From Methylobacterium mesophilicum SR1.6/6 (GTDB taxonomy: Bacteria; Pseudomonadota; Alphaproteobacteria; Rhizobiales; Beijerinckiaceae), in NCBI RefSeq assembly GCF_000364445.2, contig NZ_CP043538.1, positions 1,123,612 through 1,187,611 on the forward strand: a stretch of 64,000 nucleotides of DNA, in the 5' to 3' direction. How positions within the stretch are numbered: position 1 is the stretch's first letter; each line of letters opens with the position of its first letter. Shown here piece by piece: positions 1 to 64,000 of the stretch. Below the pieces are notes generated by a model. That model saw only the letters and a program-made list of their open reading frames with translations, made no database searches and had not been told where the DNA came from. The translations under genes and the position numbers were made by a program.

Positions 1-897
1 GGCGGCCCTGACATACTCGAAGTTGCGCGCCCGCAGGAATTCGGCGCGCACGACGCTCACCAGCGCCACCCAGGAGAACAGCAGCATGATCCCGAGCAGC
101 ACGAAGAAGCCCGGGGCGATGAAGGCCGAGATGATGATGATCAGGTAGAGGGTCGGGATGCCGCCCCAGACCTCGATGAAGCGCTGGAAGGCGAGATCGA
201 CCCAGCCGCCGAAATAGCCCTGCACGGCCCCCGCGATCACGCCGATGACCGACGAGACCGCGGCCAGGATCAGGCCGAACAGCACCGAGATGCGGAAGCC
301 GTAGATCACCCGCGCCAGCACGTCCCGGGTGGTGTTGTCGGTGCCGAGCCAGTGCCAGGGGATGTCGGCGCAGGTCGCGCCGCCGAGCTTTTCCGCCACG
401 GGCCGACACTGCGCGTCCGACAGCATCCAGGTCGGCGGGGAGGGGGAGGGGGTCGGCAGGTCCTCGTTGATCGTGTCGTAGGAGAACCGGATCGGCGGCC
501 AGAGGGCCCATCCGTTCTCGGCGATCTCCTTCCGGATCTCGGGGGAGCGGTAATCGGTCACCGCGAGGAAGCCGCCGAACTTCTCCTCCGGATAGTCCAC
601 CAGCACGGGGACCAGCCACTCGCCCTTGTAGGACAGGAGGATCGGGCGGTCGTTGGCGATGAACTCGGCGAACAGGCTGAGGACGAACAACCCGGCGAAG
701 ATCAGGAACGACCAGAAGCCGAGGCGGTTGCGGCGGAAATTGTCGAGCCGGCGCCGGTTGAGCGGCGACAGCCCGCGGCGTCCCGCCGGGGTCAGGGGCG
801 GGGGCGCCCCCTCGTCCGGGCGCAGCACGAGCGGCTGGGCACCGGGCATCGGCGCCGGCACGACCTCGCTCTCGCCGGGGCGGGCGACCTCGTTCAT
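1..897 (-). CDS. yejE: Peptide ABC transporter permease, YejE type (3' end missing)
   Basis: Inner-membrane permease of a dipeptide/oligopeptide (microcin C-type) ABC importer. The reading frame opens at ATG 895-897 and is still open at base 1, giving 299 residues. After a roughly 45-residue cytoplasmic leader comes a first membrane segment (FWSFLIFAGLFVLSLFAEFI). Next is a long periplasmic insert typical of YejE rather than DppC, containing YPEEKFGGF and the motif PWHWLGTDNTTRDVLARVIYGFR. The first helices of the BPD_transp_1 domain follow (VSSVIGVIAGAVQGYFGGW). The C-terminal part, with the EAA loop, lies outside the window. The yejA/B/F partners are not visible. The family is recognised from memory of YejE proteins; substrate is not known. 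Confidence 0.85.
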   Translation of the reverse strand, partial: MNEVARPGESEVVPAPMPGAQPLVLRPDEGAPPPLTPAGRRGLSPLNRRRLDNFRRNRLGFWSFLIFAGLFVLSLFAEFIANDRPILLSYKGEWLVPVLVDYPEEKFGGFLAVTDYRSPEIRKEIAENGWALWPPIRFSYDTINEDLPTPSPSPPTWMLSDAQCRPVAEKLGGATCADIPWHWLGTDNTTRDVLARVIYGFRISVLFGLILAAVSSVIGVIAGAVQGYFGGWVDLAFQRFIEVWGGIPTLYLIIIISAFIAPGFFVLLGIMLLFSWVALVSVVRAEFLRARNFEYVRAA

Positions 898-1495
898 CGC
901 TGGGGGCTCCCAAGTCGGTCCGCGCGGTTGTCCGTTCCTCGGCGAGCGCCGGTGGCCGCAGGTCTGCGCGGAAGGCTGACGCTGGTGACGGATCGCGCCG
1001 CGCCCCCTCTCCCGAGCGGGCTACGATGTTCACACATCGCAGGCCGCTGGGCTCTCTCCTCCCCCTTGCGGGGAGGAGTTGGAGGTGGGGGTGGTTCAGG
1101 ATCGAGCGCCGCGGTGCCTTCTGCACCACCCCCACCCCCTGACCCCTCCCCGCAAGGGGGAGGGGAAAGCGCCCTTTTTTCAAAGCGTTGGCGCCAGACC
1201 GAGACGTGTGAATCCGGTAGCCCGTGCGGGAGAGGGTTGGGGTGAGCGACCAGACGTTTCCGGAGCGGGCACGCCATCGCGGCGCGTTCAGGCAGCGCCT
1301 GATCCTGACACGTCCCACCCCTCACCCTGTCCCTCTCCCGCACGGGAGAGGGGATCTGCGCTCGATCCTGACGCCGCGTCGGTACACACGCCGTGCGAAC
1401 CGTCTGCCCACCGAGGAGAACGTGGCGCGGAGCCGCGCCCACCCGTTCACCCGGCGGGGTGTGAAGGCTTGTCTCGCGATGAAGGCCAGACCCGT
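898..1495. repeat. Intergenic region with two palindromic repeat elements
   Basis: No credible gene. It holds two repeat units. The first (1051-1165) has arms built on CTCCCCCTTGCGGGGAGG and CCTCCCCGCAAGGGGGAGG, and recurs at 62197-62343. The second (about 1212-1350) has arms CCCGTGCGGGAGAGG and CCTCTCCCGCACGGGAGAGG, and recurs at 23818-23946. Both can form long hairpins and look like non-coding REP/BIME-like elements. The first could also end transcription between the convergent flanks. Confidence 0.7.
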
Positions 1496-2023
1496 TCAGC
1501 CCTCGAGCCGGGTCGCGGTGCCGTCGATCTCGGCGGGGCGCAGGCCGCCGCTGCGCTCCATCCAGCGGCGCAGCAGGCGGACGTTGCGGCGGTTGGCCTT
1601 GAAGGCGGCGTCGAACAGGTCGCCCGCCACCGGCACCGCGCCGATCAGCCCGTCGAAGGCCACGTTCAGCCCCATCCGGGCCAGCAGCCAGCGCGGCGCC
1701 CCGAGGCGCTTGGCCTCGTAGACGATGAAGGACGAGATCACCATGCCGGCCACGTCGCCGATCACCGGCACGAGGCCGATCACCGCGTCGAGGCCGACCC
1801 GGCGGTTGATGCCCGGGATGATGAAGGCCGTGTCCATCAGGTGGGCCAGCGTCTCCAGCCGGGCGAGGCTCGCCTCGCGGCCGAGATCCGCCGACAGGAA
1901 GGGTGGCCGATGGGCCGCGCGGGCGTCGCCCGGGAAGGTCTCGGCGAAGGTCTCGGCACGGGAGAAACGCCCGGCCCGGGCAGCCTGGGTGAAGTCCATG
2001 ATCGGGGTCCGTCGGAAAGCCAT
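1496..2023 (-). CDS. DUF4112 domain membrane protein
   Basis: A protein of about 175 residues of unknown function. The DUF4112 core lies at roughly residues 55-150. It begins with RLETLAHLMDTAFIIPG, then has two hydrophobic glycine-rich helices (GLDAVIGLVPVIGDVAGMV and GLIGAVPVAGDLFDAAFKAN). This is the usual paired-helix arrangement of the family. I chose ATG 2021-2023, which has GGGAG just upstream; TTG 2062 or ATG 1999 are possible alternatives. It lies about 58 bases downstream of the aminotransferase on the same strand and may be co-transcribed. The DUF assignment is from sequence pattern recall; no function can be given. Confidence 0.75.
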   Translation of the reverse strand: MAFRRTPIMDFTQAARAGRFSRAETFAETFPGDARAAHRPPFLSADLGREASLARLETLAHLMDTAFIIPGINRRVGLDAVIGLVPVIGDVAGMVISSFIVYEAKRLGAPRWLLARMGLNVAFDGLIGAVPVAGDLFDAAFKANRRNVRLLRRWMERSGGLRPAEIDGTATRLEG

Positions 2024-2080
2024 CGCTCCCAACGATGTGGCCCCCCGATCGGATCCCCGCAAGGACGGCGCCCGCCGCGC

Positions 2081-3235
2081 TCATGCCGGCCTCCCGGGGA
2101 GCCCGCCCATGCGGTCGAGCGCCGCATCCAGGGTGGCGTCGGCCTTGGCGAAGCAGAGCCGGACGAGGTTGCGCACCGCGGCGTCCGGATAGAAGGCGCT
2201 CACGGGGATCGCCGCGACGCCGTGCCGGGTGACGAGCGCCTCGCAGAACGCCGCGTCGTCGGCGTAGCCGAGACCCGCGATGTCGATGTTGAGGAACCAC
2301 GTCGCCTGGGCCGGCAGCACCGCGAAGCCGAGGTCGCGCAGGCCCCCGGCCAGCCGGTCGCGGGACCGCGCGTAGCCCGCCCGCATCGCCTCGAACCACG
2401 GGGCCGGCTTGCCCAGCCCGTAGGCCACGGCCTCCTGGAGGTTCGGGGGCGTGGTGAAGGTCAGGAACTGGTGCGCCTTGGCGAGGCCGCGCATCAGCCG
2501 GGCATCGGCCATCACGAAGCCGACCTTCCAGCCGGTGAGCGAGAAGATCTTGCCCGCCGAGCCGATCTTCACCGTCCGCTCGCGCATCCCGGGCCGCGCC
2601 ATCAGCGGCTGGTGACGGGCGCCGTCGAAGACCACGTGCTCCCAGACCTCGTCGCAGAGGGCGGTCACGTCGAAACGCCGGCAGTAGCGGGCGAGCAGGT
2701 CGAGGTCGTCCGGCGCCATCAGGGTGGCGCTCGGGTTGAGGGGATTGTTCAGCACCACGACCCGGGTGCGGTCCCCGAACGCCTCCGCCAGCGCGTCCTC
2801 GTCCAGGCGGAAAGCCGGCGGCTTCAGGGCCACGACCCGCGGCACGCCCCCCGCCCGGCGGACCAGCGGCAGGTAGGCGTCATACATGGGGGCGAACAGC
2901 ACGACCTCGTCGCCGGGCTCGATCAGCGCCAGGAGCGCGCCGGCCAGCGCCTCGGTGGCGCCGGACGTCACCATCACCTCGGTCTCGGGATCGACGCTGA
3001 GCCCCTGATGCAGGGCGTAGTGGGCGGCGACCGCCTCCCGCAGGGCCGGCAGCCCCATCATCGGCGGATACTGGTTCCAGCCGTCGCGCAGAGCCCGGGC
3101 GCCGCGCTCGCGCACGTCCTCCGGGCCGGGATCGTCCGGGAAACCCTGGCCGAGATTGATCGCGCCGTGGACCCGCGCCAGCCGCGACATGGTCTCGAAC
3201 ACCGTCGTCGGCAGGGCATCGAAGACCGGGTTCAT
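2081..3235 (-). CDS. Pyridoxal-phosphate aminotransferase, class I/II
   Basis: Fold-type I PLP aminotransferase of 384 residues, closest in pattern to the kynurenine/methionine aminotransferase (KAT/YbdL) group. Visible landmarks are INLGQGFPDDPGP at the N-terminus, YPPMMGLPALREAVAAHY, the phosphate/substrate loop SGATEAL, the NNPLNPSA motif, CDEVWEHVVF, and the PLP-lysine motif SAGKIFSLTGWKVGF. The C-terminal arginine region is NLVRLCFAK. The start at ATG 3233-3235 was chosen because MNPVFDALPTTVFETM is where family homology begins; an upstream extension in frame is low-complexity. The substrate is uncertain (aromatic amino acid, methionine or glutamine). Cytosolic. Confidence 0.88.
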   Translation of the reverse strand: MNPVFDALPTTVFETMSRLARVHGAINLGQGFPDDPGPEDVRERGARALRDGWNQYPPMMGLPALREAVAAHYALHQGLSVDPETEVMVTSGATEALAGALLALIEPGDEVVLFAPMYDAYLPLVRRAGGVPRVVALKPPAFRLDEDALAEAFGDRTRVVVLNNPLNPSATLMAPDDLDLLARYCRRFDVTALCDEVWEHVVFDGARHQPLMARPGMRERTVKIGSAGKIFSLTGWKVGFVMADARLMRGLAKAHQFLTFTTPPNLQEAVAYGLGKPAPWFEAMRAGYARSRDRLAGGLRDLGFAVLPAQATWFLNIDIAGLGYADDAAFCEALVTRHGVAAIPVSAFYPDAAVRNLVRLCFAKADATLDAALDRMGGLPGRPA

Positions 3236-3609
3236 GCGGCGCGGCGGGCGGCGCCGGGCCTGGAGGGCTGCGGCAGGACGGATCTCGGAGTGGCAGATCC
3301 CGATAGGACAGATCGCGACATGGCCGGCCTGTAGCACGGGCGCGCCGCGGAGCGGAATGTGTGCCTCCGCACAGACCTCCTTTCGGCATCGCAGCAACCG
3401 ACTGACGAATGTTGACATTCATCACTCGTATCGTAGGTTGATGGCACGGCTGGAGCGGCGCTCTCGCCGACGGGGCTTCGCCCCCTCGCCCCGTCAGCGG
3501 GGTGCCGCTCCGGTCCTCTCGAAGGGCCATCGGCTTGCGGGCCGGTGGCCCTTTCGTCATGTCCGGGGCGGGCTGCCCCGATCACCGGGCCGCCGCCCCG
3601 GATGCGACG
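3236..3609. other. Intergenic region upstream of the aminotransferase
   Basis: I see no gene here. A short inverted repeat GAATGT-TG-ACATTC lies at 3407-3420, about 170 bases upstream of the aminotransferase start, and could be an operator. A GC-rich inverted repeat (GACGGGGCTTCGCCCC and CGCCCCGTC) follows at about 3468-3497. Neither is tied to a known regulator. Confidence 0.4.
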
Positions 3610-3786
3610 ATGCGGACGATGCCACGCGAACTCCCCGTCTGCCTGCTCCTGGCCCTGCTGATCGGCGGCCTCGGCGTGGGTCTGCGGCGCGCCGTGGCGG
3701 TCACGCCGGTGGACGACGCGTTCCGCGCCGTGCTGCGGGCCTACGCGGCGCCGGACCCGGCCGGCGGGCCTCAGCAACACGAGTGA
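3610..3786 (+). CDS. Small hypothetical protein with signal anchor
   Basis: A possible 58-residue protein. It begins MRTMPRELPVCLLLALLIGG, giving a single hydrophobic helix at about residues 9-25. A short polar tail rich in Ala and Pro (VDDAFRAVLRAYAAPDP) follows. It could be a single-pass membrane or secreted peptide. I recognise no family. Base composition matches the neighbours, and the ribosome binding site is weak, so it may be chance. Confidence 0.35.
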   Translation: MRTMPRELPVCLLLALLIGGLGVGLRRAVAVTPVDDAFRAVLRAYAAPDPAGGPQQHE

Positions 3787-4096
3787 AACGTCGCCGCCCT
3801 AGTGACGGCGCATTGGGCAGGCACCGATGCGCCGTGTCCAGTGACGGACCCGTTCGGTGACAGCGCAGAGCGAACATGTCGCCGCGGTAAGGAGCCGTTC
3901 GGGAGCCGGACAGCTTTATGGGCTTATGCTCCCGCGTGCGGGATCGGAATCGTCGGCCCGGGAGGGACGGCGGCGCCGACGCGGGTTTCCGGGGCGCAGC
4001 AGGGTGCGGCGCCGCGGCGATCGGACCGGGGGCTTGGACAGCGAGGGATAGGGTGCCGACGGTCGCGCAGGTGACCGTCCTGTGCTCTAGTCAGGC
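3787..4096. other. Intergenic region before the efflux operon
   Basis: About 310 bases with no convincing gene, presumably carrying the promoter of the RND efflux operon. I see no clear sigma-70 hexamers or operator palindrome, and no regulator gene lies next to the operon. Confidence 0.35.
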
Positions 4097-5470
4097 ATGA
4101 ACGAGAGTTCACCGATCCGGACCGACACGGCCCGCGCCTACCAGCCGGGCGAGGCGCCGGTGCGCGACGTCCGGCGGCGGCGGTTCCGGCCGATCCGCTG
4201 GCTGGTCATCCTCGTGCTGCTCGCGGGCGCCGGGGCGATCGGCCACCGCTGGTACGAGGCGCGCACCGACAAGGGCGCGGAGCCCGCCACGGCCCACCGG
4301 ACCGGCGGCCGCGGCGGCCGGCACGGCGGCGCCGACATGCCGCAGGCGGTGGGCATCGCGTCGGTCACGACCGGCGACATGCCGGTGGTGCTGCAGGGCC
4401 TCGGCACGGTGACGCCGCTCGCCACCGTGACGGTGAAGTCGCAGATCAGCGGCTATCTCACGCAGGTGCAGTTCCGCGAGGGCCAGATGGTCAAGGCGGG
4501 CGACGAGCTGGCCCGGATCGATTCCCGGCCCTACGAGGCCCTGCTCGCCCAGTACCAGGGCCAGCTCGCCCGCGACCAGGCACTCTTGCAGAACTCGAAG
4601 CTCGACCTCCAGCGCTACCAGACGCTGAACCGGCAGGATTCGATCTCGAAGCAGAACGTCGACACGCAAGGAGCGCTGGTGAAGCAGAACGAGGGCACGG
4701 TCGCGGCCGACCAGGCGCTCGTGGACCAGCAGAAGCTCAACATCGCCTACACGCACATCGTCTCGCCCGTGGACGGGCGGGTCGGCCTGCGTCAGGTCGA
4801 CCAGGGCAACTACATCTCGGCCGCCTCCACGGCGATCGTGGTGGTGACCCAGCTTCACCCGATCTCGGTGGTGTTCACCCTGCCGGAGGACGACGTCGCG
4901 CGGGTGATGCGGCAGGTCCGGGCGGGCACGAAGTTGACGGTGCGGGCCTACGACCGCGGCGACGCCCACGAGATCGCCACCGGCCGTCTCGACACGGTCG
5001 ACAACCAGATCGACACGACCACCGGTACGGTGAAGCTGCGCGCCCTGTTCGACAATGCCGACGAGGAGCTGTTCCCGAACCAGTTCGTCAACGCCAAGCT
5101 CACCGTCGACACGGTGCGGGGCGCGACGCTGGTGCCGAATTCCAGCCTGCTCCAGGGCACGCCCGGCACCTACGTCTACCTGATGGACGGGGACAGCAAG
5201 GTCACGGTCCGGCCGATCAAGACCGGCGAGACCGACGGGACCCACACGGTGGTGGTCTCCGGGCTGAACCCCGGCGACCGGGTCGTCACGGACGGCACCG
5301 ACCGGCTGAAGGACGGCGCACCGGTGCGGATCACCGAGGGCGCGCAGGCGGATGCCGGCAAGGCCGCTGAGGCGAAGCCGGACGGCAAGGGCGAGGTGCA
5401 GCCCGGCGCGGCAGATTCCCAAGGGGCAGCGGAGGGCGGTCGTCGGCACCGGCGCCGTCAGGCGCAGTGA
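4097..5470 (+). CDS. mdtA: RND efflux periplasmic adaptor subunit, MdtA type
   Basis: Membrane-fusion protein of 457 residues that bridges an inner-membrane RND pump and an outer-membrane channel. A cytoplasmic leader precedes one membrane anchor (IRWLVILVLLAGAGAIGHRW, about residues 32-51). After a Gly/Arg/His-rich linker come the barrel-sandwich half (VLQGLGTVTPLATVTVKSQISG), the alpha-hairpin (about residues 140-215), the returning lipoyl half (YTHIVSPVDGRVGLRQVDQGNY), the beta-barrel with VFTLPEDDVARVM, and the membrane-proximal domain ending in GDRVVTDGTDRLKDGAPV. A charged low-complexity tail ends in RRHRRRQAQ. It is the first gene of a four-gene operon with two RND pumps and an outer-membrane protein. 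The layout matches mdtABC of enterobacteria; real substrates are unknown. Confidence 0.93.
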   Translation: MNESSPIRTDTARAYQPGEAPVRDVRRRRFRPIRWLVILVLLAGAGAIGHRWYEARTDKGAEPATAHRTGGRGGRHGGADMPQAVGIASVTTGDMPVVLQGLGTVTPLATVTVKSQISGYLTQVQFREGQMVKAGDELARIDSRPYEALLAQYQGQLARDQALLQNSKLDLQRYQTLNRQDSISKQNVDTQGALVKQNEGTVAADQALVDQQKLNIAYTHIVSPVDGRVGLRQVDQGNYISAASTAIVVVTQLHPISVVFTLPEDDVARVMRQVRAGTKLTVRAYDRGDAHEIATGRLDTVDNQIDTTTGTVKLRALFDNADEELFPNQFVNAKLTVDTVRGATLVPNSSLLQGTPGTYVYLMDGDSKVTVRPIKTGETDGTHTVVVSGLNPGDRVVTDGTDRLKDGAPVRITEGAQADAGKAAEAKPDGKGEVQPGAADSQGAAEGGRRHRRRQAQ

Positions 5471-5681
5471 GAACCGGACTCGCGCTCCCCTCCCCCTCCC
5501 CCCTCTGCGGGGGAGAGTGGCCCCTGCGTCAGCATGGGTCGGGAGAGGGGAGCGACGTCTCCGGATGTAGCGTGACCTTCATGAAGGCCGGCGCCCTCTC
5601 CTGCGCCGTCGCTCCCCTCTGCCCCCCTGCTGCGCAGGGTACCCTCCCCCGCAGAGGGGGGAGGGAGAACGGGAGCGCGTC
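5471..5681. repeat. Palindromic repeat between mdtA and mdtB
   Basis: A 211-base spacer inside the efflux operon, filled by an inverted repeat. The left arm (about 5484-5516, CTCCCCCCTCTGCGGGGGAG) is answered by the right arm (about 5646-5672, CCCCCGCAGAGGGGGGAGGG). An inner inverted pair surrounds CTCATGAAGG-like sequence near 5577. The other operon junctions overlap by 1-4 bases, so this element was probably inserted later. In the transcript it would form a long hairpin that could attenuate or stabilise the downstream mRNA. Confidence 0.65.
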
Positions 5682-8600
5682 ATGAACCCGTCCCGCCTCT
5701 TCATCCTCCGCCCGGTGGCCACGACGCTGCTGATGCTGGCGATTCTGATCGTCGGCGGCGTGTCGTACCTGAACCTGCCGGTCTCGGCGCTGCCGGCGGT
5801 CGACTACCCGACGATCCAGGTCCAGACCTTCTATCCCGGCGCCAGCCCCGAGGTGATGACCTCCTCGGTCACCGCGCCCCTGGAGCGGCAGTTCGGCCAG
5901 CTCGCCAACCTCAACCAGATGACCTCGCAATCCTCGGCGGGCGCCTCGGTCATCACGCTTCAGTTCAGCCTCGATCTGCCCCTGGACATCGCCGAGCAGC
6001 AGGTCCAGGCGGCGATCAACGCCGCCGGCAATCTGCTCCCCTCCGACCTGCCGGCGCCGCCGATCTACGCCAAGGTCAACCCGGCCGACGCGCCCGTGCT
6101 GACGCTGGCGCTGACCTCGAAGACCCTGCCGCTCACCCAGGTGCGCGACCTCGCAGAGTCGCGCCTCGCCCAGAAGATCAGCCAGGTAGCGGGCGTCGGG
6201 CTGGTGAGCATCTCGGGCGGCCAGCGCCCGGCCGTGCGGGTGCGGTTCAACGCGCGGGCGCTCGCCGCCTACGGGCTCAACATCGACGACCTGCGCACCA
6301 CCATCACCAACCTCAACGTCAACACGCCCAAGGGCACGATCGACGGGCCGAAGCAGTCCTACGCGATCAACGCCAACGACCAGATCCGCGACCCCAAGGC
6401 CTACGATTCGGCGATCATCGCCTACCGCAACGGCGCCCCGGTGATGCTCTCCGAGGTGGCCGACGTGGTCGAGGGGCCGGAGAACACCAAGCTCGGCGCC
6501 TGGGCCGACGCGACACCGGCGGTGATCCTCAACATCCAGCGCCAGCCCGGCGCCAACGTCATCGCCACCGTCGACAAGATCAAGTCGCTGCTGCCGCAGC
6601 TCCAGGCGAGCCTGCCGGCCGCCGTCGCGGTGGCGCCGCTCACCGACCGGACCACCACGATCCGCGCCTCCGTGGAGGACGTGCAGTTCGAGCTCGGCCT
6701 CGCCATCGCCCTCGTCGTGCTGGTGATCTTCCTGTTCCTGCGCAGCCTGTCGGCGACCCTGATCCCGAGCCTGTCGGTGCCCCTGTCGCTGGTCGGCGCC
6801 CTCTCGGTGATGGACCTGTACGGCTTCTCCCTCGACAACCTGTCGCTGATGGCGCTCACCATCGCCACCGGCTTCGTGGTCGACGACGCCATCGTGGTGA
6901 TCGAGAACATCGCCCGGCACGTGGAGGGCAGCGACTCGGAGGCCGGCATCTCCCCCCTGGAGGCGGCGCTCAAGGGCTCCCGCGAGATCGGCTTCACGAT
7001 CATCTCGCTGACCGTCTCGCTGATCGCCGTGCTGATCCCGCTCCTGTTCATGGGCGACGTGGTCGGGCGGCTGTTCCACGAATTCGCCATCACCCTGGCG
7101 GCGACCATCATCATCTCGGCGGTGGTGTCGCTGACCCTGGTGCCGATGCTCTGCGCCCGGCTCCTGAAGCACGTGCCGGAGGCGGCCCAACGCCGGGAGG
7201 GCGTGCTCTCCCGCCTCGGCCGGCGCGCCATCGACGGCACGATCGAATCCTACGGCCGCTCCCTGCGGATCGTCCTGAACCACCAGGGCCTGACGCTGCT
7301 GGTGGCGCTCGGCACGCTCGCGCTCACGATCTACCTGTTCGCGGTGATCCCGAAGGGCTTCTTCCCCGTGCAGGACACGGGCGTGATCCAGGGCATCACC
7401 CAGGCCGACCAGTCGGTCTCCTACGCCGCCATGGCCGAGCGCCAGCAGCGCATGGCCGAGATCGTCCTGAAGGACCCGGACGTGGCGAGCCTGTCGTCCT
7501 TCATCGGCGTCGACGGCCAGAACGTCACGCTGAATTCCGGCCGGATGCTGATCAACCTGAAGCCCCGGGACGCGCGCTCGGCGTCCGCCAGCGCGATCAT
7601 CCGGCGGATCTCGGCGGCGGCCGCGAACGAGCCCGGCATGCGGCTCTACATGCAGCCGGTCCAGGACCTGACCATCGACACCGCGGTCTCGGCGACCCAG
7701 TACCAGGTGATCCTGGAGAGCCCGAACATCGACGATTTCGAGACCTGGGTGCCGCGCTTCACCGAGGCGCTGGCGCAATCGCCCGTGGTGATGGACGTGG
7801 CGAGCGACCACCAGGGCCAGGGCCTCGCCGCCTACGTGACGATCGACCGGCCCACCGCCGGCCGCTACGGCATCACCCCCGCCACCATCGACAACGCCCT
7901 CTACGACGCCTTCGGGCAGCGGATCATCTCGACGATCTTCACCCAGTCCAACCAGTACCGGGTGATCCTGGAGGCGGATCCGAAGCTGCACACGACGCTC
8001 CGCAGCCTCGACGCGATCTACCTGCCCTCGTCCACGGCGGCGAACGGGCAGGTCCCCCTCTCCGCGGTGGCGCGGATCAGCGAGCGGCGGGCGCCGCTCC
8101 TGATCTCGCATCTCGGCCAGTTTCCGGCCACCACCGTGTCGTTCAACCTCGCGCCCGGCGCGGCACTCGGCCAGGCGGTCGAGGCGATCGACAGGGTCAA
8201 GGCCGAGATTGGCCTGCCGCCCTCGTTCCGGGTGGTGCCGCAGGGCTCGGTCTTCGCCTTCCAGTCGGCGCTCGGCAACGAGCTGTTCCTCGTGCTGGCG
8301 GCGATCGTCACGGTCTACATCGTGCTGGGCGTGCTCTACGAGAGCTTCATCCACCCGATCACGATCCTCTCGACCCTGCCGTCGGCGGGGATCGGAGCGC
8401 TGCTCGGCCTGATGCTGTTCGGGCTGTCGCTCGACATCATCGCGGTGATCGGCATCGTGCTGCTGATCGGCATCGTGAAGAAGAACGCAATCATGATGAT
8501 CGACTTCGCGCTCCAGGCGGAGCGCGAGGACGGGCTGGAGCCCCGAGAGGCGATCTTCCAGGCCTGCCTGCTGCGATTCCGGCCGATCCTGATGACGACG

Positions 8601-8819
8601 CTGGCGGCGCTCTTCGCCGCGGTGCCGCTGATCCTCGGCACCGGCGTCGGCTCCGAGCTGCGCCAGCCGCTCGGCATCTGCATCGCGGGCGGCCTGATCG
8701 TCAGCCAGGTGCTGACGCTGTTCACCACGCCGGTGATCTACCTGGCGTTCGACCGGCTGGAGCGGCGGATTTCCGGGCGGCGGGGACCGGATCTCGCGCC
8801 CGGCGAGGCGCTGCCGTGA
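5682..8819 (+). CDS. mdtB: RND multidrug efflux permease, MdtB type
   Basis: Inner-membrane proton/drug antiporter of 1045 residues, the normal length for the HAE1 family. It opens with [20 protein letters not shown] (first helix), followed by the first porter domain ([20 protein letters not shown]). The proton-relay aspartates in TM4 are seen in [18 protein letters not shown]. The two-repeat layout is complete, with the second helix bundle near residues 870-1020 ([20 protein letters not shown]). Its stop codon overlaps the start of the next pump by four bases (ATGA-type), so the two are translationally coupled. MdtB and MdtC of enterobacteria form a mixed trimer, and the same is inferred here. 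Confidence 0.94.
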
Positions 8820-11800
8820 ACATCTCCGAGCCGTTCATCCGGCGGCCGGTGGCGACCACGCTGCTCACGATCGGCGTGCTGCTCGCCGGGCTGTTCGCCT
8901 TCCTGAAGCTGCCGGTGGCGCCGCTGCCGCAGATCGACTTCCCGGTGATCCTCGTCCAGGCCCAGATGGCCGGGGCCTCCCCCGACACCATGGCGACCAC
9001 CGTGGCGGCGCCCCTGGAGCGGCGGCTCGGCGCCATCGCGGACGTCAACGAGATGACGTCCACCAACACCCTGGGCTCGACCCGGATCGTGCTGCTGTTC
9101 GGCCTCAACCGCGACATCGACGGCGCCGCCCGCGACGTCCAGGCCGCCATCAACGCGGCCCGCGCCGACCTGCCGACCGCGCTCCGGCAGAATCCGACCT
9201 ACCGCAAGTTCAACCCCGCCGACACGCCGATCATCATCCTCGGCATGACCTCGGAGACCCTGACCCGCGGTCAGGTCTACGATTCCGCCGCCACCGTCGT
9301 GCAGCAGAAGCTCTCCCAGCTGCCCGGCGTCGGCAACGTCGATATCGGCGGCTCGTCCCTGCCGGCGGTGCGGGTCGAGCTCGATCCCACCGCCCTGTTC
9401 AACTACGGGATCGGCCTCGAGGGCATCCGGGCGGCGCTCGCCTCCGCCAACGCCAACTCGCCCAAGGGCGAGATCGACGCCGGCGACCGCCGCTACCAGC
9501 TCTACGCCAACGACCAGGGCCGCAAGGCCGCCGATTACCGCGACATCATCGTGGCCTACCGCAACGGCGCCGCGGTGAAGCTCACCGATGTCGGGCAGGT
9601 GCTCGACGGGGTCGAGGACAAGCGCAACCTCGGCATCGTCAACGGCAAGCCCGGCGTGCTGCTGTTCGTCTACAAGCAGCCCGGCGCCAACGTGGTCGAG
9701 ACCATCAAGGCCGTGAAGGAGGCCCTGCCGCAGATCACCGCGGCGCTCCCCGGCGGCATCGACATCAAGCTCACCGGTGACCGCAGCGCCACGATCCGCG
9801 CCTCGCTCTCGGCCACCGAGGAGACCCTGCTGGTGGCGGTCGGCCTCGTCATCCTGGTGGTCTTCGCCTTCCTGCGCTCCTGGCGGGCCACCCTGGTCCC
9901 GGCGGTGGCCGTGCCGATCTCGATCATCGGCACCTTCTCGGCGATGTACCTGCTCGGCTACTCGCTCAACATCCTGTCGCTGACCGCGCTGATCATCGGC
10001 ACCGGCTTCGTGGTCGACGACGCCATCGTGGTGCTGGAGAACGTCCAGCGCCACATCGAGGAGGGCAAGCCCCGGCTCCAGGCGGCGCTGATCGGGGCGC
10101 GGGAGGTCGGGTTCACGGTGATCTCGATGAGCCTGTCGCTCATCGCGGTGTTCCTGCCGATCCTGCTGATGGGCGGCCTCGTCGGCCGCATCTTCCAGGA
10201 ATTCTCGGTGACCCTGTCGCTGTCGATCCTGATCTCGCTGGTCCTGTCGCTCACCACCACCCCGATGATGTGCGCCCGGCTGCTGCGCGCCGAGGGGCAT
10301 GGGACCAACGGTGCCCCCCCCTCGGGCCGCCGGCCGAACTGGCTGATCCGGATGCTGGAGGGCGGCTTCACCCGGCTGCTCGGCGCCTATGCGCGGACGC
10401 TCGAGGTGGCGCTCGCCCATCCGCGCCTCGTGCTCCTGACCCTGCTCGCCACGGTCGGGCTGAACGTCTACCTCTACATCATCGTCCCGAAGGGCTTCTT
10501 CCCCGAGCAGGACACCGGCCAGATGATGGGCGGCATCCAGGCCGACCAGCGCATCTCGTTCCAGTCCATGGAGCAGAAGCTCAAGCAGGCGACGTCGATC
10601 GTCGGCGCCGATCCGGCGATCGAGAGTGTGGTCGGCTTCACGGGCGGGCGCGGCACCAACTCGGCCAACGTGTTCATCGGCCTGAAGCCCCTCAACGAGC
10701 GGGCGCCGATCTCCGCCGTGATGGCCCGGCTGCGGCCGAAGCTCGCCCAGGTGGCCGGCGCGCGGCTCTACGTCTTCCCCCGGCAGGACCTGCAGATGGG
10801 CGGCCGCCAGAGCTTCGCCCAGTACCAGTACACCCTCCAGGGCGACACCCCCGAGGAGCTGTTCGCCGCCGCCCCGAAGCTGGTGGCGGCCCTCCAGAAG
10901 GACCCGACCTTCGCGGACGTGACCTCCGACCAGCAGGAGGGTGGGCTCGAGAGCCGGGTGGTGATCGACCGCAACACGGCCTTCCGCTACGGCATCACGC
11001 CGAACAAGATCGACAACACCCTCTACGACGCCTTCGGCCAGCGGCAGGTCTCGACGATCTACAACCCGCTGAACCAGTACCACGTGGTGATGGAGATCGC
11101 GCCGCGCTACCTGGAGTCGCCGGAGACGCTGAAGCAGATCTACGTCTCGACCTCGGGCGGCAACGCGGCGGGCTCTGCGACCACCAACGCGGTGGCCGGC
11201 ACGGTGGCGGCGGGGGGCAGCGTCAACACCAACGCGGCCACCGGCACCAGCAGCCCGGGGAGCGCGTCGACGGCTGCCGCCGCGGGGGCCGCCACCGGCT
11301 CCGGCGCGGTGGGGGGCAGCTCGGCCAGCCCCGGCGGCGCCGCGGCCGCGACCGCCGCCGCGTCCACCAGCACGGCCGACACCGCCTCGAACGCCGCCGC
11401 CATCGCGTCGGATTCGGCGCGCAACGCCTCGTCCAACGCCATCGCGGCCTCGAAGGGCGGCGCCTCGTCGAGCGCGCCGGTCTCGGCCGCCAAGGAGACG
11501 ATGATCCCGCTCTCGGCCTTCGCGCGGATCGAGCCCGGCAACGCGCCCACGCAGGTCAGCCACCAGGGCCTGTTCGTGGCGACCACGATCTCGTTCAACC
11601 TCGCCCCGGGCAAGAGCCTGTCGGACGCCACCGACGCCATCGACCGGGCCATGGCCTCCCTGCACCTGCCGGCGACGATCCACGGCGAGTACGCGGGCGC
11701 GGCCAAAAACTACGTGGCCTCGGCCTCGCGCCAGCCGCTGCTGATCCTGGCGGCGATCCTGGCGGTCTACGCGGTGCTGGGCATCCTGTACGAGAGCTTC

Positions 11801-12283
11801 GTGCACCCGCTCACGATCCTCTCGACCCTGCCGTCGGCGGGCGTCGGCGCGGTGCTGGCCCTGCTGGTGACCGGCACCGACTTCACCATCATCGCGCTGA
11901 TTGCGGTCTTCCTCCTGATCGGCATCGTGAAGAAGAACGCGATCATGATGATCGACGTGGCCATCGACGCCGAGCGAACCCAGGGCGCGAATCCCGTGGA
12001 CGCGATCCGCGAGGCCTGTCTCCTGCGCTTCCGGCCGATCATGATGACGACGCTCGCGGCCATGCTGGGGGCCGTGCCGCTGATCCTGGCCAACGGCGAG
12101 GGCGCGGAGCTGCGCCGTCCCCTGGGCATCGCCATCGTCGGCGGGTTGATTGTGAGCCAGATCCTGACCCTCTACACCACCCCCGTCGTCTACCTCACCC
12201 TCGATCGCCTCCGGCACAGGGTGCTCGACCGGCGCAGGCGCACCGGACGGGGTGGAGAAGCGGCAATGCCGGCCGGAGAGTGA
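8816..12283 (+). CDS. mdtC: RND multidrug efflux permease, MdtC type, with long low-complexity insertion
   Basis: Second HAE1-family pump subunit, 1155 residues, about 110-120 longer than usual. Starts GTG 8816 (reads [20 protein letters not shown]). The proton-relay motif [18 protein letters not shown] in TM4 and the C-terminal [20 protein letters not shown] are intact. The extra length is a run of almost only Ala, Ser, Gly, Thr and Asn at about residues 778-892. It sits between [12 protein letters not shown] and [15 protein letters not shown], that is, inside the second periplasmic porter region, where MdtB has only a short loop ([17 protein letters not shown]). No frameshift is visible. 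The stop overlaps the next gene's ATG by one base. Confidence 0.93.
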
Positions 12284-13824
12284 TGGTTACGGTTTCACGT
12301 GAAACAGCGGCGGCTGCGAGAACGCGCGTGTCGCGCGCCGTTCTGCCGGCCCTGTGCCTGCCGCTCCTCCTCGCCGGCTGCGTGGTCGGTCCCGATTATG
12401 CCCGGCCCTCCGTGGAGACTCCGCTCGCCTACAAGCAGGGCGGCGTCCGGGAGGACAGCCCCGCCTACGTCGCCGCCCGGAGGAAGGGCTGGCGCGAGGC
12501 CCGGCCCAGCGATGCCGTCGAGCGCGGCGACTGGTGGCGGGTCTTCCGGGATCCGACCCTCGACCGGCTGATCCGCCTCGTCGACGTGGACAACCAGTCC
12601 CTCCGGCAGGCGGTGGCCAACTACCGGCAGGCCCGGGCGCTCGTCGCCTCCGCGCAGGCCGCCCTGTACCCGACCGTGATCGGCGCGCCGAGCATCACCC
12701 GGACCGGCAGCGGCAGCACCACGCGCACCAACGTCTCGCTGATCGGTCAGGCGAGCTGGGAACTCGACCTGTTCGGCGGTACCCGCCGCACCATCGAGAG
12801 CGAGGCGGCGCTGGCCCAGTCCGACGCCGCCACGATCGCGCTCACCCGCCTGACCATCCAGGCGGAGGTGGCAGCCGACTACCTGACAGTGCGCTACGCC
12901 GATTCCCTCCAGAGGGTGCTCGACGAGAACGTCGAGAACTTCAAGAAGACCCTGGCGATCACCGAGAACCAGTACGCCGCCGGCGTGGCGGCGCGCTCCG
13001 ACGTGATCACCGCGCAGACCCAGGTCCAGACCATCGAGGCCCAGGCCATCGCGGTGCGCCTGACCCGGGTGCAGTACCTGAACGCCATCGCCACCCTGAT
13101 CGGCCGGCCGCCCTCCGAGGTGTCGATCCCGGTCGCGGGCATCGCCCGGAACCCGCCGGGCGTGCCGGTCGGGATCCCGAGCGACCTGCTGGAGCGGCGG
13201 CCGGACGTCGCCCAGGCCGAGCGCCTCCTCCAGGCACAGAGCGAGCGCATCGGCGTGGCGGTGGCGGCCTTCTTCCCCACCGTCACGATCTCGGCCCAGG
13301 GCGGCATCTCGGGCGCGACCCGCAACGGGCTGCTGTCGGCGGCGAACCAGGTCTGGTCGGTCGCGGCGTCCGGCAGCGAGGTCCTGTTCGACGGAGGCGC
13401 CCGCACCGCCGCCCTGCGCTCGGCGGAAGCCGGCTACGATTCCGCTGTGGCCGGCTACAGGCAGGTGGTGCTCGCCGCCTTCGCGGAGGTCGAGAACCAG
13501 ATGGCGGCGCTCCGCATCCTCGGCCAGCAGCAGGGGGCGCAGGACAAGGCCGTCGACCTGTCGCGCAAGGCCGTGGAGATCACGCTCAACGAGTATCGGG
13601 CCGGCACGCAGAACTTCACCACCGTGGTGACCGCGCAGGGCCTGCTGGTGACCAACGAGATCAACGCCCTTCAGGTGCGGCTGAACCGCTTCACCGCGGC
13701 CGTGACGCTGATCCGGGCGCTCGGCGGCGGCTGGGACGTACGCTCGCTGCCGAGCGATTCCGAGCTGAAGGGTCCGAGCCTCCCGATCGACCGGGGCGGG
13801 CAGGCGGTGCGGCCGGACGAGTAG
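12283..13824 (+). CDS. NodT-family RND outer-membrane factor lipoprotein
   Basis: TolC-like outer-membrane channel of 513 residues that completes the tripartite pump. The signal peptide ends in the lipobox LLLAGC (Cys33), followed by VVGPDYARPSVETP, characteristic of OprM/NodT proteins. Two OEP repeats follow, with NYRQARALVASAQAALYPTV and, in the second half, LLERRPDVAQAERLLQAQS. The C-terminal motif is FTTVVTAQGLLVTNEINALQ. ATG 12283-12285 overlaps the mdtC stop (TGATG). The codons for VSRET coincide with a perfect 14-base palindrome resembling parS (listed separately). Lipid anchoring and outer-membrane location follow from the family. Confidence 0.93.
   Translation: MVTVSRETAAAARTRVSRAVLPALCLPLLLAGCVVGPDYARPSVETPLAYKQGGVREDSPAYVAARRKGWREARPSDAVERGDWWRVFRDPTLDRLIRLVDVDNQSLRQAVANYRQARALVASAQAALYPTVIGAPSITRTGSGSTTRTNVSLIGQASWELDLFGGTRRTIESEAALAQSDAATIALTRLTIQAEVAADYLTVRYADSLQRVLDENVENFKKTLAITENQYAAGVAARSDVITAQTQVQTIEAQAIAVRLTRVQYLNAIATLIGRPPSEVSIPVAGIARNPPGVPVGIPSDLLERRPDVAQAERLLQAQSERIGVAVAAFFPTVTISAQGGISGATRNGLLSAANQVWSVAASGSEVLFDGGARTAALRSAEAGYDSAVAGYRQVVLAAFAEVENQMAALRILGQQQGAQDKAVDLSRKAVEITLNEYRAGTQNFTTVVTAQGLLVTNEINALQVRLNRFTAAVTLIRALGGGWDVRSLPSDSELKGPSLPIDRGGQAVRPDE
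12292..12305. promoter_or_regulatory. parS-like ParB binding site
   Basis: GTTTCACGTGAAAC is a perfect palindrome, followed by A. It matches the bacterial parS consensus TGTTTCACGTGAAACA at 15 of 16 positions (only the first base differs). It lies inside the first codons of the outer-membrane factor gene and encodes the VSRET pentapeptide, as coding-region parS sites often do. ParB loading at such sites directs chromosome segregation. Binding is inferred from sequence only. Confidence 0.75.
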
Positions 13825-13873
13825 GATCTCAGCCGCGGCTCCGGAGCTACTACCGACGTCTCGGCTGTCCCAC

Positions 13874-13992
13874 CCCCTCATCCTGAGGTGCCGGAGCGCA
13901 GCGGAGGCGTCGAAGGAGCCCTTCAGAAGCCACCGCGATCCCTGGGGCTCTCCTTCGAGGCCCGCTGCGCTCCGGCACCTCAGGATGAGGGG
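13874..13992. repeat. Large inverted repeat (CCTCATCCTGAGG family)
   Basis: A 119-base element fills most of the convergent gap between the efflux operon and the SHOCT gene. The left arm CCCCTCATCCTGAGGTGCCG and the following GAGCGCAGCG are matched by the right arm CGCTGCGCTC and CGGCACCTCAGGATGAGGGG. Smaller matching pieces (TCGAAGGAG / CTCCTTCGA) lie inside. It resembles the intergenic palindromes common in Methylobacterium and Bradyrhizobium. It can act as a bidirectional hairpin, perhaps a terminator. Confidence 0.8.
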
Positions 13993-14058
13993 AATGGATG
14001 GGATCGCCCTGCGGGGGGCGCGGTGGCGCGGATTGCGTCCGCTTCGGCGAAGAGATCC

Positions 14059-14826
14059 CTAAAGCCGCGCCAGCAGCTCCGCCTTCTTGTCGGAAAATTC
14101 CCGTTCGGTGAGCACGCCCCGCGCGTGCAGGTCCGCGAGCCGCTCGATGGTCGCCAGCACGTCCTCCCCGGACGGCCGCATCGGCGCGGGTGCCTCGACG
14201 GGCGCGGGCCGCGCCTGCGCCGGGTCGGCCTGCCGTGGGGCCGCCGCCGCGGCCTCGATGCGGTGCAGGCGGTCGAGATCGACGACACCCGCCGGGCCGG
14301 TGAAGCCGAGCGTGCCGTTCGCCTGGGAGACCCCCGTGATGTGGTGTTCGCCCGTGTCGTAGACGGCGACGCCCGAGCCCGATTCGACGGCGAGCCGCCG
14401 GCGCCCGGGGAAATACGCGTAGCGCAGCCCGTTCTGCGCGCCGGTGCTCGCCGGCGATCCGAGATCGGCCGGCCACCACTCGCCGCCGCCGCGCCGCGCC
14501 GTCGGCGGCGCCTCCGAGAAGCCGGCCTTCGGGAGCGCCGCGGCCAGCTCGTCGCAGAGGGCCTTGACCCGGGCCTTCAGGCCGTCGTCGAACATCCGGC
14601 CGACCATCACCATGCCGCCGGCGAACCATTGGCCCATCCCGCCGAGGTCGGGATGGTCGAACTGTGCCATCGTGCCGTGCCCGCGCTCGAGCGCCTGCAC
14701 GACGTGGCGTACTGCGTCCAGGCTGACCCCGTGACGCTCGGCGACGCTCCGCAGCCCTGACGCATGGTCGAACCCGCCCTCGTCCGGGACGGCGGCGGAT
14801 GCAGGGGTCCTGTCGGACGGATCCAT
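14059..14826 (-). CDS. SHOCT domain protein
   Basis: Protein of 255 residues. The C-terminal about 30 residues (IERLADLHARGVLTEREFSDKKAELLARL, positions about 226-254) are a SHOCT domain, a short helical oligomerisation module. The N-terminal half contains FDHASGLRSVAERHGVSLDAV and a helix LKARVKALCDELAAALPKA. The middle (GLRYAYFPGRRRLAVESGSG, VAVYDTGEHHITGVSQ) looks like a small beta-rich domain. No signal peptide is evident. Start ATG 14824-14826 was chosen because the sequence upstream in frame is arginine-rich and unlike protein. Function unknown. Confidence 0.75.
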   Translation of the reverse strand: MDPSDRTPASAAVPDEGGFDHASGLRSVAERHGVSLDAVRHVVQALERGHGTMAQFDHPDLGGMGQWFAGGMVMVGRMFDDGLKARVKALCDELAAALPKAGFSEAPPTARRGGGEWWPADLGSPASTGAQNGLRYAYFPGRRRLAVESGSGVAVYDTGEHHITGVSQANGTLGFTGPAGVVDLDRLHRIEAAAAAPRQADPAQARPAPVEAPAPMRPSGEDVLATIERLADLHARGVLTEREFSDKKAELLARL

Positions 14827-14980
14827 CGGGTCGGCTCCGGACACGTCGCAGGGCGGACGGGATGCGCGCGGAACCGGCGACCCGCTGCCCGGGGACCAGC
14901 CTGTCGGCGATGATCCCCGGCCGCGACGGCGTTGCGATGCGAGCACAATCCTCGGTCGCAGGCGCCGGTTCCGCTTCGCC

Positions 14981-15577
14981 TCAGCTGGCGGCGGGGAACG
15001 GGCCCGCGATGGTGAAGTCACCGATCGGCCGCCGGCCGTTCGGCGTCTCGCGCGGGCGCTGCTCCTCGGTGAGGTCCGCCTCCGGGATCTTGCGGCCGAC
15101 CGCGAAGGCGGCCTCGATCCGGTGGTTCTCGGGCAGGCGCAGGATTTCCGGCGCGCGGACATGGTCGAAGCCGACCATGCCGTGGGCATGCCAGCCCTGG
15201 TGGATCGCCTGGAGCTGGAAGGCGAGGGAGGCGGTGCCTGCGTCGAAGGAGTGGCTGTAGGACGGCTTCAGCTCGTCGCCGACCTTCATCATCCCGTTGG
15301 AGACCAGGAACAGAATCGCCCCGGTGCCGGAGACCCATTTCTGGTTGCCGGGCACGAGCAGGCCGAAGAACGTGTCCCAGTGGGCGTCGCCCCGGAGCGC
15401 GTAGAGGAAGCGCCAGGGCTGCGAGTTGTAGGCGGAGGGCGACCAGCGCGCCGCCTCGATCATCCGCATCAGCTCGGATTCGGGCACGGCCTCGCCCGTG
15501 AAGGCGCGGGGCGAGTGCCGCTTCACGAAGACCGGATCGATGTCGTGGTCGGCGCGGCGGGGCGGGGGCAGGCTCAA
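14981..15577 (-). CDS. Nitroreductase family protein
   Basis: FMN-dependent oxidoreductase of 198 residues. The FMN-binding N-terminus is recognisable: FVKRHSPRAFTGEAVPESEL, then MIEAARWSPSAYNSQPWRFL. The central part has DAGTASLAFQLQAIHQGWHAHGMVGFD, the usual family helix, and ends in a short AVGRKIPEADLTEEQRPRE loop. Family members reduce nitro-aromatics, quinones or flavins with NAD(P)H; the substrate here cannot be told. The gene stands alone, about 80 bases from the GSCFA gene on the same strand. Confidence 0.85.
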   Translation of the reverse strand: MSLPPPRRADHDIDPVFVKRHSPRAFTGEAVPESELMRMIEAARWSPSAYNSQPWRFLYALRGDAHWDTFFGLLVPGNQKWVSGTGAILFLVSNGMMKVGDELKPSYSHSFDAGTASLAFQLQAIHQGWHAHGMVGFDHVRAPEILRLPENHRIEAAFAVGRKIPEADLTEEQRPRETPNGRRPIGDFTIAGPFPAAS

Positions 15578-15658
15578 GGGATTTGTCTCCGGAAGGGCGC
15601 GGGCGCCCGGGCGGCCGAGCTTGCCCGAAACGCCCGTCCGGAGGCAAACTCTGGACCG

Positions 15659-16726
15659 CTACGCCACGCTGCGCTCGATCTCCTCCTCGTCGCAGATCAC
15701 GCCGGCATTGCCCTCGAACTCCGCCGCGAGATCGACGGGGGCGCGGACCGGGGCCGCATTGACCCGGTCGCGCGCGAAGGTCGCCAGGAACAGCCGCATG
15801 ACGTGGCGCACGCCCGCGTCGTTGATGGTGCGCTGGTCCTCGTTGTAGTAGCGCCCGGCATTCACGTTGCTCGTGACGATGTCGTAGGCGGGGAAGTAGA
15901 CCGCCCGCGGGTCCCCCCGGCCGACCACCTCGCCGGCCGCCACACGCAGCACCGACTTGGAGTAGCTGTTCGACTCCATCACGTGCCGGTCCATGTAGGT
16001 GGCGATCATCGGCACCGGCGAGACCGTGAAGATCACCCGCGCCTTCGGGTTCACGCTCCAGAGCCGGTCGAGGAAGCCGTTGAGGTCGCCGAGCACCTCG
16101 CCCGCCCCGGCATTCACGCACTCGTAGAGCGCCGGGTCGAAGGTCCCGCCCGCGACCCCGGGGGCGAGCGGCAGCGCCGCGCCATCGGCCCGCCAGCGCC
16201 AGCCTTCCGTGAGACCCAGGGTCAGCACGAACACGTCGAGCGTCTCGAACAGGCGGCGCACCTCGGCGAGGTGCGCGTCGCGGGCCGCCACCACCTCGGC
16301 CTCGCTGGCGAAGCCGTCCGGCTCGACGGTCGGGCGGAACGGATCGACGTAGCGGCCGTCGTCGCGCAGCCACGCCTTCAGCTCAGGCTCGAACGTGCCG
16401 TAGGCCCGGTCGAACAGCTGCACGAACTGGCGCGTGTAGTAGAGATTGCCGTAGCGCGCCGAGAACGTGCCGAACTGGCGGGCATTCGCCTCCTCGGCGC
16501 TCATCCCCGGGGTCGGCGGCTCGGTCAGGTAGTAGTTGAACCCGGCGCCGCGCACCGCCTCGGCCACCCGCTGCGCGAAGCAGGAGCCGCCGGTGGCGAC
16601 CTTGTCGGTCGGCGCGATCACGAAGGTGTCCTTCGGATGCGGGTTGACCGCGAAAGGCGGCACGTTGGTGACGACCTTGCGCCAGAATCGCTCGGCCGGT
16701 AGACCCGTATACGGATTCAACGCCAT
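15659..16726 (-). CDS. GSCFA domain protein (SGNH-hydrolase-like)
   Basis: Protein of 355 residues with the name-giving motif TGGSCFAQRVAEAV (GSCFA at residues 47-51). It also has VFVLTLGLTEGW and VIFTVSPVPM, which correspond to the conserved blocks of GSCFA proteins. GSCFA domains are distant relatives of SGNH/GDSL hydrolases and are often linked to capsule or surface polysaccharide acylation. No signal peptide is seen, so it is probably cytoplasmic. Start ATG 16724-16726 follows AGAGGG at proper distance. It is divergent from the WcbI-like gene, sharing a 41-base gap, and both belong to the same functional area. Confidence 0.85.
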   Translation of the reverse strand: MALNPYTGLPAERFWRKVVTNVPPFAVNPHPKDTFVIAPTDKVATGGSCFAQRVAEAVRGAGFNYYLTEPPTPGMSAEEANARQFGTFSARYGNLYYTRQFVQLFDRAYGTFEPELKAWLRDDGRYVDPFRPTVEPDGFASEAEVVAARDAHLAEVRRLFETLDVFVLTLGLTEGWRWRADGAALPLAPGVAGGTFDPALYECVNAGAGEVLGDLNGFLDRLWSVNPKARVIFTVSPVPMIATYMDRHVMESNSYSKSVLRVAAGEVVGRGDPRAVYFPAYDIVTSNVNAGRYYNEDQRTINDAGVRHVMRLFLATFARDRVNAAPVRAPVDLAAEFEGNAGVICDEEEIERSVA

Positions 16727-16767
16727 CCTCGAACCCTCTTCTTCACGACGGCGACAGGCCCTCGGGG

Positions 16768-17835
16768 GTGCTGAGCCGTCCGCGGACACCGGCACGCGAC
16801 GTGGCCCTGAACGACCTGCCCCGGCGCGCCCGCAGCGCGTTCACCCTCTCGCCGACCACTTGGGCTCCCACCTGGGCGACACCATGGCGGAACCGCGCCC
16901 GCGCCGCCACGACCCGTGACGGGCCGACCATCGCGGTGCTGGGCAATTGCCAGGCGCGGGGCATCGCCCGGGCGATGCGCCTGCTCGCCCCGCGGAGCCC
17001 GGTCCGCTACCTGCCCATGGGCTCGCTGAAGCGCGACCACGGCCATGTCGACGGCCTGATCCGGACCCTGCGCGCCCACGACCACGTCTTCTCGCAGGCC
17101 TTCCCGGCCGGGCTGATCCCGGGCGGCGACGTCGCCACCCTGCGCGCCGCCGATCCCCGGCTCAGGCTGTTCCCGTCGATTGTGTTCTCGGCCTTCCACC
17201 CGGACATGGTCTACGTGGGCCAGGCCTCGGACTTGGCCGCCCTGAAGCTGACCCCGTCGCCGATGGGTCAGTACCACTCGGCGATCGCGCTCACCGCCCA
17301 CCGGCTCGGCCTCGATGCCGGCCGCACCGCCGCGTTGTTCCGCGAGGACGTGTTCGCCCGCCTCGGCTACCTCGACCATTGGGACCCGGCGGTGCGGGAA
17401 CTCGTCGGTGCGGCGGATGCCCTCGGTTTCGACCTGCAGCGCGAGGTGACCCGCTGGGCGCGCCGCGGCGCCTTCATGCACCTGATGAACCATCCCAAGG
17501 TCCACGTCCTCGGCGACATCGCCCGGCGGCTGCTGCAGGAGAACGGGCTGACGCCCGAGCCCGTGGAGATCGAGGATTACCTCGGCGACGAGCTGGCGCA
17601 GGACGTGGTCTGGCCGCTCTACCCGGCCATCGCCGAGCATTTCGGGCTCACCGGCGCGTACCTGTTCAAGGCGAAGCCCCGGGGCGACGACTTCCCGGTG
17701 CTCTACGACCTGCCGGGCTTCGTCGCGGCGAGCTTTTCCATCTACGACACGACGCCGCCCGGCGACCTCGCCTGCCCGCGGGTGGAGGCGTGGCTCGCCG
17801 CGCCGGACATCGTGGCGCTGTTCCGGGGCGGCTGA
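16768..17835 (+). CDS. WcbI family polysaccharide biosynthesis protein
   Basis: Protein of 355 residues with the WcbI core from about residue 54. This is seen in TIAVLGNCQARGIARAM (GNCQ motif, residues 59-62), RYLPMGSLKRDHGHVDGLI, VFSQAFPAGLIP, FPSIVFSAFHPDMVYVG and HPKVHVLGDIARRLL. WcbI of Burkholderia binds coenzyme A and is thought to acetylate capsule sugars; that activity is known of the family, not shown here. The chosen start is GTG 16768; the first 50 residues are Arg-rich and poorly conserved, so a later start is possible. Likely co-regulated with the divergent GSCFA gene. Confidence 0.82.
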   Translation: MLSRPRTPARDVALNDLPRRARSAFTLSPTTWAPTWATPWRNRARAATTRDGPTIAVLGNCQARGIARAMRLLAPRSPVRYLPMGSLKRDHGHVDGLIRTLRAHDHVFSQAFPAGLIPGGDVATLRAADPRLRLFPSIVFSAFHPDMVYVGQASDLAALKLTPSPMGQYHSAIALTAHRLGLDAGRTAALFREDVFARLGYLDHWDPAVRELVGAADALGFDLQREVTRWARRGAFMHLMNHPKVHVLGDIARRLLQENGLTPEPVEIEDYLGDELAQDVVWPLYPAIAEHFGLTGAYLFKAKPRGDDFPVLYDLPGFVAASFSIYDTTPPGDLACPRVEAWLAAPDIVALFRGG

Positions 17836-17841
17836 GGCCGC

Positions 17842-18246
17842 TCAGCCCGCCGCGCGGAGCGGCGCGTCGAGATGCGCGGCGCCGAGGCCGTCGACCATCA
17901 TCCGCACGAGCCGGTTGACCTCCTGCATCTGGAACGGCTTGCGCAGGAACAGGCTGCCGGGCACGCCGCTGCGGCCGTTCGTGTCCGTCGAGGTGTAGAC
18001 CACCGGCCGGTCCGGATGGATCGCCCGGAAGGCGTGGGCCACCGTCCAGCCGTCGATCAGGCCGGGCAGGTGGATGTCGGTGAACAGCCAGTCGATTGCC
18101 GCGCCCTGCGCGCGCAGGAGCGTCAGCGCCGCCTCGCCCGTCGAGGCCTCAATCACCCGGATCCCGTGCGTCTCGCACAGGCTCGCGATGATCTCGAGGA
18201 GCAGGTAGCTGTCCTCGACGATGAGGACGCTCTGGGCGGGTCGCAT
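17842..18246 (-). CDS. Single-domain response regulator (receiver)
   Basis: CheY-like receiver of 134 residues with no output domain. The acidic pair is in LIVEDSYLLLEII, the phospho-acceptor is Asp57 in LFTDIHLPG, the switch Thr is in VVYTSTDT, and the lysine is in SLFLRKPFQMQEV. The loop LIDGWTVAHAFRAIHPDRPVVY is typical of the stand-alone receivers common in Methylobacterium and Bradyrhizobium. It converges on the WcbI-like gene with a 6-base gap. No kinase lies nearby, so its partner is unknown. Confidence 0.87.
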   Translation of the reverse strand: MRPAQSVLIVEDSYLLLEIIASLCETHGIRVIEASTGEAALTLLRAQGAAIDWLFTDIHLPGLIDGWTVAHAFRAIHPDRPVVYTSTDTNGRSGVPGSLFLRKPFQMQEVNRLVRMMVDGLGAAHLDAPLRAAG

Positions 18247-18609
18247 GGCAAGGGTCCGGAGTTTTACACCCGCGATTCAGAAGTCATTAGGGTTGAGGAA
18301 CCCTTAAAATACCGGCCTCTGACGACCACCGCGCGCGGGCCGCCGTGTGGCTACGCCGCAACCCGCGCCGCCGAAATCGCCGCTGGAGCCGCACTCCGCC
18401 CCCGTGCACGCCGATGCGCCCCGCAGCCGCCGCATTCCGGGTGCGACAGCGCACGCCACCGACCGGGGCGAGCCGCCACCACGTCTCCGCCCCAGGCGGC
18501 GGAACCGTCGCTTAACCATCCGCGCCTAAGACGGCGCTCAGGAGTACGCGGACCCGCCTCGAAGACCCGCAGCCGGCCTTCGGCACCGCTCGAGGAGTTT
18601 TTCCAGATC
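18247..18609. promoter_or_regulatory. Promoter region upstream of pal
   Basis: About 360 bases between the divergent receiver gene and pal, with no gene seen. It carries TTAACCAT at 18512-18519, which equals the CtrA half-site, about 90 bases upstream of pal, but no second TTAA at the correct spacing. GAGGAG sits about 10 bases before the pal ATG. Regulation by CtrA is only a possibility here. Confidence 0.4.
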
Positions 18610-19104
18610 ATGGCCCAGTCTTTTCGCGCCGCCGCCCTCGGCCTCGCCCTCGTGGCCTCGCTCGGCCTCGGCGCCTGCAGCAACGACAAGGACCTCGCCG
18701 ACGCCTCCGCGTTCGGGGCAGGTGCCGCGACCCCGGGCAGCGCGCAGGACTTCGTCGTCAATATCGGCGACCGGGTCTTCTTCGAGTCGGATTCCACCGA
18801 CCTGACGCCCACCGCGACCGCGACCCTCGACAAGCAGGCCGCGTGGCTGCAGCGCTACCCGCGCTACACCTTCATCATCGAGGGCCATGCCGACGAGCGC
18901 GGCACCCGCGAATACAACTTCTCCCTGGGTGCCCGCCGCGCCCAGGCGGTGAACGACTACCTCGCCACCCGCGGCATCGCGGCGAGCCGGATGCGGACCG
19001 TGTCGTACGGCAAGGAGCGGCCGGTGGCGGTGTGCAACGACATCTCCTGCTGGTCGCAGAACCGCCGGGCGGTGATCGTGCTCGACCGGGGCGCCGGGGC
19101 GTAA
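18610..19104 (+). CDS. pal: Peptidoglycan-associated lipoprotein Pal
   Basis: Outer-membrane lipoprotein of 164 residues that binds peptidoglycan and the Tol system and helps outer-membrane constriction at division. The signal peptide ends in a lipobox-type LGLGACSND. The OmpA-like domain covers about residues 50-160. Its landmarks are VFFESDSTDLTPTATATLDK, FIIEGHADERGTREYNFSLG, ARRAQAVNDYL, VSYGKERPVA and NRRAVIVL. cpoB follows on the same strand, but no tolQRAB genes are present upstream, where alphaproteobacteria usually carry them. Confidence 0.95.
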   Translation: MAQSFRAAALGLALVASLGLGACSNDKDLADASAFGAGAATPGSAQDFVVNIGDRVFFESDSTDLTPTATATLDKQAAWLQRYPRYTFIIEGHADERGTREYNFSLGARRAQAVNDYLATRGIAASRMRTVSYGKERPVAVCNDISCWSQNRRAVIVLDRGAGA

Positions 19105-19222
19105 GCCCCCTGGCACCCCCGACGGGGGCGGGAACGATCCCGCCTCCGCACCGCGCCCCAGTTTTGCCGCGGTGCGGCGCATCTGATAGGGCCTCGCGCT
19201 GACACCGGACCGCAGCCGCACC

Positions 19223-20245
19223 ATGCCCGCCCGCCTTCGCACCCGCCTCGCCCTCGCCACGGCCCTCACCACGGCCCTCGGCGCCGCGCTCCTCGGCCAC
19301 CCGGCCGCCGCGCAGGACGCCTCCGAACTGGTGGTGCGCCTCGGGCGCATCGAGAACCAGTCCCGGGTCATGGCCGGGCAGATCGAGACCCTCCAGTACG
19401 AGAACCGCCAGCTCAAGGAGCAGCTGCGCAAGTTCCAGGAGGACGTCGAGTTCCGCCTGAACGAGGGCAAGGGCGGCGGCAAGCCGGCGCCTTCGGCCGC
19501 TCCGTCCTCCGGGTCGGGTGGCGGCAACGTCAACGGCGTCAATCCCGGCTCCGGTCGCCCGGGCAAGCGCGGCGACGCCTTCGACCCGGCGCAATCTCCC
19601 GGCGCCCCCGGCGCGCCGATGCAGCTCGGCAGCACGCAGCCCTCCGCGCCCCTGCCGCCCCGGGAAGCGGTCGAGGCCGAGACTGCGCCCCGTCCGCAGC
19701 GTATCCCCCAAGGCGCGATCAGCGGGGCGACGGACGACGAGGACGCGGAGTCCGCCGCCCCCGGCTACGACGAGCCGGTGGACCTGCGCCCGCCGGCGCG
19801 GACCGGCGCGATCCCGGCGGCGCGCCCCTCCGAGAGCGTGGCCGCCACGCGCAGCGGCGACCCGGCGGCGGATTACGACGCCGCGGTGGAGCTGTTCCGC
19901 GCCAAGCAGTACGAGCAGGCCGAGATGGGCCTGCGCCAGTTCATCCAGTCGCATCCCCGCGACAATCGGGTTGCCGGCGCAACCTACTGGCTCGGCGAGA
20001 GCTACCTCGCCCGCGGCCGCAACCGCGAGGCGGCCGAGCAGTTCCTGAAGGTCTCCACCGACTACGCCCGCTCGACCCAGGCCCCCGAAGCCATGCTGAA
20101 GCTCGGCGTCACGCTGAACGCGCTGGGCGCCCGCGAACAGGCCTGCGCGACGCTGGCCGAGCTCGACCGGAAGTTCCCCAACGCCGCCGCGGGCGTCCGC
20201 CAGGGCGTCGTGCGCGAGCAGAAGCGCGCCCGCTGCGCCGCTTGA
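19223..20245 (+). CDS. cpoB: Tol-Pal system protein CpoB/YbgF
   Basis: Periplasmic protein of 340 residues that coordinates peptidoglycan synthesis with outer-membrane constriction. A cleavable signal peptide (to about residue 30, PAAAQDAS) is followed by an N-terminal coiled coil (RLGRIENQSRVMAGQIETLQ, then ENRQLKEQLRKFQ), the YbgF trimerisation helix. A low-complexity Pro/Gly/Ser linker spans about residues 85-210. The C-terminal TPR repeats start at ADYDAAVELFRAKQYEQAE, with YWLGESYLARGRNREAAEQF and MLKLGVTLNALGAREQACAT. It lies 118 bases after pal, and its TGA overlaps the TTG start of tilS. Confidence 0.92.
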   Translation: MPARLRTRLALATALTTALGAALLGHPAAAQDASELVVRLGRIENQSRVMAGQIETLQYENRQLKEQLRKFQEDVEFRLNEGKGGGKPAPSAAPSSGSGGGNVNGVNPGSGRPGKRGDAFDPAQSPGAPGAPMQLGSTQPSAPLPPREAVEAETAPRPQRIPQGAISGATDDEDAESAAPGYDEPVDLRPPARTGAIPAARPSESVAATRSGDPAADYDAAVELFRAKQYEQAEMGLRQFIQSHPRDNRVAGATYWLGESYLARGRNREAAEQFLKVSTDYARSTQAPEAMLKLGVTLNALGAREQACATLAELDRKFPNAAAGVRQGVVREQKRARCAA

Positions 20246-21395
20246 GCGGAGCGGGCGACCCGCTCCGCGACGCGATCGCCCCCTGGCTCGAACGGTCCGC
20301 CCGCCACGGGCGCGCCGTCCTGCTCGCCGTCTCCGGGGGGCCCGATTCGAGCGCCCTGATGCACGCGGCGGCGGCCCTTGCGCATCCCGGCACATCCCTG
20401 CGGGTCGCCACCGTCGACCATGGCTTGCGGCCGACATCCGGCGACGAGGTCGAGGGGGTCGCCCGCGCCGCGGACCGGCTCGGCCTGCCGCACACCACCC
20501 TGCGCTGGACGGGGCCGAAACCCGGCAGCGGCCTGCAGGACGCCGCCCGCGAAGCCCGCTACGCGCTGTTGTCGTCCCAGGCCGCGGCGATCGGTGCCGG
20601 CCTCGTGCTCACCGGCCACACCCGTGACGATCAGGCCGAGACGGTGCTGATGCGCCTCGCCGCCGGGAGCGGCCTCGCGGGCCTCGCCGGCATGCGCGCC
20701 GAGCGGAACCTCGCCCCCGAGATCGTGCTCGGGCGACCGTTCCTGCACCTGCCGAAGGCGACCCTGGTGGCGTGGTGCGAAGCGCGCGGCATCCCGGTCC
20801 TGCGCGACCCCACCAACGCCGACCCGCGCTTCGCCCGCGGCCGCCTGCGCGACGCCTGGCCGGCCCTGGAGCGCGAAGGCTTGAGCGCGGCGCGCCTCGC
20901 CCGCCTCGCCGAGCGCGCGGCGCGCGACGAGGCCGCCCTGAGGAGCGCGGCGGAGCGGGCGCTCGCCACGGCATTGCGGCCCGGCACGGAGCAGGGGGCG
21001 ACGCTGCGCCTCGACGGCGCACGCCTCGCGGCCCTGCCGGAGGCCGTGGCCCTGCGCTGCGTCGATCTGGCCCTGTCGCGGGCCGGGGCCGCGCCACGCC
21101 GTCTCGACCGTCTCGAGGCGCTCGTCCTCGAATCCCTGCTGCCGGCCCTGCGGCGCAACGCGCCGATCCGGCGCACGCTGGCCGGGATTCTGATCGCGTC
21201 CGACGCGGCGGCGACCGTGAGTCTGGCCCCCGCGCCGCCGCGACGACACCCGCAAGATGCTGCCCTCGCCGCAGGGGATCCCCGATTACTTGGCAAGGGA
21301 GGGCCCCCCGCTTACATTGGCGAGGTGTGCACGGATGGGCCGGCCGAGCCGGGTGACGCGTCCATCCGGGGGCCGCACACGCCAGGGATTGATCG

Positions 21396-21399
<4 letters not shown>
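20242..21399 (+). CDS. tilS: tRNA(Ile)-lysidine synthase TilS
   Basis: Cytosolic enzyme of 385 residues that modifies C34 of tRNA-Ile (CAU) to lysidine using ATP and lysine, so that the tRNA reads AUA. The PP-loop motif SGGPDSSAL is at residues 31-39, followed by [25 protein letters not shown] and the FLHLPKATL region. ATP-pyrophosphatase fold ends near residue 230; the C-terminal part is short and poorly conserved compared with the 430-residue E. coli enzyme. Start codon is TTG 20242, coupled to the cpoB stop (TTGA); the gene ends in ATGA overlap with ftsH. Confidence 0.92.
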
Positions 21400-23318
<1,919 letters not shown>

Positions 23319-23354
23319 GACCCTCCTGAAACCCTACGGGTCGGATGAGCGAAG

Positions 23355-23379
23355 AGGGCGCCGCGAGGCGCCCTTTTTC
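23355..23379 (+). terminator. Rho-independent terminator after ftsH
   Basis: Perfect 8-bp stem AGGGCGCC-GCGA-GGCGCCCT followed by TTTTCG. It lies 37 bases after the ftsH stop on the same strand, so it most probably ends the pal-cpoB-tilS-ftsH transcript. Confidence 0.85.
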
Positions 23380-24156
23380 GTTGCGCGTGCCGGTTCGGGA
23401 TAGCGCAGTCCGGATCGCGCAGACATCTCGCCCTCGGGCTTGCAGAGTCGGGATTCAGATCGGCGATGCGTTCTCGGGAGTTGCAGCCCCATTCCGGGAC
23501 GGCCGGCGCTCCGCGCTTGGTCCGGGTGGCCACCCGGACCAAGCATCCCGCTTGCGCGGAACGGCCTGACCTTAGCAACACCGCAACAGACAATTCCGGG
23601 GCGCCGAAGGCGAGCCCGGACCCGAAGGGGCACGCCGGAGGCGGGCGATCCAGAACCTCTATCGGTGCAAGGTCTTGCCGCACCAGCGTCTCTGAATCCC
23701 GGGCTCCGCTGCGCGGCCCCGGGATGACGGGATGAAACGGAGACGCTGCGATACAGAGAAGAGAATCGAGACATTCCCGCAAACAGGAGATGACGATCGC
23801 CCACTGTGCAACCCATAGCCCGTGCGGGAAAGGGACAGGGTGAGGGATCGGGTCCGTCCGGAAGTGGCTCGTCGCGCGCGCGACGATGGCGGGTCCTATC
23901 CGGATCCGTCGTATCCCTCACCCCAACCCCCTCCGCACGGGAGAGGAGCCTGTCGCCCCCGGCCGCGCGCGTCGGTATTCGCCAAAGCCGCGGGCTCATC
24001 GTTGCGCCGAGAGGATCGAAGAACGCATCGCGTCTCCCGTGACAAACCGCTTCCCCTGTCGGCAAACCGACGCTGCCAGCTTGGCCGGAGCCTCGGCCTC
24101 CCACCGCGAATCGGAAACACAGGGTCCTCCTCCAGGCAGCGCACCCAAAAGCCCCG
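23380..24156. repeat. Repeat-rich intergenic region
   Basis: About 780 bases without a credible gene. It contains a perfect 30-base palindrome at 23515-23544 (GCTTGGTCCGGGTGG and its complement). An inverted pair ATCCCGGGCTCC / GGCCCCGGGAT lies at about 23696-23725. A copy of the CCCGTGCGGGA repeat is at about 23818-23946, the same family as 1212-1350. The region separates ftsH from the TauE-type transporter and glmM. Confidence 0.65.
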
Positions 24157-25011
24157 ATGCCGGTCTCGACCTATCTCGTCGTCGCCCTGGGCGCGGTCGT
24201 CGCCGGCTTCGTGCAGGGCCTCTCGGGCTTCGCCTTCGGGCTCGTCTCCCTGTCGTTCTGGGCCTGGGTGATCGATCCGCAGCTCGCCGCCGTTCTGGCC
24301 GTGTCCGGCGCCTTCACCGGCCAGGTCGTGGCCGCCCTCTCGGTCCGGCGCGGGTTCGACCTCCGGCGCCTCGCGCCCTTTGTGCTCGGCGGCCTCGCGG
24401 GGATCCCCCTCGGCCTCCTCCTGTTGCCGCGGCTCGACGCCGACTGGTTCAAGGCCCTCCTCGGCGCCCTGCTGATGGTCTGGTGCCCGGCCATGCTGTT
24501 CGCCCAGAACCTGCCGCGGATCACGGCCGGCGGCCGGCTCGCCGATGCCGCGGTGGGACTCGGGGGTGGCCTGATGGGCGGGCTCGGCGGCTTCACCGGC
24601 GTGCTGCCGACCCTCTGGTGCACCCTGCGCCGCTACGAGCGCGACGTGCAGCGGTCGGTGATCCAGAACTTCAACCTCGCCATGCTCAGCGTGACCATGG
24701 CGACCTATCTCGCCTCCGGGCTCGTCACCCGGGCGGCGCTGCCGATGCTGGCGGTGGTGCTGCCGGCGATGCTGGTCCCGACCTTCCTCGGCGCCCGGAT
24801 CTACCTGGGCATCAGCGAGGCCGCGTTCCGCCGGCTCGTCCTCAGCCTCCTGACCCTCTCGGGTCTCGCGCTGGTCTCGGCCTCGGTGCCGCGGCTCCTG
24901 GAACGCGGCTTCCGGAGCGCGCCGGGCGCCGCATTTCGACCGCCTTTGTCGCGGAGCACCCGATTCATCCTTCCGGTCACTAGGCATCCGGAAGCACCGG
25001 TCATCTGCTAG
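24157..25011 (+). CDS. TauE/SafE (TSUP) family sulfite/organoanion transporter
   Basis: Integral membrane protein of 284 residues with about eight helices and the typical TSUP start VALGAVVAGFVQGLSGFAFG. The duplicated motif recurs at LGGGLMGGLGGFTGVLPTL, followed by WCTLRRYERDVQRSVIQNFN. Family members export sulfite, sulfonates or other anions; the substrate here is not known. The final about 35 residues (RSAPGAAFRPPLSRSTRF...) are hydrophilic and atypical. It ends 36 bases before glmM and may share its transcript. Confidence 0.85.
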   Translation: MPVSTYLVVALGAVVAGFVQGLSGFAFGLVSLSFWAWVIDPQLAAVLAVSGAFTGQVVAALSVRRGFDLRRLAPFVLGGLAGIPLGLLLLPRLDADWFKALLGALLMVWCPAMLFAQNLPRITAGGRLADAAVGLGGGLMGGLGGFTGVLPTLWCTLRRYERDVQRSVIQNFNLAMLSVTMATYLASGLVTRAALPMLAVVLPAMLVPTFLGARIYLGISEAAFRRLVLSLLTLSGLALVSASVPRLLERGFRSAPGAAFRPPLSRSTRFILPVTRHPEAPVIC

Positions 25012-25047
25012 GCTATGTCGGGTCCGCGGCCCGGCATCGGAGACGTC

Positions 25048-26391
25048 ATGGCGCGCAAGTATTTCGGAACCGACGGCATCCGGGGCCGGGCCAACGGGGT
25101 GATCACCCCCGAACTCGCCCTCAAGGTCGGTCAGGCGGCCGGCCTCGTGTTCCAGCGCGGCGACCACCGCCACCGGGTGGTGATCGGCAAGGACACGCGC
25201 CTGTCCGGCTACATGATCGAGACCGCGCTGGTGGCGGGCTTCACCTCGGTGGGCATGGACGTGCTGCTGCTCGGGCCGGTGCCAACGCCCGCCGTGGCGA
25301 TGCTGACGCGCTCCATGCGGGCCGATCTCGGCGTGATGATCTCGGCCTCGCACAACCCGTTCGAGGACAACGGCATCAAGCTGTTCGGGCCCGACGGCTT
25401 CAAGCTCAACGACGCGATCGAGCACGAGATCGAGGGGCTGATCGACGCCGACATGCACAAGCGCCTCTCCGGCGCGAACGACCTCGGCCGGGCCAAGCGG
25501 ATCGAGAGCGTGCATGCCCGCTACATCGAGTTCGCCAAGCGCACCCTGCCGCGGCACGTGACCCTCGACGGCCTGCGGGTCGTGGTCGATTGCGCCAACG
25601 GCGCCGCCTACAAGGTCGCCCCCGAGACCCTGTGGGAACTCGGCGCCGACGTGATCGCCATCGGCACCGAGCCGGACGGGTTCAACATCAACCGCGCCGT
25701 CGGCTCCACCGCCCCGGCGGCCCTGATCGACATGGTCCGCGAGCGCCGGGCCGATATCGGCATTGCGCTGGATGGCGACGCCGACCGGGTGCTGATCGTC
25801 GACGAGAAGGGCCAGGTGGTCGACGGCGACCAGCTCATGGCCGTCGTGGCCCGCTCCTGGAAAGAGGACGAGCGCCTCACCCAGCCGGGCGTGGTGGCGA
25901 CGATCATGTCGAATCTCGGCCTGGAGCGCTATCTCGGCGGCCTCGGCCTGACGCTGGCCCGCACCGCGGTGGGCGATCGCTACGTCCTCGAGCACATGCG
26001 CGAGCACGGCTACAACCTCGGCGGCGAGCAGTCCGGCCACATCATCATGTCGGACTACACCACCACGGGCGACGGCCTCGTGGCGGCGCTGCAATTGCTC
26101 AGCGTCGTGCAGCGGCAGAACCGGCCGGTGAGCGAGGTCTGCCACTGCTTCGACCCGCTGCCGCAGATCCTCAAGAACGTCCGTTACCGGACCGGGGAGC
26201 CGCTGCGCCAGGACAGCGTGGTCAGCGCCATCGAGCACGCCCGCCAGCGGCTGGGCAATGCCGGGCGTTTGGTGATCCGCCCCTCCGGCACGGAGCCGGT
26301 GATCCGCGTGATGGCCGAGGGCGACGACCGCAGCCTCGTCAACGAGGTGGTCGACGAGGTGGTCGACGCCGTGACCCGCGCGGCGGCCTGA
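25048..26391 (+). CDS. glmM: Phosphoglucosamine mutase GlmM
   Basis: Cytosolic enzyme of 447 residues that interconverts glucosamine-6-phosphate and glucosamine-1-phosphate on the way to UDP-GlcNAc for peptidoglycan and LPS. Landmarks are [14 protein letters not shown] at the start, the phospho-serine loop [11 protein letters not shown] (Ser about 102), the Mg site DGDADRVL, the substrate loop GGEQSGH, and the phosphate-binding [12 protein letters not shown] near the end. I chose ATG 25048 because [13 protein letters not shown] is the conserved start; an in-frame ATG 11 codons upstream is less likely. Placed in the usual ftsH-glmM neighbourhood. Confidence 0.96.
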
Positions 26392-26412
26392 AACGGGCCT
26401 CAGCCGGCCTGC

Positions 26413-26751
26413 TCACGCGTCCTGGTAGAGGGCGCGCAGCTCCGGCGGCGCCGTCCTGCGCCACGCCGCCAGCAGGGCGTCGCGCAGCGTGTCCTCCGCG
26501 CACAGGTCGAGGTCGAGGTTGGTCCAGCCGCGCCGGCCCCAGGCTCCGTCCAGCGGCGTGAACAGGTCGGGCTCGGCCTCGCACAGTGCCGCCTGATCCT
26601 CGGGCGCGAGGCGCAGCACCACCCGCGCCTCCTCGACCCACAGGGTGGCCAGCACCCGGCCGCCGACGCGGAAATCCGGGTTGCCGCTGTGCGCGCCCGC
26701 CACCGTCTCGGGCAGCATCAACGCCAGGATGCGCACGTCCTCCGGCAGCAC
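26413..26751 (-). CDS. MmcQ/YjbR family protein
   Basis: Small cytosolic protein of 112 residues with the MmcQ/YjbR fold. The N-terminal helix is DVRILALMLPETVAGAHSGN, followed by PDFRVGGRVLATLWVEEARVV, and the closing tract is RRGWTNLDLDLCAEDTLRDA. Start codon is GTG 26751. The family has a DNA-binding-like double-wing fold, but no clear function is known. It is convergent with glmM, 21 bases apart. Confidence 0.82.
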   Translation of the reverse strand: MLPEDVRILALMLPETVAGAHSGNPDFRVGGRVLATLWVEEARVVLRLAPEDQAALCEAEPDLFTPLDGAWGRRGWTNLDLDLCAEDTLRDALLAAWRRTAPPELRALYQDA

Positions 26752-27049
26752 GGAGCGCTCAGCCGACCTGAAGGGGCCGGGCCGGTCGGCCCTGGCCGCC
26801 CGGAGGGCCGTCCGGGATCGGATTCACCATGGGCACGCCTTCGTACGTAGAGTTGATGCCCGGAACGCCGCAGCACGGCGCCAAGAAGATAAACAAATAC
26901 TTCCCGTTCGCCAGTTTCGAAGGACGCGCAATGAACGTGCAAGCATAACATTTAACGTTAAGCCGGATTTAAGACCTTCCGGACATCCTTCACCAAGTGT
27001 CCCCGAGCCGCGCGCTGCGTGTCCGCTCATGAGTCCGGAAGGAAGTCCT
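26752..27049. promoter_or_regulatory. AT-rich promoter region of beta-barrel gene
   Basis: About 300 bases between divergent genes, containing one of the few AT-rich patches of the window (about 26875-26975). The patch ends in TTTAACGTTAAGCCGGATTTAA. A full CtrA box is listed separately. The ribosome binding site GGAAGGA precedes ATG 27050. Confidence 0.5.
26958..26972. promoter_or_regulatory. CtrA full binding box upstream of OMP gene
   Basis: TTAA-GCCGGAT-TTAA matches exactly the CtrA consensus TTAA-N7-TTAA of Caulobacter and related bacteria. A further TTAA lies directly before it (TTTAACG). It is 78-92 bases upstream of the beta-barrel gene start, a normal distance for promoter control. 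Match seen directly; CtrA control is inferred. Confidence 0.6.
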
Positions 27050-28039
27050 ATGGCCCGCTCCAAGCTGAACGCTTTGGTGCGTAGCCTGACGCTCGCGGCG
27101 AGCGTCGGCGCGCCCTGCCTCGCCGCCGCTGCAGATCTGCTGCCGCCACCCCCGCCGCCTCCGCCCCCCCCGATCGAGGTCGGCGGCGGCTGGTACCTGC
27201 GCGGCGATGTCGGCGCGAGCATCTACACCCGCCCGAAATACAGCGAGGCCTACGACTACACCGGCTACGCCGACGCCAACCGCTCCTTCGGGAACGTCAT
27301 CGGCAGCGGCGGCTTCGCGGGTGTCGGCGTCGGCTACCAGTTCACCCCGTTCTTCCGCGGCGACATCACCGGAGAGTACCGCTACTCCACCGGCCTGCGC
27401 GGCAGCGAGTACTATCGCGGCCCCGACTACGACGACGGCCTCGGCTCCTACGGCGTGAACAAGTCGAGCGGCAGCTTCGACTCCGCGGTGGTGCTCGCCA
27501 ACGCCTACTTCGACCTCGGCACCTGGTATGGCATCACGCCGTTCATCGGTGGCGGCGTCGGCTACGCCTTCAACCACGTCTCGTCCTACTCGACCAACCA
27601 GCAGTTCACGAGCCCGACCTACGGCTACGATTACGCCAACCCGATCTACGGCTGCGACTGCGGGGCACCCTCGTACAACTACAGGCCGGTCTACGACAAC
27701 AACGGCAATCCGGTCTACAACACCAACAGCGGCACCAAGTTCTACAAGGACAAGTCGAGCGGCAGCTTCGCCTGGGCGCTCCACGCCGGTCTGGCCTACA
27801 ACGTGACCGACGCGTTCAAGGTCGAACTGGCCTACCGCTACCTGAACCTCGGCAAGGCCGAGACCGGCGCCGGCTACGTGCCGTGCTGCACCGGTGCCCT
27901 GCCGGCGGTCAAGGTGAAGGACATCGAGGCGCACGACGTGAAGATCGGCCTGCGCTACTACCTCGGCGGCTTCGTCGCGGCCCCGCTGCCGCCGCTGATG
28001 CCGGAGCCGGTCCCGGGCCCGCTGGTGCGCAAGTACTGA
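27050..28039 (+). CDS. Outer-membrane beta-barrel protein with poly-proline linker
   Basis: Secreted protein of 329 residues. A signal peptide (MARSKLNALVRSLTLAASVG..., cleaved near CLAAAADL) is followed directly by ten prolines at about residues 31-40. A beta-barrel with alternating aromatic strands comes next: GGGWYLRGDVGASIYT, GVGVGYQFTPFFRGDITGEY, GTWYGITPFIGGGVGYAF, FKVELAYRYLNLGKAE and AHDVKIGLRYYLGG. It resembles Omp25/Omp31-like barrels of Hyphomicrobiales. A tyrosine/asparagine-rich loop lies at about residues 185-245, with a CDCG pair. The tail (PPLMPEPVPGPLVRKY) is again proline-rich. Start ATG 27050 was set by GGAAGGA upstream. Confidence 0.87.
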   Translation: MARSKLNALVRSLTLAASVGAPCLAAAADLLPPPPPPPPPPIEVGGGWYLRGDVGASIYTRPKYSEAYDYTGYADANRSFGNVIGSGGFAGVGVGYQFTPFFRGDITGEYRYSTGLRGSEYYRGPDYDDGLGSYGVNKSSGSFDSAVVLANAYFDLGTWYGITPFIGGGVGYAFNHVSSYSTNQQFTSPTYGYDYANPIYGCDCGAPSYNYRPVYDNNGNPVYNTNSGTKFYKDKSSGSFAWALHAGLAYNVTDAFKVELAYRYLNLGKAETGAGYVPCCTGALPAVKVKDIEAHDVKIGLRYYLGGFVAAPLPPLMPEPVPGPLVRKY

Positions 28040-28074
28040 GCACCGACCGGACCTGATCTCACCGCCAAGGCCTG

Positions 28075-28110
28075 ACGGCGCGGAGCTTCTCCGCGCCGTT
28101 TCGCGTTTTC
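28075..28110 (+). terminator. Rho-independent terminator after beta-barrel gene
   Basis: Hairpin ACGGCGCGGAG-CTT-CTCCGCGCCGT with an 11-bp perfect stem, followed by TTCGCGTTTTC. It lies 36 bases after the stop codon on the same strand. Confidence 0.82.
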
Positions 28111-28301
28111 ACGGCCGCGCCGCGGGCCATGCCGGACCTGCGAGGAAGATCAGTCCTGAAGCCCGGCATTTCCGTCAGAAACAGGATTGTTTCGGCGGGA
28201 AACCCGAGATTACCCCGAAGCAACGGACAATTAAGGTTACTCGTCTATCACTGCGTCGAGGCTCGATCAGCCGTCCGCCTCGTAGTGCCAGGACGATCCC
28301 G

Positions 28302-29204
28302 ATGCGTACCGTCACCTTTCCGTTGTTGGCAGTTCTCGGCCTCTGCGGCGTGAGCACGGCCCGGGCCGCCGATCTGGACTACGATTACCTGCGCGGCGCC
28401 GAGTATGATCCGCTGCCCGCCCCCGCGGTGGTCGACTGGAGCGGCATCTATGTCGGCGGCCACGGCGGCTACACGTCCGCGGCCCTGGGCAGCCGGGGGG
28501 CGCTCCAGCCGCTGATCTACCGCGACTCGCACAACACGACCGGCGAGTCCGACTTCGGCGCCTCGACCCTCCTGAGCCCGCCGTCGCGGCGCGTCGGCGA
28601 CATGAGCTTCGGCGCCTTCGCGGGCTACAACGTCCAGTACGATCAGTTCGTCTTCGGCGTGGAAGCCGATTACACCTATTTCGGCCGGATGGGCGTGTCG
28701 AGCGACGGGCTCGGGCGCAGCCAGGTCTCGGCCGCGGGCCAGTACGAGGCCGTGAACCTGTCGGGTTCCACGGCCACACGGGTCAACGATTACGGGACCC
28801 TGCGCGCCCGCATCGGCTACGCGTTCGAGAACTTCATGCCCTACGTGACCGGCGGCGTGGCCATCGGCCGGGCGCGCATCGCCGACGCGACCAGCTACCA
28901 GAATTACGGGTTCAACCTGACCGCCTACAACGCGACGCTGGCAGGGACGCCGACCTCCGTGAGCAACTTCGGCTACGCGAGCTTCAACCCGGGCGCGCCC
29001 TACAGCAGCACGCCGTACACCTCCCTCCAGGCGCAGTCGAAGACCAAGGTCGTCGCCGGCGTGGCGGCGGGAGCCGGCATCGAGTACGCGATCACGCCGA
29101 ACATCCTGCTCCGCGCCGAGTACCAGTACGTGCTGTTCAACGATTTCGACGGGCACAAGGTCAACCTGAACACCGTCCGCGCCGGCGCCGCCGTCAAGTT
29201 CTGA
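28302..29204 (+). CDS. Omp25/Omp31-type outer-membrane beta-barrel protein
   Basis: Secreted protein of 300 residues: signal peptide MRTVTFPLLAVLGLCGVSTA ending at ARAADLDYDYL. An eight-strand-type barrel follows, opened by VDWSGIYVGGHGGYTS and continued by FGAFAGYNVQYDQFVFGVEA, YGTLRARIGYAFENFMPYVT, GGVAIGRARI and ILLRAEYQYVLFNDF. It ends in VNLNTVRAGAAVKF, with the terminal aromatic residue typical of barrels assembled by BamA. Domain pattern matches the OMP_b-brl / Omp25 group of Brucella and relatives. Tandem with the preceding barrel but behind its own promoter gap of 260 bases. Confidence 0.9.
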   Translation: MRTVTFPLLAVLGLCGVSTARAADLDYDYLRGAEYDPLPAPAVVDWSGIYVGGHGGYTSAALGSRGALQPLIYRDSHNTTGESDFGASTLLSPPSRRVGDMSFGAFAGYNVQYDQFVFGVEADYTYFGRMGVSSDGLGRSQVSAAGQYEAVNLSGSTATRVNDYGTLRARIGYAFENFMPYVTGGVAIGRARIADATSYQNYGFNLTAYNATLAGTPTSVSNFGYASFNPGAPYSSTPYTSLQAQSKTKVVAGVAAGAGIEYAITPNILLRAEYQYVLFNDFDGHKVNLNTVRAGAAVKF

Positions 29205-29314
29205 AAGCCGGGCCCGCGGCCGGCGACCGCGGGTCGATGTCCCTCTCGTTGAAGCGCCTCGTCTTGAAGCGCCTTGTCTTGAAGCGCCTCGTGCCGCGCT
29301 GGCGGAGCCTGCAC

Positions 29315-29575
29315 ATGCGAACACACCGGTTCCTCCGGCTTGCCGCGCCCCTCCTGCTCGCCGGGCTCGTCCTGGCACCGGAGCCCTCCGCAGCCCGGCA
29401 CGGGCACGGATACAGGCATGGACACAGGCACGCGCCGCGCGTGATCCGGCACCACCGGGTCCGCCTGGACCCGGTCCCGGTCGCGCCGCCGCCCGTGCTC
29501 TTCCGGGACTATCTGCCGCGCAACCACAACGTCCCGATGTACAACGAGCCGCCCCGGCGCGGGCCGGCCTGGTGA
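29315..29575 (+). CDS. Small histidine-rich secreted protein
   Basis: Protein of 86 residues with a signal peptide (MRTHRFLRLAAPLLLAGLVL, cut near PSAA). The mature part begins with a His/Arg/Gly tract (RHGHGYRHGHRHAPRVIRHH) and is proline-rich at the end (PPPVLFRDYLPRNHNVPM). The His tract might bind metal, an inference only. I chose ATG 29315 because GGAG precedes it and the signal peptide starts there. The longer frame from 29237 would add a threefold 15-base tandem repeat (LKRLV) that looks non-functional. Confidence 0.6.
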   Translation: MRTHRFLRLAAPLLLAGLVLAPEPSAARHGHGYRHGHRHAPRVIRHHRVRLDPVPVAPPPVLFRDYLPRNHNVPMYNEPPRRGPAW

Positions 29576-29591
29576 CGCGCCGGCGACGCCC

Positions 29592-30140
29592 TCAGCTCTC
29601 CAGCTCGCTGTCCCAGTACAGGTAGTCGAGCCACGTGTGGTGGTACTGCCGGTGGTCGAACTCGGGCTGGCGGTGGTGCAGCTCGTAGCGCGTCGGCCGG
29701 CGGGGCGCGTTCATCAGCGGCATGTCGGCCTCGTCGGGCGTGCGGTTGGCCTTGCGCAGGTTGCAGGGCGAGCAGGCCGCCACGACGTTCTCCCAGCTCG
29801 ACAGGCCGCCCCGGGAGCGCGGCACCACGTGGTCGAAGGTCAGGCCGCCCGAGGGCAGCCGCAGGCCGCAATACTGGCAGCTGAACCCGTCGCGCAGGTA
29901 GATGTTGTAGCGCGTGAAGGCCGGGCTGCGGGCCAGCGCCACGTAGTTCTTCAGCGCCACCACGCTCGGCACCCGCAGGGCGCGGGACGGCGAGCGGGCC
30001 TCCACGTCGTAGCTCGCCACCAGGGTGACCCGGTCGAGGAACAGGGCCGTGAACGCGTCCTTCCAGGACCAGAGCGAGAGCGGATTGTACGAGAGCGGCC
30101 GATAATCCGCGTTGAGGACGAGGGTTTGGAGATCCATCAT
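29592..30140 (-). CDS. HNH endonuclease family protein
   Basis: Protein of 182 residues with an HNH nuclease domain at about residues 85-150. Two zinc-binding pairs are seen (CQYCG and CSPCN) around the catalytic stretch LTFDHVVPRSRGGLSSWENV. The N-terminal part (MMDLQTLVLNADYRPLSYNP, then LSLWSWKDAFTALFL) is the domain usually found with this chromosomal HNH type in alphaproteobacteria. The protein is not linked to a mobile element or restriction system here; its role is unknown. Two adjacent ATGs (30138-30140 and 30135-30137) are possible starts. Confidence 0.85.
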   Translation of the reverse strand: MMDLQTLVLNADYRPLSYNPLSLWSWKDAFTALFLDRVTLVASYDVEARSPSRALRVPSVVALKNYVALARSPAFTRYNIYLRDGFSCQYCGLRLPSGGLTFDHVVPRSRGGLSSWENVVAACSPCNLRKANRTPDEADMPLMNAPRRPTRYELHHRQPEFDHRQYHHTWLDYLYWDSELES

Positions 30141-30667
30141 CGGCGCGACTCTTCGGACTATCTCGAACGCGGATAACGCGCGGGACCGCGCCACCGCCCC
30201 ACAGGCCCGTCCGGACCGGCCCAGGGCCGATGCGGGACGGGCCGGCGCGCGGCGCGTCGGCTTGGCGGGAGAGGCGGAGGGAGCAACAGGGCGGCGGGCC
30301 GGCGCGCGGGGGCGCCGGTCGGGGCGGTCACATCCGGAACGCGGCCGGGCCGGGCCGGCGCTGTCACCGGCCGTGCCCTTTCGCGTGATGACGAAAAGGC
30401 CCTGTCCATCAGGTGTTCATCTAATCCCAGCGTGACACCCTTGTGAAGCTTTTCCCGCCGGGCCCCAGGGACGCACCCACAGGCCGCCCGCCGGGCGTCG
30501 AATCCGCCCGAGGGTGGGCAGGAGCAACGTTTCGCCCTAAAGCTCGCCCAGAGCGCTGGGCCGCCATGCTGGGCCACTGAGCGGCCAGCCCCGGTCCCCC
30601 ATCCCCGCCGATTCGCCGATGCCGGCCCCGTGACCCCGCATCCGGCGCACCCGACGAGAGGTTGCCC
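30141..30667. other. Intergenic region before the MscS channel gene
   Basis: About 530 very GC-rich bases between divergent genes. The first half is mostly degenerate GGCCGGC-type sequence with several short inverted repeats (GGGCCGGCGCGCG). I see no gene. The second half, with CATCTAATCCCAGCGTGACA near 30418-30437, may carry the promoter of the channel gene. Confidence 0.35.
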
Positions 30668-33394
30668 ATGACTCGTACGCCAGCGCGGATCTGTCCGCGC
30701 CCGTTGCTGCTCCTTCCGGTTCTCACAGCCCTCGTGCTCGGCCCCCCCGCGGTCGCGCCGGCCCTCGCCCAGGCTCAGAGCCAGACGCAGCCTCAGGGGC
30801 AGACCCAGAATCACGCGCCGGCCGGGCAACCTTCGGAGGCCAAGCCTGCGGAGGCCAAGCCGACCGGGCAACCTTCGGAGGCCAAGCCGGCGGAGGCCAA
30901 GCCGGCGGAGGCCAAGCCTTCGGACACCAAGCCGGCGGTCGCGAAGCCCAGCCCGGCACAGGCCGAACTTCCCGAGCAGTTCAAGGCGGTCCGGGCCAAG
31001 ATCGACGCCGCCAAGGCCGAGCTCGATGCCCGCGAGAAGCAGCTCGGCCATAACGACCTGACGGTGGCCGACCTCACCGCCATCCGCGACAGCGCCGTCA
31101 CGGTCACGGACGAGATCCGCACCCTGGTCACCCGCCTCGACGCGCCGCTGGAGGCCGCCCGCGAGCGGCTGGCCCAGCTCGGGCCGAAGCCGAAGGACAC
31201 CCAGGAGAGCGCCGACGTCGCCGAGCAGCGCCTCGAGCGCGAGGCCGCCGTGACCCGGATCGACGAGACCCAGCGGCTGGCCCGCTCCCTGGTGGTGCAG
31301 GGCGACCAGATCGTCGACCGGGTCTCGAACCGCCGCCGCGAATCCTTCACCCGCGACCTGTTCCAGCGCTCCCAGCCGCTGGTCGGACCGGGCCTCTGGG
31401 CCAAGGTGATGGGGGACATCCCCCGGGACACGCGCGCCCTGCAGAGCGCGGTCTCCGACATCGGCCTGCTGTTCTCCCGCAACGGCAGCCTCGGCAACCT
31501 GCTGCTCCTGGGGCTCGCCTTCGGGATCTCGGTCGCGCTGTATTTCGGCCGGCGCAACATCGCCCCGCGCGGCGCCCGCCGCGACGCCGGCAAGACCGAC
31601 CCGTCGCGCCGGGCCGTGATGCTCGCCGCGTGGCGGGTGATCCTGCTCGGCACGGTCCCGGCGGTGGCCGGGTCCTACGCGGTCTACTACGCGCTGGACG
31701 CCACCAACCTCCTGCCCTCCCGGCTCCTGCCGGTGGCGGCCGCGATCCTCGGCGGCCTCGCCTTCATCGCCTTCGTGGAGGCCCTCTGCGACGGGCTGCT
31801 CAGCACCGAGAAGCCGGCCTGGCGCCCCGCGCCCGTGAGCGACGCGGCGGCGGTCCGCCTGACCCGGCTCGCGGTCGGCATCGCCACGGTGATCACCGTG
31901 GTGAAATCCGTGGAGGCCCTGAATTCCGGGATCTCGGCGGCCCTGCCGATCTCCATCGCCACGCGGGGCATCGGCGCCGTGGCGACCGCGCTGATCCTGG
32001 CGATCGGCCTGCACCGCTTCGCCGACACCGAGCAGGAGGAGGAGGCCTGCTTCGGCCCCTACGTGCCGACCAAGACCACCACGGGCATCGGCGGGCCGGC
32101 CCGGCTCCTGGGCTGGGCCGCGGTGGCGCTGATCGGGCTCGGCGCGCTGGTGGGCTACGTCGCCTTCGCGGCCTTCATGATCGACCAGCTGATCTGGGAC
32201 GCGGGCGTCCTGGTGATGCTCTACCTCCTGGTCCAGAGCGTCGACATCTTCATCGGCCGGGCGCTCTCGGACGAGACGCGGCTCGCCACCACGCTCCAGG
32301 CCAATACCGGCCTGCGCAAGCGGTCGCTGAACCAGATCTCGGTCCTGGCGACCGGCGCGGCCCGGCTCGTCCTGTTCCTGGCGGCGGCGGTCCTGGTGCT
32401 GGCGCCCTGGGGGCTCGACTCCACCGACATCCTCTCGTCGGTCCGGCAGGCCTTCTTCGGCTTCAAGGTCGGGGACGTGACGATCTCGCTGTCCAGCATC
32501 GCGCTGGGCGTCGGCATCCTGGTGCTCGGGGTGTTCATCACCCGCGGCGTGCAGCGCTGGCTGGAGAACACCTACCTGCCGGCGACCGACCTCGACGCGG
32601 GCCTGCGCAACTCGATCACCACGGTGGCGGGCTATTGCGGCTTCCTGATCGCGCTCGCGCTCGCCTTCTCGTATCTGGGCCTGAGCCTGGAGAAACTCAC
32701 CATCGTGGCCGGCGCCCTGTCGGTCGGTATCGGCTTCGGCCTCCAGTCGATCGTCAACAACTTCGTGTCGGGCCTGCTGCTCCTCTGGGAGCGCCCGATC
32801 CGGGTCGGCGATCAGGTGGTGATCGGCGATTCCGAGGGCATCGTGAAGCGGATCTCGGTCCGCTCCACGGAGATCCAGACCTTCGACCGCTCGGCCGTGA
32901 TCGTGCCGAACTCGAACCTGATCTCCGGCGTGGTCAAGAACCGGGTGCGGGGCGACCGCTCCGGGCGGGTCAGCATCACGGTCAGCGTCCTGCGCAACCA
33001 GGATCCGGTGCGGGCCGCCGAGATGATCGTCGGCTGCGCGCAGGCGCATTCGGACGTGCTCAAGGACCCGGCCCCGCGGGTGGTGTTCAAGAAGATCGGC
33101 GACCCGTTCCTGGAGTTCGAGCTGCTGGTCTGGATCGTGGACGTGAGCCTCGGCCAGAAGGTCCTGACCGACCTGAACTTCTCCGTGTTCGCGACGCTCT
33201 CGGGGGCGGGCTTCATCCCGCCGCTCGGCCCCGGCTCCAGCATCGTCACCATCCAGGGCCTCGACACGATGCAGAGCGCCATGGGCGAGATCGCCAGCCG
33301 GTTCGGGCTGCCGGCGCCGGCCGCCGAGGCGGCCGAGGCGGGGGAACCGGCCCGGGCGCAGCGGGACCGGGCCCTGCGGAGCGCGGGGGGCTGA
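30668..33394 (+). CDS. Mechanosensitive channel, MscS family with DUF3772 domain
   Basis: Large MscS-like channel of 908 residues, which releases solutes during osmotic downshift. A signal peptide (to about residue 36, ALAQAQS) leads to a Gln-rich stretch and a degenerate repeat of AKPAE units at about residues 55-95. A periplasmic helical domain of DUF3772 type follows (about 100-270, with FKAVRAKIDAAKAELDAREK). About eight membrane helices come next, and then the MscS core. The core has GLSLEKLTIVAGALSVGIG, FGLQSIVNNFVSGLLLLWER, VGDQVVIGDSEGIVKRISVR and STEIQTFDRSAVIVPNSNLI. The cytoplasmic C-terminus follows. ATG 30668 was preferred over TTG 30662. Confidence 0.92.
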   Translation: MTRTPARICPRPLLLLPVLTALVLGPPAVAPALAQAQSQTQPQGQTQNHAPAGQPSEAKPAEAKPTGQPSEAKPAEAKPAEAKPSDTKPAVAKPSPAQAELPEQFKAVRAKIDAAKAELDAREKQLGHNDLTVADLTAIRDSAVTVTDEIRTLVTRLDAPLEAARERLAQLGPKPKDTQESADVAEQRLEREAAVTRIDETQRLARSLVVQGDQIVDRVSNRRRESFTRDLFQRSQPLVGPGLWAKVMGDIPRDTRALQSAVSDIGLLFSRNGSLGNLLLLGLAFGISVALYFGRRNIAPRGARRDAGKTDPSRRAVMLAAWRVILLGTVPAVAGSYAVYYALDATNLLPSRLLPVAAAILGGLAFIAFVEALCDGLLSTEKPAWRPAPVSDAAAVRLTRLAVGIATVITVVKSVEALNSGISAALPISIATRGIGAVATALILAIGLHRFADTEQEEEACFGPYVPTKTTTGIGGPARLLGWAAVALIGLGALVGYVAFAAFMIDQLIWDAGVLVMLYLLVQSVDIFIGRALSDETRLATTLQANTGLRKRSLNQISVLATGAARLVLFLAAAVLVLAPWGLDSTDILSSVRQAFFGFKVGDVTISLSSIALGVGILVLGVFITRGVQRWLENTYLPATDLDAGLRNSITTVAGYCGFLIALALAFSYLGLSLEKLTIVAGALSVGIGFGLQSIVNNFVSGLLLLWERPIRVGDQVVIGDSEGIVKRISVRSTEIQTFDRSAVIVPNSNLISGVVKNRVRGDRSGRVSITVSVLRNQDPVRAAEMIVGCAQAHSDVLKDPAPRVVFKKIGDPFLEFELLVWIVDVSLGQKVLTDLNFSVFATLSGAGFIPPLGPGSSIVTIQGLDTMQSAMGEIASRFGLPAPAAEAAEAGEPARAQRDRALRSAGG

Positions 33395-33401
33395 GGGACC
33401 G

Positions 33402-33983
33402 ATGCGGTTTGGCCCGGGGCCGCCTATATGCCTCGGGCGGCCGTGCCGGCTGCCGAGCGGGGACCAGAGACACGTGGGCGCACGAGACACGAGACGGATC
33501 CTGAGGCGGGCGGCCTGCATCCCGGTGCTGGCGCTCCTCGGCTCCTGCAACACCGAGGCGCCGACGACCTCCGCCTTGCCGAGCATCTACCTGCCGCTCG
33601 CCAGCAACAGCGCCCATATCGACGTCGAGGCGGCGCGCGACATGATCTCGTCCTATCGCCGCAACCGCGGCGCAGCGCCGCTCGCGGTCGATCCCGAATT
33701 GCAGCGGCTCGCGGAGGCCGAGGCGGCCGCCATGGCGCTCGCCGACCGGCCGAGCCGGGCGCAGACCGTCAAGGCCGCGGTGGAGCGGCTCGGCTACGCG
33801 GACGTGAACGCCAACCTCTCGGCGGGCTATCACACCCTGGCGGAGGCGTTCTCCGGCTGGCGCGAGAGCGCGCCGCACGACGCCACCATGCTGGCGCCCC
33901 GGGCGACCAAGATGGGGATCGCCACCGCCTACGCGCCGGGGTCGAAGTACAAGGTCTACTGGGCGCTCCTGACGGCCAAGTAG
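33402..33983 (+). CDS. CAP-domain (SCP-like) lipoprotein
   Basis: Protein of about 193 residues. The secretion signal RRAACIPVLALLGSCNTE contains a lipobox-like LLGSC. The CAP/SCP domain begins at IDVEAARDMISSYRRNRGA, with the typical helix DPELQRLAEAEAAAMALAD. It continues with YADVNANLSAGYHTLAEAFS and SAPHDATMLAPRATKMGIA (the domain's second half, HxxxML). Bacterial CAP proteins are secreted; some act on the envelope, but the function here is unknown. I start at ATG 33402, preceded by GAGGG. A GTG at 33474 would place the signal peptide right at the N-terminus and is a good alternative. Confidence 0.82.
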   Translation: MRFGPGPPICLGRPCRLPSGDQRHVGARDTRRILRRAACIPVLALLGSCNTEAPTTSALPSIYLPLASNSAHIDVEAARDMISSYRRNRGAAPLAVDPELQRLAEAEAAAMALADRPSRAQTVKAAVERLGYADVNANLSAGYHTLAEAFSGWRESAPHDATMLAPRATKMGIATAYAPGSKYKVYWALLTAK

Positions 33984-34399
33984 CCGCGACTCCCATCGCC
34001 TCGGTCCCTCCGGCAGTCCCGTCCCGTTTGGGATCGGCGGCGCCTCCTCGATGGCCCTCTCGAGGACCCTCACGACCACGCGGCGGTTGGCCGGCCTGGA
34101 GGGGGCGTCGGGGAACATCCGCCCAGTGCCGGCCTTGCCGGCGACCGAGGCGAACCGGTCGTCCGGAACTCGGTACCGGCCGGGATCGCGCGAACAGGAA
34201 ATCTTGCTTAGCGGATCGTAAGGAAACTGTTTCGAACCTGTATCGGCTCGTCATCGCCCGTTCAGGCGGAAGCTGGCATAGCCGTTCTCCAAGAGGGGTT
34301 TGACCCGGATCCGGCGCCGATGCCGACCGCGCGGAACTCCTCAGATAAGGCGTGAGACCCGGGTCACACGGGCCGCGCCAGGGGTGGCGGAGCGGTACG
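33984..34399. other. Intergenic region with an OmpA-like antisense remnant
   Basis: No intact gene. On the minus strand, 34190 down to about 33990 reads as protein-like sequence: RVPDDRFASVAGKAGTGRM followed by FPDAPSRPANRRVVVRVLE. This resembles the end of an OmpA/MotB-type domain. It lacks a start and runs into the CAP gene antisense, so it looks like a decayed fragment. The plus-strand part at 34200-34399 is less GC-rich and presumably holds the promoter of the glucan exporter gene. Confidence 0.4.
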
Positions 34400-36175
34400 A
34401 TGGTTCGTCTGTACGGGCGGGTCCTGGGATTCCTGAAGGCGGAAAGGCGGCTGGCCATAGGCCTGGCCGTCACCAACGTGATCCTGGCGATCGCGGCCTT
34501 CGCCGAGCCCCTGCTGATGGGCCGGATCATCGACCAGCTGACCCATCTCAAGCGCGGCGGCGACGCCATGGGCACGATGCTGCCCCTGCTCGCCGCCTGG
34601 GTGGCGTTCGGCTTCTTCACCATCGCGGCGGGCGTGTTCATCGCCCTCCACGCCGACCGGCTCGCCCACCGCAACCGCCTGTCGTCGATGGCGAGCTACT
34701 TCGAGCACGTCCTCGACCTGCCGCTCGCCTTCCACTCGGCCAACCATTCCGGCCGCGTCCTGAAGGCGATGCTGGAGGGCACGAACGGGATGGCGTGGCT
34801 GTGGCTCGGCTTCTTCCGCGACCACCTCGTCGCCCTGGTCTCGCTCGGCGTGCTCCTGCCGATGACCCTGTTCATCAACTGGCAGCTCGGCTCGATCCTG
34901 GTGGTGCTGGTGCTCGCCTTCACGGCGCTGACCACCTTCGTGATGCGCCGGACCGAGGCGCTCCAGGGGCAGGTCGAGGAATTCAATTCCGGCCTCGCGG
35001 CCCATGCCTCGGACGCGCTCGGCAACGTCGCGGTGATCCAGTCCTTCACCCGCGCCAAGGCCGAGAAGGAGGCGATGCGCGGCATCATCACCAACCTGCT
35101 CGCCGCGCAGATCCCGGTCCTGTCCTGGTGGGCGCTCGCCAACGTGGCGACCCGGGCGTCCGCGACCATCACCATGACGGCGATCTTCGTCACCGGCATC
35201 TGGCTCTATCAGGCGGGCTCCACCACGGTGGGCGAGGTCGTGGCCTTCATGAGCCTCGCCACCGCCTTCGTGGCCCGGCTCGACCACGTGGTCGGCTTCG
35301 TCAACGGCCTGTTCCAGCAGGCCCCGAAGATCGCCGAGTTCTTCGAGATCTACGACACCGTCCCGGCGGTGGCCGACCGGCCGCACGCCCGGCAGGTCGC
35401 CCGGTTCGAGGGCGCGGTCACCTTCGAGGACGTCGCCTTCTCGTATGACGGACGGCGCCAGGCGCTGGACGGCGTCTCGTTCTCGGCGCGCCCCGGCGAG
35501 ACGATCGCGCTCGTCGGCACCACCGGCTCGGGCAAGTCGACGACGCTCGGCCTCCTGCACCGCAGCTTCGACCCGTCCGCCGGCGCGATCCGCATCGACG
35601 GGATGGACATCCGCGACGTCGGCCTGTCGTCCCTGCGCCACAACATCGGCGTGGTGTTCCAGGAGCCGATGCTGTTCGCCCGCTCGATCCGCGAGAACCT
35701 GCAGGTCGGCTGCCCCGACGCGACGGACGAGGAGATGCTCGACGCCCTGGAGCGCGCCCAGGCCAGCGCCTTCATGGCGCGCCAGGCCGACGGGCTCGAC
35801 ACGGTGATCGGCGAGCGCGGCCGGTCGCTCTCGGGCGGCGAGCGCCAGCGGCTCTCGATCGCCCGGGCGCTCCTGAAGAACCCGCCGATCCTGATCCTCG
35901 ACGAGGCGACCTCGGCGCTGGACGCCGCCACCGAGCGCAAGCTCCAGGGCGCGCTGGAGACCGTGATGGAGGGGCGTACCACCTTCGTGATCGCCCACCG
36001 CCTCGCGACGATCCGCGACGCCGACCGGATCCTGGTGTTCCACGAGGGCCGGATCGTCGAGGCCGGGACCTTCGACCAGCTGGTGGCCCAGGACGGCCGC
36101 TTCGCCGACCTCGCCCGGGCGCAGTTCATGGCGACCCAGGCCGAGGAGGAGGAAGGACTGGCGCTGGCCGCCTGA
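34400..36175 (+). CDS. ndvA: Glucan ABC exporter (NdvA/ChvA type), fused permease-ATPase
   Basis: Half-size ABC exporter of 591 residues that in rhizobia moves cyclic beta-1,2-glucan across the inner membrane. The six-helix membrane domain occupies about residues 15-320 (VRLYGRVLGFLKAERRLA, then NHSGRVLKAMLEGTNGMAWL). The ATPase has Walker A GTTGSGKST at about 373-381, the Q-loop VVFQEPMLF, the signature LSGGERQRLSIAR, Walker B ILILDEATSALD, and the H-loop FVIAHRLAT. Length and the GTNGMAWLWL motif match NdvA. Start ATG 34400 follows GGAG. No glucan synthase (NdvB) lies next to it, so the assignment of substrate is by family. Confidence 0.88.
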   Translation: MVRLYGRVLGFLKAERRLAIGLAVTNVILAIAAFAEPLLMGRIIDQLTHLKRGGDAMGTMLPLLAAWVAFGFFTIAAGVFIALHADRLAHRNRLSSMASYFEHVLDLPLAFHSANHSGRVLKAMLEGTNGMAWLWLGFFRDHLVALVSLGVLLPMTLFINWQLGSILVVLVLAFTALTTFVMRRTEALQGQVEEFNSGLAAHASDALGNVAVIQSFTRAKAEKEAMRGIITNLLAAQIPVLSWWALANVATRASATITMTAIFVTGIWLYQAGSTTVGEVVAFMSLATAFVARLDHVVGFVNGLFQQAPKIAEFFEIYDTVPAVADRPHARQVARFEGAVTFEDVAFSYDGRRQALDGVSFSARPGETIALVGTTGSGKSTTLGLLHRSFDPSAGAIRIDGMDIRDVGLSSLRHNIGVVFQEPMLFARSIRENLQVGCPDATDEEMLDALERAQASAFMARQADGLDTVIGERGRSLSGGERQRLSIARALLKNPPILILDEATSALDAATERKLQGALETVMEGRTTFVIAHRLATIRDADRILVFHEGRIVEAGTFDQLVAQDGRFADLARAQFMATQAEEEEGLALAA

Positions 36176-36547
36176 GAGGGCGGGAGGCCGCCCCCGCGGC
36201 CGGTGGCCTGTCGTGCCGTGCCCGCTCGGGTTGCGCCCGGGCGGAGGCCGCTTCAGGACCGGCTGCCCCATCCTTCCGCCCCATCCCGGGATGCGCCGCG
36301 GGACATGGGCCGGACAAGGGTCGGACATGGGTCGGGCGCGCCGTCAGGCGGAGGCCCGTTGCCAAGCCGGGATCCTGCAGGCCCATTCCCCATCCGGGCG
36401 GAACTCCATCCGGGCGGACCTGGAGGTCGCCACCCCGGGATGGCAGGCGTTCTGCCCCGGCCGGACGGGCGCCAGGGTTGACGGGCCCGGCCGTGCTTGA
36501 GAAACGTCACGGAACCTGACCTATCACCTGTTGGGAGCGGCCGCGCC
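36176..36547. other. Intergenic region before the MarR-OmpR regulator pair
   Basis: About 370 GC-rich bases with no gene I can support. Short direct repeats are visible, such as GGACATGGG, ACAAGGGTCGGACATGGGTC around 36300-36333, and GATCCTGCAGG. It presumably includes the regulator promoter. The end (GTCACGGAACCTGACCTATC, about 36506-36525) is slightly less GC-rich. Confidence 0.35.
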
Positions 36548-37072
36548 GTGAGACGGACAGCCCCGCACGAGGAGTCCTTCGCGGCAAAGCCCGTCCCGGT
36601 CGCCGCGCAGGCCGCCCTCGGCAGCGACGACCTGATCGAGCTCCTGTTCTTCGCCTACCGCGACTTCGTGGGCGATCCGGACCGGATCCTGGCCGCCTAC
36701 GGCTTCGGCCGGGCGCACCACCGGGTGCTGCACTTCGTCGACCGCTACCCGGGCCTGACCATCGCGGAACTCCTCGACATCCTGCGCATCACCAAGCAGA
36801 GCCTGAACCGGGTCCTCAAGGACCTGATCGGCCAGGGCTACGTGGCGCAGAAGCCCGGCTCCAGCGACCGGCGCCAGCGCCTGCTGTACTGTACGGTTGC
36901 CGGCGCCGGCCTGGCGGCCGACCTCACCCGCGTCCAGGCCCGCCGCCTCGCCCGGGCGCTGGCCGCCCCGGATGCGCGGGGCTCGCCGGAGGATTTCCTG
37001 ATGGCCATGATCGAGCCGGAGGATCGCCCGGCTGTCCAGCGCCTGATGGCGCGGCGCGGGAGCGGCGCGTGA
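36548..37072 (+). CDS. petP: MarR family transcriptional regulator (PetP-like)
   Basis: DNA-binding protein of about 174 residues with the winged-helix MarR domain at about residues 35-130. Seen in ELLFFAYRDFVGDPDRILAA, FGRAHHRVLHFVDRYPGLTI, the recognition helix LDILRITKQSLNRVLKDLIG, and the wing PGSSDRRQRLLY. Its stop overlaps the GTG start of the response regulator by four bases. This matches the petP-petR pair of Rhodobacter capsulatus, in which the pair is needed for cytochrome bc1 gene expression. The start is uncertain: GTG 36548 is preferred; TTG 36497 is possible. Confidence 0.8.
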   Translation: MRRTAPHEESFAAKPVPVAAQAALGSDDLIELLFFAYRDFVGDPDRILAAYGFGRAHHRVLHFVDRYPGLTIAELLDILRITKQSLNRVLKDLIGQGYVAQKPGSSDRRQRLLYCTVAGAGLAADLTRVQARRLARALAAPDARGSPEDFLMAMIEPEDRPAVQRLMARRGSGA

Positions 37073-37776
37073 CGATCCCGGTCCGGGCCGAACTGCCCGA
37101 CGAGGCCCCGCACGTTTTGGTGGTCGACGACGACCGCCGCCTGCGCGAGCTGCTCGCCCGCTACCTCACCGACCAGGGTTTTCGCGTCACCGCGGCGGCG
37201 AGCGCCGCGGAGGCCCGGGCGCGGGCCCAGAGCGTGGTGTTCGACGCCATGGTGCTCGACGTGATGATGCCGGGCGAGAACGGCTTCGACTACGCCCGCA
37301 GCGTGCGCGAGACCTCGCGGGTGCCGATCCTGATGCTCACCGCCCGCTCCAACACCAACGACCGGGTGATGGGACTGGAGATCGGCGCAGACGATTACCT
37401 GCCGAAACCCTTCGAGCCGCGGGAGCTGACGCTCCGGCTCAACAACATCATCAAGCGCAACGGCCGCCCCCGCGAGGTGAGCGCCGAGGCCGTGACCTTC
37501 GGCCCGTTCGCGTTCCGGATCGACCGGGGCGAATTGCGCCGCGACGACGAGCTGATCCGAATCACCGAGCGCGAGCGCGAGATCCTGACGATCCTGGCGA
37601 TGGCGGGCGGCGCCAATGTCGAGCGCGAGCAGCTCGCGGGCAGCGGTGGCGCGGCGGCGGAGCGCACCGTCGACGTCCAGATCAACCGCCTGCGCCGCAA
37701 GACCGAGGTCGATCCCGCCAACCCGGTCTTCCTGCAGACCGTGCGGGGCGTGGGCTACCGGCTCGCGGTGGACTGA
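37069..37776 (+). CDS. petR: OmpR-type response regulator (PetR-like)
   Basis: Two-domain regulator of 235 residues. The receiver (about 14-130) has HVLVVDDDRRLRELL, the phospho-acceptor in MVLDVMMPGENGFDYARSV, ILMLTARSNTNDRVMGLE, and KPFEP. The C-terminal winged helix has ELIRITEREREILTILAMAG, then RTVDVQINRLRRKTEVDPAN and FLQTVRGVGYRLAVD. Translationally coupled to the MarR-type gene. No histidine kinase is found within several kilobases, as in other petPR-type loci. The regulatory target is not visible here. Confidence 0.88.
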   Translation: MTIPVRAELPDEAPHVLVVDDDRRLRELLARYLTDQGFRVTAAASAAEARARAQSVVFDAMVLDVMMPGENGFDYARSVRETSRVPILMLTARSNTNDRVMGLEIGADDYLPKPFEPRELTLRLNNIIKRNGRPREVSAEAVTFGPFAFRIDRGELRRDDELIRITEREREILTILAMAGGANVEREQLAGSGGAAAERTVDVQINRLRRKTEVDPANPVFLQTVRGVGYRLAVD

Positions 37777-37789
37777 AGCGGCGTCCGGA

Positions 37790-38026
37790 TCACACGACGC
37801 GCGGCTCGTCGGGCTTCAGCTTGAGGGCCTTGGCGATCCGGGTGGACAGGCTGCCCACGACGGCCACGGCGGCCTCCCGACCGGCGAGGGCCCGGATCGC
37901 CTCCAGCGCCTCCTCGGCTCCGGGTTTCATCACCGCGTAGACGGTGGAACCCTGCGCCTTGCCGGGTCGCCCCGTCGTGACGGAGACGAGGAAAGTCGTG
38001 TAGCGTCTCCGCAGGCGTCCGGGCAT
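37790..38026 (-). CDS. Small conserved-looking hypothetical protein
   Basis: Protein of 78 residues, convergent with the response regulator and 13 bases away. The sequence MPGRLRRRYTTFLVSVTTGR, then YAVMKPGAEEALEAIRALAG, ends in STRIAKALKLKPDEPRVV. It has a predicted helix-rich, soluble composition and no signal. I do not recognise a family. The good codon usage and conserved-like helix at residues 37-48 make it plausible as a real gene. Confidence 0.5.
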   Translation of the reverse strand: MPGRLRRRYTTFLVSVTTGRPGKAQGSTVYAVMKPGAEEALEAIRALAGREAAVAVVGSLSTRIAKALKLKPDEPRVV

Positions 38027-38114
38027 GTCTCAGCATGTGCCATGTCGGCTAACCATCACCAACACCTGATTTCTCGCGCCTATCCGACACGGGGGATCCG
38101 GCCGCAGCGCCACA

Positions 38115-38939
38115 TCAGATCAGGGCAAGATCCAGGCCCGGCAGCGGCAGGCCCGCCAGCCGCGCGCTCCACACCTGCCCGGATTCTACCGGCAGGGCGT
38201 CGGTCAGGGTGCCGGTGGTGACGACCTCGCCGGCCGCCAGCGGCGGCGACGCCAGATCGTTAGCCAGCACATCGACGAGGTGGCCGAGGGCCGTGAGAGG
38301 GCCTGTCCCGAGCACGTTCCGGCCACCGCCACGCTCCGCCACGGCGCCGTCCCGCAGGAGGTCGACGGTGAAGGCTTCGAGCGCCCCGATCCAGGCCGGC
38401 CGATCCGCCGGGACGATCGGGACCCGCTCGCCGACCACCAGCAGCCCGTGCAGCCCGAAGGCCGCCACGGTGTCGGGGGCGGCGAAGCGCCATCCGGGAT
38501 AGAGCGACTGCACGATCTCGAAGCCGCAGGCCGCCCAGTCGAGGCACGCGATCAGGGCCGCGGCGTCCATGCCCGGCTCCGGCGCGTGGGCGAGGCCGAA
38601 CACGATCTCGGGCTCGATCCGCGGTTCCACGAAGGCGGCGAGCGCCACCGGCTCCGCCAGCGCGTCCCGGTCGCGCAGGGTCGTGTCGTAGATGTGGCCC
38701 CAGATCGGGGCATCGACGCCGTACCGCGCCCAGATCGTCGTGTTGGTGAACCCGATCTTGCGGCCGACCGGCCGCTCGCCGCGCGTCTCACGCAGCCGCC
38801 GGACTTCCGCGGCCACCCGATAGGCGGCCGGCAGATCGAGGCCGGGATCCCAGCCGGTCAGGGGCGGGATCCGGCGGCGATGCTCGTGCGCGGCCAGGAC
38901 GGTCCGGGCATGGGCGGCGGCGGATACAGGCTCGGTCAT
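38115..38939 (-). CDS. 2-keto-4-pentenoate hydratase / FAH-family enzyme
   Basis: Protein of 274 residues from the fumarylacetoacetate hydrolase superfamily, 2-keto-4-pentenoate hydratase/oxalocrotonate decarboxylase branch. Landmarks are RPVGRKIGFTNTTIWARYGV (substrate loop with Lys), ApIWGHIYDTTL, and the metal acids in FVEPRIEPEIVFGLAHAPEP. The latter part has ACGFEIVQS, LGTGPLTALGHLVDVLANDL and AGEVVTTGTLTDALPV. The usual partners of meta-cleavage pathways are absent, so it may have a different substrate. Start ATG 38939. Confidence 0.87.
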   Translation of the reverse strand: MTEPVSAAAHARTVLAAHEHRRRIPPLTGWDPGLDLPAAYRVAAEVRRLRETRGERPVGRKIGFTNTTIWARYGVDAPIWGHIYDTTLRDRDALAEPVALAAFVEPRIEPEIVFGLAHAPEPGMDAAALIACLDWAACGFEIVQSLYPGWRFAAPDTVAAFGLHGLLVVGERVPIVPADRPAWIGALEAFTVDLLRDGAVAERGGGRNVLGTGPLTALGHLVDVLANDLASPPLAAGEVVTTGTLTDALPVESGQVWSARLAGLPLPGLDLALI

Positions 38940-38984
38940 GGCCTGACGTAGCACGCCGGCCCGCCGCCGTAGACCGGCGCGGCC

Positions 38985-39863
38985 CTACCAGACCAGCCGC
39001 TCGATCACCGCGTCCGGATGCACCGCCTGCCGGCCGAGCCACTCCGCCACGTCGCCGAGCCGGTGGTGCTCGGCCGTGACGCCGAGTTCCTCCGCGTGGA
39101 TGCCCCGTGCCACCAGGAGGCTCGCGATGCCGAAGCCCCGGGCACCGGCGATGTCGGTGCGGATCGCGTCGCCGATCGCCAGGACCCGGGCCGGATCCAC
39201 CGGGGCGCCGATCAGGTCCGCCCCCCTGGCGAGCGCCGCCTCGTAGACCGGACGATGCGGCTTGCCGGCATAGACGGCCGTGCCGCCGATCTCCGCGTAG
39301 GCCGCCGCCAGCAGGCCCGCGCAGGGGATCAGCCGGTTGCCGCTCTCGACCACGAGGTCGGGATTGGCGCAGATCATCGTCAGCCCGCGGGCGGCGAGGC
39401 GCCCTAGCTCGTCGCGGTAATCCTCCGCGGTCTCGCTGCGGTCGTCGAACAGCCCCGTGCAGACCACGAGGTCGGCCTGCGCCTCCGGGACGAGGCTGAG
39501 GTCGAGATCCTGGAAGATGCCGAGGTCGCGCTCCGGCCCGATATGGCGGATCCGCGCGCCCGGGCGCTGGGCGATCAGGTCGCGGGTGAGGTCGCCCGAG
39601 GTGAGGATCGCGTCGTAGGCCTCTCGCGGCACCCCGAACCGGTCGAGGATGCGCCCCACCCCGTCGCCGGGCCGCGGGGCGTTCGAGACGAGGACGACCC
39701 GGCGCGGCCGGTCTCCGGCAAGGCCGCGGAAGCGGATCAGCGCCTCGCCGGCGGGCCCGTGCGCCTTCTGGCCGTCGTGCAGCACGCCCCACACGTCGCA
39801 GAGGATCAGGTCGTATCGGTCGGCGATCGCGGCGAGGCCATTCAGGGTCGGGATGGCGGTCAT
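38985..39863 (-). CDS. HAD-superfamily hydrolase, TIGR01459 (NagD-like)
   Basis: Phosphatase-like protein of 292 residues. Motif I is ILCDVWGVLHDGQKAHGPAGEAL, motif II is VVLVSNAPRPG, and the last motif is VLAIGDAIRTDIAGARGFGI preceded by YAGKPHRPVYE. This pattern is that of the alphaproteobacterial HAD-IIA group often called TIGR01459. Family members hydrolyse small phosphate esters; the substrate is unknown. Start ATG 39863; upstream in-frame sequence runs into a repeat. It ends 45 bases before the hydratase gene on the same strand. Confidence 0.88.
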   Translation of the reverse strand: MTAIPTLNGLAAIADRYDLILCDVWGVLHDGQKAHGPAGEALIRFRGLAGDRPRRVVLVSNAPRPGDGVGRILDRFGVPREAYDAILTSGDLTRDLIAQRPGARIRHIGPERDLGIFQDLDLSLVPEAQADLVVCTGLFDDRSETAEDYRDELGRLAARGLTMICANPDLVVESGNRLIPCAGLLAAAYAEIGGTAVYAGKPHRPVYEAALARGADLIGAPVDPARVLAIGDAIRTDIAGARGFGIASLLVARGIHAEELGVTAEHHRLGDVAEWLGRQAVHPDAVIERLVW

Positions 39864-39874
39864 GATGGTCCGTG

Positions 39875-39995
39875 GACGTCCTGGTTTCAAAAGGTCCGGG
39901 ACCTTTTGCGGGTGCAGGGCGGCGCCCTGCAAGCGGGCGAGTTCCTCGAGGCCAGGGCTCCGCCCTGGCGACCCGCCAAAGGGCGCGCCCTATGG
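39875..39995. repeat. Dispersed intergenic repeat, copy 1
   Basis: Contains CCTGGTTTCAAAAGGTC, CGGGACCTTTT, GCAGGGCGGCGCCCTGC and GCCAGGGCTCCGCCCTGGC. The order and motifs correspond, in reverse orientation, to 58925-59030. Several short hairpins can form. It lies between the HAD gene and the esterase gene. Confidence 0.6.
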
Positions 39996-40002
39996 ACACC
40001 CG

Positions 40003-41226
40003 TTACCGGCGTTGCGGGCCCAGCCGGTGCTCGGCGAAGAAGTCGAGCATGGCGCGGGAGGCGTCGGGGCCCTCGCAGTCGGTGTAGCTGCCCTCGGGGC
40101 GGCCGCCCGACCAGGCGTGGCCGGCGCCGCGCACGCGCCAATCCTCGACGACCACGCGGCCCGCCGGGTCCCGGTAGCGGGTGCGAGTGAAGGGATGGCC
40201 GCGGCCCTCGATGGTCTCGGACCGGGCGGTCAGGCCCGCGACATTGGCCTGCGCCAGAACCTGATCGGCGTTGCGCACGCTCACCGTGCCGTCATCCTCG
40301 CCATGGAAGATGATGGTGGGCACGCGCGTCGCCGCGGGGGGCGCCCCGAAGGGCGTCGGGCTGCCGAGGCCCGGGGCGCCGACCTGCATGGCCATCAGCG
40401 CCGAGCCGAGGTCGCGGGCGCAGCCGGCGGCGAGGCCCGAATGGACGCCGACCGCCGCGTAGAGATCCGGATAGGCGCGGGCGATGTTGAGAGCGGCCGC
40501 GCCCCCGGCCGACAACCCGGCGATGTAGACCCGGGCCGGGTCGATCGGGTGCTCCGCCAGGAGCGCTCGGGTGAGACCCGCGACGATCGCCGGCTCGCCC
40601 GATCCGCGGACCTGGTCGCGGGGATCGTACCAGTTCCAGCAGCGCTGGGCGTGGGCCTGACGGCTCTGAGCCGGGTAGGCGACGTACACGCCCGCCCGCT
40701 CGGCCAGCGCGTTCATGCCGGTGCCGGCGGCGAAATCGTCCGGATTCTGCGTGCAGCCATGCAGCATCACGACCAGCGGCGCGCGCCTGTCCGGATGGCT
40801 CGGGATGAACAGCTTGTACTCGCGGGTGCCGGCGGTCTCTGTGTGGCTCAGGGTCACGAAGCTGCCCCCCGCCGGACGCTTCCGCTCGGGGGGCGAGGCG
40901 GGCTGGCGCAGCGGGTTGCCGAGGCCCTTGAGAACCGGCGCGAGGCCGCGCACGACGTCGCCCACGACCTGGCCGACCACCTCGCGCACCCGCGTCCCCG
41001 GCTCCGCCGCGGGGCGGGTCTCCTCGCGACGCACCGGACCCTCGGGCGGCGCGGGCGGAGGCCTCTGGCCCCCGAGGCTGCGCTGGATCAGGGCGGTCGC
41101 CTCCTCCAGCCGGCCGAGGCCGGTGAGCCGGGTGGCCTCGATCATGTCGGCGAACGGCGATGCGCCTGCCTTGGCGCCGCGATCCGCACCGTGGTCCCCG
41201 TCGCGGCCACCGATATCCTCGGTCAT
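40003..41226 (-). CDS. PHB depolymerase family esterase
   Basis: Protein of 407 residues. The alpha/beta-hydrolase domain begins near residue 125 with YKLFIPSHPDRRAPLVVMLH and the oxyanion stretch HGCTQNPDDFAAGTGMNALA. The nucleophile is in AGLSAGGAAALNIARAYPDL, and the acid/histidine region is in IIFHGEDDGTV and GAGHAWSGGRPEGSYTD. This is the LpqC/PHB depolymerase pattern. The N-terminal 120 residues form a variable region (GVGRLEEATALIQRSLGG-like helix, then proline-rich). No signal peptide is evident, fitting an intracellular esterase. Actual activity on polyhydroxybutyrate is not certain. Confidence 0.88.
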   Translation of the reverse strand: MTEDIGGRDGDHGADRGAKAGASPFADMIEATRLTGLGRLEEATALIQRSLGGQRPPPAPPEGPVRREETRPAAEPGTRVREVVGQVVGDVVRGLAPVLKGLGNPLRQPASPPERKRPAGGSFVTLSHTETAGTREYKLFIPSHPDRRAPLVVMLHGCTQNPDDFAAGTGMNALAERAGVYVAYPAQSRQAHAQRCWNWYDPRDQVRGSGEPAIVAGLTRALLAEHPIDPARVYIAGLSAGGAAALNIARAYPDLYAAVGVHSGLAAGCARDLGSALMAMQVGAPGLGSPTPFGAPPAATRVPTIIFHGEDDGTVSVRNADQVLAQANVAGLTARSETIEGRGHPFTRTRYRDPAGRVVVEDWRVRGAGHAWSGGRPEGSYTDCEGPDASRAMLDFFAEHRLGPQRR

Positions 41227-41434
41227 GCGTGCACGCCTCGTTGCCTCAGCAATCCTGTCGCGGTCGGGACCGGAACGCCTGTGCCGCCGCACGAATCGCC
41301 CTCAACCCCCCAGGTCGAGACGGTGGGCCGACGGCTTATTGTGCATTGCAATAAACGCCGATGTGCGCTGCGGCAACAGCCGCCCGGCACGGGGCAGGCC
41401 GGCGGACCGGCCGGCACGACCGGGGCGCATCAGG

Positions 41435-42157
41435 TCAGGCGGGATCCTCCGCGCCGATATAGTCGGCCCAGATCGCGGCGGGACCGAGGCTCGCCCGGAA
41501 GCCGTCGTGCCGGGCCCGCTCCGCCTCGGTCAGGCGGCTCCGGTAGGGCCGGGGCGCCGCGGGAGCCGCCGCATCGAGGACGGATCCGGGGACCGGGGCG
41601 GCGACCGCCGCCTCCATGAGGCCGAGGCTGGTCTGCTTGCCGCCGAGCAGCTCCACGTAGACCTCGGCGAGGATCTGCGCGTCGAGGAGCGCCCCGTGCT
41701 TGGTGCGCTTCGTGTTGTCGATGCCGTAGCGGGCGCAGAGGGCGTCGAGGTTGTTGGCTGCTCCGGGATGCTTGCGCCGGGCCATCGGCAGGGTGTCGAC
41801 CACGTCCTCCAGCTGGATCGGCGGCGGGGCGTCGGCGCCGAGCCGCGCGTATTCCATGTTGAGGAAGCCCACATCGAAGGGGGCGTTGTGGATGACGAGG
41901 CGCCCGTCGGCCAGGAAGGCCAGCAGCTCGCCCACGATCTCCGCGAAGGCCGGCTTGTCGGAGAGGAAGGCGTCGGAGAGGCCGTGAACCTTGAAGGCGC
42001 CCTCCGAGACCGCGCGCTGCGGGTTGCAGTAGCGGTGGAAGGTCCGCCCCGTGGGGATGTGGTTGAGGAGTTCCACCGCGCCGATCTCGATCAGCCGGTC
42101 GCCGCCCCTGGCCTCCGTGCCGGTGGTCTCGGTGTCGAGGACGATCTCGCGCAGCAT
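41435..42157 (-). CDS. dnaQ: DNA polymerase III epsilon subunit (proofreading exonuclease)
   Basis: 3'-5' exonuclease of 240 residues that proofreads DNA polymerase III. The DEDDh catalytic sites are all visible: REIVLDTETTGTEARGGDRL (Asp8, Glu10), LVIHNAPFDVGFLNMEYARL, and KHGALLDAQILAEVYVELLG. The C-terminal tail (LTEAERARHDGFRASLGP) should bind the alpha subunit. In Caulobacter dnaQ lies close to the origin after aroE-coaE; here it follows coaE on the same strand but is separated by an SDR gene and a small Cys-rich gene. Confidence 0.95.
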   Translation of the reverse strand: MLREIVLDTETTGTEARGGDRLIEIGAVELLNHIPTGRTFHRYCNPQRAVSEGAFKVHGLSDAFLSDKPAFAEIVGELLAFLADGRLVIHNAPFDVGFLNMEYARLGADAPPPIQLEDVVDTLPMARRKHPGAANNLDALCARYGIDNTKRTKHGALLDAQILAEVYVELLGGKQTSLGLMEAAVAAPVPGSVLDAAAPAAPRPYRSRLTEAERARHDGFRASLGPAAIWADYIGAEDPA

Positions 42158-42230
42158 GGGTCTCGCGGTTCCCAGATGAGGGGCGGAAGCTATCCGCATA
42201 GACCGGCGCGGTTAAGCGCCCGTGCGCGCC

Positions 42231-42431
42231 TCACCGGGAGGTGTTGCGATACACGCAGACGCGGCCCTGGTCCTCGTAGCCGGCCGGGCAGGCCGCCACG
42301 CAGGCGCCGGCCGCGAGCTTCCTGGGCGGCGGGCAGCTGGTGGCGTACTGCGCCTGCGCCGGCGCGGCTCCGAGCAGGGCCATCACGGCCAGGATGCGAG
42401 CAACACAGGCGAACAGTCCGGCGTGAGACAT
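42231..42431 (-). CDS. Small secreted cysteine-containing protein
   Basis: Protein of 66 residues. The signal peptide is MSHAGLFACVARILAVMALL, cut near PAQAQ. The mature part has four cysteines (YATSCPPPRKLAAGACVAAC, PAGYEDQGRVCVY), probably forming two disulfides. Such short CP-x-GY-x-D-x-G-x-VC motifs resemble EGF-like fragments, but I do not know a function. It lies between the SDR gene and dnaQ on the same strand. Confidence 0.6.
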   Translation of the reverse strand: MSHAGLFACVARILAVMALLGAAPAQAQYATSCPPPRKLAAGACVAACPAGYEDQGRVCVYRNTSR

Positions 42432-42478
42432 GGGATGACGCCCTCTCGGAAACGCTCCGTGGCTCGAACGGCATCTGC

Positions 42479-43285
42479 TCAGTCTCCGGGACTTGCCGCG
42501 GTGCCGGCGAGCAATCCGCCGTCGATGCTGATCTCCGAACCGGTCATGTAGGCGGCCTCGTCCGAGGCGAGCAGGACACAAACCGCCGCGACCTCTTCCG
42601 GGGTCCCGAAGCGCCGCAGCGGCGTGTCGGCGACGAGGGCTGCCATCCGGTCCGCGCGTCCGGGCCCGTCTCCCAGCATCGGCTCCCACATCGGCGTCAG
42701 TACCGCGGCCGGATGGATCGAATTGCAGCGCACATTCAGGCCCTGCGCGGCACAGTAGAGTGCCACCGACTTGGTGTGGTTCCGGACCGCCGCCTTGGAG
42801 GAGGCGTAGGCTGCGGCCATGGGAATGCCGACGAGGCCGGAGCGCGACGAGATGTTGACGATGGCGCCCGAGCCCCTGTGCCGCATCGCCCGGATCGCGT
42901 GTTTGCAGCCGAGGAAGACGCCGTCGAGATTGGTCGCGTGCACGGCCCGCCAATCGGCGAGCGTCGCGTTCTCCGGATCGTGCGCGGCAGGCCCGTCCTC
43001 GAATCCCGTGATGCCGGCATTGTTGACGAGCCCGTCCAGGCGGCCATGCCGGGCGAGGAGGTCGGCCATCACGGCCTCCCAGGCCGCCTCGTTGCGGACA
43101 TCGAGCTGCGCGAAGTGGGCTTGATCGCGACCAATCGCTTCGGCAACCGCTCGGCCCGCCGTGCCGTCGCGATCGGTGACCCACACGAACGCGCCCTCGA
43201 CGGCGAAGGCCCGGGCCACAGCCTCACCGATCCCGCGGCCTGCGCCGGTCACGAGCGCCACTTTGCCCAGCAGCCGTTCCGCCAT
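42479..43285 (-). CDS. Short-chain dehydrogenase/reductase (SDR)
   Basis: NAD(P)-dependent oxidoreductase of 268 residues. The Rossmann motif is [19 protein letters not shown], the NNAGI motif is present ([13 protein letters not shown]), and the catalytic Ser/Tyr/Lys are in [20 protein letters not shown] and [17 protein letters not shown]. It is a classical SDR with the C-terminal [17 protein letters not shown] region ([20 protein letters not shown]). The substrate is unknown. It sits between coaE and dnaQ, which are adjacent in related genomes, so it was probably inserted. Confidence 0.92.
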
Positions 43286-43324
43286 CGAAACCCCCTGTCC
43301 CGGGCCGAGCACGCGATCGGCCCC

Positions 43325-43963
43325 TCAGGCCTCCCCATCGGGTCGCGGCGCACGGCCCTCCGTCAGTTGAGCCACGATCCGCGCCACCTCGGCCTCGGCG
43401 GCGGGGAACCCCCGGCTCGTGTCGATCACGAAATCCGCCCGGGCGCGCTTCTCGGCATCGGGCATCTGCTTGGCCAGGATGGCCGCGAAGGCCGCCTCGG
43501 TCATGCCGGGGCGGGCGAGCACCCGGGCGCGCTGGATCTCGGCCGGGGCGCTCACCACCGCGACCGCGTCGCAGCGCGCCTCGCCGCCGGTCTCGTACAG
43601 GAGCGGGATGTCGAGGACGACGAGGGCCGCCCCCGCGTGGCGCGCGAGGAAATCCGTGCTGGCCGCCCGGACCAGCGGGTGGACGATTCCCTCGAGGGCC
43701 GCCATCCGCTCGGGGGCGCCGAGCACCGCGGCGCGCAGGCGCGTCCGGTCGACGCCGCCGTCCGCGTCGAGCACGCCCGGGAAGGTTTCCGCGATGGCCG
43801 CCCCCGCCGCGCCGCCGGGCCCGTAGAGGGCGTGCACGGCGGCGTCCGCGTCGTGGACCGGGACGCCGAGCCTCGAAAACATCGCCGCGGTGGCCGACTT
43901 GCCCATCCCGATCGAGCCGGTCAGCCCGAGGACGAGGGGTCCGGATCCGGCCCTGGGTCTCAT
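43325..43963 (-). CDS. coaE: Dephospho-CoA kinase CoaE
   Basis: Last enzyme of coenzyme A synthesis (212 residues), phosphorylating the ribose 3'-OH of dephospho-CoA. P-loop [17 protein letters not shown] (about residues 13-29), then [39 protein letters not shown] and [18 protein letters not shown] overlaps the aroE stop codon by four bases (ATGA). Standard length; no anomalies. Confidence 0.95.
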
Positions 43964-44808
43964 CCGCCGAGATCCGCCACGATCCGGTCCCGCAGGTCCG
44001 GCGTGACGGCGGGGCGCAGGCCGAACCAGGCCTCGAAGCCCGGCACCGCCTGGTGCAGCAGCATGCCGAGCCCGTCCACCGCCGCGAGGCCCCGGCGCCG
44101 GGCGGCGGCGAGGAGATCCGTCTCCAGGGGCGCGTAGACGATGTCGGCCACCGCGGCCCCGGCGGGCATCGGGGCGAGGTCGAGCGCCAGGGGCGGCTGC
44201 CCCTTCATGCCGAGCGACGTGGTGTTGACGAGGAGACCGGCCTCGCTCAGGGCGGCCGGGAGGTCGTCCCAGGCGATGGCATCGGCGATGCCCGGCGCGA
44301 GGGCCGCGACCGCCTGGGCCCGTGCCGGGGTACGGTTGGCGACGAGGATGCGCGCCGCCCCGCGCTCGGCGAGGCCGACCACGATGGCGCGCGCCGCCCC
44401 GCCGGCCCCGAGCACGACCGCGGTGCCGCCCGCCCGCGCCGGCCAGTCGGCACCGAGGCTCTGGTCGAGATGCGCGCAGAAGCCCGGCGCGTCGGTGTTG
44501 TCGCCCCGGATCCGTCCGTCCGGCCCGACCACCAGGGTGTTGACCGCGCCGATCTTTTCCGCCCGCGGCGTCAGCCCGTCCGCCAGCGCGAAGGCCGCCT
44601 CCTTGTGGGGGAGGGTGACGTTGCCGCCCCGGTAGCCGGACGCGGCCAGGCCGCGGACGAAGTCCGGAAAGGCCGCGGGCGCCACGTCCAGGCGCTCGTA
44701 GGAACCCGGGATCCCGTGGGCGGCGAGCCAGTGGCCGTGGATCAGCGGCGAGCGCGAGTGGGCGATCGGGTGGCCGACCACGAAGGCGCGGGGATGCGGA
44801 CCGCTCAT
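43960..44808 (-). CDS. aroE: Shikimate dehydrogenase AroE
   Basis: NADPH-dependent enzyme of 282 residues in aromatic amino-acid biosynthesis (dehydroshikimate to shikimate). Substrate site [20 protein letters not shown], the catalytic Lys and Asp in [13 protein letters not shown] and [16 protein letters not shown], the NADPH loop [20 protein letters not shown], and [16 protein letters not shown] near the end. ATG 44808 overlaps the transporter stop, and the stop overlaps coaE, so three genes are translationally coupled. Confidence 0.95.
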
Positions 44809-45836
44809 GCCGCGCAATCCCGCGCGAGCCGGCAGGCCGGGCCGCCCGCCTCCTCGATCTGCAGGGTCGCGTGGCCGATGCCGAAGCGGGCGCGCAGGCC
44901 CTCGGCGGTCTCGTTGAGGAAACCGTTGCCGGGCGCGCGATGGGCCTGATGGCCGTCTTCCATCACGAGATGGACCGTCAGGGCGACGCTGGTGGTGCTC
45001 ATGGGCCAGATGTGCAGGTCGTGGAGGTCGGCGACGCCGGGGCGTTCGCGCAGGAAGCCGGTCACCGCCGCGGGGGAGATCTCCGGCGGCACCGCGTCGA
45101 GGGACATGGCCACGCTGTCGCGCAGGAGACCCCAGGTCGCCCAGACCACGAGACCCGCGACCCCGAGGCTGACCGCCGGGTCGAGCCAGACGAGGCCGGT
45201 GAGCTGGATCACGAGGCCCGCCACAACGACCCCGGCCGAGATGGCGGCGTCGGCCGCCATGTGCAGGAAGGCGCCGCGGATGTTGATGTCGCCCTTGGCG
45301 CCGCTGGCGAAGAGCCACGCGGTGACGCCGTTCACCAGGATGCCGATGCCGGCCACCACCATCACGGTCGTGCCCGCCACGGGCTCCGGGTGGACCAGCC
45401 GGACCAGCGCCTCCCACATCACCGCCCCCATGGCGATCAGCAGGAACACGGCGTTGAACAGGGCGGCCAGGATCGAGGAGCCCCGGTAGCCGTAAGTGAA
45501 GCGCGCGGTCGCGCGGCGGCGGACCAGGATGGCGGCGATCCAGGCCGCCGCGAGGCCGAGCACGTCCGACAGGTTGTGGCCGGCATCGGCCACAAGGGAC
45601 ATCGAGTTGCTGAGGTAGCCGTAGATCGCCTCGACCACCACGAAGACCGTGTTGAGGGTGATCCCGATCGCGAAGGCCGGCCCGAAATTCTTCGGCGCGT
45701 GGGCGTGGCCGCCGAGGCCGCCATGGGCGTGGCTGCCGTGCGAAGGGCCGCCATGGGCGTGTTCGCCATGGACGTGTTCACCATGGACGTGTTCACCATG
45801 GGCATGGCCGCCGTGCGCATGATCGTGTCCGGCCAA
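44805..45836 (-). CDS. CDF family cation efflux transporter with His-rich N-terminus
   Basis: Cation diffusion facilitator (ZitB/CzcD type) of 343 residues, exporting Zn2+, Co2+ or similar by proton antiport. The first about 48 residues are a His/Gly repeat region ([20 protein letters not shown]). Membrane metal sites follow: [20 protein letters not shown] (TM2, HxxxD) and [20 protein letters not shown] (TM5). The C-terminal cytoplasmic domain has [20 protein letters not shown]. The start codon is TTG 45836 with AGGGAG upstream. It is inserted between maf and aroE, which are neighbours in Caulobacter. Confidence 0.9.
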
Positions 45837-45848
45837 GTCGGTGCTCCC

Positions 45849-46460
45849 TCAGAAGGCCAGGTAGCCGGCGGCGCGCAGCCGTGCGAGGAGCGGCAGCAGC
45901 GGCAGGCCCAGCACGGTGCTGTGATCGCCCGCGACCGACTCGAACAGGTGGATCCCCGGCCCTTCGAGCTGGTAGCCGCCGACGCTCGACCGCACGCGGT
46001 CTTCGCCGGCGCAGTCCACATAGGCCGCGATGGCCCGGTCATCGAGGGGGCGCAGGGTCAGCCGGGCGGTCTCCACGAAGGCATCCTCCACCGCACCGGC
46101 GAGCGCCACAGCGGCATGCAGGGCGTGGGTCCGGCCGGCGAGCCGGGCGAGCTGCGCCCGGGCCGAGGCGGCGTCGGCGGGCTTGTGGAACACCGCGCCG
46201 TCGCGGTCGAGCACCTGATCGGCGCCGATGACCAACCGTCCCGGGAACCGCGCCGCCACCGACCGGGCCTTGGCGCGGGCCAGCGTCAGGGCGAGGTCCG
46301 GCGGGGAGAGGCCGGCGCTCTCCGCCTCCAGGGCGCGCTCGTCCACCTCGGGCGCGGCGGTCTCGACCGGCAGGGCGGCGCTCTCCAGCAGGAGGCGCCG
46401 GGTCGGGCTCGTGGAGGCGAGGAGGAGCGGGTCCGGACCGGTCCAGGGCGTGCGGGGCAT
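45849..46460 (-). CDS. maf: Maf family nucleotide pyrophosphatase
   Basis: Protein of 203 residues that hydrolyses non-canonical or pyrimidine nucleoside triphosphates. The N-terminal signature reads LLLASTSPTRRLLLESAALP (canonical form LASxSPRR, so one residue is extra to the Pro-Arg-Arg). Other landmarks are VDERALEAESAGLSPPDLAL, GADQVLDRDGAVFHKPADAA, and VGGYQLEGPGIHLFESVAGD. It follows rho by 286 bases and precedes the CDF gene by 12. Confidence 0.93.
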   Translation of the reverse strand: MPRTPWTGPDPLLLASTSPTRRLLLESAALPVETAAPEVDERALEAESAGLSPPDLALTLARAKARSVAARFPGRLVIGADQVLDRDGAVFHKPADAASARAQLARLAGRTHALHAAVALAGAVEDAFVETARLTLRPLDDRAIAAYVDCAGEDRVRSSVGGYQLEGPGIHLFESVAGDHSTVLGLPLLPLLARLRAAGYLAF

Positions 46461-46706
46461 CGCGCCAGTGTCACGGATCCGCGGACGGGTGCAAGTCGGC
46501 GACCGCGCCCATGACGGGGCTGCGACGAGCCCCGCCGCCGGGATGGGCCGGCCGGCGGGGCTGTCGCGGGGCCGATACGCAACCTGGCGCCCGGGGATGA
46601 CCTTAGGCAGGGGCCGGTTAGGGGAAGGTCAACGGGCGAACCGCGTCGTCTGGCCGTTCCGTGCCGCGGCGGGACAGGGAGTGGATGAATCCCGTTCCGC
46701 TTCCCT

Positions 46707-46735
46707 CCTCCCCCGCCGAGGGGGGAGGAGGACGC
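46707..46735. terminator. Hairpin after rho
   Basis: CCTCCTCCCCC-GCCGAG-GGGGGAGGAGG is an 11-base perfect stem just after the rho stop codon. No T run follows on the rho strand, so it is a stable 3' end structure rather than a classical intrinsic terminator. Confidence 0.45.
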
Positions 46736-46746
46736 GCGGTACCGCC

Positions 46747-48108
46747 TCAGGTGTTCATCGAGTCGAAGAAGTCGCTGTTGCTCTTGGTCTGGCGCAGCTT
46801 GTCGAGCAGGAACTCGATCGCGTCGGTCACGCCCATCGGGTTGAGGATGCGGCGCAGCACGTAGGTCTTCTTGAGCGAGTCCGGCGGGACCAGCAGCTCC
46901 TCCTTGCGGGTGCCCGAGCGGGTGATGTCGATCGCCGGGAAGATACGCTTGTCGGAGACCTTGCGGTCCAGGATGATCTCGGAATTGCCGGTGCCCTTGA
47001 ACTCCTCGAAGATCACCTCGTCCATGCGCGAGCCGGTGTCGATCAGCGCCGTGGCGATGATCGAGAGCGAGCCGCCCTCCTCGATGTTGCGGGCCGCGCC
47101 GAAGAAGCGCTTGGGCCGCTGCAGGGCGTTGGCGTCGACGCCGCCGGTGAGCACCTTGCCGGAGGACGGCACCACGGTGTTGTAGGCGCGACCCAGCCGC
47201 GTGATCGAGTCGAGCAGGATCACCACGTCGCGCCCGTGCTCCACGAGGCGCTTGGCCTTCTCGATCACCATCTCGGCGACCTGCACGTGGCGGGTGGCCG
47301 GCTCGTCGAAGGTGGAGGCGATGACCTCGCCCTTCACCGAGCGCTGCATGTCGGTGACCTCCTCGGGCCGCTCGTCGATGAGCAGCACGATCAGGTAGCA
47401 CTCCGGGTGGTTCAGGGTGATCGACTGCGCGATGTTCTGCATCAGCACGGTCTTACCCGTGCGCGGCGGCGCCACGATCAGGGCGCGCTGGCCCTTTCCG
47501 ATCGGCGCCACGATGTCGATGATCCGCGGCGAGAAATCCTTCTTGGTCGGGTTGTCCAGCTCGAGCTTGAAGCGCTTCGTCGGGAAGAGCGGCGTCAGGT
47601 TGTCGAAGTGGACCTTGTGCTTGATCTTCTCCGGGTTCTCGAAGTTGATCGTGTTGACCTTCAGAAGGGCGAAGTAGCGCTCGCCGTCCTTGGGGCCGCG
47701 GATCGGGCCCTCGACGGTGTCGCCGGTACGCAGGCCGAAGCGGCGGATCTGGGTCGGCGAGATGTAGATGTCGTCGGGACCCGGCAGATAGTTCGAGTCG
47801 GAGGAGCGCAGGAAGCCGAAGCCGTCCTGCAGCACCTCGACGGTGCCCGAGCCGATGATCTCGACCTCCTTGGCAGCGAGCTGCTTCAGGATCGCGAACA
47901 TCAGCTCCTGCTTGCGCATGGTCGAGGCGTTCTCGACCTCGACCTCCTCGGCGAAGGCCGTGAGGTCGGTGGGCGTCTTGGACTTGAGGTCCTGGAGCTT
48001 GACCTCGCGGACGCCTTCGAGGGCGGCGGGCATGGCGGGCCGCTCGGCGGTCGCGTCGGCCGGCTCCGCGGTTTCGAGGTCGGCGAGGGCGTCGGGGTTT
48101 GGCGTCAT
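46747..48108 (-). CDS. rho: Transcription termination factor Rho
   Basis: Hexameric RNA-dependent helicase of 453 residues that ends transcription. The N-terminal domain includes [20 protein letters not shown]; the RNA-binding cold-shock fold includes [20 protein letters not shown]. Walker [19 protein letters not shown] is at about residues 214-231, Walker B is in [18 protein letters not shown], and the Q-loop region is [20 protein letters not shown]. The N-terminus has about 30 extra acidic residues, normal for alphaproteobacteria. I chose ATG 48108. A 440-base leader may take part in autoregulation, as in other species. In Caulobacter rho lies next to hemE near the origin. Confidence 0.96.
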
Positions 48109-48548
48109 GGGGTGTCTTGCAACCGACGGAGAAGGTGGGAGGGCCGGTTCTATGCCAGGCACCCGGGGGACGGGCGCCGAAGGGCGGGCCGCGCTGCGGC
48201 GAGGGGCCCGGAGATCAGGTTGGCAAAACCGTTTTGGCAGGACCCTCGCGGCTCACGGGCGCGCTGCGGCGCAGACCTTGTGATGAGGGCAAGGGAGAAA
48301 TAACGCGTTTCCTCACCGCACTCAAGGGGGTAGGCCGAGGGGGCAGGCCGGGGGGCACGCGGGGTCACAAGCGCCCGGCAAGATTGATCCCTCAGGATCG
48401 GCTGACTCGGGACCGGCCGCGCCGATGCGCCGGCGCGGTGCGGGCGCCGATTCGGAACCGTGCCCGCGCGGGGCCGTTCATCGTGCCGGCGCCGCAGCGC
48501 AACAGAGATCCACCCGAGACCTTTCCACCCGAGAACCACCTGAACGCC
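48109..48548. other. Intergenic leader region between rho and DUF3429 gene
   Basis: About 440 bases between divergent genes with no credible gene. It contains GGTTGGCAAAACCGTTTTGGCA near 48219-48240 with an internal palindrome AAAACCGTTTT, and a less GC-rich tract (GAAATAACGCGTTTCC, about 48296-48311). These are likely promoter or leader elements of rho. Confidence 0.4.
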
Positions 48549-49052
48549 ATGCGCGACGACGCCACCGGACGCACCCTCACCGCGCACGAGCCGCGCCGGA
48601 TCCCCTGGCTCGACATCGTCTTCGGCTTCGGTCCCATGGTGCCGATCGCCGTCGGAGCCGCGGCGGCGTGGTGGATGAACGGGCAGCCCCTCGATTACCT
48701 GGTGGCCCTGTTCACCCTTCTCTACGCCGCGTCCATCCTGCTGTTCCTGGCGGGCGTGCACCGGGGCGTCAGCTTCCGGACCGAGGGCGGCCCGCAGATC
48801 TCGCAGATCGTCACGATGCTGGTCCTGTACGCCCTCGGGCTCGCCAGCCTGTTCACCGCCGTGTTGGGCAAGGCGGTCCCGGCGCTCGCCATGCTGATCC
48901 TCGGCTACGCCCTCATCGGGATCCTCGACCCGATCGCGGCGCGCGCCGGCGAGGTGCCCCTCGCCCATGCCCGCCTGCGTCCCCTGCAGATGCCGATCGC
49001 CGTGGTGAGCCTCGCGGCCCTGATGTGGCTCAAGCTGACCGCGCCGTACTGA
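48549..49052 (+). CDS. DUF3429 domain membrane protein
   Basis: Inner-membrane protein of 167 residues with about five hydrophobic segments: [78 protein letters not shown] and [20 protein letters not shown]. The FxGxxHRG block is seen in [20 protein letters not shown], matching the DUF3429 pattern. No biochemical function is known. It is followed by hisS after a 340-base gap. Confidence 0.82.
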
Positions 49053-49392
49053 GTTCTTGTTCCGGGGCGAACCACACACGTCCTGTCCCCGCTTCAACGC
49101 TTCGGTTGATGCGCCCCGCCCGTCATCACGAGCGCAGCGACGTGACCCCGGGCAGGGTGACCCCGGTCAGCGTCGCGCCGCCTGGATTGCCTCGCTCCGC
49201 CCGCAAGGAGGGCGGCGCCGTCTTGCGCCGGCTGGTCGGGTGCCGAGAGTGCCTGCAAAGAGCGCCGCCGAACCGAATTCCCCTTTCGCCCGGCATGCTC
49301 TAGAGCCCGGCCGCAGGATCTCCGTGCGCCGGAGACGATCGACGATTCGATGTGGGACCCAGGACTCGGGTCCGCGAGAAGCGAATGCACCC
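49053..49392. other. Intergenic region before hisS
   Basis: About 340 bases without a gene. It includes fragments of a repeat of the GAGCGCAGCGACGTGACCCC / GCGCCGCCTGGATTGCCTCG type (about 49131-49200), also seen at 55197-55281, plus a less GC-rich stretch before hisS. It presumably holds the hisS promoter. Confidence 0.4.
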
Positions 49393-50940
49393 ATGTCCAA
49401 AGCTGAAACTCCGAAGGCCGAGAAGGCCGAGACCCTGAAGCCCCGCCTGCCGCGCGGCTTCGTCGATCGGCGCGCCGGCGAGATCGCCGCGCAGGGCCGG
49501 ATGCTGGAGACGATTCGGCGGAGCTTCGAGCTCTACGGCTTCGAGGCCCTGGAGACGCCCTTCGTCGAGTACACCGAGGCTCTGGGCAAGTTCCTGCCCG
49601 ACCTCGACCGGCCGAACGCCGGCGTGTTCTCGTTCCAGGACGACGACGAGGCGTGGCTGTCGCTCCGCTACGACCTCACGGCGCCGCTGGCCCGGTTCGT
49701 GGCCGAGAATTTCGACGCGCTGCCGAAGCCGTATCGGAGCTACCGGGCCGGCTACGTCTTCCGCAACGAGAAGCCGGGGCCGGGCCGCTTCCGCCAGTTC
49801 ATGCAGTTCGACGCCGACATCGTGGGCGCCGGCAGCGTCGCGGCGGATGCCGAGACCTGCATGCTGATGGCCGACACCCTGAACCGCCTCGGGCTCGGCG
49901 GGCAGTACGTGGTCAAGGTCAACAACCGCAAGGTGCTCGACGGCGTCATGGAGGCGATCGGGCTCGCCGGCCCCGACAAGGCCGGCCAGCGCCTGACGGT
50001 CCTGCGGGCCATCGACAAGCTCGACCGGCTGGGCGTCGACGGGGTACGCGACCTCCTCGGCGCCGGCCGCAAGGACGAGAGCGGCGACTTCACCAAGGGC
50101 GCCGGGCTCGACGCGACGGCGATCGGCCGGATCCTCGCCTACGTGTCGTTCCAGGCGGACGCCGCGGACGGGGCCGACAAGGTGGCGTTCTGGGAAAGGT
50201 TCTTCGCCGGCTGGCACGACGCGGTGGGCGATTCCGAGACCGGGCGGGCGGGCATCGCCGAGCTGCACGCGATCATGCGCCTCTGCGCCGCCGCCGGGTA
50301 CGGCCACGACGTGATCCGGGCCGATCCGAGCGTGGTGCGCGGGCTCGAATACTACACCGGCCCGGTCTACGAGGCCGAGCTGACGTTCCCCGTCACCAAC
50401 GAGGACGGCCAGACCGTGCGCTTCGGCTCGGTGGCGGGCGGCGGGCGCTACGACGGGCTCGTCGGGCGGTTCCGGGCCGAGCCGGTGCCGGCCACCGGCT
50501 TCTCGATCGGCGTCTCGCGGCTGTTCTCGGCGCTCCAGCTGGTGAACAGCCCGCTGCTCGCCGGAGCCGAGGCGCCGGGGCCCGTGGTGGTGCTGGTCCT
50601 CGACCGGGAGAACATGGCCGATTACCAGCGCCTCGTCGCGCTGCTGCGGGCGGACGGCATCCGGGCCGAGCTCTACCTCGGGTCTGCGGGCATGAAGGCG
50701 CAGATGAAGTATGCCGACCGCCGCCGCGCCCCCGTGGCGGTGATCCAGGGCTCGAACGAGCGGCTGGCCGGCGAAGTCCAGATCAAGGACCTGATCGAGG
50801 GTGCCCGGGCGGCCGAGTCCATCGCCAGCAACGCCGAGTGGAAGGCGGCGCGACCGGCCCAGTTCTCCTGCCCCGAGGCCGATCTGGTGGCGCAGGTCCG
50901 CGCCGTGCTGGCCCGGCACTTCTCATCCGCCGCGGATTGA
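49393..50940 (+). CDS. hisS: Histidyl-tRNA synthetase HisS
   Basis: Class II aminoacyl-tRNA synthetase of 515 residues (longer than the about 424 of E. coli, normal for alphaproteobacteria). Motif 1 region [20 protein letters not shown], motif 2 [20 protein letters not shown], the HisA block [17 protein letters not shown], motif 3 [15 protein letters not shown] and the anticodon-binding C-terminal domain ([20 protein letters not shown]). A lysine/glutamate-rich leader ([13 protein letters not shown]) precedes the core. hisZ-hisG follow 2.1 kb downstream, interrupted by an inserted block. Confidence 0.95.
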
Positions 50941-51008
50941 AACGCCGCGGCTGCAGCGGCGTTGGTTCCGGGTCTGGGCCGCGACGCCGTCGGCCGGGAG
51001 ACCCGGGG

Positions 51009-51263
51009 ATGCGTGCCGAGTTCCTGTTCAAGATCCTGTTTCTGCCGGCCGGGCTGGTCCTCGCCGGCGCGGCACCGGCCTCCGCGGCCCGTCCGCTCCC
51101 CGGCCGGCTGCCGAGTGCCGTCGCGGCCGCCACGCCCGGCACCGGGAGCGCCCCGATCCTCAGCGCCGGCGTCGCGGGCGCCCCCGCGCTCGCGGCCCTG
51201 ACCCGGCGGAAGCCGGCGCGGCGGCCCCGGGGGGCGCGGCTCGGCAGCCTCCGCCCGCTCTGA
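51009..51263 (+). CDS. Small secreted Ala/Pro-rich hypothetical protein
   Basis: A possible 84-residue protein. MRAEFLFKILFLPAGLVLAG, followed by AAPASAARP, has the shape of a signal peptide cut near ASA. The remainder is Ala/Gly/Pro-rich and ends in a basic tail (RRKPARRPRGARLGSLRPL). I recognise no family. The convergent phosphatase gene ends 9 bases away. Could be chance, as composition is strongly biased. Confidence 0.4.
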   Translation: MRAEFLFKILFLPAGLVLAGAAPASAARPLPGRLPSAVAAATPGTGSAPILSAGVAGAPALAALTRRKPARRPRGARLGSLRPL

Positions 51264-51272
51264 GGGCAGGCG

Positions 51273-52608
51273 TTACCGGACGCAGGCGGGCGGGAGCGCG
51301 GCGCGGACATTGGTCGCGAAGGTCTCCAGACCGCAGGCCCCGTCCCGCGCCTGGCAGATCCCGATCGCCAGGGGCAGCGAGACCGGCGGATCGAGGGGGC
51401 CGAGGACCCGGGCAGAGCGCAGCTGGTCGAGGGTCTGGGCGTAGATGCGGATCCTGACCGTCCGTGCGCCCGTCTCCGGGGTGCGCCAGACCTCGAAGGC
51501 GAGGGTGGCTCCGGGGGCCGTGGGGTCCGGCTGTCCCGGGAGCTGCCAGCCCAGGCCGAGGGCGCCGGCCAGGTTCGACAGGGTGGTGTCGTGGCCGGCC
51601 AGGACGAGGAGGCGCGCGCGCGTCCCGATCGGCGGGACGCCGAGGCCCCGGGGCGCCTCGCCCGCCAGCAGGTCCGCGAGCATCCGCAGCAGCGTCGCCG
51701 CGCGGAAGACGGCGAGCTCGGGCGTCCGGTACAGGAGGTCGGCCGCGCGGCGATGGGCGGCGGCGAGGACCGCCAGGGTCCCGGGGGAGCCCCTGGCCCC
51801 AGGCCACTTGATCGGCCGGCAGGCCTTCGGCGTAGGCGAGGAGCAGGTTCTCCGACACCGGGGCGGCGAGCGCCAGCGGGCCGGCGATCCTCGGCTTGGC
51901 GGGGTCGGCGACCAGGGTGCTCGGGCCGTCGAGGCAGGCGGCCGGGATCGCCGCGCAGGCCTCCGGTCCGAGGATCCCTTTCAGCGCCGCGACGGCCTTG
52001 TCGGCAGGCTTGTCGGTCACGGCGGTCCCGCCCGCCGTCCGGCGCTGGATCGCCGCCAGGGCCTCGGCCGGATCGAGGGGGCAGACCCGCCCGCTGTCGA
52101 AGACCGGGTCGAGTGCGCCCGCCGGTCCGTGACGCGCCACGAGGCCGCAATCCGGCGCGAGAGCGTCGGCCAGGATCTGGCCGCTGCGCAGGGTGCGACT
52201 CGCCGATCCGTCCGCCCAGACCTGGACGGCGCTCACCGCCGGGCAGCCGGTCTCCGGGAGCAGCTCTGCCCGGGCATAGACGGTCCGCAGATAGGCCCCC
52301 ATCCGGGACAGCGCCTCGGCGCCGTGCCGTGTGAGCTCGCCCGGCTCCGCCGGGAAGGCCGGCCAGGGCCGACCTGTCACCTTGTCCAGCGCGGCCGGCG
52401 AGGCGGTCGGCGCGGGCACCCCGTGGCGCGTGACCAGCACCACCCGGTCCAGCTTGAGCTCGGCCCCGGTGGAGGCCGGTGCGCCGAGGAGGAGGGTCAG
52501 CCCGGCGCCGAGCCCGGCATGGCGCAGGCGGCCGAAGGCTCCAAGAACCCGCCGAGATATCACGGTCTTTGCCCCTGTCTTCGCCGGATGCGTGAGCCGC
52601 GGGATCAT
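51273..52608 (-). pseudogene. Histidine-type phosphatase, interrupted by a frameshift
   Basis: The frame from ATG 52608 encodes a signal peptide (AGLGAGLTLLLGAPASTG), then a histidine acid phosphatase N-terminus (VVLVTRHGVPAPTASP). Normal-looking domain continues to PADQVAWGQG near 51803. There the reading frame shifts by one base, at the CCCC run 51790-51793. The rest of the enzyme, including the catalytic AGHDTTLSNLAGALGLGW and a C-terminal ACGLETFATNVRAALPPACV, continues in the other frame to the stop at 51273. The RHG motif reads RHGVPAP instead of RHGxRxP, so one key arginine is missing. It is either a pseudogene or a sequencing error; the gene is otherwise complete (about 440 residues). 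Confidence 0.75.
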
Positions 52609-53027
52609 GGATCAAGCGGGAGGGCGGGCGCAACCGCTCGTATTTTTGCTCCTTATTTCGACATGAAGTATCGCTCGATATTCATTTTCGAGATATATGA
52701 ATTACGAAATTTCAGATCAGGGCGCCCTTGACGGACGGATCCTGCAGCGTTGGATTTCAAATCGGAATCCTGATCTTCAGCGACGGGCCCGATTGAAGCT
52801 GGCCGGCGGCTCCCACCGGCATCCCACACCACGGCGCGGTCGATGAGCACATCGCTTTCTTCCCGCGCGCGGGGCGAGGCAGCGGCGCGAATATTGTTCG
52901 GGACGAGCCGCCGGCCGCATTCCCCTGCGCCCTGTCGCCGAGCCCTGTCGCTGAGCCCTGTCGCCAAGCCGGGTCGCGGTTGCTACAGAGCGCCCGCGAG
53001 GTGGATCGCCCCGCGAGGTGGATTGCG
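52609..53027. other. Intergenic region with AT-rich patch, upstream of hisZ
   Basis: About 420 bases with no credible gene. The stretch 52640-52725 is unusually AT-rich (CGTATTTTTGCTCCTTATTT, ATTCATTTTCGAGATATATG, AATTACGAAATTTCAG), in sharp contrast to the rest of the window. It could be a strong promoter of the divergent phosphatase or a piece of foreign DNA. A direct repeat CGCGAGGTGGAT occurs twice just before hisZ (about 52994-53022). Confidence 0.5.
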
Positions 53028-54182
53028 ATGACACGACCGGAGCCGGGCGAGACGGGGGCGGGGGATTCGGCGCGCGCGCGTCTCTCCGCGCATCTGGCGG
53101 CGGCGGGCTACCGGCCGGTCACGCCGCCGGTGCTGCAGCCGCTGGAGCCGTTCCTCGAGCTGTCGGGCGAGGATATCCGCCGTCGGATCTTCGTCACCCA
53201 GGACACGGGCGGGGCCGAACTGTGCCTGCGGCCCGAATTCACCATTCCCGTCTGCCGCCTGCACCGGGCGGAGGCCGACGGGCAGGCGGCCGATTACAGC
53301 TATTGCGGCCCGGTCTTCCGGCTGGCCGCCGACGAGCCCGACGAGTTCTTCCAGGCCGGGATCGAATCAATCGGGCGGACCGATACGCCGGCGGCCGACG
53401 CCGAGGTGCTGGGCCTCGCCCTGGAGGGGCTCGCGCTGTTCGGCCGGACCGACCCGGCGGTGCGGCTCGGCGACATGGGCCTGACCGTGGCGCTCCTCGA
53501 CGGGCTCGCGGTCCCGCCCGCGGCCAAGCGGCGGACGCTCCGGGCGCTGGCGGCCGGGCGCTCGCTCGACGCCGTGACCAACGGCGCCGAGGGCTCGCGT
53601 CCCGAGGATCCCCATGCGGGCCTGCTGGCGGCGATCCAGGGCCAGGACCCACGGGGCGTGCGCGCCTTCGTGGAGGACGTGCTGGCAATCGCCGGGATCT
53701 CGGCGGTGGGCGGCCGCAGCGCCGGCGAGATCGCCGAGCGCTTCCTCGCCAAGGCCTCCGCGCAGGCCCATGGCGGGGCCGGGCTCAACGCCGAGAACCG
53801 CGCGCTCCTCGACCGCTACCGGGCGATCGGCGGCCATCCGGACGCCGCTGCCCGCGACCTGCGGGCGCTGGTCGCCGACGCGAACATCCGCCACGACGCC
53901 CTGGCGGCCGCCCTCGACCTGTTCGAGGAGCGCATCGGCTTCATCGCGGCCCGCGGCCTGCCGATCGAGCGGTTCCGCTTCCAGGGCGGCTTCGCCCGCA
54001 ACCTCGACTACTACACCGGCTTCATCTTCGAGGTGACCGAGCGGGATGCCTCGGGCGAGGGTCCGACCCTGGTCGGCGGCGGCCGCTACGACGGCCTGCT
54101 CGGCCATCTCGGCAGCCCGGTGCCGCTGCCCGCGGTGGGCTGCACCTTCTGGATCGCGCGCGTGGCGGGAGCCGGCCGATGA
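53028..54182 (+). CDS. hisZ: ATP phosphoribosyltransferase regulatory subunit HisZ
   Basis: HisRS-like subunit of 384 residues with no synthetase activity. It joins short-form HisG to form an active, histidine-sensitive enzyme of the first step of histidine synthesis. Class II features: RIFVTQDTGGAELCLRPEFT, PVCRLHRAEADGQAADYSYC, EFFQAGIESIGRTDTPAADA, RFRFQGGFARNLDYYTGFIF and [13 protein letters not shown] (motif 3-like). The C-terminal anticodon domain of HisS is missing, as expected. Start ATG 53028. The stop overlaps the hisG ATG (ATGA-type). Confidence 0.93.
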   Translation: MTRPEPGETGAGDSARARLSAHLAAAGYRPVTPPVLQPLEPFLELSGEDIRRRIFVTQDTGGAELCLRPEFTIPVCRLHRAEADGQAADYSYCGPVFRLAADEPDEFFQAGIESIGRTDTPAADAEVLGLALEGLALFGRTDPAVRLGDMGLTVALLDGLAVPPAAKRRTLRALAAGRSLDAVTNGAEGSRPEDPHAGLLAAIQGQDPRGVRAFVEDVLAIAGISAVGGRSAGEIAERFLAKASAQAHGGAGLNAENRALLDRYRAIGGHPDAAARDLRALVADANIRHDALAAALDLFEERIGFIAARGLPIERFRFQGGFARNLDYYTGFIFEVTERDASGEGPTLVGGGRYDGLLGHLGSPVPLPAVGCTFWIARVAGAGR

Positions 54183-55162
54183 GTTCTTCCGAGGGCGCCC
54201 TGATCCTCGCCGTCCCGTCCAAGGGCCGCCTGCAGGAGAATGCCAGCGCGTTCTTCGGCCGGGCCGGGCTGAAGCTCGCTCAAGGCGCGGGCGCCCGCGA
54301 CTACCGGGGCAAGCTGCTCGGCGTGCCCGACGTCGAGGTGCGCTACCTCTCGGCCTCCGAGATCGCCGCGCAGCTCGCCTCGGGCGCTGCCCATCTCGGC
54401 GTCACCGGCGAGGACCTGATCCGCGAGACCCTGCCGGACGTGCGCGGCCAGGTCGAGCTGCTGACGCCGCTCGGCTTCGGCAACGCCACCGTGGTGGTGG
54501 CCGTGCCCCAGGCCTGGATCGACGTGCGCGACATGTCCGACCTCGACGAGGTGGCGGCCGGGATGCGGACCCGCCACGGCCGGCGCCTGCGGGTCGCCAC
54601 CAAGTACGTGAACCTGACCCGCCGGTTCTTCGCCGAGAAGGGCGTCGCCGATTACCGGATCGTCGAGAGCCTGGGCGCCACCGAGGGGGCGCCGGCCGCG
54701 GGCTCGGCCGAGATCGTGGTCGACATCACCACCACGGGGGCGACGCTCTCGGCCAACGCCCTGAAGGTGCTGGACGACGGCATCATCCTGCGCTCGGAGG
54801 CGAACCTCGTCGCCTCGCTGAAGGCCCCCTGGGGCGAGGGCCAGCGGGCCGCGCTCCGCACCGTGCTCGGCCGCATCGCCGCCGAGGAGCGCGCCCGCAC
54901 CACCCGGGAGGTGCGCGCCGCCCTGCCGCAGAGCGGTACGATCGACCTCGCCACCCTGGCGGGCCTGCACGAGGCCGAACTGCCCTACGGCGCACCGCGC
55001 GGGGCCGAGGGCGAGATCGTGCTGCGCTGCAGGGAGGCCGCGGTGTTCGACCTCGCCGGCGCCCTGGTCGAGGCCGGGGCGCGGGCCGTGACGGTGCGGC
55101 GGGTGGATTATGCCTTCGCGGCCGAGAATCCGCTGGCGGAGCGGCTGCTGGCGCGGTTGTGA
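54179..55162 (+). CDS. hisG: ATP phosphoribosyltransferase catalytic subunit HisG
   Basis: Condenses ATP and PRPP in the first step of histidine biosynthesis (327 residues). Landmarks are LILAVPSKGRLQENASAFFG, YLSASEIAAQLASGAAHLGV, TGEDLIRETLPDVRGQVELL, RVATKYVNLTRRFFAEKG, and the PRPP loop EIVVDITTTGATLSANALKV. It is the HisZ-dependent form, although its C-terminal segment (LATLAGLHEAELPYGAPRGA) extends somewhat beyond the usual short type. Coupled to hisZ. A palindromic repeat begins directly at its stop. Confidence 0.93.
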   Translation: MSSSEGALILAVPSKGRLQENASAFFGRAGLKLAQGAGARDYRGKLLGVPDVEVRYLSASEIAAQLASGAAHLGVTGEDLIRETLPDVRGQVELLTPLGFGNATVVVAVPQAWIDVRDMSDLDEVAAGMRTRHGRRLRVATKYVNLTRRFFAEKGVADYRIVESLGATEGAPAAGSAEIVVDITTTGATLSANALKVLDDGIILRSEANLVASLKAPWGEGQRAALRTVLGRIAAEERARTTREVRAALPQSGTIDLATLAGLHEAELPYGAPRGAEGEIVLRCREAAVFDLAGALVEAGARAVTVRRVDYAFAAENPLAERLLARL

Positions 55163-55326
55163 TACCGTTTTCGGTGGATCAGATCGGTTCCGCCGTCTTT
55201 GCGAGCGGAGCGAAGCAATCCAGCCGGCACCACGTTCCCTGAGGTACCGCAGCCCTGGGTTGCTTCGCTGCGCTCGCAAAGCCGGAGTGGGCTGCACCGA
55301 CCGACGCGTTCAACCGGAAACGGTAT
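55162..55326. repeat. Palindromic element with imperfect terminal inverted repeats
   Basis: Left end ATACCGTTTTCGGTGGATC and right end TTCAACCGGAAACGGTAT form imperfect inverted termini. An inner pair CTTTGCGAGCGGAGCGAAGC / GCTTCGCTGCGCTCGCAAAG lies at 55197 and 55261. The element begins at the last base of the hisG stop codon. It looks like a miniature palindromic insertion (MITE-like or REP-type), with no protein. Confidence 0.65.
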
Positions 55327-55498
55327 GAGCGCCCGGTTCATCGGCCGATCCGGTGCCGGACAGCGGGAAGACTCACCAGCCGGAGCGTATATCTCGCGCG
55401 TGGGTGACACGGTGACAATCTGCCTGCCGCAGCACCGTCGTCCTTGCGGATGACGGGAGCGCCATGCGGGGTTCCGGCAGGCCCCGCCCCACAGCATC

Positions 55499-55526
55499 AG
55501 GAGGCCTCGGCCTCCTTTCGCGTTTT
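55499..55526 (+). terminator. Putative rho-independent terminator
   Basis: AGGAGGCC-TC-GGCCTCCT followed by TTCGCGTTTTC. It lies on the plus strand about 340 bases after hisG, past the palindromic element, and would end a read-through histidine transcript. It also precedes the stop of the convergent LprI-like gene. Confidence 0.55.
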
Positions 55527-55550
55527 CGGGACCCGGGTCGGAAGTCGGCT

Positions 55551-55898
55551 CTACTGCGGCCCCTGCTTGGCGAATTCCGCCAGGACCCCGCGCAGCACCT
55601 TGAGCCGGGCGTCGTAGGCGGCCGTCAGGCAGGCGACGTCGCCGCCGCAGGCCTGCCGCTCCTTCAGCCACGCCTCCTGGTCGTCGCGCAGCTTGGCCTG
55701 GCCGCCCATCGGCAGCACGCTCTTCAGGATCTCGAACCGGGTCGCCATCTCGACGTCCCGGTCGTTGAGCGGGAGATGCGCGCAGATCGCCGCCTCGTCG
55801 GGCGCCGCGGCCTTCGCACACGGGAAGCTGGCAGCCCGGGCGGGGGATGCGCCGGCGAGGGCGGCCAGCGACAGGGCGAGGACGAGCGGCTTCGACAT
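55551..55898 (-). CDS. LprI-like (DUF1311) secreted protein
   Basis: Secreted protein of 115 residues: signal peptide MSKPLVLALSLAALAGASPA, then the PF07007 pattern. This is FPCAKAAAPDEAAICAHLPL (first Cys pair), NDRDVEMATRFEILKSVLPM, DDQEAWLKERQACGGDVACL (second Cys pair) and YDARLKVLRGVLAEF. The family includes a mycobacterial lysozyme inhibitor; that function is not established for this branch. Start ATG 55898. Confidence 0.86.
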   Translation of the reverse strand: MSKPLVLALSLAALAGASPARAASFPCAKAAAPDEAAICAHLPLNDRDVEMATRFEILKSVLPMGGQAKLRDDQEAWLKERQACGGDVACLTAAYDARLKVLRGVLAEFAKQGPQ

Positions 55899-55981
55899 GG
55901 CCTCCCAACGGCCCGCCGCCCGAAAGGCTCCGGCCCGTGCGGCGGCAGGGTGCATCGTCCCGGGATCACGGGATCCTAGGA

Positions 55982-56413
55982 TCAGAGGCCCGGCTTGACG
56001 ATCGCCAGGATGACGATGCCGATCATCAGCAGCGTCGGCACCTCGTTGAGCACCCGGTAGAACCGGTGCCCGCGGGTGTTCCGGTCGGCGGCGAAATCCT
56101 TGACCATCCGGGCGAGCCAGCCGTGGATCCCCGACATCGCCAGCACCAGTACGAACTTCGCCTGCAGCCAGGGACTCGCGTAGAAGCCGCTCATCCAGGC
56201 GAGCGCCAGCCCGAACGCCCAGGTGGCGATCATGGCGGGGTTCATGATCGCCTTGAGCAGGCGGCGCTCCATCACCTTGAAGGTCGCGGCCTGCGCCTCC
56301 GAGCCGGGCGGCAGGCTCGCGTGATAGACGAACAGCCGGGGCAGATAGAGCATCCCGGCCATCCAGGCGATCAGGCTGATGACGTGAAGGGCCTTGATCC
56401 AGTCGTACAGCAC
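55982..56413 (-). CDS. hemJ: Protoporphyrinogen IX oxidase HemJ
   Basis: Inner-membrane oxidase of 143 residues that forms protoporphyrin IX for heme. It has four helices: VLYDWIKALHVISLIAWMAG, MNPAMIATWAFGLALAWMSG, WLQAKFVLVLAMSGIHGW and PTLLMIGIVILAIVKPGL. The conserved heme-binding histidine is in the first helix (ALHVIS), and LYLPRLFVYHA follows. GTG start at 56413. It lies 8 bases downstream of hemE on the same strand; the pair is typical in alphaproteobacteria. Confidence 0.93.
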   Translation of the reverse strand: MLYDWIKALHVISLIAWMAGMLYLPRLFVYHASLPPGSEAQAATFKVMERRLLKAIMNPAMIATWAFGLALAWMSGFYASPWLQAKFVLVLAMSGIHGWLARMVKDFAADRNTRGHRFYRVLNEVPTLLMIGIVILAIVKPGL

Positions 56414-56421
56414 GCCCGGCC

Positions 56422-57600
56422 TCAGCCCTGCCCGCGCAGCCGCGCGAGCATCCGCTCCACATGGGCGACCGGCGTCTGTGGCGTGATCCCGTGGCCGAGG
56501 TTGAAGATGTGCGGCAGGCCGGCGGTCGCCGCCAGCACCGCGTCCACCGCGGCGTCGAGGGCCGCGCCGCCCGCGATCAGCGTGTCGGGATGCAGGTTCC
56601 CCTGCGTCACCGTCGTGGCTGGCACCGTCTGCCGCAGGGCCTTCAGGTCCACGCCCCAGTCGACGCCGACGGCGTCGGCGCCGGTCTCCGGGACGACCCG
56701 GGCATGGCCGTCGAGGCCCGAGCCGCGGGCGAACACGATGATCTTGGCTCCCGGCACCCGGGCACGGACCCCCGCCACCATCCGGGCGATCGGCTGCAGC
56801 GACCAGCGGGTGAGGGCGTCCGCCGCGGACGCGGCCGGCAGGGCGCTCTCGGCCACGTCGCCCACGGGCTCGACGCCGCCGCCGGAGGCCGGCACGGCGC
56901 GGGGGAGGGTGCCGGCGTGGGACTCGAAGATCTGCACCGCGTCGGCGCCGGCCTCGAGCTGGCGCACGAGGTACTCGGTCTGCACGGCGACGAGGCGGTC
57001 GATCAGGGTGTCGACCAGGGCGGTGTCGCCCTCGGCGAGCGCCCGCGCGGGGGCGAGGTCCGGCGTGCCGCGGCCGCCGATCATGTAGCTCGCCACCGTC
57101 CAGGGGGCGCCGCAGAAGCCGAGCAGCGTGGTCTCGCCCGGCAATTCCGCGCGCAGCCGCGTCACCGTCTCGAAGACCGGCGCGAGATGGGTCATCACCG
57201 CCGGGTCGCCGGCCTCGCGCAGGCGCGCGAACGCGTCCCGGCCGTCGAGCGGGTCGAGCCGGGGCCCCTCGCCCTCCACGAAGCGCACGTCCTGGCCGAG
57301 CGCGTGGGGGACGACCAGGATGTCGGAGAACAGGATCGCCGCGTCGAAGCCGAAGCGCCGGATCGGCTGGAGCGTCACCTCGACGGCGAAATCCGGGCTG
57401 TAGCAGAGGTCGAGGAACGAGCCGGCCTCCGCCCGGGTCGCCCGGTATTCCGGCAGGTAGCGCCCGGCCTGGCGCATCATCCAGGCGGGGGGCGGCCCGA
57501 TCGCCTCGCCCTCGAGGACCCGCAGCACCTTGCGCTCGGACGTCGTCCCCGACGTCGTCTGCCCGGGCTCGCGCTCCGTCCCCGTCATGGTCGCTCCCAT
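56422..57600 (-). CDS. hemE: Uroporphyrinogen decarboxylase HemE
   Basis: Cytosolic enzyme of about 392 residues that converts uroporphyrinogen III to coproporphyrinogen III. Landmarks are [20 protein letters not shown] (substrate arginines), [49 protein letters not shown], and the C-terminal [20 protein letters not shown]. Start ATG 57600 (GAGGG upstream) is preferred; ATG 57588 with GGGAG upstream is an alternative. An Ala-rich loop ([20 protein letters not shown]) is unusually long. Divergent from the PPDK regulator; the space between is the proposed origin. Confidence 0.95.
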
Positions 57601-57777
57601 CCCGTATCCCTCACCCCGCATGCCCGTCGGCGGGCGTCCTGTCGAGTCGAGGCGCGCCGATCCCCACACAGGCCCCTTCGAAAAGATAAGAGAGACTCTT
57701 GGAGTCTGTTTTTTCTCTTGGAGGGCCGAATCTCGGGGGCACAAAAGCGTCCACAGGCGGTCCCCGGCGCCGCGCCG

Positions 57778-57792
57778 TTAACGGGGCTTTAA
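57778..57792. promoter_or_regulatory. CtrA full binding box in the candidate origin
   Basis: TTAA-CGGGGCT-TTAA is an exact TTAA-N7-TTAA match. In Caulobacter, CtrA bound to such boxes in the hemE/RP001 interval blocks replication in swarmer cells. Match seen directly; function by analogy. Confidence 0.7.
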
Positions 57793-57982
57793 AGGATTTC
57801 CTCCAACTTGCGAGAACCGGATGGTCCGACAGCAGCTTGGCAACGCTGAGTCGTGTACGGGCGCCGGATTCGCGGCCGATTCGTCCAGAGAGCCGGATTC
57901 CGCCTGTCCCGATCATCTGCCTGTGAACGGCGGAGTCGATAGCGCGCATCGGGATCGCGCTGGACCGGCCCGGCGGGGCATC

Positions 57983-57991
57983 CTATCCACA
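57983..57991 (+). promoter_or_regulatory. DnaA box (8 of 9)
   Basis: CTATCCACA differs from the consensus TTATCCACA only at the first base. It is the best DnaA-like box I see in the interval. Confidence 0.6.
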
Positions 57992-58087
57992 CTCATCGAC
58001 TCCCCTGGCGGCCGGCGGTGGACAACGTGGGCGCCGCGCGAGGCGACCGCACAGTCGGCCGAGAGGTCGACCGCAGAGGCGATCGGA

Positions 58088-58918
58088 ATGGGCCGCAGCT
58101 ACTTCCACCTCCACCTCGTCTCCGACTCCACCGGCGAGACGCTGATCAATGTCGGGCGCGCGGCCGCCGCCCAGTACGAGGGCGTGTCGGCGATCGAGCA
58201 CGTCTACCCGCTGGTGCGCTCGGCCGCGCAGCTCGACCGGGTGATCTCGGAGATCCGGGCCGCGCCGGGCCTCGTCCTGTACACGCTGGTGGGGGGCGAC
58301 CTCGGCGAGCGGCTGGAGGAGGTCGCCCGGGAGACCGGTTCGCCCTGCCTGTCGGTGCTGCGGCCGGTCCACGACCTGTTGCGCGCCTATCTGGGCGCCG
58401 AGACCACGGCGCGGCCCGGCGCCCAGCACATGCTGAACGCCGAGTACTTCAAGCGCATCGACGCGATGAACTTCACGCTGGCCCACGACGACGGCAACCT
58501 GCCGGACGATCTGGAGGAGGCCGACGTGATCCTGCTCGGCGTCAGCCGGACGTCGAAGACGCCGACCTCAATCTATCTCGCCAACCGGGGCCTCAAGACC
58601 ACCAACCTGCCGCTGGTGCCGGGCATGCCGCTGCCACCGGCGATCGAGCGGGCGCGCAAGCCCCTCGTGGTCGGCCTGTTCGCCTCGCCGGAGCGCATCG
58701 TGCAGATCCGGCAGAACCGGCTGTCGAGCCTCAACGCCGACGAATCGTCCCTCTACGTCGACCGCTCGGCGGTGGCGGACGAGATCACCGCCTCCCGCCG
58801 GCTGTTCGTCAAGAACCGCTGGCCGACGATCGACGTGACCCGCCGCTCCATCGAGGAGACGGCAGCGGCGATCGTCGATCTCTACCGGGACCACCGCCTG
58901 AAGTTCATCGCGGATTGA
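58088..58918 (+). CDS. ppsR: PEP synthase/PPDK regulatory protein (DUF299, RP001 homologue)
   Basis: Bifunctional kinase/phosphorylase of 276 residues that inactivates and reactivates phosphoenolpyruvate synthase or pyruvate phosphate dikinase. Landmarks are [20 protein letters not shown] at the start, [40 protein letters not shown], and the P-loop [19 protein letters not shown] at about residues 150-170. The C-terminal part has [17 protein letters not shown] and [19 protein letters not shown] 58088 was chosen because [16 protein letters not shown] is the family start. Homologues of this gene (RP001 type) form one side of the alphaproteobacterial origin. Confidence 0.92.
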
Positions 58919-58924
58919 AACCGG

Positions 58925-59030
58925 GTTCCCAAAGGGCAAGCTCTTTGGCGGGGTTCAGGGGCGGAGCCCCTGAATGACCAGGGCTCCGCCCTGGCCCCGC
59001 GGAAGGTCTCGACCTTTCGAAACCAGGACT
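58925..59030. repeat. Dispersed intergenic repeat, copy 2
   Basis: Contains GGGCAAGCTCTTTGGCGGGG, AGGGGCGGAGCCCCTGAATG, CCAGGGCTCCGCCCTGGC and TCTCGACCTTTCGAAACCAG. In reverse orientation it corresponds to 39875-39995 (shared CCTGGTTTC-AAAGGTC end and the GGCGGAGCCC-type hairpins). It lies in a convergent gap and may serve as a bidirectional terminator. Confidence 0.6.
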
Positions 59031-59032
59031 TC

Positions 59033-59422
59033 TCAGCCCCCGCTCAGGACCGCCCGGACCAGGGCGAGGCCGGCCACCAGCCCGATCAGCCCGGCCCCCA
59101 CCGAGGCCACCACGTAGAGCGCGGCCGCCGCCGTCTCGCCCCGATGGTACAGGCTGACCGCGTCGAGCGAGAAGGTCGAGAAGGTGGTGAAGCCGCCGAG
59201 CACCCCGGTGGTCAGGAGCAGCCGGGCCGGATGTCCGGCCGCGCCCCGCAGGGCGAATCCCTCGGCCAGCACGCCCATCAGGAACGAGCCCAGCACGTTG
59301 ATGATCAGCGTGGCCAGCGGGAAGCCGAGGCCCGGCAGGAGCCGGGCCACCGCGACGTTGACCCCGTGGCGGGCTCCGCCGCCGAGCCCGGCCCCGAGGA
59401 TGACGATGAGGGTGTTGATCAT
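59033..59422 (-). CDS. crcB: Fluoride channel CrcB/Fluc
   Basis: Small four-helix membrane protein of 129 residues that exports fluoride as a dual-topology dimer. Landmarks are LGAGLGGGARHGVNVAVARL, the pore asparagine in LIINVLGSFLMGVLAEGFAL, and the phenylalanine box TTGVLGGFTTFSTFSLDAVS. The last helix is VGAGLIGLVAGLALVRAVL. Start ATG 59422. A fluoride riboswitch lies 91 bases upstream, which confirms the assignment and shows how the gene is controlled. Confidence 0.95.
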   Translation of the reverse strand: MINTLIVILGAGLGGGARHGVNVAVARLLPGLGFPLATLIINVLGSFLMGVLAEGFALRGAAGHPARLLLTTGVLGGFTTFSTFSLDAVSLYHRGETAAAALYVVASVGAGLIGLVAGLALVRAVLSGG

Positions 59423-59512
59423 GCCTGCCCTTCCTGTTCGGTCGGGCGGCCCCGTCACGTCGCGGCTTCGGCGCACGGCCCCACCGCGGACGGCGAGAGG
59501 CGCGCCCGTGCG

Positions 59513-59575
59513 GTAGGAGCCATCAGCCCGGCGCGGGAGGCCGGGCGGTTGTCGGGGAGCTCCATCCCCATCGCG
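59513..59575 (-). ncRNA. Fluoride riboswitch (crcB motif)
   Basis: On the minus strand the sequence reads GATGGGGATGGAGCTCCCC, then GACAACCGCC, a GGC-rich hairpin, and GCTGATGGCTCCTAC. This is the conserved core of the fluoride riboswitch (GATGG...CTCC, AACCGC, CTGATGRCTCCTAC). It lies in the crcB leader and should turn on expression when fluoride binds. Boundaries are approximate. Confidence 0.88.
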
Positions 59576-59644
59576 GACAGGCTTAGCGCAGGAGACCGGG
59601 CAGGGGAATCCGGTTTTCCGGGCCCCGCACGCCGCCCCGCCGCG

Positions 59645-60154
59645 TCAGCGCGCGTAGGCGAAGTGGCTGCGCTGCTCGATCTGGGCGGCGTAGAAATCCT
59701 CGACGACCTCGCGGACCACCTCGGCCAGCTCGTCGCCCCGGTGCTCGTCGAGCTGGATGTCGCTGCCGACGGTCCGGCCGACGGAGCAGCTCGCGGCGCC
59801 GGGCACGAGGCGCTCGTTGTAGCGCTGGTTCAGGCCCGAGACCGAGATGTAGTTGCTGCCGCCGAGTTCGGGCCCGTACTTGATCTTGATCTTCTGCTCC
59901 GAGTCGGTGCCGCGCAGCTGCGCGCAGAGACTGATGAAGTTGTCCTGATCAATCTTGGCCTCGAGGCCGGTGATGCTGCCGTGGACGTTGTCCTCCTCGT
60001 TGAGGACCTCGGCCATGAGGTTCAGGACGCCCACGACCGGCTCCAGCGCCCGCGCGCCGTCCGCCAGAAGCTTCATGCGGAAGTCGTTGCTGCGGGCATC
60101 GGCCTCCTGCAGCCGCGCGCGGAACCTGTCCTTGATCTCGTTCGCGCGTGCCAT
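59645..60154 (-). CDS. Conserved-looking protein of unknown function
   Basis: Soluble protein of 169 residues. An N-terminal helix (ARANEIKDRFRARLQEADAR, then SNDFRMKLLADGARALEPVV, LNLMAEVLNEEDNVHG) may form a coiled coil. A compact part follows with DQDNFISLCAQLRGTDSEQK, KIKYGPELGGSNYISVSGLN and VREVVEDFYAAQIEQRSHFA. One Cys pair region (AASCSVGRTVGSDIQL). No signal peptide and no membrane segment. I do not recognise the family. It has its own AT-rich upstream region (60180-60344). Confidence 0.7.
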   Translation of the reverse strand: MARANEIKDRFRARLQEADARSNDFRMKLLADGARALEPVVGVLNLMAEVLNEEDNVHGSITGLEAKIDQDNFISLCAQLRGTDSEQKIKIKYGPELGGSNYISVSGLNQRYNERLVPGAASCSVGRTVGSDIQLDEHRGDELAEVVREVVEDFYAAQIEQRSHFAYAR

Positions 60155-60344
60155 CGCGCTCCTCCCTGGTGGTTCGGCCCGATGCTTTGGCTCGGACACT
60201 GGGAGACTACGAAGACAATTCAGATGATGCAAGATCGTGCAAAATATTGATGCTTGCTCAGATCTTGAGCCGTTGCACAGGAATAATACTTGCTCACGAA
60301 CTGTGCAGCGGCGGATCGATCGTGCCGGGTGCGCTGCGGTGCGC

Positions 60345-60779
60345 TTACTTGAGGAGCTGCAGCAGGCTCCGTCCGGCCGGGGTCTTGAGCTCCTTGGCGT
60401 CGAGGGTGCCGTCGTTGTCGGGATCGGCCGCCTTGAAGCGCTGCTCGACCAGCGCAAGGTATTCCTTGCGGTCGAGGGTACCGTCGGCATCCGTGTCGGC
60501 GGCCTTCAGCTCCTTCTTGCTGACGCGGCCCTTCAGCTCCTTGGCGTCGACGGTACCGTCTTTGTCTTTCTCGGCGCCGTCGAAGACCTTTCCGGCCGCG
60601 GCCTGCGCCTCGGCCAGATCGATCGAGCCGTCGTGGTCGGTGTCGACCATCTTCAGCGTGCGCTCGGTGCCGGCGGACCGGGCGAGAGCCGGGGCGGAGA
60701 GCGCGGCCGGCAGGACGAGGATGGCGAGGGTCGCTGCGAGCGTCGCGGCGCGGGCGGGGCGGTGCAGGGTCGCGGGCAT
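60345..60779 (-). CDS. Secreted EF-hand calcium-binding protein
   Basis: Protein of 144 residues with a signal peptide (AATLAATLAILVLPAALSAP, cut near ALA). Four EF-hand loops are visible: DTDHDGSIDLAE, DKDKDGTVDAKE (shifted form with EKDKDGTV), DTDADGTLDRKE and DPDNDGTLDAKE. They are arranged as two pairs. It is probably periplasmic and calcium-binding; such small EF-hand proteins are frequent in methylotrophs. No operon partner is evident. Confidence 0.88.
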   Translation of the reverse strand: MPATLHRPARAATLAATLAILVLPAALSAPALARSAGTERTLKMVDTDHDGSIDLAEAQAAAGKVFDGAEKDKDGTVDAKELKGRVSKKELKAADTDADGTLDRKEYLALVEQRFKAADPDNDGTLDAKELKTPAGRSLLQLLK

Positions 60780-60895
60780 GGACTGGAACCTCCGGTGGCG
60801 ATCAGCGCCGGCAGCCCAAGCCGTCACGGCTCCGGCCGTTCCCGAAGGCGCCTTCACAAGGCGACGATCAGAAGCCGGCCATCACGGGCCGACGT

Positions 60896-62179
60896 TCAGC
60901 GGGCCGGACCATCCAGCGGCATCAGCCGGTCCGGACCGGCCGCGGCGGCGACCGTCTCGGGACGCGACAGGGCGCGGGCGAGGGCCGGCAGGTCCGGCGC
61001 CGCCGCGCCCGCGGCTCCGAAGACCGACCGGTCGAGGGCCGCGAAGGCTGCCGCGAGGTCGGGCCGCGCCCGCCAGATCCGGGCGAGGTCCGGCGCCTCC
61101 CGCATCGCCCCGTCGAGCGCCGCGCGGAACCCGGCCGGATCGCCGGCCTGGGCCGCCGCGTGGAGCGCCCGGCGGGCCGGAGCCGACAGGCGCAAGGCGG
61201 GCCGGCCGAGGCCGAAGCCGATCAGCGCCAGCCCCAGCCCGAAGGCGGCGAGCGCCGCGGCGGCGACCACGAGGGGCGAGGGGATCGATGGCGGCGCCCG
61301 GTCGGTCTCGCGGTCGGGCAGGCCGCCGCCGATCTGACGGGCCGGGATCTCGGTCTCGCGCAGGGTGCGGGTGCTGGTGTCGAACCACGGGATCGCGATG
61401 GCGTCGAGGGGGATGATCTCCGGGACGCCGGGCTTCACGTCCCATTGGTAGGTGGCGCGGGCCACGGGACCCGAGGGCGTCAGCAGGGTCTCGCGGGTGA
61501 CGGGCCCCGCGAAGGTGATGATGCCGCGGGTGCGCATCACCGGCCGGGGCGGCAGGCCCTCGGCGATCATGCCCTGGGCCTCCAGGGTGACGATCCGCCG
61601 GGTGGTCTCGCCGACCTTGATGGTCTCGGGATCGGGGCTCCAGGAATCGGTGATGGCGACGTCCTTGGCCGGCAGCCACCAGGGCTCCTTGGCGTCGGGG
61701 CCGCCCGTGGGGTCGGTCCATTGCGCGACCGGGAAGGGGATCGGCTTCGAGCGGACCTCGACGATGCGCCGCTCGCCGACATCGTTGATCGTCAGCTTGT
61801 GGGTGAAGGGCTCGATGGTGAACTGACCGGCATGGTGCGGGAAGATCGCCACGGTGCGGTCGAACGCGATGGCGCTCTGGCCGTCGGGGAGCTTCGCCTT
61901 GCTCCAGTGGTCCCGGCCGAGCTGCGTCCACGAGAAGTTGGCGAGCGAGGGCTGCACCACCTCCTCCAGCAGGATCGGCTGCTTGTAGACCCCGTGGATC
62001 TTCAGCAGCACCATCTCGCGGGGGAAGGGCGCGCTGTTGCCATTCAGCTCCGCGGTGACCGTGAGGGTGAGGTCGCCCGGCTCGATCTCGGCCTGGGCGG
62101 GGAGGGGGGCGAGGACGAGGAACAGGGCGAGGCGCCACGCGTGCGTCCCCCTCCGCTGCGCGAGGGCTCCGATAATCAC
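60896..62179 (-). CDS. batD: BatD-like protein (aerotolerance operon)
   Basis: Envelope protein of about 427 residues. The signal peptide (WRLALFLVLAPLPAQAEIEP) is followed by the BatD-type Ig-like part: LTLTVTAELNGNSAPFPREM, LLKIHGVYKQPILLEEVVQP, FTIEPFTHKLTINDVGERRI and GETTRRIVTLEAQGMIAEGL. A single membrane helix near residue 315-335 (VVAAAALAAFGLGLALIGFG) and a cytoplasmic tail complete it. The GTG start 62179 was chosen because sequence upstream in frame is the palindromic repeat. Third gene of a bat operon (batB, batC, batD in transcription order). Confidence 0.82.
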   Translation of the reverse strand: MIIGALAQRRGTHAWRLALFLVLAPLPAQAEIEPGDLTLTVTAELNGNSAPFPREMVLLKIHGVYKQPILLEEVVQPSLANFSWTQLGRDHWSKAKLPDGQSAIAFDRTVAIFPHHAGQFTIEPFTHKLTINDVGERRIVEVRSKPIPFPVAQWTDPTGGPDAKEPWWLPAKDVAITDSWSPDPETIKVGETTRRIVTLEAQGMIAEGLPPRPVMRTRGIITFAGPVTRETLLTPSGPVARATYQWDVKPGVPEIIPLDAIAIPWFDTSTRTLRETEIPARQIGGGLPDRETDRAPPSIPSPLVVAAAALAAFGLGLALIGFGLGRPALRLSAPARRALHAAAQAGDPAGFRAALDGAMREAPDLARIWRARPDLAAAFAALDRSVFGAAGAAAPDLPALARALSRPETVAAAAGPDRLMPLDGPAR

Positions 62180-62196
62180 GCGTCGTCGGCCGCCGG

Positions 62197-62343
62197 GCTC
62201 TCTCCTCCCCTGGCGATCCCGGGCTTGCCCGGGATCGCTCGAGCTTGCGGGGAGGGGTTGGAGGTGGGGGTGGTGCAGACGGCACCGCTGCGCTCGATCC
62301 TGGGCCACCCCCACCCCTGACCCCTCCCCGCAAGGGGGAGGGG
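62197..62343. repeat. Palindromic repeat with nested hairpin insertion
   Basis: Same family as 1051-1165: CTCTCCTCCCC arm, TTGCGGGGAGGGGTTGGAGG, GTGGGGGTGG, an internal loop, then CCACCCCCACCCCTGACCCC and TCCCCGCAAGGGGGAGGGG. In this copy an extra perfect hairpin (GCGATCCCGGGC-TT-GCCCGGGATCGC, 62212-62238) is inserted in the left arm. The central loop has the reverse orientation relative to the 1051 copy. It lies between batC and batD. Confidence 0.75.
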
Positions 62344-62391
62344 ATGGGCGCATCTCGGCAAGGGTACGCCGACTCGATACCCCGAAAAACA

Positions 62392-63312
62392 TCACCACGG
62401 GTTGCTCCCGGCGGGAATCGCGGTGCCGGCCTCGACCCGGCGGGTCTGCTCGGCGCGCAGGCGCAGCTTGAGGTACCGGCCCGGATCGTCCGGCAGGGTC
62501 TGGAGCCAGAGCCGGTCCGGGCGGATCTCGTGCGCCTCGAAGCTCTTGGTCACCCGGCGGACCTCGCGCTCGGGCGCCTCGGCCACCATGGCGGAGCCGC
62601 CGCCGGTCCGGCCGCGGCCGGCCGCGTCGCCCGCGGAGCCGCGGGCCTGGCCCTTGCCGGCGTCGATCGACTGCTGCTCGGCCTTGCCGCGGCGGGCGAC
62701 CTTGCTGTTGCCCGGCAGTGAGGCGCTGGCGTTCGACTCCTTGTTGCCGGCGAGCCCCTCGCCGCTGGAGGCGGCGTTGATGTCGTTGTTCTGGTCCTGG
62801 TTGGCGGTGTTGTTGTAGCGGGCGCCGTACTGGGCAGTGCCGTTGGCGATGCCGCCGCCGGGACCGCGGTCGATCACCTCGGCCCGCATCCGGGCGATGA
62901 GCGAGCGGTTGGCCTGGGCGTCGGCGTCGCGGGGGTTGAAGCGCAGGGCCTCGTCGTAGGCGGCCAGCGCCCCGTCGAGGTCCCCGGCCCTGGCGAGCGC
63001 GTTGCCGAGGTTGTAGCTCGCGCGGCGGCCGCCGGCGCGGAACAGCGCGATCGCCGCGTCGTAGCGGCCGGCCTCGTAGAGCGCGGCGGCGCGCCAGGCC
63101 GGGTCGATGAAGACGTCGGCCGCGAGGCCCGGCAGGCCGAGACCCATGAGCAGGCGCCCGAAGCCGGTGCGGGGCTGCGAGACGGCGAGCAGCGCCAGGA
63201 GGCCGACGCCGGCGAGCGCCAGGCCGGCGATGCGGGCGCGGCGCCGCCAGCGCGGCGGCAGGCCGGCCCGGAGCGGGACGGCGAAGCCCGTATCGGGAAG
63301 GGTCAGCCGCAT
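62392..63312 (-). CDS. batC: BatC-like TPR membrane protein
   Basis: Protein of 306 residues with an N-terminal membrane helix (RIAGLALAGVGLLALLAVSQ) followed by TPR-type repeats at about residues 70-130. These are YEAGRYDAAIALFRAGGRRA, SYNLGNALARAGDLDGALAA and YDEALRFNPRDADAQANRSL. A long Asn/Gln/Ser/Gly-rich region (about 155-240, NNTANQDQNNDINAASS) links to a conserved end (VRRVTKSFEAHEIRPDRLWL, QTLPDDPGRYLKLRLRAEQT). Start ATG 63312 follows AGGAG. It lies between batB and batD. Confidence 0.82.
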   Translation of the reverse strand: MRLTLPDTGFAVPLRAGLPPRWRRRARIAGLALAGVGLLALLAVSQPRTGFGRLLMGLGLPGLAADVFIDPAWRAAALYEAGRYDAAIALFRAGGRRASYNLGNALARAGDLDGALAAYDEALRFNPRDADAQANRSLIARMRAEVIDRGPGGGIANGTAQYGARYNNTANQDQNNDINAASSGEGLAGNKESNASASLPGNSKVARRGKAEQQSIDAGKGQARGSAGDAAGRGRTGGGSAMVAEAPEREVRRVTKSFEAHEIRPDRLWLQTLPDDPGRYLKLRLRAEQTRRVEAGTAIPAGSNPW

Positions 63313-63325
63313 CACGCGCTCCTCA

Positions 63326-64000
63326 TCAGGCGCTCCTGCGGAACAGGATCAGGGCCGGCAGGGCGGCCAGCAGCAGCAGCCAGCGCCCGAGATCCGCGTA
63401 GGCCAGCACCCCGTAGCCGCCGGCCGCGAGGTGCTGCGCGAGACCGGCGCCGACCGCGTCGAGCACCGGGCCCGGGGTCGCGATGTCGGCGACCGTGCCG
63501 CCGCCGGCCCGTGCGAGGGCGTCGAGGGCGGTCCGGTCAGGCTTCGGCGCGCCGGGCGGGAGCGGCTTGTCGGCGGGGACGAACAGCGCCTGGAGGCGCC
63601 AGCCCTGCTGGGCGATGGCCCGCGCCTCGCGGGTGGCGGCCTCGCCGATGCCGTCGCCGTCGCTGATCAGCACCACGTCGGCCGCCACCACGTTGGCCTC
63701 CGCCAGCGTGCGGCGGGCGAGCGCGAGACCCCGCTCGGGATGCGTGCCGCGGTCCGGCACCGTGTCGGCGTCGAGGGCGAACAGGGTGGTGCCGAGGCTG
63801 TCGCGGTCGGTGGTGGGGGAGGCGGCGAGATAGGCGTCGCCCGCGTAGACCACGAGCGACACGGCCCGGGTGCCGGCGGCCTCGGCGACCGCGGCGGCGG
63901 CCTGCCGGACGCCCAGGAGGTTGCCGCCCTCCGTGACCGAGCGGGAGAGATCGACGACGATCACGGTCTCGTCGAGGTTGCGGTAGGTCCGCCCGTCCGC
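63326..64000 (-). CDS. batB: BatB-like VWA-domain protein (5' end missing)
   Basis: Partial von Willebrand factor A domain protein, open at the right edge; 224 residues are seen. The MIDAS metal motif DLSRS is in TVIVVDLSRSVTEGGNLLG. It is followed by AVSLVVYAGDAYLAASPTTD, VVLISDGDGIGEAATREARA and a final membrane helix (YADLGRWLLLLAALPALILF). This order (VWA then one C-terminal helix) fits the Bat family of aerotolerance operons. It ends 13 bases before batC, in one operon with batC and batD; moxR/batA would lie beyond the edge. Confidence 0.85.
   Translation of the reverse strand, partial: ADGRTYRNLDETVIVVDLSRSVTEGGNLLGVRQAAAAVAEAAGTRAVSLVVYAGDAYLAASPTTDRDSLGTTLFALDADTVPDRGTHPERGLALARRTLAEANVVAADVVLISDGDGIGEAATREARAIAQQGWRLQALFVPADKPLPPGAPKPDRTALDALARAGGGTVADIATPGPVLDAVGAGLAQHLAAGGYGVLAYADLGRWLLLLAALPALILFRRSA

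Follow-up and report, generated by a model that had tools for sequence, protein, structure and literature searches.

Where does replication of the chromosome begin in Methylobacterium? The question is raised by a short non-coding interval between two divergent genes, hemE and ppsR. An origin bounded by hemE has been proven in Caulobacter and predicted in Rickettsia and its kin (PMC1914354), hemE is used as an indicator gene in Ori-Finder (PMC2275245), and the Rhizobiales have been grouped with the Caulobacterales as having kept nearly all of the Caulobacter factors (PMC2877005). The hemE-type origin is a kind already known. The Methylobacterium interval is a well-supported new member of that kind, but it conflicts with a genome paper on Methylobacterium oryzae that puts the origin beside dnaA (PMC4161386). 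Among the titles and abstract openings of the open literature we found no Methylobacterium origin assigned to hemE, although DoriC may hold such a prediction.

In this paper we describe the interval in Methylobacterium mesophilicum SR1.6/6 and compare it with related loci and genomes. Judged from sequence, it is very probably the chromosomal origin, oriC, of the alphaproteobacterial hemE type.

The hemE-ppsR interval and its candidate sites

The window, that is, the whole stretch of 64,000 nucleotides that was analysed, comprises bases 1,123,612 to 1,187,611 of the SR1.6/6 chromosome, a single contig of 6,555,179 bases. The interval lies at chromosome positions 1,181,212 to 1,181,698. Its features, in window coordinates, are as follows.

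56422..57600, minus strand: hemE, uroporphyrinogen decarboxylase (PF01208, E 3.8e-100), left boundary, first base 57600
57601..58087, no strand: candidate oriC, the entire hemE-ppsR intergenic interval, 487 bases
57644..58002, no strand: span of ten GANTC sites (first bases 57644, 57694, 57702, 57728, 57848, 57867, 57878, 57896, 57933 and 57998)
57661..57666, plus strand: TCCCCA, Caulobacter W-box-like, kept in the displayed Methylobacterium rows of the alignment and absent from the outer rows
57675..57722, plus strand: A/T-rich tract that includes two GANTC sites, proposed as unwinding element on its A/T content, conserved in the alignment
57747..57755, plus strand: GCGTCCACA, second conserved DnaA-like site, containing TCCACA at 57750
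57778..57792, no strand: candidate CtrA box, TTAACGGGGCTTTAA, exact match to TTAA-N7-TTAA
57922..57927, minus strand: TTCACA, weak DnaA-like core
57983..57991, plus strand: CTATCCACA, predicted main DnaA box, matching TTATCCACA at 8 of 9 positions
58017..58025, minus strand: TTGTCCACC, weak DnaA-like site, 7 of 9 positions
58088..58918, plus strand: ppsR (DUF299, RP001-type kinase-pyrophosphorylase; PF03618, E 5.4e-88), right boundary, ATG at 58088

An earlier note had proposed an origin here from the letters of the DNA, and the anatomy that it listed was recovered throughout. The protein family matches place hemE on the minus strand and the RP001-type gene on the plus strand with 487 bases between them, the perfect CtrA box is the single exact TTAA-N7-TTAA, and the DnaA box with eight of nine matches is CTATCCACA. 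Its W-box-like element is present as TCCCCA, which resembles the Caulobacter motif. The many CcrM sites amount to ten GANTC where 0.75 are expected per 487 bases (rate from 1.2 Mb of the chromosome), and within the A/T-rich tract the 45-mer starting at 57675 is A or T at 28 of 45 positions, a level reached by 0.4% of sampled 45-mers. As a single strand the tract folds no better than its shuffles. Over its whole length the interval has 65.9% G+C compared with a mean of 69.0% in 60 chromosome samples, and is therefore only mildly A/T-rich (34.1% versus 31.0% A+T, a modest excess).

The intergenic region is bounded by divergent hemE and COG1806 (DUF299) genes, and ppsR is a single-copy gene in this genome. 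Set beside the DnaA, CtrA and IHF sites by which such origins have been described (PMC1914354), the interval has one exact CtrA box, one DnaA box of eight matches in nine, and weak sites. It contains no full TTATNCACA DnaA box and, at up to one mismatch to either of two consensus forms, no IHF-like site. Near the right boundary gene, a fluoride riboswitch (RF01734, 50.8 bits; window 59507-59578, minus strand) stands directly upstream of a crcB-type gene (PF02537) on the same strand.

The nearest known counterpart is Cori of Caulobacter crescentus, which has the same divergent hemE/COG1806 boundaries, a CtrA box, sub-consensus DnaA-type sites and an A/T-rich region of about 40 bp (PMC1914354, PMC4468827). 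Cori differs in having five CtrA boxes, compared with one here (PMC1914354), and one IHF site. The predicted origin of Rickettsia prowazekii shares both boundary genes, hemE and RP001, and spans 384 bp (PMC1914354), but is 82.6% A+T as against 34% in the Methylobacterium interval.

By analogy with Caulobacter (PMC1914354, PMC4468827), DnaA would load on the main box CTATCCACA, nucleate there, spread over the weaker TCCACA-type sites and then melt the A/T-rich tract. Phosphorylated CtrA bound at 57778-57792, between the tract and the main box, would block this assembly of DnaA until it was removed, and the methylation state of the GANTC sites may mark newly copied origins and so report the state of replication. 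With a CtrA box beside DnaA sites, the silencing of an origin by CtrA becomes directly testable in a methylotroph.

Rarity and conservation of the sites

The density of GANTC is the strongest simple anomaly of the interval. Ten or more such sites were found in only 3 of 23,460 overlapping sampled windows (1.2 Mb), all three at one place near 5.2916 Mb. The exact CtrA motif occurs 33 times in the 6.56 Mb of the chromosome, compared with 11 times for its backwards control. We scanned for joint occurrences of the sites in 81 stretches, 1.65 Mb with some overlap or about a quarter of the genome. In these stretches hemE-ppsR was the only place where a CtrA box was accompanied by five or more GANTC, and also the only one where it was accompanied by a DnaA box (one mismatch allowed); two further 10-kb pieces contained no other joint occurrence of CtrA and DnaA sites. 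DnaA-like boxes by themselves are unremarkable, as four other places in the 1.65 Mb hold two within 500 bp and hemE-ppsR does not. Densities of eight or more GANTC per 500 bp were confined to three places in the same 1.65 Mb, namely hemE-ppsR, just upstream of dnaA (2,238,051-2,238,751) and near 5.29 Mb (5,291,451-5,292,301, with up to 10 per 487 bases). The cluster at dnaA suggests CcrM-dependent control of that gene.

Related loci were found mostly in genomes named Methylobacterium; the closest is that of Methylobacterium sp. J-088, whose ppsR protein is 100% identical. The two boundary genes are adjacent in all 38 related loci from other genomes. Their intergenic regions, which we bounded by the ends of the protein matches and not by annotated starts, contain an exact CtrA box in 32 of 38 cases, including 30 of 30 in L093-L121 and L124 (Methylobacteriaceae and near kin); the box is absent from those of L125-L130 (Ensifer, Ciceribacter, Rhizobium and less well named kin). 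The intergenic regions of the 38 loci, 18,530 bases in all, contain 34 CtrA boxes, compared with 0 for the 443,876 bases of their flanks, and GANTC stands at 13.1 per kb in the intergenic regions versus 1.6 per kb in the flanks. A DnaA-like site within one mismatch of TTATCCACA is present in 35 of the 38, its place not always being that of CTATCCACA.

Origins on the hemE side also belong to the background of the Rhizobiales, for example in Sinorhizobium meliloti. The Ensifer (L125), Rhizobium (L129) and Ciceribacter (L127) loci have the same hemE-ppsR pair but differ from SR1.6/6 in having no exact TTAA-N7-TTAA and more DnaA-like sites (two to four at up to one mismatch). A further record, NZ_LR743510.1 (L247), is a linear sequence of 2.83 Mb labelled 'plasmid 1' of M. 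bullatum; it holds hemE, the conserved interval and ppsR, and so is probably a piece of chromosome.

An alignment of 31 rows, which took in 30 of the 38 loci and left out L122, L123 and L125-L130, resolved the conservation into blocks: the A/T-rich tract, TCCACA at 57750, the CtrA box, TGCCTGTGAAC, CTGGACC, and, strongest of all, CTATCCACA followed by ATCGACTC. In the outer rows (L109, L113, L116, L121 and L124) the CtrA box falls outside the aligned column, yet each of these regions has one elsewhere; only among closer relatives is the position of the box itself conserved. The blocks exceed four-fold sites of ppsR in conservation in 27 of the 29 loci used, a partly circular result in that these relatives had also served to choose the blocks.

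Divergent genes need promoters, and CtrA boxes and GANTC sites occur in promoters too, which counts in favour of reading the blocks as the hemE and ppsR promoters under CtrA, DnaA and CcrM control, with no role in replication; the GANTC clusters at two other places in the chromosome point the same way. Such promoters would leave the conserved TCCACA pair and the A/T-rich tract unexplained, together with the nearby parB and parS and the position of dif, which are described below, and the proven Caulobacter origin is bounded by this same gene pair (PMC1914354). We consider a purely promoter role very unlikely.

Segregation markers, dif and the position of dnaA

The chromosome has one strong ParB match, at 1,096,844, and a second, weak one at 998,731. 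Of its seven exact parS-type sites, three (1,085,259, 1,095,198 and 1,135,903) lie, with ParB, 45 to 96 kb from the hemE-ppsR interval; the others are at 2.07, 2.16, 3.84 and 4.39 Mb, and a site with one mismatch is at 1,111,742. Allowing up to one mismatch, parS gave 12 matches and its backwards control gave 1. One of the three exact sites, all within 51 kb beside parB, falls in the window:

12292..12305, no strand: parS, GTTTCACGTGAAAC

In 20 relatives parB is 9 to 314 kb from ppsR.

As a marker of the terminus we searched for the core of the Agrobacterium-type dif given in Table 1 of PMC2731167. SR1.6/6 has a single copy, at 371,699. When two mismatches were allowed, the core was recovered from 96 of 105 congeneric genomes, and the backwards control gave none among the matches listed. 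DNA flanking dif is alike between SR1.6/6 and 8 of 20 relatives. Arms were compared in the 20 relatives that carry ppsR and dif on one chromosome-sized contig, drawn from 24 few-contig relatives by leaving out G048 and G061 (no dif match), G069 (dif on another contig) and G038 (a contig of 2.45 Mb); the length of G100 was taken as a rounded 6.2 Mb.

In 17 of the 20 relatives the shorter arm between ppsR and dif spans 0.4 of the contig or more, which puts dif roughly opposite the interval, though the 17 genomes share ancestry and are not independent, and a binomial probability for the count would be misleading. Arms are unequal in G005 (0.197), G011 (0.322) and G029 (0.145), where dif is a candidate with two mismatches, as it is in G100, yet there the arm is 0.488. 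G005, G011 and G029 are large genomes. Together with the local anatomy, the conservation and the nearness of parB and parS, the opposite dif supports the chromosomal origin that the earlier note had placed here.

The single dnaA match of SR1.6/6 is at 2,237,229, 1.06 Mb from the interval, and in the 20 relatives dnaA is 0.82 to 2.6 Mb from the likely origin. Contigs are often numbered as if from dnaA, which lies within the first 2 kb in 12 of 22 genomes. If replication began on the upstream side of dnaA, the position given for M. oryzae CBMB20 (PMC4161386), the hemE region would be just a conserved, cell-cycle-controlled locus. The dense GANTC cluster upstream of dnaA would suit such a start, and so would an exact parS at 2,155,379, 82 kb from dnaA. 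The chromosome arms do not: the shorter dnaA-dif arm is 0.319 at most, reaches 0.4 in none of the 20 relatives and is 0.285 in SR1.6/6, so that no origin beside dnaA and opposite dif was found, and the dnaA-linked origin against which the earlier note had set its proposal fails in 20 of 20 relatives. Moreover, parB is not near dnaA, and the stretches scanned around dnaA showed no joint occurrence of CtrA and DnaA sites. A start at dnaA is in our judgement highly unlikely.

An origin at hemE-ppsR would place the start of replication in Methylobacterium where GC skew cannot and correct the working assumption of a dnaA origin. Studies of replication dosage, gene position, replication-linked mutation and minichromosomes in the genus would then centre on hemE-ppsR. 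The predicted oriC of Methylocystis sp. SC2 is comparable in that GC skew is uninformative, the site is away from dnaA and dif is almost halfway round, but differs in being a region of 1,063 bp (PMC3794950).

Strand polarity and gene order in SR1.6/6

The genome of SR1.6/6 itself fits less well. As assembled, dif is 0.81 Mb from the interval, or 0.124 of the chromosome, which leaves arms of 0.81 and 5.75 Mb. GC skew, which the earlier note had offered as a check, was flat over 60 samples of 20 kb, a signal too weak to decide for or against it. The cumulative polarity of GGGNAGGG, a motif that resembles the KOPS motif of E. coli, has an origin-like minimum near 3.96 Mb and a terminus-like maximum near 1.32 Mb, close to the interval; taken alone, these turns put the interval on the terminus side. 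An unsupervised octamer partition gave weak breakpoints, the best at 3.74-3.85 and 5.83 Mb. A shift of strand composition at the interval, which is supporting evidence for an origin and not a strict requirement, was thus not found in SR1.6/6.

In the relative G089 (97% identity across hemE-ppsR), one arm carries GGGNAGGG chiefly on the plus strand and the other chiefly on the minus strand. The cumulative count of the motif peaks at 1.57-1.72 Mb (dif at 1.77) and reaches its minimum at 4.39-4.54 Mb (parB at 4.70, ppsR at 4.86), with turning points near dif and 0.2-0.5 Mb from hemE. Since GGGNAGGG was chosen after GGGCAGGG had been seen among the skewed octamers of G089, this agreement is not an independent test; SR1.6/6 is one, and there the motif disagrees with the interval. 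Neither GC skew nor composition singled out the dif/hemE pair in G089 (best rank 26 of 780 by octamers, 149 by single bases), so that only GGGNAGGG supports the interval in that genome. The earlier note had accepted that an origin signal far from the interval would count against it: in SR1.6/6 the distance to dif and the GGGNAGGG turn partly do so, whereas in G089 the GGGNAGGG turns and dif agree with hemE.

Might the working origin of this strain have moved to 3.8-4.0 Mb, or a second have arisen there, leaving the hemE interval as a displaced relic? The GGGNAGGG minimum, the point opposite dif (about 3.65 Mb) and an exact parS at 3,839,026 all favour that. Nowhere in five pieces covering a minor part of the region (3.74-3.76, 3.834-3.844, 3.85-3.87, 3.95-3.96 and 3.96-3.98 Mb) did CtrA and DnaA sites occur side by side. 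In the genome ppsR and dnaA are each present once, ParB has a single strong match, and the hemE interval retains all its sites. The gene order, shuffled relative to G089, and a flip of polarity at about 1.23 Mb also fit displacement or misassembly, and a relic at hemE seems extremely unlikely.

Between samples of SR1.6/6 and G089 there were 17 sequence matches, some of them one place found twice, strongly shuffled in order and strand. Near the interval, GGGNAGGG occurs 20 times on the plus and 9 times on the minus strand at 1.13-1.23 Mb, and 3 times on the plus and 20 times on the minus strand at 1.23-1.31 Mb, as if a segment beyond 1.23 Mb were inverted. The 1.62 Mb examined contained no run of N, which argues against an N-joined scaffold and not against misassembly through repeats. 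A 16S rRNA search for marks of rearrangement, which scored 20 of the 110-140 candidates per genome, gave 3 matches in 2 of 6 genomes and none in SR1.6/6, and carries no weight here. The unequal arms are probably the product of a recent rearrangement or of an assembly error, with the core of the origin itself intact. It is unlikely that the strain truly replicates along arms as unequal as 0.81 and 5.75 Mb with its hemE origin intact, or that the start of replication has moved to, or been duplicated at, about 3.8-4.0 Mb, where a turn of GGGNAGGG polarity and a lone parS are found; in either case a free-living bacterium would have its origin, its dif and its strand polarity uncoupled to an extreme degree. 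As it stands, the hemE/parB block of SR1.6/6 agrees neither with dif nor with the turns of GGGNAGGG polarity, and these two do not agree with each other, as in a chromosome that has been rearranged or misassembled.
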